Shown: positions 1 to 64,000 of the stretch, one piece after another | How positions within the stretch are numbered: position 1 is the first letter of the stretch | Layout of the letters: each line of letters begins with the position of its first letter | Assembly (NCBI GenBank): GCA_949318235.1 | Contig: OX439131.1 | Span: forward strand, 48,150,422-48,214,421 | DNA: 64,000 nt | Direction of reading: 5' to 3' | From: Ecdyonurus torrentis | Lineage: Eukaryota > Arthropoda > Insecta > Ephemeroptera > Heptageniidae | Notes under the pieces: model-generated | What the model was told of the DNA's origin: nothing | Databases searched by the model: none | Seen by the model: the letters and a program-made list of their open reading frames with translations, nothing else | Position numbers and translations under genes: made by a program

Positions 1-889
<889 letters not shown>

Positions 890-890
<1 letters not shown>

Positions 891-1103
891 GCTCTTCTTT
901 TACTTTTTGGCGTCTCGCAAAAGTACCCAGTAACGCAACAAAATTTTATTAATGGTTTTAAAAATGTGTAAATTCAGGCTTCAATTTGATGTAATAAAAC
1001 CTTTAAAAATTTAACAATTTTTATAGCATCTTGAACTCGTAGCGATTTTTGTGGTCACCCTGTATATTAAATTCAACTTCAAATTTTTAATATATATATA
1101 TAT
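890..1103. other. Unassigned AT-rich spacer
   Basis: AT-rich, with no convincing frame or RNA. It ends in a short TA run that is the apparent target of the next element. Confidence 0.5.
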
Positions 1104-1954
1104 CAGGGTCTTTTTTAGTGTGCAGTCAGACACAAAATGTGCAGTCAGACTGGGAAATGTGCAGTCAGAAATTTGGATTTGTGCAGTCAGCAAGTATATA
1201 AATTTTGAGTTCTAAAAAAATTTCCATTTCACAAATTGTAAAAAAAAAATATATAAAAAAAAGGAAAAAAAAAATCTTGCTCGCTACGCTCGCAAGTATT
1301 ATTTATTATTATTATTATTGCACTTTCAAGTTCCACATTATATCAACACTAAATTAATTATTTTTAAAAATGAACCGTACCGTGCTTTAAATGTTGCGGA
1401 ATATAATATTTTTTTTAAATATTTATTTAATTAAGAATATTTATTTTTAGACTTTATCAAATGAATTTATTACTTTTATTTAATCTCAGACAGTCATATC
1501 AAGAAGTTTGAATACATTTTATATCTTTTTCAAAGCAAGAGTTTTGTACTTTTTAATAATTCACACCCACAAGTTCAAGTTACTAGTTATAACAACATAA
1601 ATCATGTATTGAATGCCTAGCAGTAGCAGCCTAGCATTGTAGTAATATTTTATTTTAATATACATGTGCATTTTTTTTTTTTTTATTTTTTTTATTATTT
1701 TTAAAATGAAGATTTGTGTATTAGACTGAAATTGAAAGAGCATCACTATCACTATAGAAGACTGCCAGCTGCTCTTAACATCCTGGGCTAGAAAAATTAG
1801 GATATCATTTTTATCGCTTTTAGATTCAACGTTAAATCACTGCCTATTTTATTTAAAAAAAAAAGAAAAGAATGATTATATTAAAAATAATAAACGGGCA
1901 GAGCACTTCAAAAATTTTTGGGAAAAAACAAAACAAAAAATAAGTGCTAAAGCT

Positions 1955-2180
1955 TAGTGTGCGGGTAAACGTGGCGGAACCGAAGCGTCCCCTAATTTAG
2001 CATTACGCTTATGGGGAAAAACAGTTTTTTTTTGTTGTTCTGACTTTTGTGATAATTACTGCACCAATTCCGGAGATATTTAAATGAGAAAGACATACTT
2101 TTACGTATTTTAAGCCATAACTTTTTTCTAACCGATCTCTCCATTAAACTAGAAATATTGAGATTTTTCACGATAATGAA
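1955..2180 (+). repeat. Family C repeat, copy 1
   Basis: Shares CCCCTAATTTA-CATTACGCTTATGGGG and the following 'gagaaag...cttttac...ttttaagccata' block with copies at 3892-4110 and 14500-14712 (minus). Non-coding dispersed repeat; ends not defined. Confidence 0.6.
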
Positions 2181-2625
2181 TTTTTACTATGCGAGCCTAT
2201 ATATGAACTATTTTTGTGCTTGAGTTATACAACTACAGGAAATTTATTTTTTCTGTGAAATTTACTTTAATTGTAATTTTGAAGAGCTATTACTATGAAA
2301 TGCTTTATGCTTTTCAACAATTTTTACAGAATATTAAAAGAAAAATTAAAGTATATAGTTTTTATACTCTTCATTGCATTCTTTATAATTAGGACTTACT
2401 ACTTACGATACATTTCTGATAGAGCTTATAACTTTAAATTATACGTAATAAAATGTTTTCTCTTCTTTTTTTTTAATTACAAAAAAAAAAAATGAAAATG
2501 AAAACATGCAATTAATTGAATGCAGTAGTTGTCCAGCATCTTGTTTCTGTCCATATATCTCTTATTAACTTATAATTTGATATCATTTCCAAGCTTTAAA
2601 TTGGCTGGCAATTGTTATCGTCTCA
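2181..2625. other. AT-rich interior of the hAT-like element
   Basis: No convincing coding or RNA feature. A 66-codon frame here is Phe/Ile/Tyr-rich and runs into an A-homopolymer, which is typical of chance frames in AT-rich DNA. Confidence 0.5.
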
Positions 2626-2629
2626 TATA

Positions 2630-2930
2630 GGGTGTATGCGGATGGCGTCATATTTATTGCGCTTTGAGGCCATACTGGAGTAGTGCATAACATTGCTCAG
2701 CATAGGACAAACTTCATTTAAGCCAATTTTCTTTGGGAAATTGGTTAATTTTTTGGTTATTGCTATTTTTCTCACATACTTGAGATACTAATTCAACATA
2801 TTTACAGCATCAATGCTCTCAAAAATATTGCATAGTGTTTTTAAACTGGCAAAACGATTTTTTGTCCTATGCCACCCATGTTATTGAGTTATCCAACATG
2901 GCGTCGACTTTAACATGAATGCATAGACCC
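2630..2930 (+). mobile_element. TATA-flanked MITE of about 300 bp ('M300'), copy 1
   Basis: Starts GGGTGTATGC and ends GCATAGACCC, giving imperfect terminal inverted repeats, and is flanked on both sides by TATA (2626-2629 and 2931-2934). Near full-length relatives lie at 27422-27724 (minus), 40616-40904 and 57594-57892. It is non-coding, and the transposase superfamily is unclear. The 4-bp TATA flank could be a duplication or a palindromic target. Confidence 0.75.
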
Positions 2931-3099
2931 TATACAAACTTTAAAAAATACTTGCAGCAGTGCTGCAAAAATTATGAAAACCATCGCTCAAATTAATAGA
3001 AAACATCGCTTAATTTTTTCCCCAATCTTATTGGAACTATGATTATTGCTGAGAAGACTCTGCACTCAATTTTTTTAAAAACAATATTAAAAAATAATA

Positions 3100-3216
3100 A
3101 TGCTGTTCGTAAACCCTGCGATGCTCTCTGCTCCTAAAATGACGATCGCCTCTGGTTATTTAAATGGAATGCGCATTTTTTGGTGCAAGAAAACAGCTAG
3201 GGTTTACGAACAGCAT
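3100..3216. mobile_element. 117-bp TA-flanked MITE, copy 1
   Basis: Terminal inverted repeats ATGCTGTTCGTAAACCCT / AGGGTTTACGAACAGCAT, flanked by TA on both sides. Related copies are at 3630-3737 (opposite orientation) and 44091-44211. TA duplication suggests a Tc1/mariner-type source. Confidence 0.8.
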
Positions 3217-3629
3217 TAGTAATAATAAAAAATAAAAAATGCAATTAATATAAACTTTACTTTACTTAAGATGTCTAAAATAATTAAAATTGTGGAAATG
3301 TTCATGAAAAATGTGAATAAAATCTATATTTATTTTTAAGAAATTATCAATTTTAGTATAAAAAATAGCGCATATTTGAACACGTGACTGCAAAAAATTT
3401 CGCGCCTGCGGCGGGCACCGGGGGGACTTCGCCCCCCCGGAACCCCCCTTATGTGTGTGGGCCTTGTCTCACGGATATGTGCAGTCAGGATTTTTCCTTA
3501 AAAAAGACTCTGATATATATATATATATATAATGTATAATATATTTATTTATATATATTTATTCCACGCTTTAAACTGGCTTGCAATAAAAATATTTGCA
3601 ATTAATAAAAATTATACTTGCACACAGTA

Positions 3630-3737
3630 ATGTTGTTCGTAAACCCTGCTTTCGTGCACCAAAAAATGCGCATTCCATTTGAATAACCAAAGGCGATCGT
3701 CATTTTAGGAGCAGAGAACAGGGTTTACGAACAGCAT
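3630..3737. mobile_element. 108-bp TA-flanked MITE, copy 2
   Basis: Same inverted repeats as the copy at 3100-3216, in reverse orientation, with TA on both sides. It shares the inner block around GCGATCGTCATTTTAGGAGC. Confidence 0.8.
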
Positions 3738-3891
3738 TAGTGCTTCAAAAATTATAAACAATTAAATTGCTTGTAATCAATGTGAATCATCGCTCTTTCA
3801 TCTTTATATTTTATTATATATTTTTTTTTAAATATTAGGAACAATATTTATTACTGAGAATGGCTCTGCACTCAAATTTTTGCACCCTATA

Positions 3892-4110
3892 TATAGAGGT
3901 TACTGGTTTAGCGCGCGGGGAGACGCGGAGAAAGCTAAGGGTCCCCTAATTTAACATTACGCTTATGGGGAAAAACACGTTGTTTTACAATTTTTGAGAA
4001 AACTACTCCACCGATTTCGGAGTAATTAAAATGAGAAACACTGGACATACTTTTATCTGTTTTAAGCCATAGTCATTTTAAAGCATAATTTTTAAAACCT
4101 AGAACCTCCG
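3892..4110 (+). repeat. Family C repeat, copy 2
   Basis: Homologous to 1955-2180. Begins near 'ggtttagcgcgcgggga', followed by the conserved CCCCTAATTTAACATTACG block. Non-coding. Confidence 0.6.
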
Positions 4111-4339
4111 TTAGAAAAAAAAAATAAATGAAAAAAAAAAAAAAAAAAAAAATAGAAATTCAAATAATATTATAACTTCACTTCACGTAGTCTAAAATAA
4201 TTTTTTAAAAAAGGGGCAAAATGTTTATGAAAAATGTGAACAAAATTCTACTTTTAATTTAGATAATTATTAAGTTCGGTATATAAAATGTAGCACAATA
4301 ACGCAACATGGTAAAAAATAATAATAATAAAAAAAAAAA

Positions 4340-4652
4340 AGTAAGTGCGGTACAACATTGATCGACATCAAATTAACTTTAAATTTATGCTACGATTTTT
4401 AGTAGAAATAAAATTTGTGTCAATATAGGAAAGAAATGACAGTAAAAAATAAAACAGAAGCATAATAAGACGATATAAAATATAAAACTTTATAGTTTTA
4501 GTATTGCTGCATGTTTTGAGTACTACTTCTGTATATTATAATATACTACAATTAAAAAAATGCATAGCAAGAAAAGAATACTATAAGTTTTAAAAATTTT
4601 CACTGGTGTTATTTCATACAGCATGACGTCATGCGCATACTCATTGTCATGA
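4340..4652 (-). repeat. Family A fragment (3' part), minus strand
   Basis: Reverse complement of the family A segment after the core (compare 11350-11640). It carries GCATGACGTCATGC, then the accagtgaaaat block, the tgctatgcattttt block and the 'gatcaatgttgcaccgcag' type block. It ends where a TAGAGACCGG hAT end begins. Confidence 0.65.
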
Positions 4653-4655
4653 GTA

Positions 4656-6150
4656 GAGACCGGGTGATCTTTAGGTTTTTACTTTTATTTTTTTTATTAT
4701 TATTGATGATAATCCAGTTTTGAGTTTAAATGAAAACGAACTATTTATGAAATTTCAAGACTTTTGGTGCACAATTATTTTTTACCTTTTTCCCATTTTT
4801 AAAGTGTTTACCATTTTTTACCTTTTTTCACCATTTTTTTACCTTTTTTGACCCATTTTATCAACTTTTTTTCCATTTTTTTGTATTTAAAAAAAACTTT
4901 TAAAGAAAAATAACTTAAAGGGAAAAAAAAAAAAAAAAAAAAAAGAAATATATAATTTTCCCCCCTATAATTCAGATTTTATATTATAACAACTTCAATA
5001 CAGTTAATTAATAATGCAGACAATACAAATATAGCACCAATAAAATATTTGTCTATGACATTATCATTGTAAATTGCCCATAATTTAAAACATTCAAAAA
5101 TTTCTGTCTATCAACTTTCTTTATGCTATAAAAAAACAACGACTTTTTCCTCAATTAAGTTTAATTTTCTTACAACATGTCACATTCCTTTTTTTCTTTA
5201 TTATTTTATTATTAAAGAGCCACTGGCCTCAAAAGTAAATTTGCTCTCAATGATAATTAAAGATAAATCATGAGGTATGACTATTTTGAATACACATTTT
5301 TGTGCCTTAACCCTTCAGTACTCTTACAACCTAGGGAGAAAACTTGTAAAGTAGGCAACCTGACCAGGAATTGACAATGTCCTAGATTCCTAAAGTTGGG
5401 TACTTTACAGTTTTTCAACCCCAGTTGGTGAGGCATATAATATCTCATGATTTTTACGTGTTTGATTTGATTTAGTGAGGCCAGGAGCCCTCTTTAAGTA
5501 CCTGCAAATTATAATATAAAATATTTAGCCTCTATACATTATCGTATTTTTTCAGCATATATTTATAGTGACAGTTCGGAGTTCCGTAGAAAATATGTCA
5601 AAATCTTAATGTGCCAATTAAACCAAAGAAACTGTTTTTTCTCTGATTTTATAGATGATTTTAAAAGCTGAAAAAGAATTGCAAAAAATCGAGTCATGTG
5701 ACATAAATCGTATCATCCAAAATTAAAAATTATATGACTTCATGTTATAAGGACGAGACGTATTTCTGTAGTGGAAAGAAATTCAGACTTTTCCGCAAGT
5801 TTTTCACGAGTTTTATAGACTAACATGTGTAAGTGCAATTACGCATTTCTAAACAGTTTCAAATAATTACTGGCTAAAATTCATCCCTTTTATAGATAAA
5901 TTTAAAATCAAATTTCAATTTTAACTAAAAATAACCCAATTTTCATCACATTATTCAATGATTAAGTCACTTTTTTTTTCTTAATATTGTACCAATCATT
6001 TGTTGAATTAACAAATAGACAAAAACTTCCATTTTTTTTTACTTTTTTTTTCTTCCATTTTTTATCTTTTTGGGATTTTTTTTTTTTTTTTTTTTTTTAC
6101 CTTTTTTAGCACTTTTTTCACCATTTTACCTACCTTTTTTGCAAAAATTT
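4656..6150. mobile_element. Degenerate TAGAGACC hAT element, left end visible
   Basis: TAGAGACCGG at about 4656 matches the termini of the hAT elements at 10022, 29164, 48529 and 54485. It is followed by the same T-rich array of ACCTTTTTT/CACC units (about 4770-4870 and 6060-6150). No matching right end was found, so the element is truncated or decayed. The middle (about 4920-6000) is AT-rich with no gene seen. Confidence 0.45.
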
Positions 6151-6592
6151 TTACTGGTTATGAAATAAAACATTAAAAATATAATACAATAAATCAAATT
6201 AAAGTTAAAAATATAATTTCGATTAGCCATTTTTTTTTTAATAAAAATTTCATCACCGCTTATTTATAATTTTGCCCCGTTATCTTGAGATTCGTAAACA
6301 GCTGTAAATCTTTGGTTGATTACCAAGTCGATAAAGTTGCTAGAAATTACCAAATTTGGAACCAATACGCGAAAGTAATTGCAAAATGATTGAGTCATAT
6401 AAATTGGCATAGCATAATCTTTTTTTTCTTTTTTTTAAATTTGCAGTGGTTTTATAAACTTTCAACTTAAAGAATTAAATATTGTTTTACAAATAAATAC
6501 CAAATATCACATTTTGAAATGGGGGAGGGGGTATGTTGAAGTTTTCCCTCTGATACATATAACTATTTCATTTAACTTTTTTTCAATTCTTT
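6151..6592. repeat. AT-rich segment related to 14040-14180 and 45060-45250
   Basis: Shares 'aaataccaa..at' then a G-run, then 'gtatg..gaagttttcc', then 'tttcaattctttgca' with the segments at about 14070-14180 and (inverted) 45070-45220. It is part of a wider dispersed repeat adjoining family A; non-coding. Confidence 0.5.
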
Positions 6593-6632
<40 letters not shown>

Positions 6633-6689
6633 AATAAACTAAAATAAAATCAAATCAAATATTTTCAATATTGGATAAAATTTCCAATT

Positions 6690-7120
6690 GTAAGCAACAG
6701 TAAAAAAGTAGGACCATCCAGGCAGCCGTGGTACTTATATGCACCCTCTAATTACAGTTAATTAAGACACGAAGACGCAAGATGCCACCACGGCACGTAT
6801 CCTTTGCAAGACCTCCTCGCCAACTTACACCGATCGTCACCGGGCCACGACAGGGTCAAGCACGTGTAAATATCTGACAATTGGCCTTACCACAACACGG
6901 ATACCTTTATGCCTGTACGGTGTCTGATAACCAACCGTACATTGCTGATAACCGCGGGGTTTAACGTGTACTATACGAACTTCTATCTGTGCACCTCACA
7001 CACCACACACTACACTGGTTAGGAGTAGTAGCATCACTACTGCATATAAGCAGCACCGCAGTAAATACTGACAATGATCTTTGTCTATAGGGTGTGTGCG
7101 CATGACGTCATGCTGATTGA
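6690..7120 (+). repeat. Family A core, copy 1
   Basis: Contains the family hallmarks in order: CATCCAGGCAGCCGTGG, TTAATTAAGACACGAAGACG, CCGATCGTCACCGGGCC, GCCTGTACGGTGTCTGATAA, CACTGGTTAGGAGTAGTAG, TGCATATAAGCAGCACCG, and TGACGTCA at the end. Non-coding. The strand is an arbitrary orientation shared by all entries of this family. Confidence 0.85.
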
Positions 7121-7899
7121 AAATACAAGAGTGAATATTTTAAAACCTTATAGTATTCTCTTCTTGCTGTTAATTTTTTAATTGCTATATTATATATTAT
7201 TCAGTAATTATTCTCAATACATGCATCAATACTCTAATACTATAAAGTTATTTATTATTTCTTCTTCTTTTTTTTTAATCCTTTTTTAATCCTTTAATCC
7301 TTGGACATTTTTTTGTTGCTATATACTTAATATTATTTCAACCTAAAATCGTAACATAAATTAAAAGTTTAACTGACCTGCAATGATTGCAGCTTATTCA
7401 AAGTGACACTAAAAAGGTAAATAAAAAATAATTATGAATTGTGTAAAATAAGAAACAAATATTGCGCAAAATAATTTTTTCCTCTCTTTATTCATTTTTT
7501 TTACCCACGTCAACCTTTAGGGGGGGGGGGGGGGTAGATGATAAAATTATTTTGCGCAATCTTTGTTTCCTATTTTACATAATTATTTTTTATTTACTTT
7601 TTTAGTGTCACTTTGAATAAGCTGCAATCATTGCAGGTCAGTTAAACTTTTAATTTATGTTACGCTTTTAAGTTGAAATAAAATTAAGTATAAAGCAAAA
7701 AAAAATGTCCATACAAGGATTAAACAAAAAGAAGAAGAAGAAGAAGAAATAATAAATAACTTTATAGTATTAGAGTATTGATGCATGTATTGAGAATTAA
7801 TACTGAATACTGAATAATATATATTATATATAGCAATTTAAAAAATGTACAGCAAGAAGAGAATACTATAAGGTTTTACAATTTTCACTGGTGTTATTT

Positions 7900-8330
7900 C
7901 AATCAGCATGACGTCATGCGCACACACCCTATAGGCAAAGATCATTGTCAGTATTTACTGCGGTGCTGCTTATATGATATGCAGTAGTGATGCTACTACT
8001 CCTAACCAGTGTAGTGTGTGGTGTGTGAGGTGCACAGATAGAAGTTCGTATAGTTCGTTAAGCCCCGCGGTTATCAGCAATGTACGGTTGGTTATCAGAC
8101 ACCGTACAGGCATAAAGGTATCCGTGTTGTGGTAAGGCCAATGTCAGATATTTCGACGTGCTTGACCCTGTCGTGGCCCGGTGACGATCGGTGTAAGTTG
8201 GCGAGGAGGTCTTGCAAAGGATACGTGCCGTTGTGGCATCTTGCGTCTTCGTGTCTTAATTAACTGTGATTAGAGGGTGCATATAAGTACCACGGCTGCC
8301 TGGATGGTCTTTTTTTTTTATACTTTTGCT
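7900..8330 (-). repeat. Family A core, copy 2 (inverted)
   Basis: Reverse complement of the core at 6690-7120, with small differences. It forms the right arm of the palindrome. The flanking terminal block continues to about 8600 (compare 10700-10960). Confidence 0.85.
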
Positions 8331-8367
8331 TACAATAGGCAAATTTATCAAATATTTACAATATATA

Positions 8368-8406
<39 letters not shown>

Positions 8407-8601
8407 TGAAGATAATATTAAAATAAATACTTTAAACTGCTAACCACAATAATTTTAGCCGCCATTCTAGAATATTTATTCTGTATTACTAAAATATACT
8501 TTTGTGCCTCGTGTTTATTTTTAAGTGTTATTATATTGGATCGAAGGGTCGACACTGGTCGACACACAAAAATTATGCATATTCTATAAAACTTTTGGTG
8601 G

Positions 8602-9590
<989 letters not shown>

Positions 9591-9591
9591 A

Positions 9592-9845
9592 TTTTGACCT
9601 CGCTGCAGCGTGGCAATTATCAAAAAGCCAGTCCGCGAACCGGCTAAAATGTATTTGCCAGTCCGCGATCTGGTCAAATTACAATGACCACGTCGCGGAG
9701 TGGCATTTGTTTAAAAACACTCCGCGACGTGGTCAAAATTACGATGCACAAGTGCCGAATTTCGGATCTTGGCAAAAATGCATTGCCACGCCGCAACGTG
9801 GGCACTTAATTATTTCGGCCAATGAGCGAATTCGGCAATTGTTGC
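9592..9845. repeat. Array of about eight GC-containing dyad units, period about 31 bp
   Basis: Successive units of 29-35 bp each centre on an imperfect palindrome of the form GCCA-n-CGCG-n-TGGC, for example GCCAGTCCGCGAACCGGC, GACCACGTCGCGGAGTGGC and its reverse complement, and GCCACGCCGCAACGTGGGC, separated by A/T-rich spacers. Two neighbouring units (about 9684-9736) form an almost perfect hairpin. The array is absent from the equivalent position next to other family A copies. A frame reading across it is not protein-like. Function unknown. Confidence 0.6.
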
Positions 9846-9859
9846 CAACATATACATAT

Positions 9860-10021
9860 ACGATTTATATTTTACATCACACTTGTAGATGGTGCCGTCA
9901 CTCGATGATTGTGCAATTTTGCAAAAGATTAAATCTATGTTCATCAGTTTATTGAGCATGATCTGAAAATACATTTCACAATTATAAAACTCAAAATTTA
10001 TTTAATAATAATAATGATAAC
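9860..10021 (+). repeat. Family A upstream block, copy 3 (left part)
   Basis: Matches 14980-15140: 'cacacttgta', 'cgtcactcgat', and 'gatctgaaaatacatttcacaatt' type blocks. The copy continues after the inserted hAT at 10696. Confidence 0.7.
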
Positions 10022-10695
10022 TAGAGACCGGATATTCAGGTGATCACTTTTTTGTTTGTTATGAATAATATTTTCCTTTTTTATAAGAATGTCCACGAAC
10101 TAGCAACTTTCGAGCCGTTTGAGATCAACTTTTTTTTTTGACCTTTTTTTAGGTTTTACCACCTTTTTTCACCTTTTCATCAACTATTTTCACCTATAAA
10201 TGAGGATTTTTTTTTTAAAGAATTTACAAAACATTTAAAAAAATATATGATTTTTTACCGCAATTTCTTAAAACAGAGATTCATTGTATGCCATCAAATT
10301 TAACAAATTTAACTGAAGACAATCTGGAGATGATTGTCGTATATAACTGCAACATAAATAAACTGGGTGAAGAAATTGACATGAAAACACTGATTGTAGA
10401 GGGTGAAGATGAGGAGGAAGAAGAAGAAGATGAGGCTGAAGACGAAGGTGGGGCAGAAGAAGAGCCAATGACTGAATGAAATGTTGTGCTAATTTGACCC
10501 TATTTGTTTCCTTTAAACTTTAAATATAGTATTACAATAAATCATATACATATATAATATATATATATATATATTTGTTGTTGTTGTAGGTTGTACTTGT
10601 AGGTTTTATCACCTTTTTTCACCTTTTTTGTGCAAAAAAATCACATATTTTATACCCTTTTTTACCAAAATGTTCACCTAAAAATCCGGTCTCTA
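10022..10695. mobile_element. hAT element (674 bp), TAGAGACCGG family
   Basis: The ends are TAGAGACCGGAT... and ...ATCCGGTCTCTA, with further matching TTCAGGTGA/TCACCTAAAA. The flanking 8-mers are ATGATAAC (10014-10021) and ATAATAAC (10696-10703), 7 of 8 identical, as expected of a hAT 8-bp TSD. The host is a family A copy whose uninterrupted equivalent is at about 15130-15165. Inside are the T-rich ACCTTTTTT arrays and a short acidic coding remnant. Confidence 0.85.
10276..10479 (+). pseudogene. Probable last-exon remnant of a hAT transposase
   Basis: A 63-codon frame from ATG 10288 to TGA 10479 lies inside the 674-bp hAT element. It is preceded in frame by a few codons and by a splice-acceptor-like pyrimidine tract ending in AG (about 10276). 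It reads NLTNLTEDNLEMIVVYNCN, resembling the 'L-T/S-x-E/D-NLE' segment near the C-terminus of hAT transposases (dimerisation region), then an acidic tail of Glu/Asp runs. AATAAA follows at 10536-10541. The match is by eye and short; an unrelated captured exon is the alternative. No upstream catalytic region is present, so it cannot act alone. Confidence 0.4.
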
Positions 10696-11690
10696 ATAAT
10701 AACCAAATAGCCACCTAAAGTTTTATAGATCATGCATAATTTTTGTGTGTCAACCCAACGATCAAATATATAATACTTAAAAATAAAACGCGAGGCACAA
10801 AAATATATTTCAGTAATGCAAATAAATATTCTAGATTGGCGGCTAAAATTATTGTGGTTAGCACTTAGCAGTTTAATTAAAATATTTATTTTATTATCTT
10901 CATTAAAAAAAATAGCTTATTTGTAAATATTTGATAAATTTGCCTATTGTAAGCAAAAGTAAAAAAATAAGACCATCCAGGCAGCCGTGGTACTTATATG
11001 CACCCTCTAATCACAGTTAATTAAGACACGAAGACGTAAGATGCCACAACGGCACGTATGCTTTGCAAGACCTCCTCGCCAACTTACACCGATCGTCACC
11101 GGGCCACGACAGGGTCAAGCACGCGTAAATAAATGACATTGGCCTTACCACAACACGGATACCTTTATGCCTGTACGGTGTCTGATAACCAACCGTACAT
11201 TGCTGATAACTGCGGGGCTTAACGTGTACTATACGAACTTCTATCTGTGCACCTCACACACCACACACTACACTGGTTAGGAGTAGTAGCATCACTACTG
11301 CATATAAGCAGCACCGCAGTAAATACTGACAATGATCTTTGCCTATAGAGTGTGTGCGCATGACGTCATGCTGATTGAAATAACACCAGTGAAAATTTAA
11401 AATCCTAATAGTATTCTTTTCTTGCTATGCATTTTTAAAATTGCTATATAATATACAGTAATTATTCTCGCAACATGCAGCAATACTGAAAATATAAGTG
11501 TTATATATTATTTCTTCTTAATTTTTATTTTATTTTCTTATATTTATTTTTTTCCTTCCTATATTGACATTAATTTCATTTATTCTTCAAATGGTGACAT
11601 AAATTGACAGCTAAATCGAGGTCGATCAATGTTGCACCGCAGTAACTCAAGCTCTAAAATTACTGAAGTAGCCTGCAGTATAGTGGCCTG
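10696..11690 (+). repeat. Family A, copy 3 (terminal block, core and 3' part)
   Basis: Starts with the terminal block (about 10700-10960: 'gcataatttttgtgtgtc', 'ttctagattggcgg'), then the core at about 10970-11350 with all family motifs, TGACGTCA at about 11360, and the 3' part through 'gatcaatgttgcaccgcagtaactc'. Non-coding. Confidence 0.85.
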
Positions 11691-11950
11691 CACTGTTAAC
11701 AGAAGTTATATACCAACACCAACCACACTGTGCTCATACACATCACACACAGTATGACGAAGTACTTGGTGAAGTACACCACATTTTTTTTTCTCGTTGA
11801 GCTTAAATAAAAAAAAAGATGAAAAAAAAATTTGCCAATCAAAATCAGATTATGAACAAAAAGATTGCAAATTTTTCTATTTAACTGTAATGTTTTTATG
11901 TGTGTTAACGTAAATTGTGAAACTATCATAAAAATTGATGATTTCAATAA
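11691..11950. other. AT-rich spacer between family A copies
   Basis: No gene or recognised element. The 83-codon minus-strand frame is hydrophobic by composition and has no supporting signals. Confidence 0.4.
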
Positions 11951-12780
11951 AATCTGTAAATTTAAAACAGTTTTGTTAATGTCAGTTCAGATCAAGATCA
12001 TTATTTAAATGATTTTGATCTGAAAATACGAATTTATTTGTTGCATCCAAATATTTTTCAAAGGTAAAAATTTTATATAAAAAAAATCAACACAAATATA
12101 TTTAACCACAGTGGCAAAGATGCATAATTTTGGTATGTCGACGACTTGACCCGAAGTTGATATTTGCAACACCTAAAACTAAACGCAGGGTACAAAATTA
12201 GATTTCAGTAATGCACAATAAATTTTGAAAGTTTGTGGAGCACATTACTGTTGGCACTTGGCAGCTTAAAATGTGAAAAATAGAAATTCTTAAAATATTT
12301 ATTGAAATTAACAATTATTGCAGCAACGATAAAAAAGTCAGTTCATCCAGGCAGCCGTGGTACTTGGTATGCACCCTCTAATTAACGTTAATTAAGACAC
12401 GAACACTTACGATGTCACCTTGGCACATTCTATGAACACTAACTACACTTCGATCGTCACCGACGCCATAGGCTCAACAAGGCGCGCAGTAATGTGACAC
12501 GTGCTTTATGGCCACGACACAGATACCTTTATGCCTGTACGGTGTCTCATAACCGGACATTGCTGATATAACTGCGGGGCGGAACCCTTGGGTATAAACC
12601 AACTGCTGTACAAGTTCTTCGGTCTATGCACCTACACCTAGGAGTATCAGCATCACTACTGCATATAAGCTGCACCTCACTCAATACTGACAATGACCTT
12701 TGCCTATACCGCGACACCCGCAGTGCAACATTGATCTTTAGCTTACGTATTTGATGAAACAGATAATATACAGGTATTGA
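11950..12780 (+). repeat. Family A, copy 4 (divergent subfamily)
   Basis: Has the upstream 'gattttgatctgaaaatac' block, the terminal block near 12110 and the core at about 12340-12700. After GATCTTTGCCTATA it continues with ccgcgacacccgcagtgcaacattgatc instead of the GGGTGTG...TGACGTCA segment, so it is an empty site for the element at 40616-40904. Confidence 0.8.
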
Positions 12781-13289
12781 ACAAATTAGACAATTTTTCA
12801 ATCTTAGTATATTGCTTTCTTATTATGCATTTTTAAATTTTTATGTTAGTATAATGTGCAGCAGATAAAGTTAATAGTTATATAGATAAAAGGTAGATAA
12901 CTAAGTAAAGTTATAACATTAAACTCTTCTCCTTGTGCTTCTTAATAAATCAAGATCACATTACAAAATTAAAAAGTACGAGTCAAAAGCACATTATGAT
13001 CATGCAGGAAGAAAAAAATCACAATTTACGATTTTTTTTTGAAATTAAATAATATGCAACACTTTTTAAAAAGTTTCTAAAAATAATGGTTTTTTAATTA
13101 GTTGGAGTAAATTGCAAATATAATTTATACATTCTTCAAGTTTTTAAACTACTGAGTAATTGAATTTATATAAAAGTAATCTACAGTTTAAAAACAGTTC
13201 TTTTAGTACTTGATCAGATCTGCAATCATCAATACTTCTATCACTTCTTAAATCATACTTCATTTTTTTGCGTCACAATAAGCTGGCAT

Positions 13290-13291
13290 TT

Positions 13292-13359
<68 letters not shown>

Positions 13360-13370
13360 TCTCTCTCTCT
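13290..13370. repeat. (CT)n microsatellite
   Basis: About 80 bp of CT repeats with two CA interruptions. The inverted partner copy has an uninterrupted (GA)n at 46235-46329. Confidence 0.95.
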
Positions 13371-13951
13371 TAAATAATTGAATTCTTGTTTCATTCAAAT
13401 ATGAACTTATTATAGATCACCACAAATGAGATCAATATTTACATAATGCAGTTTGAAAAAAAAACATAGCACAACTAGTGCATGTATTTTTTTTTTATCA
13501 AAGTAAAATTTTAATTTTTAAAGAATAATAATAATAATTTAAGCAATTCGCAAAGATATAATTTTTGTGTGTCGACCTGATGAATCAATATACTAATTTT
13601 CAAATAGACGCAGCGCACAAAAATATATGTATAGGTTATGCACCATAAAAATTCTAGATTTATGGATAAAATTATTTTGGTTATTATGAAATATTATGTT
13701 CATATTTGGGACCAAGCTTATCAATTTTTGGGATTTTTTTTCTTTTTGTTTGCAATTTTGTCATTGACGCGCGCTGAACAGCTGAAGCCCCCATCATGCT
13801 TTATTCTTTTATGCCATAATAATATATAACACAATATGGAATGTACCAGTTAGAGTACTCTAGAGTACTCTAGTACCAATATTCAATGTTTTTTTAGGGG
13901 ACATGAACCTTTTAAGTGTGTTTTTTTTGAAGCAAAAACTCAATTTCCCCA

Positions 13952-13952
<1 letters not shown>

Positions 13953-14030
<78 letters not shown>
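13953..14030. repeat. (TA)n microsatellite
   Basis: About 76 bp of TA repeats. At the equivalent place in the inverted partner a long (AAAT)n tract occurs instead. Confidence 0.95.
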
Positions 14031-14034
<4 letters not shown>

Positions 14035-14170
14035 ATTGTTTTTTATACATATATATTAAATATTGTTAACAAGTAAATACCAACCATTATATTTTTGAAT
14101 GGGGGGGGGGGGGATTTTAAAGTGTTCCCGTGGTACATACTATTGCTATTTCATTCCACTTTATTTTTAT

Positions 14171-14499
14171 TCTTTGCAAAAAAAAAAAAAAAATCCTTTA
14201 TGAATTTAAAGTATAATTTACGTAATTAATGTTGCATTTATGATCTTATAGCATAAATGATGCTAAAATGTAATAACATAAATAATTATATGCTTTATAA
14301 AAAAAAAATACTTATGCTCTATAATTATGTAACATACTTACTTCTTTGGACTGGAGTTATAGATAAAAGTTTTCACAAAAATGGTAGCTAGGTTAAAAGA
14401 AAAAGGTAAAAAGTTAAAAAACGGAAAAGGTTGAGCATTTCTTATTTTAAAAAAAATACAAATGAATCGCGTGATATCTCTATGTTGGTTATCGGTTTT
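14171..14499. other. AT-rich spacer
   Basis: Contains 'gcataaatgatgctaaaatg' type AT-rich sequence shared with about 45000-45060 (inverted). No gene. Confidence 0.4.
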
Positions 14500-14712
14500 A
14501 AATATTCTTTAAAAATTGTCTATGGCTTAAAACACGTAAAATTATGTCTAGTAATTCTTGTTTCAATATCTCCGGAATCGTTTGGAGCAGTTTTCTCAAA
14601 AATGAAAAAATAAATAGGGTTGTCTTTCCATAAGCGTAATGTTAAATTAGGGGACCCTTAGCTTTCCCGGCCCTGCCGCCTCTCCCTACTCGCTAAACCG
14701 GCAAGCTCCATT
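14500..14712 (-). repeat. Family C repeat, copy 3
   Basis: Reverse complement of the 1955-2180 and 3892-4110 repeats, with the conserved CCATAAGCGTAATGTTAAATTAGGGG-type block at about 14628-14660. Short frames across it are accidental. Confidence 0.6.
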
Positions 14713-14959
14713 GATGAATGAGATGAAAATTGATCGGGTCATTTAAAGTTTAAATTAAATTTTTAACTCCTCTGTAAAGGATGAATTTCTGTAGTATATA
14801 TAGCATTTATTTGAAACGTTTTTGACTTACATGCATCGTAGTCTATGAAACTGATCGTAAAGAAGACCTTCATAAAAACCTGTCCTTATTTTCACTATAT
14901 ATTTCATCCCTTACATATAGTTAGGGCTTCCATAAATCCTGACATATTACCAAGTATTT

Positions 14960-16154
14960 TTAATTTTGGATGATATAATATACCATTTATATTTGACATC
15001 ACACTTGTAATGGTGACGTCACTCGATAATTGTGCAATTTTGAAAGAGATTAAATCTGTGATCATCAGTTTATATTGATCTTGATCTGAAAATGCATTTC
15101 ACAATTCTAAAACTTAAAATTTATTAAATAATAACAAATTAATAACCATAATAGCCACTGTATATAGGGCACAATTCAGTAATGCAGAATAAATATTCTA
15201 GACTATGGTGGCTAAAATTATTCTGGTTACCAGTTAAAATTGTTTATTCATTATCTTTTTTTTTTTTTTTGTAGTAAAAAAAAAAATGAAAAGAAAAGAA
15301 AGGCTTATATTCTCAATATTTTATCGTAAGCAAAAGCAAAAAAGTAAGACCATCCAGGCAGCCGTGGTACTTATATGCACCCTCTAATCACAGTTAATTA
15401 AGACACGAAGACGCAAGATGCCACCACGGCACGTATCCTTTGCAAGACCTCCTCGCCAACTTACACCGATCGTCACCGGGCCACGACAGGGTCAAGCACG
15501 TGTAAATATCTGACAATTGGCCTTACCACAACACGGATACCTTTATGCCTGTACGGTGTCTGATAACCAACCGTACATTGCTGATAACCGCGGGGTTTAG
15601 CGTGTACTATACGAACTTCTATCTGTGCACCTCACACACCACACACTACACTGGTTAGGAGTAGTAGCATCACTACTGCATATAAGCAGCACCGCAGTAA
15701 ATACTGACAATGATCTTTGCCTATAGGGTGTGCGCGCATGACGTCATGCTGATAGAAAATACAAGAGTAAATATTTTAAAACCTTATAGTATTCTTTTTT
15801 TGCTATGCATTTTTTAAATTGCTATATAATATACAGTAATAATTCTCAAAACATGCAGCAATACTAAAAATAGAAAGTGTTATATATTTCTTCTTCTTCT
15901 TCTTCTTCTTCTTCTTCTTCTTCTTCTTCTTCTTCTTCTTCTTCTTCTTCTTCTTCTTCTTCTTCTTCTTTTATTTTATTTTACTTTATTATTTTTTTTC
16001 CTTCCTATATTAACATAACTTTTATTTCTACTTCAAATCGTAATCGTAACATAAATAGACTGCTAAATCAAGGTCGATCAATGTTGCACCGCAGTAACTC
16101 AAGCTCTAACATTACTAAATTCAAATCTGGCCTGCATGAACTGCAACTGCAATT
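14960..16154 (+). repeat. Family A, copy 5 (left part)
   Basis: Runs from the upstream block (14980-15140) through the terminal block, the core (15340-15740) and TGACGTCA, then a (TTC)n tract and 'gatcaatgttgcaccgcag'. It ends at the 8-bp TSD CTGCAATT (16147-16154), where a hAT element has inserted. It resumes at 17819. Confidence 0.85.
15888..15970. repeat. (TTC)n microsatellite
   Basis: About 83 bp of TTC repeats within a family A copy; the homologous position in copy 3 has only a short TTCTTC stretch. The Ser-rich frame across it is not a gene. Confidence 0.95.
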
Positions 16155-17701
16155 CAGGGCCGGCTTGGGAGCTAAAAGCCCGGGCCGGGCACCTCAAGAA
16201 AAGGCCCGTATAGCAATGGGAGGTCTGGGGGGTGCCAGCCCCCCAGTTTGTGCCGCAGGCGAAAATTTTTATAAAAGGGGGGCGTGGCACCTGGTTTTTA
16301 CGCTATTCTGAACTAAATTTTTATTTTTCACACTTTTTACAACAATGTGTAAGCCTATATTATTATATTGAAAAATATTTATGCAATTGAACCATGCCAT
16401 TTGATATACTTCATGACCTTCGGCCGCCTTTAAAAATTTATTAGAAAAAAAAGGATGTATGAAATGTATGATAGAAAAAAAATCCGCATTGAAGGAATAC
16501 ATTAGAGGGATTTAAAATTATATGTTCAAATAAAATATAAAAAAAAAAAAAAAAAAAAGACGCTGAACAGGGAACAGGAATATAAAAATTCATAATTAGA
16601 CGTGTAAAGAACTTGACATTTTTTAGAACGGTTTGACTTGCAACCCTTGGTTGAGCTTGAAATCGAGCTTAAATATAAAAAACGAGCTTATACACTTGGT
16701 AAATTTGATATTTTAGACCCCCCCCCCCAAAAAAAATTTTTCGAGACTGATGAAAAAATTGTGTTTTTGTAAAAAAACAAGTCAACAATTTAACATTAAA
16801 TTCAAGAGATTTAGCATGTTAAGAGAATTATATAAACATAATATATACTAAAAAAATATAATTATATAAATTTAATAACTTTCAAAAATATAATAATTTG
16901 TTTAAATATATACTCGCAAGAAATAATGTGGAAAAACACAAATACATCAGTTTTTTTAAGAAGTTAAATTAAAACTAACAATTAAAAAATATGATACTAT
17001 TAAAATAATAAAAAAATAGCCATTTTTTCCAAAAGGTCTTTCAACTTCTTTTTCTTCTTCTTTTTTTTTCCCCTCATCGAAACCAAAGGCCCGCAAAAGC
17101 AAAGTCCCGGTCCTGGAACCCTATTATGCAAAGTCAGTCCAAATGCATATAAAATTTGGTTGGCTCGCAATGATATCAAAGTATTTTTTTTCCTTCGTAT
17201 TACAATAGAAAAATGCGCGTTCACGTGTAATTTGTGTGCATGCATTATATTCAGTTGCAGGGGTGTCAAACTCATTTCGCATGCCGGTCCAAATCCGGTC
17301 CTAAGAATCATTTGCGGGCCGCAGTCTTTCACTGAATGGGGGTAAAGGCCCGCCAGAGGCAAAAAATGTTCAAAAAGGGGACGTATAGCTATTGATTTTT
17401 AAGGCAAATAATCTACTATACGTTTTACTCAAAATATTAACACCGTGAATATGAAACTAAAAAAAGGGGAAACAAAAACTGTAATTATACAGCAACATTT
17501 TTTATTTATTTTTATTTTTTTTTAATCTGAGGTTCCGCGGGCCTCACTAAATGATCTCGCGGCGTCGCGGGCTGCATGCGGCCTGCGGGCCGCGGGTCCT
17601 TCCCCCCCTCCCGATATACTGTAGAGTCAATTCATATTATACAATTAAAATAAATTTAAAAAAAAAATGCTGGCAAAATTTTAAAGTTTTTTTTTCCTTT
17701 T

Positions 17702-17738
<37 letters not shown>

Positions 17739-17818
17739 GAAGAGCAAGTCAAAAGGCCCGCAAAGGCAAAAGCCCGGGCCGGGATCCCGGCCTAAGGCCT
17801 TATGCCAAGCTGGGCTTG
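16155..17818. mobile_element. Non-autonomous hAT element (1664 bp) with exact 8-bp TSD
   Basis: Starts CAGGGCCGGCTTGG; the other end read inward is CAAGCCCAGCTTGG. It is flanked by identical CTGCAATT copies at 16147-16154 and 17819-17826, which is diagnostic of a hAT insertion into family A copy 5. Near the left end a GC-rich block (about 16205-16290: GGTCTGGGGGG...GGGGGGCGTGGC) is shared with the element at 55499-55972. Both subterminal regions repeat 'aaaggcccg' and 'cccgggcc'. No transposase frame; the interior is AT-rich, with a nested hAT-like piece at about 17259-17605. Confidence 0.88.
17259..17605. mobile_element. Nested hAT-like fragment, CAGGGGTGTCAAAC type
   Basis: CAGGGGTGTCAAACTCATTT at 17259 is a typical terminal repeat of one large hAT group, and the following 'gcgggccgca' is also typical. 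Toward 17605 there are matching 'gcggcctgcgggccgcggg' repeats but no exact opposite terminus, so the right end is decayed or absent. Confidence 0.6.
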
Positions 17819-18285
17819 CTGCAATTAAAAAAGTAAATAAAAAATAATTATGAATTTTGTAAAATAGGTAACAAGATTGCGCCAAAAAAGCCTTTTTTTT
17901 TTTTTTTTTTTTTTTTTAATTTTCTCTTTTTTTTTACCCACGTCGATCTTTAGGGGATGGGAGAAGGCGATCGCCCCCCTCTTTAAGTTCTTCTTGTCAC
18001 ATTGATACACAAAATCACATCACTGGCGGTGATCTGCTCAGCTCTATGTCCTCACAAGGTCTCAAGCATGAAATGTGCTGCAATGTCTCATATGTGGCTG
18101 TTATTATGTTATTTATTTTAACATAATATTACAAATGTCACTTCTCATTCAATATAATGTATTTTTAAATTAACTTTTACTATTCTATAGTATAAAACCT
18201 GGTATACACCAATATTATGAATATTTGCCTATACTGCAGCACTGCAGTGGCTCTGTCGATTGAAATACGGAATATATTATTATAT
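17819..18285 (+). repeat. Family A, copy 5 (right part)
   Basis: Resumes after the TSD with 'aaaaaagtaaataaaaaataattatgaatt', then 'gattgcgc', 'cccacgtcgatctttagggg' and the 'cttcttgtcacattgatacac...ctgctcagctctatgtcctcac' block shared with 21090-21370. Non-coding. Confidence 0.8.
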
Positions 18286-18500
18286 AAAAATTTTGGTGGT
18301 TTAGACTGGCACCTTTAGTAATGTAATAAGCATTAATTGAATTTCAAGCAATATTATTGTATTATAAGAAATATTTACAGTACAAAGAATCAAAGCAAAT
18401 TGCAATGCGTATTAATACTATATAATAAAAAAAAACTTTGGAAAACAATTATAACTATAGAGGGGGTTGATGGATGTAAATCTCCGGGTTAACTAGGTTT
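18286..18500. other. AT-rich spacer
   Basis: No gene or recognised repeat. Confidence 0.4.
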
Positions 18501-18780
18501 CAGGGCCCCGGGACAAAGCCTTAGCCTAGTATATACAGACAAAAAAAAAAAAAATCAAAACCCAGAAAAAAAAATGAGCATGTAGGGTTAAATGTGGAAT
18601 AAAAGTGAATTTAAAAAGTTGAGATGAAACAAATTTATGGTCATACGTAAATAAACACAACTTTTAAAGCATAGTCAAATTACATTTTCTCGTAATATAA
18701 TTCTACATAGTAAAAGTTGTTTATTTTACCATTTGTGAATCAGGTTTGCCCTGAATCAAAAAGTTAAAACAAACTACTAA

Positions 18781-19011
18781 AACTCCTATAAATATCCCAG
18801 CGTAGATGTGCTCTTCCTAAAATTTCAATTAACAGCACATCACAAACTTTACATTGAATATCAGTATACGTACAATGCGATACAGTAATTTCAAACTTGT
18901 AATTTTAACTAAAGATAAATCAAGACCATTTTCTATAAGTGAGGAAAATTTAAATATACTCAGGCTTATAAGCAGCAGGAGAAAGAGTCGACTTAAACGT
19001 AGGTAAAACCT

Positions 19012-19014
<3 letters not shown>
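18781..19014 (+). repeat. Family D repeat, copy 1
   Basis: Closely matches 30595-30840: 'aactcctataaatatcccag', 'gtagatgtgct', 'cagtatacgtacaatgcgat', 'gataaatcaagaccatt', 'aagcagca'. In both places it runs directly into a long microsatellite. Non-coding. Confidence 0.8.

Positions 19015-19071
<57 letters not shown>
19015..19071. repeat. (TA)n microsatellite
   Basis: About 56 bp of TA repeats at the edge of a family D copy. Confidence 0.95.
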
Positions 19072-19075
<4 letters not shown>

Positions 19076-19734
19076 ATGATATTGCTCGAATAGGAATTTA
19101 ATAAATGATGAAAAACAAGAAATGCCATGCTACACGTATCACTAAAAATTGTAAAATTCTAGCTCTAAATTGTTTTTTATCCCAGTAATTTCTCGAGCAG
19201 CAAAAGGGGCTAAAGGCCTCCCTGGACCTCCCTCAACCCTCCTTTGTATGTGGGCCCTTTCTCACGAGATCGCCAGGGCCAGGTAGGCCTTTACGTCTCA
19301 GCCCGGCCCTGTTTAAATATGTATAATACAAAATAGAAAGACATATTCCGTTCCTTGCTGCAAATAATTACTATTTTTTTCCCTACCTGTCAAATACTGA
19401 TTTTCGCTGAAATATATTTTGGATGTCCTCCAATATGAAGTGCGTCGATCATTATACTATAATATCATTATTACAGTAATGTACCTTTTTCAAGAATTTA
19501 AGAAAACTATAACTTACATTTTATTACAAGTATAACCATAATTTACTTAATTTTGTAAACCCATAAAATTGAAATCGTAGTTGTTTTTTTATTATTATCA
19601 TTATTTTAAATTTTTTAATGTTTTACTTGTTGAACAAAAATACAGTGATTAAAATTTGATATAAAAGTAATAAATGTAGTTTAAAAAGTTTTGTTATCAT
19701 AAAAGAAAAATGTAAATTTATATATATTTTTTTT

Positions 19735-21370
<1,636 letters not shown>

Positions 21371-21439
21371 ATATACAATTATTTGGGTTGAAAGGAATGA
21401 AAAGATGCCTTAATGCATGACTCTTAACGTATGATTTTT

Positions 21440-21740
21440 GTATTATTATTATTATTATTATTTTGTGCACAGATGGAAGTTTGTATAGCACACGTTAAGT
21501 CCCACAGTTATCAGCAACTGTACAGGCAAAGAGGTATCCGTGTTGTGGCAAAGCCTAAGTTCATTTGGTTAAGTAATTTACACGTTGCTGACTCTGTCGT
21601 GGCCTGGTGATGACCGGTGCAAGTTGGCGAGATAGCTCAGAGGTGAAGAGAATAATGTGCGGTGGTGACATTTTACGTCTTCGTGTCTTAATTAAGTTTA
21701 ATTAGAGAGTACATACCATTTAACATAATTGCTGTCTGGA
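21440..21740 (-). repeat. Family A core, inverted copy 7
   Basis: Reverse complement of the core, with clear 'gtgcacagatggaag', 'gttatcagcaactgtacaggc', 'gtccgtgttgtgg', 'cttcgtgtcttaattaa' and 'gctgtctggat' blocks. It is diverged and partly deleted. With copy 6 it forms a looser inverted pair like that at 6593-8402. Confidence 0.75.
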
Positions 21741-22140
21741 TCGAGAAACTTCTTTATTGTGTCGTACAATAGAAAATTTAATAAAATATTGTTAATACAA
21801 GTTGCTGTATACCAACTTGCTGTATATATATATACTTGGCTATTTCAGCCATATTACATGTTCTTGACCAAAAAATTTCAACATAATTACATAATAAAAT
21901 TTAGAGCACAAAACAAACTGTCAAAGCACAAAGCTGTCATTTTATGTTACGATTTTAAGTATAATATACTGAAATGAAATGCATAGCAAAAACTGAATCA
22001 GGTTTTATTTTAGTGCTATAACCATATATTTTATTTTTATTCCACATTTATGCGAGTAAAGTATTATGTTGAAAATTTTTTGACACAATTTGCACTTCAG
22101 TTCACAATTGACGTATAAAATAAATGTCAATGAAATCAGA
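21741..22140. other. AT-rich flank of inverted family A copy 7
   Basis: 'aaagctgtcattttatgttacgatttt' and 'gaaatgcatagcaaaaactgaatcagg' are inverted matches to about 20750-20840. No gene. Confidence 0.45.
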
Positions 22141-22838
22141 AGAACAGTTTTTGACAGGTATAGGTAAAAAAAGAAGAAGAAAAAAAAATGAAAATTTAAA
22201 TTCTATATATTTTAGCATTTATATATAACTATTGTAAAAATCCCCTAATCTCTCTCTTTCAATTTGTTATTATACATATATTTAATATGCAAATTGATTG
22301 TAATAATTACAATCATTTAACCATACTCTGATAATATGGATGTTTTAATTATTATTTTATTTTTGGCTGTACTAACTAAAGTTATACTTATATTTATTAT
22401 ATAAAAATATATCTGAACAAATGATTTGTATAATCACGCACTGAAAAGACATAGACCACAGTTTAACATTAGCATAATTGCATCACAAAACACTTTATGG
22501 GACTTATACATATAAATATCATTATAGTTTGTCTCTAAACCCAAGTGTCGCCATAGCAATGATCGGAAAATTTCAAATTATGCATCCTAAAAAAAATTTC
22601 CATATAATAGTAAAAGTAAGAAGCACTCACGTTTCATGGACACAGATAAAAAAACAAGCACAAAAAATAATGATAATAATAATAAATAAATAAAATCTTA
22701 TCAGAGTAAAATATGGTTGCTTGTAAATTATACAATTAATTTGCATATTTTAATATATGTATAACACAAAATGGAAAAAGAGAATTTCCGTTACTTTTGC
22801 AATAAATAAATACTAAAATATATAAAATTTGAAAATTC

Positions 22839-22884
<46 letters not shown>

Positions 22885-23080
22885 CTACCTGTCAAAAACT
22901 TTTGTTCTAATTTCAGTGAAATATATTTGATATGTCCATTATGAAGTGCAAATTACGTCACAAATTATGAAATTAATAATTGTTACTCTCGCATAAATAT
23001 TTTATATTGGTGGATAAAATATGGTTAGCGAGCAAGAAAATAGGGGATTCTTGTTTCCACAAAAAAAGACATAATCACAA
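22141..23080. other. AT-rich stretch without recognised gene
   Basis: Contains a poly-T run of about 44 bp at 22839-22882 and scattered family A outer-block similarity near 22880-23080. Frames of 60-70 codons here look accidental. Confidence 0.45.
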
Positions 23081-23590
23081 TATTGGATAAATTTTGCTAT
23101 TGTGTAAGCAACAATTAAAAAGCTGAACATCCAGACAGCCGTGGTTCTTGGTATGCACCCTATAATTAAACTTGTATAATTAAGACACAAAGACGTAACT
23201 CATCACCATTCACACTTTCATTTCCTGACCTCCTCGCCTACTTACACCGATCGTCACCGGGCCACGACAGGGTCAAGACCGTGCTTGTTCCTCGCAAATG
23301 AATTTAAGCCTTGCCACACGGCGGGTACCTTTTTGCCTGTACGGTATGTTCACCGTACATTGCTGATCACCGCTGGGCTCAACGTGTATTTTACGAACTT
23401 ATAGCTGTGCAACTCCCAGGCCACACACTGCATTGGTTAGGAGTATTAACATCAGGTATCAGGGTATGCATATAAGCAGCAGAGTCAATACTCATGACCA
23501 TGATCTTTGCCTATACCGTGTCACCCGCGATACAACATTGATCGCAGACACCATCACGTCAACCAGTAAGCCACAATGAAATTTAAAACT
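23080..23590 (+). repeat. Family A, copy 8 (left part)
   Basis: Core at 23125-23530 with GACAGCCGTGG, CCGATCGTCACCGGGCC, GCCTGTACGGT and TGCATATAAGCAGCA. It is interrupted after 'atttaaaac' by a TTAA-flanked element and continues at 23771. Confidence 0.8.
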
Positions 23591-23593
23591 TAA

Positions 23594-23770
23594 AGGCGTA
23601 GAACACCTTGAACAAAAAAATTGTGTCATATATCCTTACAAACCTGAAACTCAACGTTGATTTTGTGAATGGAAAATAAATTAGAAATCAATGACTCCGG
23701 CCAAATCAACGTTGATTTTCAGGTTTGTTAGGTTATTACACAGCTTTTTTGTTCAAGGTGTTCTACGCCT
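23594..23770. mobile_element. TTAA-flanked foldback MITE, 177 bp
   Basis: Terminal inverted repeats begin AGGCGTAGAACACCTTGAAC and are perfect for about 28 bp; the arms continue inward (CAACGTTGATTTT occurs in both orientations). It is flanked by TTAA at 23590-23593 and 23771-23774. Uninterrupted family A copies read 'aaaaccttatagtattct' here, so the insertion site is well supported. TTAA duplication is the piggyBac-type signature, though the termini do not begin with CCC. Confidence 0.85.
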
Positions 23771-23878
23771 TTAAGTATTCTATCCTTGTTTTGCATTTTT
23801 AAATTGTTAAATATACAGCAAAAATATTCAAAACTTTTAACGGTACTAAAAAGTAGCTAAAAAGATAAAGTTGTTCAT

Positions 23879-23915
<37 letters not shown>

Positions 23916-24130
23916 CCCTATATACGAATAATATATTAAAACTTTATCGCTACTTTAAGTCGTAACTTAATTTAAAATCAAATGGACTTGATTTCGAGTG
24001 ATGATGCACCGCAGTAACTTAATTTATATGCGGTGCAATGTCTCATATTTGGGTGTTAAAACCACGTTCAGTGTTGGATATAGTACAATTGATATTTGAT
24101 ATTATTTTTCTGTAAGAGACTTATTTACAG
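23771..24130 (+). repeat. Family A, copy 8 (right part)
   Basis: Continues 'gtattctatcc..ttgcattttt' and later 'gatgcaccgcagtaact' and 'gtgcaatgtctcatat'. Contains (TA)n at 23882-23913. Non-coding. Confidence 0.65.
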
Positions 24131-24547
24131 TTAAGGGGGTAAATTAACTGTTCTAATATCACTGTTACATTATTTTACCATTTTCAAGAATTTAAGAAAA
24201 CCAACTTTGCATTTTATTCCATATTGCCAGACTTGATTTTGTAAACCCATAAAATTGTAAACGTTTTGTTCATGATCTGATTTGACCAGTTTTTTTTTTT
24301 TTTTTTTTAATGTTTTCCTTTTGAAAAAAAACAAAAACACAAAACAAAACAAAAAAAAACAAAAACCAAAAAAAAACAAAAATATTAGTTATTAAAATTT
24401 GATATAAAAGTAAAATGTTTATAGTTTAAATTTTTTTGTAATTAGTGTTAAAGTAAAATATTAATTTATATTATATAAAATAAAATAAATGTTTAAGATC
24501 AAAGATCAAATAAATAACAAATCAATATAAATTTAATGAGCACATGG
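24131..24547. other. AT-rich spacer with A/T homopolymers
   Basis: Related to 19490-19800. No gene; frames here are Phe/Lys runs. Confidence 0.45.
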
Positions 24548-25203
<656 letters not shown>

Positions 25204-25212
25204 TTCCTTTCT

Positions 25213-25312
25213 ACAAGCTTTTCTTTTCCTGGATTTCAAGTGGATTTGGTAAAAAAATATTTTTTCACCCAATTGACTTCAAATCCAGGACAACAAAAGC
25301 TTTAAGGCTTAG
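25213..25312. repeat. Inverted repeat flanking the microsatellite
   Basis: 'aagcttttcttttcctggattt' and a reversed partner ending 'aaatccaggacaacaaaagctt' form a stem of about 25 bp with mismatches. Possibly the remaining end of a foldback whose other arm grew into the microsatellite, as at 1-890. Confidence 0.5.
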
Positions 25313-25700
25313 TAAGCTACAGTAAAAATTTTAGCTCTGAAAAATAATTCTAACTCAAGTTATAGCTGCTGCATTCCACCATAAGAAAGCATGTTATGTT
25401 AAATTGAGACAGGAACACCAAATCGTCTGTTCGTACTTTCTTAGTATTGTTGGGCTGTGAGTTTGTTTATTTTTTCACTAAACTTACTTTTGCAAGCCTT
25501 CTATTGTTTTTATATTTGTCTATTTTAAAATATTACAATAGTGTACTATATTATAGTATAGCAGTCACTTGAAGGTATTGAATGAGGTTTTAAATTTGTG
25601 ATATGTATAACAAAATGTAGATCAATATATCGCCCAATGGCACCGCATTTGTATATTGAGTAACGACGGTGCAACATTGCTTCAATAAATCACCACAATT
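25313..25700. other. AT-rich spacer
   Basis: Nothing recognised; 'cgacggtgcaacattg' near 25666 is a family A relic. Confidence 0.4.
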
Positions 25701-26280
25701 TCAAGTTGGTTTAAATTTTATTTTACAATTTTTGTTTCTTTGAATCATTATATTTATTAAACTATGCTATTGAAACAACAATAAAAAGTTATTCCATCCA
25801 GTCAGCCGTGGGTACTTATCTATATTTAGTATGCACGCTCTAATTAAACTTAATTAAGACACGAAGCCGTAAGATAACACCACCGCACTCCGCGATGTCC
25901 TACTTCGCCAACTTGCACCGATCGTCACCGGGCCACGATAGGGACAGGCATGTGCTAGTTACTACCCAAATGAAATCGACTAAACCACAAAGCTGATATC
26001 AATTTTGCCTGTACGGTTGCTGATAACCGTACATTGCTGATACCTGCAGGGTCCAGACACCCTCTATACGAACTTGCATCTGTGCAACTCCCAACCACAC
26101 ACTGCACTGGTTAGGAGTATTAGCATCACTACTGCATATAAGCAGCACAATCAATGCACTTAAAAATGATCTTTGCCTATACCGCGCCGTCTGATCAAAA
26201 TCTCGATCATGATGAGCACGATGAGCTCCTCTCTCTCTCAGATCTTGTCACAGCGAGCGGCGCGAACTTTGCTATTTGAG
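25700..26280 (+). repeat. Family A, copy 9 (variant subfamily)
   Basis: Same variant core as 20200 and 31450 (GTCAGCCGTGG, GACACGAAGCCGTAAG, CACTGCACTGGTTAGGAG, TGCATATAAGCAGCAC). It continues without a break into family B; the pair A-B is repeated at 31430-32652 plus 39809-39940. Confidence 0.8.
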
Positions 26281-27110
26281 CAAATTTCAGAATTCCCCCC
26301 CCCCCTTAATTAATTTGTACCTCTTGCTATCTGGTTTAAAGTTGTTCATGATTTTTTAAATGAACATAATGTCAGGCAATTCCAACACAAAAGTTTATTT
26401 ATATTTATTTCCACAATAATAATAATAATAATAAGTTTTAGTAATAAGAATAAAATAATAAAAAATTATGAATTTATCAAAATTATGATCATTTCAAAAA
26501 CAAAATTTAAAAAAAAAAAAGGAAATAACCGTAAAAAAAATATACACTTTTTTAAAATTATTTCCGAAACTTTACTGTTTCAAAGCTAATTTTTTTTATA
26601 ATTTTTTTAAGGAATGCAAATTAAATAAATTTGGTATGAATTTCTTGAAGTTATTTTGATTAAAAAAAAAATCATGAACAACTTTTTATCAGTAAAGTAG
26701 TGGTAAAAAATAAACATGCAGTGTTAAAATGTTAATAATAAATTTTAAAAAACGGCTCATACTTTATTATTATAATTATATTTTCTCTTGTAACATTGCC
26801 ACGAGAATGCTACTTGATTGAAGGTGAAGGTAGAAAGATTAACCCGCCAGTACATTATTATTGTTAGTTCCACCACTCTACTGCTTACAAGTTGTTCTAA
26901 AGATTAAATTATCATAATTACATTTGCAATTAAGAACGGATCTCAAGATATCGGGAAATAATTAAAATAATAATCTGTAATTCAAGTATTGTAAAAAAAA
27001 AAACACAAAAAAAGTTTTTTTATAACGCTGGAAATAGTAATAATAATAAACTAAGTAATTAACAAAAATATCACACATTATATTATACACATCACCCTGT
27101 ATAGACCCCT
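26281..27110 (+). repeat. Family B repeat, uninterrupted copy (empty Helitron site)
   Basis: Collinear with 31960-32652 and, after the insertion, 39809-39940: 'cctcttgctatctggttt', 'gagaatgctacttgattgaaggtgaagg', 'aacccgccagtacattatt' and 'tataacgctggaaatagtaat'. At 26973|26974 the sequence reads ...aataataa|tctgtaatt..., which is exactly the join of the two flanks of the block at 32653-39808. Non-coding. Confidence 0.85.
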
Positions 27111-27421
27111 TGCACATCCTTGCGCTTTGTCGCCATGTTTGTGGTGCCTATTAATGCATTGCAAAACATAGGGCAAACTTTATTTTTCGCATAACCGTTT
27201 TTTTCGACTGTATGTGTTTTTCATTTTTCTGATATATATTCTTTTAGCTTTTAGTAGGAACTATAAAAATAAGGCTCATGCTCATATTGAGATTTGAGGA
27301 TTATTTTGCTAATAAAATTATAAAAATGACGTTTTTCCTATGCTCTGTCGGGGCCTAGCTGTGTATTCCTGACCAACAAACTTGGCTCTTAAATATGAGT
27401 GAAACCGGTCTATAGCATATA
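27111..27421. other. Spacer with M300-like sequence
   Basis: 'caaaacatagggcaaact' and similar phrases resemble parts of the M300 element, so this may be a degenerate relative. No gene. Confidence 0.4.
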
Positions 27422-27724
27422 GGGTCTATGCATTTATGTTAAAGTCGACGCCATGTTGGATAACTCAATATTATGGGCTGGCATAGGAAAAATAAACCTT
27501 ATGCCAGTTAAAAAACCCCATGCAATATTTTTGAGAGCATTGATGCTGTTAATATGTTGAATTAGTATCTCAAGTGCGTGAGAAAAATAACACACAAAAA
27601 AAAAACTAACCGATTTCCCAAAGAAAATTGGCTTAAATGAAGTTTGTCCTATGCTAAGCAATGTTATGCACTACTCCAGTATGGCCTCCAAGTGCAATTC
27701 ATATGACGTCATCCGTTTACACCC
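27422..27724 (-). mobile_element. M300 TATA-flanked MITE, copy 2
   Basis: Reverse orientation, 303 bp, with TATA at 27418-27421 and 27725-27728. Contains ATATGACGTCATCCG near its right edge. The frame across it is accidental. Confidence 0.78.
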
Positions 27725-27728
27725 TATA

Positions 27729-28222
27729 GCACACTTTTAGTAACTTTATTATATCGAGACTAGAAATCAAGCGAAATAGTAATAATAATACAAATCAATA
27801 TCAGACCATAAACAAAAAGCTCACATACTTTTTTCTAATTTAATTAATAAATGTTTTAACGTATAAAATTACTAAATAAATAAAAATAATACATTTTTTA
27901 TTATTAAAATTAAAAAAAAAATGTGATACAATCCGAGAGATTTGGTATTTATTTTAGATGCAATATGTAGTTTTGCAATTATATATTTTATTATTTTTTT
28001 AAATTCGTATCTGACAATCAAGAATTTAAATTTTTAATAACAAATAATATTTATATTTTTTAAATTTGGATCTAAAAATGAAGCATTAAGAAAACATCAA
28101 AGTAATTTTGAAAATTAACAATTTTTTATAATAAGATCATGAGATATATGTGTGATCATTATTTATAAATGATTTTGATCTTCAAATACCAATCACACAA
28201 TAATCACAATAATATGGATGTA
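27729..28222. other. AT-rich spacer
   Basis: No gene seen. 'gattttgatcttcaaatac' at about 28170 is a family A upstream-block relative. Confidence 0.4.
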
Positions 28223-28682
28223 GTGAAGAAGGTGAATTTTTTTAACCCCCACTTTTTATGTAATTTTTGAAAAGAGCGTTAAAAATTTTTGAGGTGCTGT
28301 TTTTTCTTAGAACGATTATAGCATATGGGAAGTATTTTTAATTAATTTTTAAAAATTGACCTAAAAAGCTCTGTGACATCATCAATTGGGCATTTATTTC
28401 GGAAAGTATTGACCGTAGAAGGTTCAGTAGCCAGTTTTTTTTTTAAATCCTAAGGACGAGTGGATTTCATTAAACTGGTTACTGAACCTCGAACGATTAG
28501 TATTTGTCGAGAAAAAAGTGTACAGATGACGTCACAGGCTTTCTAGGCCGATTTTCAAAAAATAATTAAAAATACTTCGCATGCTCCAATCGTCCTAAGA
28601 ACAAATATCGCCTCAAAATTTTTTAAAGCTCTTTCCAAAAATATAATAAACTCAACAAAAAAAATCAATTCACCTTCCTCAC
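28223..28682. mobile_element. Long foldback MITE (460 bp), copy 1
   Basis: Arms of about 215 bp are reverse complements around a short centre near 28440-28460 ('ggttcagtagccagttt' / 'aaactggttactgaacc'). The ends are GTGAAGAAGGTGAATT and AATTCACCTTCCTCAC. The second copy at 44501-44954 is highly similar along its length. Non-coding. Confidence 0.85.
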
Positions 28683-28724
28683 TGTTAACAAAGTAAAATT
28701 AAAATTTATACATAAAAATTATTT

Positions 28725-28825
28725 AACCAACACAAAGTGGAAGATGCATAATTTTTATTGATATCTATATGCTCAAACATAATAATAACAGATAAAAATA
28801 AACACAGAAAAAAAATATTTCAGTA
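28725..28825 (+). repeat. Family A terminal block, copy 10 (left part)
   Basis: 'gatgcataatttttattg' and 'aaaaatatttcag' match the terminal block. The copy is split by a TA-MITE, a hAT and a SINE, continuing at 29082-29163, 29849-29941 and 30345-30595. Confidence 0.65.
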
Positions 28826-29081
28826 TGGTCCAGACCCAGTTCTAGGCAGGTCTCATTTGCTGGCAGATGGGTTAATGAAAACTTAAAAAACAAAATTAAT
28901 ATCTCCTCAACCAATAAAGCTTGAAACTTTGGATACTCAGGGTATAGGATTGGACTCATAGGTGACATCAAAAATGCTCTCAACTTAATATTTCTCTATG
29001 TGAAAACAATTGGGACTTGTTCTTTTCCATTTAAATAGCCCGTAAAAAGCCATTAGCATGCCAACTACTGGGTCTCTACCA
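28826..29081. mobile_element. TA-flanked MITE (256 bp) with verified empty site
   Basis: The ends are TGGTCCAGACCCAGT and ACTGGGTCTCTACCA, with TA on both sides (28824-28825 and 29082-29083). The flanks join as cagTAatgtaccataaatatcc, matching 'cagtaatgcaccataaatatcc' at 19857-19878. Tc1/mariner-type target duplication; non-coding. Confidence 0.82.
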
Positions 29082-29163
29082 TAATGTACCATAAATATCC
29101 TAGATTATTATGCATAGTAATATTATTACACAAAAAATAAAACGAAATAGGTAGACTTATAAC

Positions 29164-29848
29164 TAGGGACCGGATTTTCAGTTTTGAAAATGTGCATTTT
29201 CAGTGCTGAATTCAGTCTAGTTATTTTGCATAATCAGTTTGCAAAAACAGCAAAATCAGTTCACTTTCAGTTCAATTATACAAAAACAGTGAAATTCAGT
29301 TTGATAATTTTTAACTTAAAAACAAAAATTTATCAACAGAGGAGGATAAAATTTATATTTTTTATGAAAAAAAAATCGGTTAAATTATTATCCAATACAC
29401 TATACCAGCGAGTATCAATGAGAGCTGTTCTTTGTCTTTTGAACTTCTTTTTAACAATTTTTTTAATGGTGTTCAGTTGAATTCAGATAGTTTTGAGCTA
29501 TGCTTTGAAAATAATTTTCTAAAAAAAAATAATAATAATAAAAATAAAAAATAAAACTTTTTCTTTCTTTCGTCCTTTTTTTTGTTTTGTTTTGTTTTGT
29601 TAAAACACGTTATTTTAAGTTTTTGTACGGTAAAAGTCTTTTCAGTTCCAAAAACTGAGAAAAACTGGGAAAAACTGACAAAAACTTAAAATAACTGACC
29701 CAGTTTACAAATTTCAAAAACAGTTTTTTTCAGTCCAAACTTTTTTGCATTTTTGGCAATAATACTTCATGATTCGTGGACATCTGAACTCAGATGTTAC
29801 CTAGCATGTATATTTCAAAAACTGAACAAACTGGAGATCCGGTCCCTA
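29164..29848. mobile_element. hAT element (685 bp), TAGGGACCGG family, exact TSD
   Basis: The ends are TAGGGACCGGATTTTCAG and (inward) TAGGGACCGGATCTCCAG. The flanking 8-mers CTTATAAC at 29156-29163 and 29849-29856 are identical. The interior is built of TCAGTTTT/AAAACTGA-like short repeats. It has no transposase; a 98-codon frame within is AT-rich and unconvincing. Confidence 0.9.
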
Positions 29849-29941
29849 CTTATAACCTAGAACATATATAGGTATTATTATATTACAATAATACCTAATG
29901 CAGGTGCAAATATGCTACAATAAAGGGTGTGACTCACGTAG

Positions 29942-30345
29942 ATTTTTTTTTTTTTTTTTTTTTTTTTTTGCTTGCCATATTGTGTTATCGTGCTATACAC
30001 CAATCCCAGTCCCAGTCAAGACATTGTCTTATCGACAGGTAAGGACTTTCCAATTAATGGAAAAGCACACACGGGCTGGCCACGGCCTAAGTACACAGCC
30101 CGGCATTCGCCATGACAGCCTAGAGAAACCGTGGAAACATCTAGGCAGGCTGGTCGGTGCAATCACATCAATCATGCACCTCCCGAATACTGTGCGTCGT
30201 CATGGAATGCATGTAAACATGCAACGTGTTGTGCTCTCACACTTCACGTACGCACCTAGCAGTGGCTCGAACCTATACTCGGTGAGGAGTACAGAGTTGC
30301 GAGTCAGCTGCCTTCACCACTCGGCCATACCAGCTCGGTATTAAG
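29942..30345 (-). mobile_element. tRNA-derived SINE, type with long variable-arm head
   Basis: On the minus strand it has an A box TGGCCGAGTGG (30317-30327) and a B box GGTTCGAGCC (30264-30273), about 64 bp apart overall, fitting a Leu/Ser-type tRNA head. A unique body follows, then poly(A) (the T28 run at 29942-29969). Its body shares ACAGTATTCGGGAGGTG and the 'tttcca(c/t)ggttt(c)..ggcgaatgccggg' stretch with the SINE at 42424-42821. A 148-codon plus-strand frame over it is not a gene. Confidence 0.82.
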
Positions 30346-30595
30346 TGGTATTGTAGTTTATAAATAATTGTTCCAAACTAAAGTGTACCTGCTTTGTAAA
30401 ATACAGTACTGTATAAAGGGCAGTATACTGTACCTGCCATAGGTAGTAATTTTGTATCAATGAAGCAGTTTAAAATGTAATTTTTATAGTTATTATTTAC
30501 AGTAGTATAAATAAAAGTATTTCAATAAATAAAAAAAGATTGTTCATCCAGGCAGCCGTGGTTCTTGGTGTGCACCCTCTTATGAAAGTTAATTA
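30346..30595 (+). repeat. Family A, copy 10 (end of core)
   Basis: After an AT-rich segment, CATCCAGGCAGCCGTGG at about 30545 marks the start of a core that is cut after about 55 bp by family D sequence. Confidence 0.65.
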
Positions 30596-30845
30596 AAACT
30601 CCTATATAAATATCCCAGCGTAGATGTGCTATGCGCTCTTCCTAAAATTTCAATTTTCACAACACCACAAACTTTACATTGAACATCAGTATACGTACAA
30701 TGCGATACAGTATTTTAAAACTTGTAATTTATACTAAAGATAAATCAAGACCATTTACATAGGTCAGGAAAAATTAAATATGCTCAGGCTTATAAGCAGC
30801 ATCAGAAGAAAGAGTTGACTTTAACGTAGGTAAAAACTTGAATAA
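30596..30845 (+). repeat. Family D repeat, copy 2
   Basis: Matches 18781-19014 nearly base for base, and again ends in a microsatellite. It joins a truncated family A core at 'gttaattaa|aactcctata'. Confidence 0.8.
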
Positions 30846-30857
30846 AATATATAGACT

Positions 30858-31341
<484 letters not shown>

Positions 31342-31429
31342 TAATTCTCTTTTTTGTTTGTTTGTTCGTTTCCTTTCTTTTTCTTTTTTTTTTTAAGAAA
31401 AAAGAAAAGTCTTGCCAATATTTCTTAAA

Positions 31430-31960
31430 TATTACTATATTATACACAACAATAAAAAAGTCAGTCCATCCAGTCAGCCGTGGTACTTATCTATTTTTGG
31501 TATGCACGCTCTAATTAAACTTAATTAAGACACGAAGCCGTAAGATATCACAACTGCACCCTGTATACCTGTCCTCCTCGCCAACTTGCACCGATCATCA
31601 CCGGGCCGCAATAGGGGCAGTTAAGTGCTCCTGTTTTACTCCTACCCAAATGATAACGTCTAAACCACAAAGCTGGTATCAATTTTGCCTGTACGGTTGC
31701 TGATAACCGTACATTGCTGATACCTGCTGGGTCCAGACACTCCGCTATAAGAACTTGCATCTGTGCAACTCCCAGACCACACACTGCACTGGTTAGGAGT
31801 ATTAACATCACTGCTGCATATAAGCTGCTCACTCAATACTCGTGACAATGATCTTTGCCTATACCGCGCCGCCCGATCAAAATCTCGTCTATTTATCGCA
31901 CGATGAGCTCCTCTTTCTCAGGTCTTGTCAAAGCGAGCTTTACTATTTGAACAAATTTCA
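31430..31960 (+). repeat. Family A, copy 11 (variant subfamily)
   Basis: Nearly collinear with 25780-26280, with all core motifs, running into family B. Minus-strand frames of 60-95 codons are accidental. Confidence 0.82.
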
Positions 31961-32652
31961 TAACTTTCTCCCCCCCCCCCCCCCCTTTCATTAATTTGTA
32001 CCTCTTGTTCTCTGGTTTAAAATTTTTCATAAATAAGTTTAAATGAAATAATATCAGGCTATTCCATCACAAAAGTTTATTTATTTATTTCCACAATAAT
32101 GAGTTTTAGTGATAAAAATTAACTAATAAAAAATGATGAATTTACCGAAATTATGTTCACTTTCACTTCAAATACAAAAAAAAAGAAAAAAAAAAAAAAA
32201 AAAAGGAAATAAATTTATTTCCAAAATTTCACTAATGTTTCAAAGCTAATTTTTTATGATCTATGAAAGAATTCAAAACCTTTATATTAAATTTATTTAT
32301 TTTTGTATAAATAAAATTGGGATGAATTTCTTTTGAAGTTATTTTCAGTAAAAAAAAAATCATGATCAATTTTTAATCAGTAAAGTAGTGGTAAAAAATA
32401 AACATTATTGTTTTAATAATAAATTTAAAGAACGGCTCATACTTTTATTATAATTATATTTTTATCTTGTAACATTAACACGAGAATGCTACTTGATTGA
32501 AGGTGAAGGTAGAAAGATTAACCCGCCAGTACATTATTATTGTTAGTTCCACCACTCTACTGCTTACAAGTTGTTCTAAAGATTTAATTATCATAATTAC
32601 ATTTGCAATTAAGAACGAATCTCAAGATATCGGAAAAGAATTAAAATAATAA
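31961..32652 (+). repeat. Family B repeat, Helitron-interrupted copy (left flank)
   Basis: Collinear with 26281-26973 up to ...ttaaaataataa; the next base of the empty site (T) begins again at 39809. Confidence 0.85.
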
Positions 32653-35600
32653 TCACCCCGACGTTAATTACTCAAGGAACGGAAAAAAAACCCGTAAGGA
32701 TAACCCGTAAGTGCGGAAAACGCTTGCGATTTTTTTTTTGCGAGCCAACGGCCCGAAACGACATACCGGCGGATCGGGCTCGCCGAGAGGCATCTTTTCG
32801 TAAATAACTCGCTGAGCGCTAGCTCCCGTAGTTTCGGAGAAAAACGCGAAAAACACGTTTTTTGGACCCTCGCGCCAAATGCTACTCCTCCCGGGGTTCG
32901 GGAGCCACAGACTCCAGATTTAGCCAGAAGGCAGATAAAATGTGGGGGCACAATGCTTCGTTGCAGTTTTTGGAATTTTTTTTTAGGGCCGGAGTTATAG
33001 CGCGTCAAACTTTTTTCGCGATTTCTGAAAAACGGAAACGGCGATTGCCGAAAAACCGCCGGGGGGAATCGACCCTCCTTTGGCCAAAAACTGCGCCCGG
33101 GGGTCCCCTACCGACGACATAGGCGGCGATCGGGGGTCTCAAAGGGCACCGCCAAGATGGCGGTTTTCCCGACTTTTCGACTTCGGAGCCCTCTGGCGGC
33201 CGCGGTATGCGACATGGGACCAAAGTAACGACACATCGCCATAGTAACTCGACCCCGTTCTATCGATTGGCGCAACAATCGAAGTCGAAATCGAAGTCAA
33301 ACAAGGAGAAAAAGCAACCGGAAACAGATTTTTTTATGGGACCGGAAGTCACCAGGAAACCCACTAGACGTGGTTTTGCAAGCCCTACAAAACGTATATC
33401 TCGAAATTTTAATGCGGCGGTAATTTTTACCGTCATCGACGAAAAACCGACGGAATGCGGCGCTTATGCATTGTTTAGATAGGGAAACTTGGACGCGCTT
33501 GCGATTTTTTTCTATGGGTCCGATCTCTTAGATATTTTGGCTACCCCCCCATAACCGACTACGGCGCACAACTTTGCAACGGTGACCTAAGCCGTGGGTC
33601 CCATAGAAACAAGATGGCGGCAATGCGCACGTTTTTTTCGCACTTCCGGTGCTCTGAGCGCGAAAATAAAAAGTGAGACTTTACCTGCATATTTTTGCGA
33701 GAGGAAGACGATGGCGCAGTCAGATTTTCAAAATTCCGAAAATTGGCGCTTACGTTTTTTTTTAAAAAAAATTTCGCGTTTTTTGGGGTTCGAACGCCCG
33801 TAGCAATTCAGGGGTCCGTCGGAGAGCTCTGAAAAAAAAATTTGAGGGTGTTCCGACGAGCCGCGAAACAAGACGGCGCCAACAGTTTTTTTCGGGGTCT
33901 ATAACTTCGGCGCTTTTTGAAAATTTTTGCGCCCGAAAATCGCGCCACGAAAAATTTTATTGAGACCAAAAAGACGCGCCTGGACGAATCCGACAATCAA
34001 ACTGGCTTTCGTTTTTTCAAATTTCCCATAGCAGGCGCGCTACACGCCAAAAACAAAAAAAAAATCGGAAAACGCTTTGGCGGCGCCGTTTTTGGCCAAA
34101 ACGGCCCAAATTTTTTCTCATGCGAGCCAAAATCGCGCGAGGATTCCGAATATCACCGTTTTTTTGCGCTAGCGCCAAAACTGCGCCCGTGAGGATAGTA
34201 TGAAAATAAAAGGGGTTGATTGACTCGAAAAGCACCATTTTGACTTTTTCGGAACGCCGTAGTAATTCAACGGTGCGTCGGAGGTGAAATCTGACGACAA
34301 TCTTAGGTCTTTATTTTTAATGCTCTACAAAATCGCATCAGCACTTTTTTTTGTGATTTCAAAAAATAAGCGTTTTCGGGACGCCGTTTTTTAAAATATC
34401 GGCGCTACGAAAAAATGTTTCAAACAAAAAAGACGCGCAATTAAATTTGCCACACTTTTATTGTCTACATGTTTCCTTAATTTTCCCATAGGTGGCGCGC
34501 AAAACGCGAAAATCCAACAAAAAATTTTCAAAGCGGCGCCTAAATTCGGCTATGGTGATTTTTTGCATTCCGACTGCTGGAATAGTGTTCCACACGTGTT
34601 TTAACATATTTCTGCCAGCGGCAACAATTTTTTTCATTTTAACCCAAAACCACCCATTCTGCCTATGGTTCGACATTGCAACATAGCATTTCGACATATT
34701 TCGGCAACTTAAAATGCTAGGACGATCAAATTTTTATACAAGGTAGTGCTAGGGGTCAGGTGACTACCCGCATCAGAAAAATTCGAAATTTTAAATTTCT
34801 ACTATTTTTTAACGCGCTTCGTAAAATTTCGGCGCTTTCGGCAATAAGTCGGCAGAAAATCGATATATAGTAACTCTGATTGTTGGAGAAAGACGACGAC
34901 ACGAATAACTAACTACGTTTAAAGTTTCATGCGAATCGCAAATTTCAAACTGGAGTTATTAGCTAAACATCGATCTTTATTACTGAAATGGCCAAATTAC
35001 AAAGGGGTTACCCTTGCTTTTTTTTCATGAAACAACTTTTTTTCACAAAGTTATGATTTTAATGTCTATTATAACTAAATCGACCCCGCTGATTACGAAA
35101 ATCGAAACGCCAATTTCCGGAACCTATTACCGGACGACTTAGGACCCTAAAACCAGCTTTTTTCATACTTTTCCCATGAAAAACCGGATGTTAACGCTAT
35201 TTAGGGGTGGGTTGGGGTGACTTTGGGTAAATGTATATTTACTACGATACTTGGGTTACTTTCTATTAAAGTTTCACAAACATCGCACTGCTACTTTATT
35301 TTTGGCGACTTTTTTTTAATTGGCATATGTATAGTATATGGGTATACTTAAGTGGTGTAATGCAAACCATAATTTTTCTTTCATAGCCTGGGGGAATGTA
35401 ATGTACATTTAACATACAAGGGGCACCCAGGGACTCACCATAAAGATATGGGACATGTATTGCGGGTTGCCTATTTTTTACGATTTTTTTAACATTCCAT
35501 TTTGACTATACATGGAACTATATTGATTGCGACAAACGTATGTTTCACTGATATTAATTACAAAAACCACCCACAAGGAAACATAACGTGTTTAAAACAA

Positions 35601-36270
35601 TGTGTTGGACCCCTACTGTTTGTACTCAAACACATGAACGTGTACAGCGGGTTGCCTATTTTTGGCGACTATGGCAACATTAACAACAATACTTCAATAT
35701 ATAAAAACATTTCACAGCAATGCGGGCTGCATACCTCACAGGATGATGCAATGCAGGCTGCATAACCCACAGGGGGCAAAACAGACTACGGACTTGCAAA
35801 ATTCAATGTTTAACGACATAGGAAAAGTGAGGGCGGGGGTTCAACAAGTCAAAATAGGTGAACAAAATGGCCACCCACACGACCTGCGCAGAACACAAAA
35901 AGTCGTACCGACCCGCGATTGCAGAAAAACCAAGACCGACTGCCATGCGCACTCTGCGGATTCAAAGGACACTTGACTTTGTGCTTCCGGCAGGCCGACT
36001 TCCGGTCCTGCGCAGATCCAAACAAACGACGTTAGGGCTGCGCACGCCAGGTTTTTCGACCAAGGGGGAAGGTCTCACCCAACCCACATGCGCACTCACC
36101 TCGGACGACTTCCGGACCTGCGCAGAAGCCCCCAAACCTGCAATTAAAGCCTGCCGCATGCGCAAAATCGACGATAGAGTGCCATTGTGCCACCAACCTT
36201 TGGGGCCCCCACCCACTAGACGCGGGCGGCGGAGTTGCCACCAAGATGGCCGCCCGCGAGAGTGTTCTAG
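32653..36270 (+). mobile_element. Non-autonomous Helitron, copy A (3618 bp)
   Basis: 5' TC (32653-32654) follows host A. 3' CTAG (36267-36270) is preceded, 8 nt upstream, by a perfect 10-bp GC stem, CGCGGGCGGC (36221-36230) / GCCGCCCGCG (36249-36258). Insertion between A and T without target duplication is shown by the paralogous empty site at 26973|26974. CpG-rich, unlike its AT-rich surroundings. No Rep or helicase motifs were found in any frame. A 91-codon frame (33207-33482) has a counterpart at the same offset in copy B. A module of about 455 bp is duplicated inside (about 33795-34250 and 34250-34700). Confidence 0.88.
33207..33482 (+). CDS. Unrecognised 91-codon frame shared by both Helitron units
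   Basis: Begins ATG and ends TAG. A frame of exactly the same length lies at the same offset (554 bp from the unit start) at 36825-37100. About 70% of residues are shared, including NSTPFYRL, SKSKSN, EKKQPE and CGAYALFR. It is basic and Ser/Lys-rich, with no known domain. Substitutions between the copies often change residues, so conservation may just reflect recent duplication. Probably not a working gene. Confidence 0.2.
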   Translation: MRHGTKVTTHRHSNSTPFYRLAQQSKSKSKSNKEKKQPETDFFMGPEVTRKPTRRGFASPTKRISRNFNAAVIFTVIDEKPTECGAYALFR

Positions 36271-39200
36271 TCCTCCTACTATTAATTACTCAAGAGACCG
36301 CGAAAAAACCCATAAGAATAACATTGGAAAAGCGTTCGCTCTTGCGATTTTTTTTTTGCGAGCGAATCGCCCAAACCGACATACCGGGAGATCGGGCTCA
36401 CCGAGGGGCGTCTTTTCGCTAACCGCGTGCCAAGCGCTCCGACGCGAACTTTCGGCGCAAAACGCGAAAAACACGTTTTTTGGACCCTCACGCCAAACTA
36501 TATTTCGCCCGGGGTTTCGGAGCCACGGGGACCAAACTCGGCCATCGGGCAGTCGACATGTCGGGACGCAACGCCAAGTTGCATTTTTTTCGATTTCGTC
36601 TCCGTTCCGGAGATACGGCGCGCCAAACTTTTTTCGCGATTCTGGAAAAACGGAAACGGCGATTGCCGAAAAACCGCCGCGGGGAATCGACCCTCCTTTA
36701 GCCAAAAACTGCGCCCGGGGGACCCCTACCGACGACATAGGCGGCGATCGGGGGTCTCGAAGGGCACCGCCAAGATGGCGGTTTTCCCGGTTTTTCGACT
36801 TCGGAGCCCTCTGGCGGCGGTTGTATGCGTGCCAGAGCGAAAACGAGGACACATCGCAATAGTAACTCGACCCCGTTCTATCGATTGCACCAACAATTGA
36901 AGTCGAAATCGAAGTCGAACCCGGAGAAAAAGCAACCGGAACCAGATTTTCTTATAGGACCGGAAGTCACCTGGCAACCCACAAGACGTGGTTTTGCAAG
37001 CCCTACAAAACGTTTATCTCGAAATTTTGATGAGACGGTAAAATCGGCCGTTATAAACGAAAAACGGACAAAATGCGGCGCTTACGCATTGTTTAGATAG
37101 GGAAACTTCGACGCGCTCGCGATTTTTTTCTACGGGTCCGATGTCTTAGATATTTTGGCTACCCCCCCATAACCGACCACGGCGCACAACTTTGCAACGG
37201 TGACCTAAGCGCTGGATCCCATAGAAACAAGATGGCGGCAATGCGCACGTTTTTTTCGCACTTCCGGTGCTCGCAGCGCGAAAATAAAAAATGAGACTTT
37301 ACCTGCATATTTTGACGAGAGGAAGACGATGGCGCAATCAGATTTACAAAATTCCGAAAATTGGCGCTTTCGTTTTTTTTTTATAAAAAAATCGCGTTTT
37401 TTTGTGTTCAAACGCCCGTAGCAATTCAGGGGTGCGTCGGAGAGCTCTGAAAAAAAAATTTGAGGGAGTTCCGACGAGCCGCGGAACAAGATGGCGCCAA
37501 CCGTTTGTTTCGCGGTTCATAACTTCGGCGCTTTTTGAAATTTTTTGCGCCCGAAAATGGCGCCACGAAAAATTTTATGGAAACCAAAAAGACGCGCCTC
37601 GACGAATCCGACAATCAAACTGCCCTTCGTTTTTTCGAATTTCCCATAGCAAGCGCGCTAGACGCCAAAAACAAAAAAAATTTCGGAAAACGCTCTGACA
37701 GCGCCGTTTTCGGCCGAAACGGCCCGAAATTTTTCTCATGCGAGGTAAAATCGCGCGAGGATTCCGAATATCACCGTTTTTTTGCGCTAGCGTGAAAACT
37801 GCGCCCGTGAGGATAGTATGAAAATAAAAGGGGGTGATTGACTCAAAAAGCACCATTTTGACACCTTCGGAACGCCGTAGTAATTCAACGGTGCGTCGGA
37901 GGTGAAATCTGAGGAAATTCTTATGTCTTTATTTTTTGTGCTCTACAAAATTGCTTCAACACTTTTTTTTGTGACTTCAGAAAATAAGCGTTTTCGGGAT
38001 GCCGTTTTTTTTAATATCGGCGCTACAAAAAAATGCTTCCAACAAAAAAGACGCGCAATTAAATTTGCAACACTTTTAATGTCAATATAATTTTCGATAT
38101 TTCCCATAGGCGGCGCGCAAAACGCGAAAAACCAACCAAAAATTTTCAAAGCGGCGCCAAAATTCGGCTATTGTGATTTTTTGCAATCTGACTGCTGGAA
38201 TCGTGTTTGACACGTGTTTTGAGCTATTTCTGCCATCGGCGACAATTTTTTTGGTTTCAACCCAAAACCAGCGATTCTGCCTATGGTTCGACATTGAAAC
38301 ATAGGATTTCGGCAAGTTACAATGCTAGGACGACGAAATTTTTATACAAGGTAGTGCTAGGGGCCATTTGACTTCCCGCACCAGAAAAATTCAAAATTTT
38401 AAATATCTACTATTTTTTAACGCGCTACGTAAAATTTCGACGCTTTCGGCAATATGTCGGCGCTAAATCGACATAGCATCGATCTGATTGTTGGAGATGG
38501 GCGACGACATGAATATTAAAATATGTTTCAGGTTTCATGAACATCGCATTTTTTAAACTCGAGTTATTAAGGAAACATCGATCTTTATTACGACAAGGGC
38601 CAAATTACAAAGGGGTTACCCTTGCTTTTTTTCATGAAACAACTTTTTTTCACAAAGTTGTGATCTTAATGTCTATTATGACTAAATCGACCACGCTGAT
38701 CACGAAAATGGAAACGCCAATTTCCGGGACCTATTACCGGACGAGTTAGGACCCTAAAACCAGCTTTTTCTGTACTTTTTGGATGAAAAACCGGATGTTA
38801 ATGCTATTTGGAGATGGGTTGGGGTGAATTTGGCCATATACATATTTCCAGCCATACTTGGGTTACTTTCTATTAAAGTTTCAAAAACATCGCACTGCAA
38901 TTTTTTTTTTTGCGATTTTTTTTTAATTGGCATATGTATAGTATATGGGTATACTTAAGTGGTGTAATGCAAACCATAATTTTTCTTTCATAGCCTGTGG
39001 GAATGTAATGGTCATTTAATGGTCATTATGTTTTGCGGGTTGCCTATTTTTTACGATTTTATATATATTGCATTTTGACTATACATGGAACTACATGGAG
39101 TGCGACAAACTTATGTTTTACTAATATTAATTACAAAAACGACCCACAATGCAATATAACGTGCTTAATACATTGTGTCGGGCTCCTACTGTTTGCAATC

Positions 39201-39808
39201 AAACACATGTACGTGTACAGCGGGTTGCCTATTTTTGGCGACTATTGCAGCATTAACAACAATACTTCTATATATAAGAACATTTAACAGCAATGCGGGC
39301 TGCATATCTTACAGGATGATGCAATGAAGGCTGCATAACCCAAAGGGGGCCAAACAGACTACGGACTTGCAAAATTCCATGTTTAACGAAATTTGAAGAG
39401 TGAGCGCGGGGGTTCAACAAGTCAAAATTGGTGAACAAACTGGCAACCCAAACGACCTGCGCACCACACCTAAAGTCATACCGACATGCAATTGCAGCAA
39501 AACTAAAGTGAAATGCCATGAGCACTCTACGGATTCGAGTGACACTTGATAACCCACTTCCGGCCAGCATACTTCCGGTCCTGCGCAGAACCAAACAAGC
39601 AACGTTAGGGCTGCGCACGACACGTTTTTCGCACTTACATCGGTCTACTTCCGGATTTGCGCAAAAGCACAAAGACCTGCAATGAACGACTGCCGCGTGC
39701 GCAAAATCGACGATAGAGTGCCAATGCGTGGTCTCTGGGCCCCACCAACGACTAGCCGCGGGCGGCTGAGCGTCCCACGGGGGACCGGCCCGCCCGCCGT
39801 TACTCTAG
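36271..39808 (+). mobile_element. Non-autonomous Helitron, copy B (3538 bp), head-to-tail with copy A
   Basis: Starts TC immediately after copy A's CTAG and shares TTAATTACTCAAG near its 5' end. It ends CTAG (39805-39808) followed by host T, with a GC stem GCGGGCGG (39758-39765) / CCGCCCGC (39790-39797) upstream. It aligns with copy A along its whole length with substitutions and small indels. Same CpG-rich composition and motifs. A 334-codon frame spanning the A/B junction (35858-36862) crosses two element ends and is not a gene. Confidence 0.88.
36825..37100 (+). CDS. Copy B counterpart of the 91-codon Helitron frame
   Basis: Same offset, length and terminal residues as 33207-33482. It is the only small frame that stays open and collinear in both units. 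No domain recognised; likely incidental. Confidence 0.2.
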   Translation: MRARAKTRTHRNSNSTPFYRLHQQLKSKSKSNPEKKQPEPDFLIGPEVTWQPTRRGFASPTKRLSRNFDETVKSAVINEKRTKCGAYALFR

Positions 39809-39950
39809 TCTGTAATTTAATTATTGTAAAAAAAAAAAAATAAAAAAAAAAATAAAAAAGTTTTTTATAACGCTGGAAATAGTAATAATAATAAACTTAG
39901 TAATTTGATTATTAACAAAAATATCACACACCCTGTATAGAACTCTTGCT
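39809..39950 (+). repeat. Family B repeat, right flank of the Helitron insertion
   Basis: Begins tctgtaatt and continues 'tataacgctggaaatagtaataataataaact', matching 26974-27110. Confidence 0.85.
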
Positions 39951-39979
39951 CTTTGTCACCATGTTTATTAATTATTAAA

Positions 39980-40031
39980 GATATAATTAAGACACAAAGA
40001 TGTAAGATGTCACCACGGCACATAAGATAAC
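39980..40031 (+). repeat. Family A, copy 12 (left part)
   Basis: 'aattaagacacaaagatgtaagatgtcaccacggcac' is the first part of a core; it breaks at the hAT TSD AAGATAAC. Confidence 0.75.
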
Positions 40032-40272
40032 TAGAGAACTTTACCAGAGAAACGACATCCCCATGTTTTAGGCAGACTACAACACTCAACAATTTTGACT
40101 TGGCAACGTTGCGTTTTGAAGCACCAATCAGAGACCAGAAGTGGCCAAATCAAGGCGCCAATGAGAGAGCGCGTAATAGTAATTTCGTCTGCAGCGTTGC
40201 CAATTTTAAAGAAATACGTGTTGCGGGTCTGCCTAACTTTTTGGGATGTCACTTCTCTGTTAAAGTTCTCTA
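40032..40272. mobile_element. 241-bp hAT MITE with exact 8-bp TSD
   Basis: The ends are TAGAGAACTTTACCAGAGAA and (inward) TAGAGAACTTTAACAGAGAA, about 29 bp with few mismatches. The TSDs AAGATAAC at 40024-40031 and 40273-40280 are identical. The interior has TTGGCAACG...CGTTGCCAA, so the whole element can fold. It is non-coding and inserted in a family A core. Confidence 0.92.
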
Positions 40273-40615
40273 AAGATAACTTGTAATAAACTCTTCGTCA
40301 ACTTGCACTCGATCGTCACCGAGGCCGCGATACGACCAGGCATGTGTGCAGCATAGTAAAACCATACTATGGTAATTAATGAGACATATATGTGGGTTTT
40401 ATTTGCCACAGCACGGATGCCTTTATGCCTGTACGGTGTCTGATAACAGTGATAACCAACCGTACATTGCTGATAACTGCGGGGCTAGACCAACTTCTAT
40501 AGCTCTTCTATCTGTGCACCTCCCAGGCCACACACTACACTGGTTAGAATATTAACATCACTATACTGCATATAAGCTGCACCTCACTCAATACTGACAA
40601 TGATCTTTGCCTATA
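40273..40615 (+). repeat. Family A, copy 12 (core continued)
   Basis: Continues with TGCACTCGATCGTCACCG, GCCTGTACGGTGTCTGATAA, CACTGGTTAGAATATT and TGCATATAAGC to GATCTTTGCCTATA, where M300 is inserted. Confidence 0.8.
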
Positions 40616-40904
40616 GTGTGTATGGTATGCGCATGACGTCATTCTGAGTGCTTTTCGATGCTCATCTTGAGTAATGAATAACATTGCTCAGTATATAGGG
40701 CAAACGTAGTTTTTGGCTATTTTCTTTGGTTATTATATTATTTGTCTTGCATACTTGAAAAACTAGTTCAACCTGTTAACAGCATCAATGCTATCAAAAA
40801 CAAAATCACAAAGTATTTTTAAACTGGCAAAATGTGACATTTTCCTATACCGGCCAATTTAGCACTCACTTATGACGTCGACTTTAACATGAATTAAACC
40901 ACCC
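40616..40904 (+). mobile_element. M300 TATA-flanked MITE, copy 3, with empty site
   Basis: 289 bp, TATA at 40612-40615 and 40905-40908. Flanks join as gcctata|ccgtgacacc, matching 'gcctataccgcgacacc' at 12700-12717. Contains TGACGTCATTC near its left end. Confidence 0.8.
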
Positions 40905-41302
40905 TATACCGTGACACCTGCAGTGCAACATTGATCCTCAGTTAGCTTACGTATTTGAAGAAAGATAAAATATGTAGATATTGAACAAATAGACAAACAT
41001 ATGGGTGAAACTTTAAAATCTTAGTATTACTTTTTTACTATGCATTTTTCAAATTTTATATAAGTAGATATAATTTGCAGCAAAAATATTAAAAAACAAA
41101 TGCAGCAGATAAAGTTAACAGATAAAGTTACATTATGTTCTTCTTCTTTTTTTTTTTTTTCAAGATCACGTCAAAGGAACATCAGTAACATCACAAAAAT
41201 AAAAATACCAGACTAAAATTAAATTACATTATTATCAGGGAAAAAAACAACAAAATTTGCGATTTTTTTCTGGTTAGGAGTATAATTACCATCAGTACTG
41301 CA
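40905..41302 (+). repeat. Family A, copy 12 (3' part)
   Basis: 'gtgacacctgcagtgcaacattgatc', then the tgcattttt and 'gcagataaagtta' blocks shared with 12720-12930. Near 41270 'ggttaggagtataat..catcagtactgca' looks like a second, displaced core fragment. Confidence 0.65.
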
Positions 41303-41306
41303 TTAA

Positions 41307-41649
41307 AGAGAAAGCTCAGGGGTTACAATATGGCTTCTTCAATGTTAGATAATGAGATAAACTGTTCATAAACTCACATATGATGACCCAAAACCCTTCC
41401 GTAGCTCCATGGTAGCCCCTTAAACTTGCACTCGTCCTGCAAGATTTGCAACCCGCTACAACATTTTATATACAGTAGTAAAGCCGTAACTATGACGTAA
41501 AAGATACAGGACGGGTTGCATATCTCGCAGGATGATCACGAGTTTGCGGGGCTACGGAAGGGCTTTGGGTCATCATATATGAGTTTATGAACAGTTCTTC
41601 TCATTATCTAACATTAAAGAAGCCATGTTGTAACCCCTGAACTTACTCT
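41307..41649. mobile_element. TTAA-flanked foldback element (343 bp)
   Basis: Arms of about 165 bp are reverse complements: 'caggggttacaatatggcttcttcaatgttagataatgaga' pairs with the right side. TTAA is at 41303-41306 and 41650-41653. The inner part has 'gggttgcatatctcgcaggatgat', similar to a phrase near the 3' end of the Helitron units (about 35725 and 39300). Non-coding. Confidence 0.82.
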
Positions 41650-41679
41650 TTAAGGCGGTAGGTGACCGACTAATATCTA

Positions 41680-42172
41680 ATAATAGTAATAAATGGTTTT
41701 TATTGAGAGGCCACAAAAGATATACACCCAGTTACATGGTCCTAGCTCTGACATATATTAAACATAATTCTAATGTCAGAGTTTGAAATGAAAAAGAAAG
41801 AAATACAATACACATTAAACTGATTTAAATTAAACCTAAATTAAATTAATCAATTTTTAATCACATATATATTTATGATATAATGATGGTTATAAAACTC
41901 ACTGTAATTTAAATTTGGTTTTTATTTAATTTTATCACATTCAAAAATTATCAAAATTAAAAATTATCTTAGAAACTATTTATATAGAAATAGAAATATA
42001 TCTTAATAATTCAGCAGTTTAGTTTTCAGTGTTATACATTAATTATAGTAACATTATACATTTATACATTTGTGTCATAGTTTTTATTTATCAGGCAAAT
42101 TATTCCACAGTTTAGAACCTTTATCTGAGAAAGAGTTATCATAAATATAATAACTCGCAAACTAGACGGTCG
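41680..42172 (-). mobile_element. 5'-truncated LINE, 3' end
   Basis: On the minus strand a short frame ends FSDKGSKLWNNLPDK then TAA (42084-42086). This resembles the conserved 'RG-KLWN-LP' segment at the end of many non-LTR reverse transcriptase proteins. A UTR of about 400 bp follows and ends 'gtggcctctcAATAAAaacc' and a short ATT/ACT-type tail at about 41680-41700. Stops occur just upstream, so it is a dead fragment. Clade not determinable. Confidence 0.5.
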
Positions 42173-42423
42173 CTAATTATAATGTTAACACAAAATAAAG
42201 AAGAAATGTTACTTAAAAGTTTAGTTACGTCAAACATGTGAAAACACGATCAAATATTTAAGTTATCCCACTTTAAATATACGTGTAAATGTGTAAATTC
42301 AAATTTTAGTGGCAAATTTTAGTCAAATTAGAAACTTTTTTAAATTAAAAATATTACTTAAAGGTTTTTCGAAATATAAAACTTTATTTTATATTTACTC
42401 AATTTTATTTGAAAATTAAAATC
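42173..42423. other. AT-rich spacer
   Basis: No feature recognised. Confidence 0.4.
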
Positions 42424-42786
42424 GAGCACTGTGGTCTAGTGGATGCGTGTCTGACTCGTCCGCGAGGGGTCACGGGTTCGATTCCCGGCAGAGGCAAAGT
42501 TTATCAATAAGCTTTGTCCACCGGAAATACACAGTGTATTCGGGAGGTGGAAGGGATATCTCAGGGTATTCCTCTACCGACTTCCTGACCGAGGTTTCCA
42601 TGGTTTCCTCGGTATGTAAAGGCGAATGCCGGGAAGAATTTGCCAGGCCATGGCCGACCCGCCATGGAAGAACCCGCGAATCTTATGATAGGGTTTCGGA
42701 AGTCTCGGGAGTGTAAATTCAGTATAAATGCAATGTAAATATGTAAATAACTAGCATAAGTTGTACCTCGCCTAGAGGTTTGATAG

Positions 42787-42821
<35 letters not shown>
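42424..42821 (+). mobile_element. tRNA-derived SINE
   Basis: A tRNA-like head with A box TGGTCTAGTGG (42432-42442) and B box GGTTCGATTCC (42475-42485), spaced as in a class I tRNA. A body of about 290 bp and a poly(A) run (about 42787-42821) follow. The body shares ACAGTGTATTCGGGAGGTG (42531-42549) and the 'tttccatggtttcctcgg...ggcgaatgccggg' stretch with the minus-strand SINE at 29942-30345. The head is not a working tRNA: the acceptor stem is not closed. An 89-codon frame across it is accidental. Confidence 0.85.
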
Positions 42822-42823
<2 letters not shown>

Positions 42824-43100
42824 TTTTTTTTTTTTTGGCTGGAAATAAATAATGTACAAAGAATTATTATGAAAATATTGTTCTTCTTTTAACGGTTTCC
42901 TACCAAGTTGGTCCCCCTCTTCGTTAAGTTGCACAAAATGCAAAAACAACTAAGTTTCATTGTTTATTATTTATTGGTTTGCCGCCTGAGTAGGTAGGCA
43001 ACTTTTTGTACATAAATATATCGCGGGTGTAGAGCCTCGCAGGATACGTCAACTTCACACTAGATTAAAACATAAAATAAGGATTGAAAATAAAAATGGA
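42822..43100. other. AT-rich spacer
   Basis: Nothing recognised apart from a short T-run. Confidence 0.4.
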
Positions 43101-43570
43101 CTTCAGATTCGTATTCTACGGACTCTAATTAGTAAGAAACCATACATATCTTAAGATTTCAAATTTTTGCATATTAATAGCTTTTTAACCAAGGGGTTTA
43201 TTGAGGATTTAAGGACAGTTCTGTAATCAGCAGTTCAAGGTCTTTCTAAAAAAATGCACGTCAATGGGTTTCTTGATAAAAAATATTTTAGCCTGGAAAA
43301 TAAAGAAGGAAACAAAGAAAACAAAAACAAAGAAGAAGAAGATATTGTATAGCCTTGCTTGTTTTTGTGACCGTGAATCTTTCGGACGCGATTCCTAATA
43401 AATTGCACATCGTTGGAAAGCTCTTGATCTGCTGATCACAGAACTGCCCTTTAAGTACTGAAATTATAATTTTTACAAGTGAGAAATATGTATTTAAATA
43501 TATTGAAAAGTGAAAAGCTATATAAGAAATTGCGAATCTTTGCAAAACAACGTGACGCTTGTTAGCGTGT
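43101..43570. repeat. Imperfect foldback of about 470 bp
   Basis: 'acagttctgtaatcagcagttcaaggtctttc' (about 43215-43246) pairs with 'gaaagctcttgatctgctgatcacagaactg' (about 43417-43447), and the outer parts pair loosely. The centre is a Lys-codon-like AAGAAAAC-rich stretch near 43300-43340. Class unknown; non-coding. Confidence 0.6.
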
Positions 43571-44088
43571 TCACTGGAGCAATGATTTTAGTTGTCACAA
43601 CTTTGCATTTTTAATTAAATAACTTAATATTTACAATAATTAACAATTTGAACTTCGATCATTGAAGTCTCCATTGAATGCCTGCAAAACTTAAATCAAA
43701 TCCTAATATCATCTTACTCCCCTCTCATTGAACCTTATTTTTTACAAATAAAAATGCTAATAATAATAATAATAATAAAAAACTTGATTTCTAAATAGCA
43801 ATATGAGCCACTTACATACGCCTATAAATTTCTTTTCAGCCTGCGGGGCTAGAATATTTTTTGTACTCTGTCAGTAAGTTAGGCCAGCGCTGGTAATTCT
43901 ATACAATTTTCTTTATTATTATTAATCCGAATTATAGTTTTTTACCCACTAAATCAAACTATTTCTGAATAAAATTTGCATTTTTCTGCATTTTTAAGTT
44001 TATATTTCTCGCTTTTCTAATTTTCTAAATTAAAACTAACACTTATATATTCAATTCGTACACAGAAAAAGTGGTATCTTTTTATCAC
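43571..44088. other. AT-rich spacer
   Basis: No gene seen. Confidence 0.4.
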
Positions 44089-44090
44089 TA

Positions 44091-44211
44091 ATGGTGTTCG
44101 TAAACCCTGTTCTTCGTGTTCCAGAACACAAAAAAATGACAATCAGCCAATGCTTTTTAAATGCAATTGCGCATTTTTGGAGCATGCCCCAAACAGGTTT
44201 ACGAACACCAT
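44091..44211. mobile_element. 121-bp TA-flanked MITE, copy 3
   Basis: The ends ATGGTGTTCGTAAACCCTG and its inverted partner are flanked by TA (44089-44090 and 44212-44213). Same family as 3100-3216 and 3630-3737, with a diverged centre. Confidence 0.78.
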
Positions 44212-44500
44212 TACTATTATTTTCTTTTCTAATAAAATTGAAATAAAATTCTTACACATATTTCATAACAATTAAAATTATTTTATTGTTATATATACAC
44301 TTATTTCAATAAATTGTATAATTATATGATTTAAAAAGTAAAGTTTTACAATGATTATAATAATTATGAAGTAAATTTGAATTAACAATTAGAATATAAT
44401 AATTCAATATTTACATTGAATTTCAAAGTTAAAGTTATGTATACAAACCACCACGACAGTGTTTATTAGTTGTGTCTCAAATTATAAGTATGTTACATAA
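44212..44500. other. AT-rich spacer between MITEs
   Basis: No feature recognised. Confidence 0.4.
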
Positions 44501-44954
44501 TGAGGAAGGTGAATTTTTTAACCCCCACTTTTTATGACATTTTTGAAAAGAGCGTTAAAAAATTTTGAGGCGCTATTTTTTCTTAAAACGATTGGAGCAT
44601 GGGAAGTATTTTTAATTAATTTTTGAAAATCGTCCTAAAAAGACTCTGACGTCATCAATCAGGCATTTATTTCGGAAAGTATTGACCGTAGAAGGTTCAG
44701 TAGCCAGTTTTTTTGAAATCCTGAGGACGTGTGGATTTCATTAAACTGGTTACTGAACCTCGAACGATTAGTATTTGCCGAGAAAAAAGTGGATTGATGA
44801 CGTCAGAGTCTTTTTAGGTCAATTTTCAAAAATTAATTAAAAATACTTCGCATGCTCCAATCGTCCTAAGAAAAAATAGCGCCTCAAAATTTTTTAAAGC
44901 TCTTTCCAAAAATATCATAAACTCAACAAAAAAATTTCAATTCACCTTCCTCAT
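44501..44954. mobile_element. Long foldback MITE (454 bp), copy 2
   Basis: The ends ATGAGGAAGGTGAATT / AATTCACCTTCCTCAT are flanked by TA (44499-44500 and 44955-44956). The arms are about 215 bp. Closely similar to 28223-28682 and contains TGACGTCA in one arm. Confidence 0.87.
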
Positions 44955-45344
44955 TATATAGAGCATATAAATATTATATTTTTACAGTATTTAATATTAT
45001 TTATGTTATTCAATTTTAGCATCATTTATGCTATAAGAACATAAATGCAAAACCTAATACTTTCAATTCATATTGGATTATTTTTTTTTGGCAAAGAATA
45101 AAAATAAAGTGAAATGAAATGAAATAGTATAATAGTATGTACCACGGGAACACTTTAAAATCCCCCCCCCCCCCCCCATTAAAAAATATAATGGTTGGTA
45201 CTTATTTGTTAACGATACTGTATTTAATATAAATGTATAAAAAACAATAATGATATTATTATTATATAATATATTTTTCTGGCAATTTCTTTAAATATGA
45301 TGTTCATATTTGATAGAAAAGTGAGGAGATTGAGGTATTGCTCT

Positions 45345-45540
<196 letters not shown>

Positions 45541-45821
45541 AAGAATCACGTAAAAAGTTCATGTCCCCTAAAAATACATTGAATATTGGTACATTCATTG
45601 TTGTTATATATTATGGCATAAAAGCATGATAGGGGGGGGGGGGGGGTTTAAGCTGATCAGCGTCAATGACAAGATTGAAAAAAAATGTTAATGTTTGGTC
45701 CCAAATATGAACATAATATTTCATAAGAACCAAAATAATTTAATTCCAACAAACTAGAATGTTTATGGTGCATAACTTAAATATATATTTTTGTGCCCTG
45801 CGTTTATTTTAAAGAGTTAAG

Positions 45822-45998
45822 TATTATTCACATGACGCGTAAATTTGGTAAAGTTGGAACAATGTAAACAAATGGAGCCGTTCACATGGTTTTTGAAAAC
45901 TACATGTGAACGGCTCCATTTGTTTACATTGTTCCAGCTTTGTTACGCGCGTCGACGCACGTTGGGGCGCGTCAAATTTACGCGTCATGTGAATAATG
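45822..45998. mobile_element. Foldback MITE of about 175 bp
   Basis: Outer repeats ATTATTCACATGACGCGTAA (inverted at the right end) and an inner hairpin of about 36 bp centred near 45898 ('atggagccgttcacatg'/'catgtgaacggctccat'). The inverted partner segment lacks it at about 13585. The exact target duplication is unclear. Confidence 0.75.
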
Positions 45999-46230
45999 CT
46001 TTATTATGTTATTATATTTATTCATCAGGTCGACACAAAAAAATTGTGTCTTTTAGAATTGCTTAAATTGTTATTATTATCATTATTTAAAAATTTAAAA
46101 TTTTAATTTGATAAAAAAAAATGCATGCACTTGTAACATGTTTTTTTTTCAAACTGCATTATGTAATTATATTGATCTCATTTGTGATCTATAATAAATT
46201 CATATTTGTATGAAACAATTGGATTCAATT

Positions 46231-46332
<102 letters not shown>

Positions 46333-46689
46333 TGCCAGCTTATTGTTACGAAAAAAAAAAGTATGATTTAGGTAGTTAGTGATGATGACAGATCTGATCG
46401 AGTACTACAAAGAACTGTTTTTAAACTGTAGATTACTTTTATATTAATTTAATTATTAATTAGTTAAAAAGTTGAAGAATGTATAAATTTTATTTGCAAT
46501 ATATTCCACCTATATAATTAAAAAAACAAATATTTTTAGAAACTTTTTAAAAAGTTTTGCATGTTTTTTTCCCTGATCATACTGTGTTTTGTCTCGTATT
46601 TTTTATTTTTGTGATGAGCCTAATGTGATATTGATTCATTAAGAAGCAAAAGGAGAAGAGTGTATTAATGTAGCTTTATTTAGTTATCT

Positions 46690-46912
46690 ACCAATGATAT
46701 TTAGTACTCGATCACTTATGATGTCGACTTTAACATGAATGAAACCAGCCTATATTAACAACATCAATGCTCTAAAAAATATTGCATATTATAGTGTTTA
46801 TAAACTGCTAAAATAAAAGTTATTCTTCTATGCGCTGCCCATATACTGTAATATGTTATTGAGTGATCTAATAACATGGCGTTGACTTTAACATGAATGC
46901 ATATACACCAGC
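46690..46912 (+). repeat. Partial M300 copies
   Basis: 'gtcgactttaacatgaatgaaa' ends one fragment at about 46750; 'atcaatgctctaaaaaatattgcat' to 'gcgttgactttaacatgaatgcatata' is the right part of another. No complete ends. Confidence 0.6.
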
Positions 46913-47300
46913 ATAACTCTAAACTCACCATGATTTTTTTTTCTTTTAAATAAATAAGTTCTATTATACTGTATAGTATAAAAATCAAGAGGCGTCAATT
47001 AAAATTAAAAGTTTGTGAATTATGCGTATATCATAATGACGATTCTTATTTGTTATGCTTATATGTGTATGAAGATTTAAAGATTTCAATCTCATACTTG
47101 ATACCATGAGTAAAATGAGTAATATGATCATATATTCCTTTTATAAAAAAGCTCAGGAGCCAGCAACTACACAAGCTCTCTATGATAGGACAAATCTTTC
47201 AAATGTAATTTTAAATATAAATTATTTGAAGGATCAACCTGTTTAAATTTTAGCGCAATTCAATCAACGCCATCTCTAGCCATTTGTACAAACTAAATAG
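46913..47300. other. AT-rich spacer
   Basis: No gene recognised. Confidence 0.4.
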
Positions 47301-47303
47301 GCT

Positions 47304-47757
47304 ATAGTACACTGACGGCTCTCATAAATTTAACATCAAATATGATGCCGCTTTTTAAGGAAAAGGGTAGAAATGCGTAGTCAGGTAAGAGCAGCGTTGC
47401 CACCTGCTGTTTTCTTGCATTTGCTGAGTGAGAAAGTGATTGACATCTCACTTCATTATTTTTACTCTTTCTTTGTATATTTCTGCATATTATTTGTAAA
47501 AGACACGAAATATTTTGCTATTGTGTCTTAAAGCTTTTTTCACTTAAGTTATTAAGTTTTGTTATGTTATTTTCATGCTCGAATACAAAGAAACAGTAAA
47601 AATAATGAAGTGAGATGTCAATCACTTTCTCATTCAGCAAAAGCAAGAAAAGAGCAGGTGGCAACGCTGCTCTTACCAGACTACGCATTTCTACCCTTTT
47701 ACTTAAAAAGCGGCATCGTCTTTGATGTTAAATTTATGAGAGTTGTCAGTGTACATA
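47304..47757. mobile_element. Foldback element of about 450 bp
   Basis: Arms of about 160 bp: 'tacactgacggctctcataaatttaacatc' at the left pairs with 'gatgttaaatttatgagagttgtcagtgta' at the right, continuing through 'gcagcgttgccacctgc' and 'agtgagatgtcaatcac'. ATAG or TA flanks both ends. The 79-codon frame in the right arm is accidental. Confidence 0.82.
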
Positions 47758-47759
47758 GT

Positions 47760-48528
47760 TTCACCACGATCAGTGCCAATACGCGACTGAAAATTTAATT
47801 AACACGCAGCTACATCGAACTGCATAACCTTGGAGAGGGAGGGAGATATACGCATGCGCTGAGCGCTGATACAAAAGTTAAAAATTTGTTAAATACACTA
47901 CATTTCTCTGCACAGCGCTGCGCTGACTCGCTAATACATTTATTCTACTTATAGAGCTCCGATTGTTAGCAAGTGAAATATTTTGAGAATGATCTGCATG
48001 AAAGAAAATGCAAAGTCCGGTAAGTTGTGAAACCAATTTTAAAATTAATTTAAGATTATAAGGATATAAGAAAGAAAAACAAAGCAGCGAAAATGGTGTA
48101 TTCCTTTTCTACCAGTAACATTTAAAGTTATTCAACGTTATAACCGTAGTTGTTGAGTGGATGGGTGACCGCAAAATTAGAAGTATACTTTAAAACAATT
48201 TCAATTGTCCACTAAAGAATGAATTATACTGTATATTTATATATATACGTTTAATTTTAATAAGGTATAAAGAACTAATATTATAATTATTTATAGAAGC
48301 TTGGTGAAAATATTTAGGTGACAATTTAATTGTAATAAGATTTAGGAATATTTTTTTATTGTGAGATCGTGCTATTTGCTAAACCCATTATAGGTGGACC
48401 CAGGATTTCGACTGGGGGAGGGGGGAAGAAGTAGTTAAGGATGTAGAGGACTGACGATACGGGATTTGACTATAAATACTCTTTTATGGTGAAAAAATCT
48501 GAAATTTTGCACAGTGATACATGGTACA
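47760..48528. other. Unique-looking segment with promoter-like and exon-like hints
   Basis: Less AT-rich than its surroundings. It has an NRF1-like CGCATGCGC at about 47850, then 'agcgctg' repeats. An ATG (about 47990) opens a short frame running to a good donor-like CCGGTAAGT at about 48018. No downstream exon was recognised. About 48440-48528 belongs to the family E flank of the next hAT. A gene start here is only a possibility. Confidence 0.2.
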
Positions 48529-50648
48529 TAGAGACCGGATTTTTAGGTGAAAATGGCTGCTGCGCCTGCAAAAAAAAGTAAGCTATTTACCTGCATCACA
48601 ACCTACTGTGAGTTTACATAAATATTATTTCTAAACTTCTAGGGTCGGATTGGCCATAAGAGCTACTCCGCGTTCGCGGAGTGCGCCCCCCCCCCCCCCC
48701 GAGCTGGCGCCTCTCTGCACCCCGAAGGGGCGTTTTTTATTAAAAGAAAAAAATTAGAAAGCTGAAAGGTTCCAAATAATAAAAAGAAATAATAAATTAT
48801 GCTCCTTTTTAGTCACTATCTTTTTCTGTACTAAAACTAAGAAGATTAAAAAAAAAAAAAAAATGGAATCTTTACAAATCAAGAGAATAATTATTCATTA
48901 TTTTGTGTGAATAACATGCCCCCTTCCCTAAATCATAAATGTTTTATTATCGTATTAAAGTTTTTTTTTATTATCATTATATTTATATTTTTTTTACTGA
49001 AATTAATTTTAAATTTAAACCAAATGTTATTTTTAAGACGTGAAATACAGTGCTCCGGATACCTTTTTATTTTCTACTTTTACATTATTTAATTTTCAAG
49101 TATAGGGCATATATGCATATAATCAAACAAAATCTCAAACTCTTGTTTAATTTGCAAATCTCGATCGAGAAGCTTTTTTTCTTCGCGTGAGATACTACGG
49201 CAAAGGGCGCCCAACACTCCAGTATTGTAGTCAATCGATCTTTTTCGATCAGATGACGATCATTTGATCGGATCGGTGATCGGATTGACACTATTTTTTA
49301 AAAAAATGTTGAACGACTCTAGGCATAGGGCTTGAGCTAAGCAATCTCAAATAATTTTTAGTAAAGTTAATTACTTAGTTAAGGTACTACTTTAGGGTAG
49401 CGATGTTGTGGTAAAATACAATTTTTTATCATTTTGTAGGTTCATAATGAACCAAAGAACAATACTCTATACTTCAAAAAGTTTCAGCTCAAATCAAATC
49501 ATTCTCAAATTAGCGTAAAAAGTCGTTCAGCTACGCCACCTTTAACACGTAAAACACACAAACTTGAAGCTCACCGTGTGCAAAAAATTTCTTGATCAAC
49601 TTAATTCTAAAAAAAAAAAAAAAATACTAGTGTCTTCTATAGATCAAGTTTTAATGAATTTGACTTTTTAAACGATTTTTACGGAGAACAAAATGATTAA
49701 AAATCGAATATTCAAATTAACATGGGCAATTTGCGGTAATTTTTTTCTCGGAAAATTCATTCTACAAATATTTGAAAAATCTTTTTTAAATTAAATTCAA
49801 CACGAAAAAACAAGCTAGTATTTTTTTAGCTGCTTAAAAAAAATCCAAGTGGGTCAAAATCGGGGTTCAAATATAGATTCATTAGCATAGGGGGTAGCGA
49901 CCTTTGACGCTGTTGTGACGAGAATTTTTGAGATAGAATTTTTTGGATTTTAATTTTGGGTACAGCCGCCTGAACTTAATTAAAAAAATACATTCCTAGT
50001 GAGCTGTTGCAAAGCTGTGCCATTTTGCGCAGATGTACTACAAAATAGATTTAAATATATCCAAGGAGAACAATTAATTAATCGCAAAAAAAAAAAAAAA
50101 AAAAAATGGAAGTGTAAGAACAAAGATAGAATTGGAATCTACACTCTCAAGTAGAGAAATATGCAGGGGCGTCCAAATTGCTTTACAAATTTTTAATCAA
50201 ATAAGTACTACAGTACATTTATGTATGATATTTTGATATGCAATATACCATTCACCTAAATGTCTGTTAAACCCTTTTTTTTCTTTGCTCAATAAAAATA
50301 AAATGTTAATAAAATACAATTTAAAAGACATGTTAATACGTATTTTACTACCAAATTTTAATTAAAAAAATAGATTAAAAAAAATAAGGTTTAAAAAAAA
50401 TTCGACTCCGGCGGTAAAGAAGGCTCTGCCGCCCTTAACCCCCCGCAAAAGGCCTCACGCCCCCTTGACCCCCTTCAGGGGGGATACGCTCCCCTGACCC
50501 CCCATCTGGGTATTAGCGCCCCTATGGGTGAATCGCGTAGTGAGCCTTTCCGTCCCAATCCGACCGGTGACAGTAGATTGTGAAGCAAAAAGCCTAACTA
50601 TGAAACTTGCAGGTGTATCATAATTTTCACCTAAAAATACGGTCTCTA
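48529..50648. mobile_element. Long non-autonomous hAT-like element (2120 bp), TAGAGACCGG family
   Basis: The ends are TAGAGACCGGATTTTTAGG and (inward) TAGAGACCGTATTTTTAGG. The flanking family E sequence is uninterrupted at about 56340 ('ttttgcacagtgacatataaggatagcac'), giving an approximate empty site; the exact 8-bp duplication is unclear. A second pair of ends, GGTCGGATTGG at about 48643 and its inverse near 50567, suggests a nested element. The C-run-rich right part (50400-50560) is non-coding. No transposase seen. Confidence 0.7.
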
Positions 50649-50970
50649 CATAAGAATAGCACAAGTTGAAAAGCGTAATAATTTTAGGGGGTCAACGATC
50701 AAAATTTTAAATGATGAATTTTTAAAATTTTAGTCCCATATATGATTCCATGTTAAATTAAATTCAAAATTGTTATATATATTTTATTTGAACGGTAACC
50801 TTCCCTGAAATTTTTATCTACGGTGTAAGTATAGCTGACCTAAAGAACTTCAAAACTATCAAATTCAACAGTAATCAATGATCAAAATCTAGAGATATAT
50901 TGAACTGGTATCCTACACTCTCTTAATTAAATTCAAATTATTAAAATCTTATAGTTTTTACCCGAAAAAA
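50649..50970 (+). repeat. Family E repeat, copy 1 (right of hAT)
   Basis: Matches 56350-56740: 'gatagcaca.gtt', 'attttaggg.gtcga', 'cccatat.gattacatgtta', 'ctagagatattgaac..gtatcctac'. Non-coding. Confidence 0.65.
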
Positions 50971-51032
50971 AAAAATTTAGTCTGATTGAAATAATAAATA
51001 ATTAGGAAATAAATTTTTCTTTATTGTGTGTA

Positions 51033-51949
<917 letters not shown>

Positions 51950-51950
<1 letters not shown>

Positions 51951-52320
51951 ACAACTTTAGTGTGTCCTAAAAGTTATAATTTTTGTTAATTACCTTGACC
52001 TTTCACCAAAGATAGAAAATTTTATGTTGAATGTCTTTTTTTTTTTTTTTTTTTTTTAATTTTGCAAAATTCCACTCAGTGGTGAACATTTTTGCAACTT
52101 TGTGTAACTTTGTTACTAATAAACAGTTTTTGGTTCTTGCTTATTTTAAAAACAATTCTAGCACAGCATTAAAAGATGCTTGCTGAAGAATTTTGAAAAA
52201 TGTAGATACACAGAGACATTAAACGTAAATTTTGTTTCTTTGGGGTGAAAGGTAAAGAATAAAATTTTACCAAAATTATAATTTTTAGAAGTTGTCCCTT
52301 GCTAAATTAAGTGTTGCAAA
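51950..52320. repeat. Imperfect foldback of about 370 bp
   Basis: 'tgtcctaaaagttataatttttg' and 'ttgacctttcacc' near the left pair with 'ggtgaaaggtaa' and 'aaaattataatttttagaagttgtcc' near the right. Class unknown. Confidence 0.55.
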
Positions 52321-52334
52321 AAACATCAAACTCT

Positions 52335-52690
52335 TATCTGGACACAACGTGTAAAATAAGCTCACTATTTCAATTTTTTTTACTTCTCATTAAAAAAAAA
52401 GCAAAAAATAAATAAATAAAAATAGGTCCCCTTTTACTTTTTTTTACGCACAAACTTAAACACTTTTCTTTCTACTAAGCAGTTTCAAATATGGAAACCC
52501 AATAAGAATATTTTTTTAAAGTGTTTGACAGTTAGTATCTTGACGCAATGTGTAAAATTAACCATGGTACTATTTCAATAATTATTTTACTTCTCTTTTT
52601 AAAGCACCTAAAAACACAGAAAAGGGCCCCCTTCTACATTTTTTTTTTTACAAAAAAACTTTGCAGGTATTTAATAGTTGAACATTAATA
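52335..52690 (+). repeat. Two tandem diverged units, spacing about 205 bp
   Basis: 'tatctggacacaacgtgtaaaat' / 'tatcttgacgcaatgtgtaaaat' are followed in both by 'ctatttcaat', 'ttacttctc' and 'ccccttttacttttttttt' / 'cccccttctacattttttttt'. Non-coding. Confidence 0.6.
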
Positions 52691-52806
52691 TGTCAACTAA
52701 GAAATACATTGCATTCTTCCTTTTTTATTCTAAAAACAGATGCATCAGATCAAGATGCATCAGATACCTTACTAAAAATAAAAATGTTTTATACGATAAC
52801 AATTAA

Positions 52807-53202
52807 AGTCCTTGTCCAGTTACTTTTTTATCATTTAGAATACTAGACTGATTATTACCATACCTTATTATCCATGAATTAGACACCATTACGTTGATTT
52901 TGTATTTATTTTCGTTTATTTTACTTTTTGCGGTTATATCACGTATCTGACGTCACACTGTACCGCCGCCAATCACAGTCACCGCTCTGGTCACGTGATA
53001 AATTTAAGCCCCTCCCTCAAGTTCTTTACCCCTCACCGCCCCATCGGTACATTGTGACGCCATATACGTGATATAACCGCAAAAATAAAATAAATGAAAA
53101 TAAATACAAAATCAACGTGATGGTGTCTTATTCATGGATAATAAGGTATGGTAATTATCAGTCTAGTGTTCTAAATGATAAAAAAGTAAGTTGACAAGAG
53201 CT
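52807..53202. mobile_element. TTAA-flanked foldback element (396 bp)
   Basis: Arms of about 160 bp (left AGTCCTTGTCCAGTTACTTT, right inverse AGCTCTTGTCAACTTACTTT), with TTAA at 52803-52806 and 53203-53206. Inner arms include 'gcggttatatcacgtat'. The centre is GC-richer, with 'tgacgtcaca'. Third TTAA-flanked foldback in this window. Confidence 0.82.
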
Positions 53203-53262
53203 TTAAAAGCAAAACTGAAAAACACACAGAATATAACATATATATTATATCCTTATGTTTTG

Positions 53263-54226
53263 CCCACACAACACAGACTGAGATATATTACATATAATAT
53301 ATGTATTTTATATTAGTATACCAACAGAAAATATATGTATAATATCCATTTGAAAAAGGGATGTTGATGGTATGAGAAACGTTCAAACGTCCTATATCGA
53401 GCGTATATCAAACGTTTAAATGTAGATCAAAAATAAATGTATACCATACATATAATATACATATGGGTGGTAGATGCTTTTTTAAGCAAAAATTTAAAAT
53501 ATTGTACTTTAATTTATGTGGCTCTAGCTCCAAGTCTGATACGTACCCAACACATATCGTTATAAACAACGGCTCACTTATTTTTTAACACTTACCATAC
53601 TGCAGCGGACTTTTATATTACTATATTTTAATGTCAAGTTGGGTATATAAGCTTCAAGCTTTGTGGTACCTGACGGTAGTGAGTTCTCTACATTTCAAGC
53701 CATAATAACTACTAGCAGTTTTAAAAACATTACAAAATAAAATATCCATTTTATAAAAAAGTTATCACTCTACCAATTTCTATTTATAATATTTTCTAAA
53801 AGTCACTCCAAACTTTTAATTAGCAATCCTAATTACATTATATATTTTTTAGTAAAGTTTTAAAGCTAGAGCTTTTAAAAGCATTTTGATTCAAAGATAA
53901 AGTGAAAAAGAAGCCAATTTTGTTAATTTCAAAAATTTGATGATTAAAATGCGCTGTAATTAGCACTTTTAAGGAACATCTACAAAACGTTTGGAGGTAA
54001 ACATTTAGTAAATGTATATAAATAGTATATGTGTAGATGTAATTTTCAAAAAAAAAGGAATACCAATTCTATCTGTATAATCTACATTTACACTTCATAT
54101 GTAAAATATACATAAAGCAGTATACCAAATGAATACATATATTATATGTATAAAAACAATATACATATATCTGGTATATGGTAGATGAAAGGTATATGTA
54201 TACTATCTCATTGTGTGCTGTGTGGG
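53263..54226. mobile_element. Inverted-repeat element of about 964 bp rich in TATATGTATA
   Basis: The left end CCCACACAACACA and the right end TGTGCTGTGTGGG are inverted repeats, each followed inward by 'gagata' and many TATATGTATA/TATACATATA words. No protein frame. Superfamily unclear. Confidence 0.55.
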
Positions 54227-54283
54227 TGATTGCAAGTTTTCCGTCTAATTAATAATATTATAAGGCAGTAAATACTAAAAACA

Positions 54284-54289
<6 letters not shown>

Positions 54290-54340
<51 letters not shown>
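54290..54340. repeat. (CT)n microsatellite
   Basis: About 50 bp of CT. Confidence 0.95.
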
Positions 54341-54343
<3 letters not shown>

Positions 54344-54484
54344 CTTTTTATAATAGAAATTTAAGCGACAATTTCTTGTAAAAATTATATACTTTTATCC
54401 TTGAAATCAACTAAATGAAGAGGGACCTAGTTCCCGCTGACTTTCTTTTGGAGGAACTAAGTCCCCGCAGTCCCCCCTGATTAT

Positions 54485-54761
54485 TAGGGACCGGATTTTT
54501 GGGTTTTCACCATTTCTTTTGTTTTACTGATATGTTAATTTTACTTATAGAAATGTCCACGAACTGGAGAATTTCTATTTTCCAGTAATTTGGCATCAAC
54601 TAGTTTTCACTTTTTCTTTTCTTTTTTTAATACCTTTTTTAACATTTTTACCATTTTTTACCTTTTTTTTTTTTTTTACCTATTTCAGGATTTTTATGCA
54701 CATTTTGTAAAAATGCATTATTTGTAAAGAGTAAAAAAAAAAGATTAAAAATCATAGCTTT

Positions 54762-54813
<52 letters not shown>

Positions 54814-55416
54814 CCATTCTATGAAATTCTAAAAATGTAAACTTTTTAGAATGATATTTTTTATCTCTCATTAATAATGTTTTAATGAACTTAAAAAAAT
54901 CGTAGTATTCAAAACCTATCCAAAAATGTTTCCCATGTTATGAAGATTTCAAAAATGTGTCATTTTTTTAGCACGAGTTTTCATCCCATTTTTTTTTCAT
55001 CGAATAGCAATTTTTGTATGAAAAGAAAAAAGTTGAAAAATTACGTAGCTTTTAAAAAAATATACCAAAATGTTCCATGCCATGATGATTTTAAAAAAAG
55101 CATCCTGTTTTTTACGTAATTTTTCATCCATTTTTCAAATTGTGTAAAGAATAATAATCGTATGTAATCGTAATCAGGCATATTATGCCTATTTTATCTA
55201 GTTTAACAAGGATGAAAAATGTTAGAAAAATTGTAATAAATATAATTTTTTTATATATAATTTTCTATTTTTACTTTAATTGTTCACATTTTTTTACCTT
55301 TATTTTGTAATTTAATCACCTTTTTTTTACCTTTTTAATACCTTTTTTGTGATAAACAAAATCACCTTTTTAGGTACCTTTTTTACGATATTTTTCACCT
55401 TTTTGTCCGGTCCCTA
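54485..55416. mobile_element. hAT element (932 bp), TAGGGACCGG family
   Basis: The ends are TAGGGACCGGATTTTTGGG and (inward) TAGGGACCGGACAAAAAGG. The flanking 8-mers CTGATTAT (54477-54484) and ATTATTAT (55417-55424) agree at 6 of 8. Subterminal T-rich ACCTTTTTT arrays as in 10022-10695; (TA)n at about 54767-54810. Non-coding. Confidence 0.78.
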
Positions 55417-55498
55417 ATTATTATCATATAACATAATATTTTATATATGTTATATAACATTCATTTATATATGTTATATTATATAACATAATATAATA

Positions 55499-55972
55499 CA
55501 GGGGTGGACTGGGCCTCCACGGCCCTTCGAGATATCTAAAGAGAGACGGCCCCTCCCCGTTGGGGGGTCTGGGGGGCTATGCCCCCAGGATTGCGCCACA
55601 AGTGAAAATTTTACGAAAAAGGGGGCGTGGCTTGCCAGTTTTACGATCACTTTACGTAAGAAAAAAAAAAAAGGCAAGAATAGAACATGATATTTATGTA
55701 TAATAATATTATATTTCTGTGACATGACACAGCAAATAAATTTTATAAATTTTCTTTTTACAAAGTTCATCAAAAGGATTATTCCTCGCCATAAGATCTT
55801 ATTATAATTATATAAATTTATTAACTATCTATAAAATTTAATGTTTTCCTTCCCCCCTTCTTTTTTTTTTTTTTTTTTTTTGAGTTGCTTTTTTGCGACG
55901 ACGGCCCGACGGCCCTCTTTGGTCGCGGCCCTTCGAGATAATCTCGAAATCTCGGCGCTCAATCCGCCACTA
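55499..55972. mobile_element. 474-bp hAT MITE with exact 8-bp TSD
   Basis: The ends are CAGGGGTGGACTGGGC and (inward) TAGTGGCGGATTGAGC. ATATAATA stands at 55491-55498 and 55973-55980, exact but in AT-rich sequence. Its GC block (about 55555-55635: GGTCTGGGGGGCTATG, AAAGGGGGCGTGGC) is homologous to 16205-16290 of the 1664-bp hAT. A 99-codon minus frame is accidental. Confidence 0.82.
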
Positions 55973-55980
55973 ATATAATA

Positions 55981-56269
55981 TATATATTTATATTTATGTT
56001 ATATAACATATTATATATCTTTTATATTTTATATAACATATATAAATACAATTTGCTTGTTGCTTTTGTATGTATTTTTTGTGAGGTGTCTTTGGCGCGA
56101 AGAGAAATAAATTTTATTGATTTGATTATACAACAAACATCTTAATTGTCATTAATTTGGGGACTGTTTCATGTATTTCGTCACTAAATCCTGTGATATA
56201 ATTTAAACAATTTAAACTTACACTTTTGAAAATAATAAAGGTATAAATTTAAAGATAACTCTGTAAAAT
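55981..56269. other. AT-rich spacer
   Basis: No feature recognised. Confidence 0.4.
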
Positions 56270-56745
56270 TATATTGGATCGAAAAAATTGACTACAGGAT
56301 TTGGCTTAAAGTTTGATGGTGAAATAATATGAAATTTTGCACAGTGACATATAAGGATAGCACACGTTAAAAAAATTTTAGGGCGTCGATTCTGAAATTT
56401 TGAAATTATGATTTTTTAAAGTCTAAGTCCCATATGATTACATGTTAATTTTTTTCTTTTTTATTTCAATGGTGACCTAACCTGAAAGTTTTATCAGTGG
56501 TATGACTTAAAGAGCTTTAAAATAAAACCAAATTTGATAGTGGTTGACCTTTAAGATCTAGAGATATTGAACCCGTATCCTACTCTCTTAAGATCAAAAT
56601 CTGAAGTTATTAAACCACGTGGTATCCTACTCCCTTCAGGATTATTAAATTGAATTCCGTGACCTTGAAATTTTCCAATATTTTAATAATTCTAAAAAAA
56701 AAAATTTAAATATATCTCGTAAATTCATCTTCCTCATACTCAAAT
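56270..56745 (+). repeat. Family E repeat, copy 2 (uninterrupted)
   Basis: Matches 48440-48528 plus 50649-50970, so it supplies the uninterrupted form of the hAT target. Non-coding. Confidence 0.65.
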
Positions 56746-57021
56746 TCAAAAAAGTCCTTCGGGCGGATTTTATTATTTTGTGCTTGGAACATTTTGCCCA
56801 TTTAAAGTAATGTTAAATAAATCTGCATATTACCGGTTTTCCTATGGTTAAAAATCTGGTTAAAAATCTATGTAGATTATCTAAATTTATGCTTAATATT
56901 AAAAAAAAAATGGGGTATTTTTTTTTAATAAGAATTTGTTATAATTCCTCTTAGATTTTCTAAATCTTTGTAATCTCGCAGTATTCAAACAAGTTTAAAC
57001 CATCTGCAGTTCGATTCGATC
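56746..57021. other. AT-rich spacer
   Basis: No feature recognised. Confidence 0.4.
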
Positions 57022-57220
57022 CATACACGGAAAGAAAAATTTACGTAATTTATGCTGCTAAATTGGAACAAAATAAATAGTAATACCGTACAACATAATA
57101 GTTATGTTATGTAAAATATTTAGTATGCAGTTTAATTAGCATAAATTATACTGTAAAGAACACAATTGTGCTAAAAATGAGCTAGCATAATTATTACGTA
57201 GTTATTTTTATCCGTGTATG
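57022..57220. mobile_element. 199-bp MITE with CATACACGGA ends
   Basis: The left end CATACACGGAAAGAAAAAT and the right end ATTTTTATCCGTGTATG are inverted repeats, with 'tacgtaat' in both arms. The interior is AT-rich with 'catactaaa' palindromic words. Target duplication not resolved. Confidence 0.7.
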
Positions 57221-57483
57221 AGAAAATAACATGTTGCATAATATGTTGTTGTCTTATGACAGAACAACGACCGTGTGGTTAATGTGTTCCCATGCTCTCT
57301 GGGACTCGTATAATACCCAGTCTGCATGCATCATCGAACTATCTAACCATTTCTAAGCGGGGCACGTCTGCATTCATTTTTATTTTTACACGTTTGCAAA
57401 TCCGCGGTATACAATATATCCTAGGTCACAGCACGTGGCAGCCTTAAATGCCAACACTGGATGTGGACCTTCAAAAAGTCAAA

Positions 57484-57555
57484 CGGTCACCTATCCAAGT
57501 ATTGGCCACGCTCGACGTTGCTTAACTTCGGTGATTTAACGAGAACCGTTGCTTG
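57484..57555 (-). pseudogene. 5S rRNA-like fragment (5S pseudogene or 5S-headed SINE)
   Basis: The minus strand reads GGTTCTCGT, TCACCGAAGTTAAGCAACGTCG, then 'tacttggataggtgaccg', in the order and spacing of the central and 3' part of metazoan 5S rRNA, including the internal control region. The first 5S bases and the terminal stem are missing or changed, and unrelated sequence follows in place of the 5S 3' end. The sequence downstream on the same strand (about 57230-57483) could be the body of a 5S-derived SINE; no poly(A) tail was found. Confidence 0.75.
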
Positions 57556-57593
57556 CAAATCGACATAACACCGTAATATAATATAAGACTTAA

Positions 57594-57892
57594 GGGTGTA
57601 TGCGGATGACGTCATATTTATTGCGCTTGTAGGCCATACTGGAGTATTCCATAACATTGCTCAGCATAGGACAAACTTCGTTTAAGCCAATTTTCTTTGG
57701 GAAATTGGTTAATTTTTTGTTATTTTTATTTTTCTTACATACTTGAGATACTAATTCAACATATTTACAGCATCAAATATCTCAAAAATATTGTATAGTG
57801 TTTTTAAACTGGCAAAATGATTTTTGTCGTATGCTACCCATGTTATTGAGTTATCCAACATGGCGTTGACTTTAACATGAATGCATAGACCC
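57594..57892 (+). mobile_element. M300 TATA-flanked MITE, copy 4
   Basis: 299 bp, very similar to 2630-2930. TATA follows at 57893-57896; the left flank reads TTAA, so that side has changed. Contains GGATGACGTCATAT. Confidence 0.78.
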
Positions 57893-58620
57893 TATAAAAA
57901 TGCTATATACCTATTTTATTTTATCGCAGAGAACTTTTACGTCTATCAATAAAAGTTTGGTATCTGGCTTACTGCCAAGCCTGCAATCTGAATAGCGTTA
58001 AATATTTGAGAAAATTGATCCAGCCAATAAAAAGTGGAGTTATCTCTGATCGTCACACAGCATAATCCAAAGTATTATTCACGTATGTAATAAAATTTAA
58101 AAATAAGGTTTGACTCACACTAGAATAAAAAATTAGATTACAATAAAATGTAAAAAAAAGTCTTGCCTGCGCATGTTGAGGAAACGTCCGATATAATAAT
58201 CAAATTACTATAAATAGATAAGGATTAATGACGCATATGGCTGGCATTAAAATATAAAGACCACGTGATCTGATTGAACCAATCACAAAACAGATATTAA
58301 GTATAGTTTTCACATTACACAAAAGTAGGACCTAAATTTTATTTTGTTGTGCATGTATTGTGTAACAAAAAAGTGCAAAATGACATAACATTGTTTTAAC
58401 GTATTCTTAAATACACACGATGTATGGTACGATTGGTACGTAAATTTATTTCTACTGTATTATTATTTATTACTGAGAGGTTTTATACAGTTTTCATAAT
58501 GAGTTTTTTTTAAAGAAGAAAAGTTAATTTGTTAATTTAAAACTATTAATAATTTCATTTTAGATCTCTGTCGCTATACCGAAAACAGGCTGATATGGTA
58601 AAATCTAATGCTATATGTAT
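57893..58620. other. AT-rich stretch
   Basis: No coding or RNA feature was recognised. Confidence 0.4.
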
Positions 58621-59300
58621 ATACAATTATGTCATGTTCACATAGGATTGTGATAAGAGTTTTTTATGAAAAAAAAATTGTCTAGTTGCTATGGCAAGGA
58701 CCAAAACAACTCCGTAAGCGCTGTTATAATTATTTTATTCGAATTCGTTATAACAATTCAATATTAAAAATACTATAATGTTTTAATCTGAAAATGAGAA
58801 TAGAAAGTTATTATTAACAAATAAGTATTTCTTAGGCACGTAGCTATACATAATAACAGTATTAATTCCATTATTACTCACACCAAATAATATGTTTTTG
58901 GGGGTAAAAAGAAAGTACGCACAGCTCTAGCCAAAAGTTCCCGAACGATTTGCATAGGCAACCCGCAACCAACCCATGTTATCTTTATGAGAAAACGCAG
59001 CGGTCGCCGCTGCCCCGTTTGGAAACTTTTGGCCAAAACTGTACATTTGGTGTGAGCAATAGAAGTAATGTTGGGCATGTTGGCCCTACTGTAGTTCATT
59101 TTAGGTTTATATGAATTTATTCAATAGCTAATGATAATAAATTTTAATTTATTTAGTAATTGTTTAAAGCCGTTTCACATTAGATTGGTATAAAGAATTC
59201 TTATAAAATGTTTATAACATAATTAGCAATATCGCTTATGGAGTTGTTTTAGTTGTTGCCATAGCAACCAGCAAATTTTTTTTACAAATTTTTTGATGCG
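58621..59300. repeat. Inverted repeat of about 680 bp
   Basis: 'gttgctatggcaaggaccaaaacaactccgtaagcg' (about 58684-58719) pairs with the inverse of 59237-59273 ('cgcttatggagttgttttagttgttgccatagcaac'). A GC-richer centre at 58910-59050 has 'gccaaaagttcccgaacg' opposite 'gtttggaaacttttggcc'. Probably a foldback transposon; ends not resolved. Confidence 0.6.
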
Positions 59301-59640
59301 AACAACGCTAAAAAGCAAATTTTATTATTTTAGTTTTAAGAAAAATAAATTTACCTAATTCAATGTAATTCTAAATTAGTTCTAGGATTTTTATTTAATT
59401 TAATCCAACCCTGTAAAGTATTATATAAACAATTGTTATTGCAGCATACTTTTAAAATTTTAAATAATCATATGTCAAACTTAGCCAGTAACGAAATTAC
59501 GTAATTTCGTTACTTTTAACCCAAAAGTCGTAACAAAAGTCGTAACAAATTATCCTTTTTTTATGTGCAAATAGATTTGATTTTAATTTAAAAATAAAAA
59601 CAAATCATTATTTCTAAGTTTTAGAGATAGTACTGGTCCT
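59301..59640. other. AT-rich spacer
   Basis: No feature recognised. Confidence 0.4.
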
Positions 59641-60060
59641 TAAAATTACTTGTTGGTTAGGTTAAAATTAAGGAACAAACATTCGGGTTCGTTATTATTC
59701 AAATCGTGTTTTATTGTTGAAATAAGCACGTCAATTACAAGTTACTCGGCGACCAAGAGAGAGAGAGAGAGTGCAAAGTGAGGCGGCCACAGTTCAGTTA
59801 ATAATGATGGCTGATTAGTCATTACCATCATACTTATACATGAAAGAAACGTGCCAAAGTGATAGTTGCACTTTGACCCTGTATAATACCGCAATAGCTG
59901 AGGGCTTTACCGGAACTGCTACCAGGTATAACAAATTATTAAAATATCTCTCCAGCTCTTCTCTAGTCAGCAAAATGACAAATAAAATATACCAAAATAG
60001 AAATATAACAGTAAAATAAATACCATACTTATATAAATATATTCTCTTTTTTTACGAATA
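59640..60060 (-). mobile_element. Putative 3' LTR region of the gypsy-like element
   Basis: Lies downstream of env on the minus strand. It carries a purine tract (AAAAAAAGAGA, about 60043-60053) that could be the polypurine tract, a GC-richer segment, a (GA/CT)n at 59757-59773 and an AATAAA polyadenylation signal (TTTATT on the plus strand, 59710-59715). The 5' LTR lies outside the window, so the ends cannot be checked. Confidence 0.35.
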
Positions 60061-60258
60061 TATTATGTTATGAAAATCATAGAAAATTAATGTTACATAA
60101 GACACCATAAAGAAAAAATCAACACTTCCATGTGTTGATAATAAAATAAAATAGTAATATATACCAATACCAAATACACACAAAAAACAAAAACATACCA
60201 TATTAATATTTCTATACCATTATACCTTACATAATAAAAATAGGAATTAATATTATTC

Positions 60259-60289
<31 letters not shown>

Positions 60290-60335
60290 CGTTAATCATA
60301 CATATTAGTAATATATGATGTAATGCATCATAAAT

Positions 60336-62755
60336 TTATGTTAATTGGGGATATAATAAAGATGGTGTTGGCATTTTCTGACTTTTAGCTATATTAGGAA
60401 GTTCGATAATTTTACTGAAGGTAACATGGGGTAAGGGAATATTAATTCTAGTTTTAGGTTTGAAACAAAAACATTTTTTACAAAAACATACAAGAACAGT
60501 AATTATAATCATGAGTGATAGTATACCAAATGGATTGACAATAGAGAACCAAAATGAACGTTTAGTATTATAATACATGAGTGAATTCTCATTGATGTGT
60601 TGCTGTATTTTATTGATATCAATTTTAGTGTTAGGATTAAGCAACAATGAATTGATAGTGTGTTTAAGGTCATCTAAATTAAGATCAGAAAAGTTAGCAA
60701 AATTGATTTTGAAAGGTATAATACCTTTTAAGGTAGGATAATTAAAATTTAAAGATATATTATAAGTGATATTAATTAAAAATTGACTATTTAAGATAAA
60801 ATTAGTACCATGAAAAGAACAAGAAGATGAATTTTGAATAATACCATGTTCTTTCAATAAAATAGTTTCTGTAGTTATAGTTTTATTATTATAGTAACAT
60901 ATAATTGTTACATGAGAGGGTTTTGTCATTGAAAAAATAACATTAATGTTTATTCTTTTAAAAAATGGAGTAACGGCTTTAGTAATCAAACGTTGACAAT
61001 TTGGACAAGTTACATTAAAAAATAAATCTACTTCACAAGATTGGACGGACATATCAAATATGATGTCATTATATAAACACAAAGTTGTAAGTGGATTTGA
61101 ATTTACGCAAGTTAAATCATTATCAGTGGAGAAATGAGTATTATTAAGAGTATTAATAAAAAAAATTCTGTTTTACATTCCATTCGGAAAATATATCGAA
61201 ATCAGTTTGAAAAAATGGAATAGGTTGAATTTTGAAATGATACGTATTTTTATTAGAAATAAGAGGAAGAGATATTATGAGTATTAAACTTGTATAAGAT
61301 TGAAAATAGTTTATGTGAGCTAATTTATAAAAATATTCAATATTATTGACTTCGACTGTATGAGGAATGGAAAACTCATTAGGAACAGTTAATTCTAAGG
61401 TATGTAAAATAGAAAGGAATTTATTTGGGGGAATAAGTGTGTGACTCAAATGTGTATATTAACTTTCTGAAATTGATGTACGGAAAGACATTAGATCAAG
61501 TCTCGCTTTAGTTAAAATGACATTAAATTCAGACAAAAGAGATAAAAAATTGATATCAGATTCTAATTTATTGGATACAATTTCAAAGTTAATAACTTTT
61601 TGTTTGAGATTACTTTGAAGTAATTCAAATTGCGTAACAAGTCTTTCAGTAATATTTTTAAGAGTTACTGTATTATATTGTATTTGTTCCTCTACATTTT
61701 TAATATATATAACTGTACTATTTAAATTGAATTGAATATTTTTAGTTGATTTAACAAGTGAATTAAAATTTGAAATTATTTCTTGTTTATCGTCTTCATT
61801 TAAAGTGCCATATAAAAAATGGTGAAATTTACTTGTGAATAAAATAAAGATCGTTTTGATATTGAATGATTAGTAGGAAGAATTGTAGAGATTAGATCAA
61901 ATTCAGTAGCATATGATTGAAGTAAAATTTGAGTAGTAGAATAAGAATTTAAAAATTGTTTTGATAGTTTTGACTCACATTTAAGAACAATATTTGATAA
62001 TGATTTTTCAACTGTGTTGACATTTTTAATTATTATATCATGATCAGTAAATATTAGAGCTGTAAATTGAAAACGGGTCGAGCACCCGCCCGGGCCAAAA
62101 TCTTCGGGGGCTCGTTTTTTTGAAAATGGTAAACCCAGGTTTCGAGCTTTTAGCTCGAAAACGAGCTTTTTCGAGTTAAGCTCGTAAATGACTTGTGAAA
62201 AAAACGAGCTTTTGAAAATAAATCGAGCTAAAGTACAATTTTTGAAGAAAGCAAAGAAATAAATGTTTTTAATTTTTGTTTAAAATGGCCTTTTTAATAT
62301 TCTATCATGCAAAATAAGCTGTTTAAAATATTTTAAAATATTTCTTTATTTTATTTATGACTTTTATCCTTCAAAAACAAATTTTTCATAATAAAAATCG
62401 AGCTTTTTTCCTCATAGGCTCGAAGGCTCGTTTTTAAACTTTGGCTCAAATGTCGAGCTTTCCGAGCTTTGGCTCGTTTTTAGAGTTTAAGCTCGATTTC
62501 AAGCTAAACCCGGGTTTCAAGCCAAACCGGGCTAAAAATTTTGAACCCGGGCTAAAAATATTTCGAGTTTTTTACAGCTCTAGTAAATATATTATCAAAA
62601 TTAATATTTAAAGCGATTCTAGCACGACCAGTGATTAAGTTTATATAAGATTCTTTACCAAATATTGTACCGGCATTATTAGGCTGAAAAAATAATGCAT
62701 TATTTACATTTAAATTTTTAAAACATACAAAAATAATTAGCAAAATAGTGATCAT
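60336..62755 (-). pseudogene. env: Broken envelope (env) gene of an errantivirus-like Ty3/gypsy element
   Basis: It reads on the minus strand after pol. The ATG at 62753-62755 starts a hydrophobic leader. About 75 codons in, a 528-bp hAT (62055-62582) interrupts the gene. Next come a basic pair that may be a cleavage site, and FLYGTLNEDD (about 61800-61830), which matches the FGTLDxxD signature of F-type fusion proteins in errantiviruses and baculoviruses. A helical stretch follows, then an in-frame TAA near 61464. The last piece (60336-61082) has CPNC, many N-glycosylation sites, a membrane anchor near residues 185-205 and a Cys-rich tail. Frame changes near 61845 and at the T-run near 61160 also break it, so no full protein can be made. 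Confidence 0.75.
62055..62582. mobile_element. 528-bp hAT element inside env, exact TSD
   Basis: The ends are TAGAGCTGTAAA and TTTACAGCTCTA. The TSDs GTAAATAT at 62047-62054 and 62583-62590 are identical. The interior consists of many CGAGCTTTT / AAAAGCTCG words in both orientations and a CCCGGGC-rich left part. Non-coding. Confidence 0.93.
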
Positions 62756-62856
62756 TTTTACGATAAAATGTATAATATAAACTAAACAAAAAAAAAACTT
62801 TAACCCCAAAAAAAAAAAAATATTATTTAATGATATTTAATATAATTTTACAATGA

Positions 62857-64000
62857 TTATTTTGATGAGCCTATCAATTTATTATAAAAACCTGATTGAG
62901 TTCTAGCTATTGTTTGACGTAAATTACGATGTAATTTCGTGTTGATTTGTTGCGGTCTCGGAATGATAGCAGCTGATGTTGATGTTGATTGAGAATTCGA
63001 TGTATCAGCGCTCGGTGTTGGTAGTGTAGGCACTGGTGACGTAACTCTTTGTTGTTGCGGCACAGATGTTGTTGTTGTTGTTGTATCATCAGTCTGTGGT
63101 CAAGGAGAAACAAGGGAGTTACAAGTCCAATGCTTTGCTTTGTACAATCTTAAACGATTAGCGTGTACTAACAATTTCCTATTAGCTTTTTGAATTAAAT
63201 AATTACATGGAGGTTTGACAGCAATTATAGTATGAGGACCAGTGTGTTTTATTGTAAGTTTACGACTGTGTCCTACTGGTACGATAGGATTATTTAACAT
63301 TACTAAATCATTAACTTTAAATACATGAGGATTAAGATTTTTATTATATTTTTTAGCTTGAAGTTGTTCGGCCTCTTTATTACAAATTTGTATATCGCTC
63401 CATACTCTACGTAATTTACCACTTAATTGTTTTACATGTTCATTTACAATAGGATTTGTAGCATTATCATGATTTTGAATTACAGTGAAAGGAGAATTCT
63501 TTGAACGACCATATAATACTTCATATGGACTATATGGCTCTAGGCTAGAATGAGGTGAATTATTATAACTTGACACAGCATAATCAAGTAACTCATCCCA
63601 ATTATTTTGTGCTTTATTTACATAGAAACTTAGCCATCGTTTTATTGTTTTATGAATGGCTTCAGTACGGTCATTGCCCATACTATGATATGCAGAACTA
63701 CGAAGACGATCAATATTTAATAATTTACAAAGATCAGTCTTAATGTTTGATATTAAATTAGCACCTTGATCAGTGATCCATGCCTTCGGAATTTGATATT
63801 TAGGAATTAAATGTTTGAGAATATTACGTGCTATAAGTTCAGAGGTTTGATTACGCATAGGAACCATAATCAAATAACGAGAGAAATGATCAATTATAGT
63901 TAAAATATATTTATTTCCTTATTTTGTTACTGGTAGTTCAGTAATATCCAAACCAACACGTTCAAATGGAGCAAAAATATCAGGCAATTGTTCTAATTAA
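62857..64000 (-). pseudogene. pol: Integrase and C-terminal tail of Ty3/gypsy pol (3' part, broken)
   Basis: The minus-strand frame enters from beyond the window. It shows FERVG, LPVTK, then a TAA stop (63919-63921) where these integrases have a conserved position before GNKYIL. The catalytic triad is D in IIDHFSRY (63889-63891), D in WITDQGAN, and E in NDRTEAIHK, with 35 residues between the last two (D,D35E). A GPY/F-like module (KHTGPHTII...HANRLRLYK) follows at about 63140-63290. A TGA at 63100-63102 separates it from an in-frame Thr/Pro/Gln/Ser-rich tail ending at 62857. A CpG to TpG change could explain the TGA. Start and reverse transcriptase lie outside the window. Confidence 0.88.

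Follow-up and report, generated by a model that had tools for sequence, protein, structure and literature searches.

The window analysed here, a 64,000-nucleotide stretch of the Ecdyonurus torrentis genome (G000:C10:48150422-48214421), contains two non-autonomous Helitrons joined head to tail on the forward strand. Unit 1 (u1; 32653..36270, 3618 bp) and unit 2 (u2; 36271..39808, 3538 bp) each begin with TC and end with CTAG, and they meet at a direct CTAG|TC junction (36267..36272) with zero host bases between them. These lengths, ends and junction are all as reported in a preliminary description of the sequence. The left end of u1 is of class b, TCACCCCGACG, and that of u2 is TCCTCCTACTATTAATT. 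End-to-end alignment shows that the two units are not nearly identical repeats: they differ at 491 of 3536 ungapped columns (13.9%; K80 distance of 0.130 at non-CpG sites), and the mismatches are clustered (variance/mean of 3.15, against a highest value of 1.50 in 5000 permutations). CpG decay between the units is symmetrical (23 versus 21 sites) and is uninformative as a clock. No Rfam or tRNA match was found within the window, the one unit-2 open reading frame tried had no protein relatives, and searches with a single exact 40-base pattern in each collection returned 0 copies in viral contigs and 0 in GTDB genomes.

The pair lies within a member of a dispersed repeat, which forms the left host flank (31418..32652, forward strand) and continues in the right host flank (39809..39948, forward strand). 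A paralogue of this repeat in the same window, aligned to the left flank at 25750-26973 and to the right flank at approximately 26974-27115, supplies the empty site, AATAATAA|TCTGTAATT (26966..26982, forward strand). The outer flanks, ending in AATAATAA and beginning with TCTGTAATT, close at 26973|26974, where AATAATAATCTGTAATT is present verbatim and the repeat runs uninterrupted, so the base-exact empty site originally proposed holds. Verbatim flank joins of 10+10 bases or longer were not found at the empty site, because the paralogue has diverged. The alignment of the flanks to the paralogue extends about 1.2 kb to the left and about 140 bp to the right, with differences at 20 of 329 sites close to the insertion and at 156 of 1176 columns over the left flank as a whole. 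We did not use the paralogous flank as an insertion clock (20/329, versus 491/3536 between the units), because divergence is much higher at greater distances along that flank.

A search of the 503-Mb assembly with the first 448 bp of u1 returned 53 candidates, 40 of which were scored. Most of the scored matches (32 of 40) were clustered, with at least two matches spaced a few kilobases apart, and 8 were solitary. We read the regions of 35 scored matches, including the window's own two, and left out five weak single matches (on contigs C11, C4 (two), C26 and C21); two arrays were read with gaps, of 3 kb inside the first unit of the C20 array and in the central part of the unit that follows the coding unit described below. 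The 35 regions form 13 loci, 10 of which are chains. Chains and their derivatives are located in the window and on C12 (31.16 Mb), C8 (34.66 Mb), C4 (26.03 Mb), C26 (34.86 Mb), C8 (11.88 Mb), C15 (16.60 Mb), C1 (45.44 Mb), C20 (16.54-16.58 Mb), C10 (45.24-45.27 Mb) and C12 (0.82 Mb), the last of which looks like a pair reduced by deletion; monomers are found on C10 (45.83 Mb) and C1 (27.7 Mb). Chains range from two units to nine (the C20 array, about 45 kb), and we read 24 unit-unit junctions across the family. The C20 array includes two 7.27-kb u3 units that are 99.4% alike, each behind a different u1, and the C10 array is closed, behind its coding unit, by a unit with a u3-like start whose end is 99.4-99.6% identical to u3 over 470 bp. 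The head-to-tail organisation first noted for the window is supported, and its relatives are mostly chains too.

Elements with TC and CTAG ends occupy A|T sites at all 13 loci, which bears out their identification as Helitrons. Because the target in the window begins with TC, its insertion point taken alone is ambiguous by 2 bp, and the TC could be a duplication. Among the 13 loci, however, every right flank begins with T and a single one, that of the window, begins with TC, so we rejected the reading of TC as a target-site duplication rather than as the element's own terminus. A is the last base of all 12 left flanks in the tally; the C20 array stands outside it, since the alignment placed its start 3 bp inside the unit, and by eye it reads A|TCACCCCAAAC. 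With right flanks that begin with T and rarely with TC, and left flanks that end in A, both TC and CTAG belong to the element, and insertion takes place between A and T without duplication, as had been proposed. The window units and their relatives at the 13 loci thus carry the 5' TC and 3' CTRR (here CTAG) of canonical Helitrons, and the pair is a member of a canonical Helitron family. Helentrons insert at T|T and have subterminal inverted repeats; we rejected this assignment for the present family, which is set apart by its A|T targets and its CTAG end. Comparison of 300-bp flanks from 11 loci and the right side of C20 revealed no shared insertion sites. The left flank of the C15 locus carries a dispersed repeat.

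The 35 right ends listed fall into two classes, which are distinguished by the hairpin loop and by the spacer that precedes CTAG. The I-type right end of u1 (36221..36270, forward strand) consists of a 10-bp stem with an 18-nt loop, followed by 8 nt and CTAG, and the T-type right end of u2 (39758..39808, forward strand) consists of a two-part hairpin followed by CTAG. The stem of u1 ends 12 nt and the hairpin of u2 ends 11 nt before the 3' end, so both lie at the distance of about 10-12 nt expected of a Helitron. A hairpin before CTAG had been described for both units. For u1, this is upheld by the fold itself: the stem is perfect, and its DNA fold (-20 kcal/mol, z -3.05) was equalled by 0 of 200 shuffled sequences. 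For u2, the fold (-17.9) was matched by 51 of 200 shuffles and alone is no better than chance, so that the case for this hairpin rests on its invariance across copies. T-type ends in 16 units comprise two variants that differ at one column. Across 18 u1 units, no column varies in the last 50 nt of the I-type end, as compared with 68 of 251 adjacent columns (p = 1.1e-6), which indicates that this end is conserved even though none of its copies was observed next to host DNA.

The two classes of right end occupy different positions in the chains. The exact 31-nt core of the I-type end occurs 21 times genome-wide, always inside the regions that we read; 20 of these ends are complete and the remaining one is cut by a deletion. 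All 20 complete exact copies run into another unit, 14 directly at TC and 6 across a TCA tract, and none faces host DNA. By contrast, 13 of the 17 T-type ends read face the host, one per locus, and 4 are internal, so that all 13 host-facing 3' ends are T-type (0/20 versus 13/17, Fisher p = 6.7e-7, with units within a locus not being independent). The end of the C10 array, which was read last and after the rule had been noticed, is T-type and obeys it. Left ends differ in position as well: class a (TCACCCCGCCC) faces the host in 6 of 7 units and class b in 3 of 13 (p = 0.017), with C12_5e and the coding unit counted among the 13 and the first two units of C20 (TCACCCCAAAC) excluded.

TCA tracts recur in this family. 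Left flanks end in TCA at 8 of 12 loci, as compared with 3.6% of the AT dinucleotides in the window (p = 1.1e-9), and in 6 of the 20 I-type junctions (TCA)n separates CTAG from the beginning of the following u1: three on C12, with 8, 20 and 30 repeats, and one such junction each on C10, C26 and C20. None of the 13 right flanks carries such a tract. It may be that every A|TC inside a TCA tract can serve for 5' nicking.

A partner encoding Rep and helicase and sharing the ends of the pair, for which a search had been proposed, was found in the C10 array, where it stands third (G000:C10:45248554-45264840, 16,287 bp). Its identity to window u1 is 91.8% in the first 2.6 kb and 84.7% in the final 391 bp. 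It combines a u1-class left end with an I-type right end that is two bases off the I-type sequence. Its open stretches, presumably exons, match the Helitron_like_N domain of Rep (PF14214, E = 1.3e-39) and the PIF1 helicase (PF05970, E = 7.1e-38; Pif1_2B, E = 8e-14). The Rep stretch has 71 protein relatives at E = 0.001 or better among 502 candidates, the best being 54% identical over 83%. The family thus includes an autonomous-type relative with predicted Rep and PIF1-like helicase domains and shared ends.

First and second units have different histories. At seven loci with a u1-u2 pair, the first units differ more from one another (4.0-9.9%) than the second units do (0.2-2.8%) in 21 of 21 locus pairs (divergence sets taken without C12s, C12_5e and C8a_1, and matrices without u3, partial and coding units). 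Second units (n = 11) have a mean pairwise difference of 1.68% and a maximum of 3.64%, and those of the C26 locus and of C1 at 27.7 Mb are separated by zero substitutions. The u2 of the window is 0.62% from its nearest relative, on another contig, and differs by 2.1-2.2% from its counterparts on C8 (34.66 Mb) and C15. The u2 group is therefore young and more uniform than the u1 pool, yet itself not uniform. First units (n = 18) differ by 7.6% on average, with the nearest whole-unit relative at 3.8-7.0% (5.2% for window u1). When window u1 was divided into 24 segments of 150 bp, 13 matched some other unit at 149 or more of 150 positions, with the partner changing along the unit, and one 866-bp tract recurs, with no more than one mismatch, in a unit from a different contig (simulated 99.9th percentile, 250). 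First units are thus patchworks of one another. Because of these different histories and the patchwork nature of first units, the two kinds of unit appear to have been combined repeatedly, each time at CTAG|TC, and we rejected the spread of a single dimer lineage, with which the 21/21 locus pairs disagree. Private substitutions are more numerous in u1 than in the neighbouring u2 at 7 of 7 loci (p = 0.008), which, taken alone, makes u1 the older unit and would fit later docking of u2. The I-type end, however, has 0 private changes in 900 sites, as compared with 4.9 expected (P = 0.007), suggesting that much u1 variation pre-dates insertion and was inherited from unsampled donors, a reading that requires donors missing from the assembly. 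As these two observations point in opposite directions, we dropped the reading of the fixed unit order as an order of age.

The preliminary description ascribed the pair to one insertion that delivered both units. Such delivery may have occurred, but its simple form, in which one template is copied twice, is unlikely, because it predicts near-identity, yet the units differ by 13.9% and have their nearest relatives at different loci, and first and second units differ in history in 21/21 locus pairs; later patchwork exchange blurs the dating. One insertion of a pre-assembled mixed pair, or stepwise addition, is possible. The explanation that we consider best, at close to an even chance, is that units of the family are end-joined head to tail, the I-type end being join-only and the T-type end serving as the exit. 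The transposase would join the CTAG of one unit to the TC of another and so form chains, using the same chemistry as Helitron circle closure, but between different units. The I-type end would join only to another unit and the T-type end to host T as well; were the T-type end alone joinable to host T, chains would therefore finish with a T-type unit. A join-only end would always lie inside the chain and remain conserved, and the chain would have to be closed by a T-type partner, which is consistent with the census. At the window, a member of the diverse, patchwork u1 pool would have been joined to a member of the young u2 group, either before a single insertion or when u1 was added to a u2 already in place, at the A|TC nick of the latter. 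We infer both the joining reaction and the join-only and exit roles. With more reserve, we propose a division of labour between a conserved join-only hairpin, present in the coding element too, and an exit hairpin, by which the family would move and accumulate as chains with a fixed last unit.

The main alternative is read-through of a mixed-dimer donor, in which replication would begin at a u1 left end, pass the I-type end as a weak terminator and stop at the next T-type end, so that one insertion would deliver the pair. It accounts for the T-type last unit in every chain read and is closer to the model first put forward. According to the available part of the Helraiser report, an element without its hairpin reads on to a downstream terminator, and an altered loop cut transposition about as much as deletion of the hairpin (PMC4778049); it is in the loop and spacer that the two classes differ. 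However, this model does not fit the different u1 and u2 histories across loci (21/21 pairs) and leaves the invariance of the I-type end unexplained, and we consider it rather unlikely. We also think it unlikely that u1 was resident first and that a young u2 docked at its CTAG|T nick, in a non-canonical G|T insertion. Such docking would require u1 to have once been alone in the host at each locus, yet none of the 20 complete I-type ends faces host DNA, and the absence of private changes in that end (0/900) also argues against it, even though u2 is younger than u1 by both nearest neighbour and private substitutions. For the maize pair discussed below, the available text lists lines with the left element only and gives insertion of the right element at GT as one of two readings (PMC2267711). 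Post-insertion growth of arrays, through unequal crossing-over or inter-array gene conversion, would explain the patchwork segments of u1 and the shared 866-bp tract, and it probably acts in addition to end-joining. As the sole cause it is very improbable, given the mixed-class junctions: on its own it would neither generate base-exact CTAG|TC junctions linking units of different classes nor account for near-identical u2 or u3 units behind different u1 units.

In the reports available to us, the origin of head-to-tail Helitrons has been argued from few loci, as read-through or as consecutive insertion. The 24 junctions, two nearly invariant 3'-end classes, strict positional rule, coding relative and neighbours of mixed age described here make the question testable. 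If end-joining with join-only and exit ends is correct, 3'-end specificity, beyond hairpin strength, would determine if a Helitron departs singly or as part of a chain. Both tandem Helitrons and abutting insertions have been published before; what is new here is a variant of tandem organisation with a positional rule. We found no report of two right-end classes with such a rule in the literature consulted, which lay largely outside subscription journals and was in part available as excerpts.

The comparisons that follow are based on the accessible portions of the cited reports. The Helibat1/Helraiser elements of bats resemble the window family in their TC and CTAG ends, 3' hairpin, A|T target without duplication and Rep-helicase, and their circles share the exact CTAG-TC junction of the window pair (PMC4778049, PMC5876387). 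In Helraiser circles TC is joined directly to CTAG, and the palindrome is dispensable for circle formation (PMC4778049). These accounts mention that Helitrons form tandem arrays in plants and bats and that some abut one another in Myotis but, in the portions accessible, no two-class 3'-end rule, unlike what is seen in the window family (PMC4778049, PMC5876387). The FoHeli composites of Fusarium, with self-insertion and with elements that have several 5' termini and one 3' terminus, are similar in outline, and three tandem copies are reported in Metarhizium; however, FoHeli elements are non-canonical Helitrons whose duplicated 5' sequence is typically <200 bp, whereas here whole units are repeated (PMC5148889). 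The centromeric Helitron arrays of plants are likewise tandem and have been ascribed to rolling-circle amplification or circular intermediates (Xiong et al. 2016). Adjacent maize Helitrons described by Du et al. (2008) consist, as here, of two unlike units joined head to tail at CTAG|TC (a G/T junction; PMC2267711). Those authors concluded that the maize elements were inserted consecutively, in an unclear order; of the 11 lines that allowed a conclusion, both elements were present in 2, the left only in 3 and neither in 6 (PMC2267711). The maize case concerns one locus and units with different genes, whereas the present one involves a single family, 13 loci and a fixed class of last unit (PMC2267711).

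Immediately 5' of the left ends of u1 units, the kind represented by the first member (32653-36270) of the head-to-tail Helitron pair in the window, we observed (TCA)n tracts, some at junctions with host DNA and others separating CTAG from the unit that comes after it. Examples, among others, lie at G000:C12:31163966-31176660, G000:C10:45241127 and G000:C8:34664924. At host junctions, with monomers of u2 (the kind of the second member, 36271-39808) counted in, 8 of the 12 left flanks tallied ended in TCA, and a (TCA)n tract was found in none of 13 right flanks. Between CTAG and the following unit, such tracts were present at 6 of 20 junctions formed by I-type right ends, the class of u1. Comparison of 35 right ends of both classes (I-type, and T-type as in u2) revealed an additional conserved CTAG closely upstream of the hairpin, at window positions 36216-36219 and at the equivalent position in the others; the hairpin is thus flanked by CTAG on both sides.

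The array on contig C20 contains two 7.27-kb units of a third kind, u3 (G000:C20:16556635-16563902 and G000:C20:16567709-16574973), which are 99.4% identical, contain repeats of about 1 kb and are each preceded by their own, different u1 unit.

Elsewhere in the window, long tetranucleotide arrays (AAGA, TTTC, CTTT, TCTA) occupy 230-825, 19930-20152, 24548-25212 and 30861-31341, some adjoining copies of the dispersed repeat that contains the empty site (26973|26974). On the minus strand, a retroelement fragment (60336-63918) encodes the core of an integrase (PF00665, E 1.6e-9); in the other two open stretches that were scanned, no family reached the curated cut-off.

Both window units are CpG-rich, with observed/expected ratios of 1.40 (32653-36270) and 1.53 (36271-39808) versus 0.91 elsewhere. 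They also contain the words ACTTCCGG, TGCGCA and AAGATGGCGGC, which we take to resemble ETS, NRF-1 and YY1 sites.
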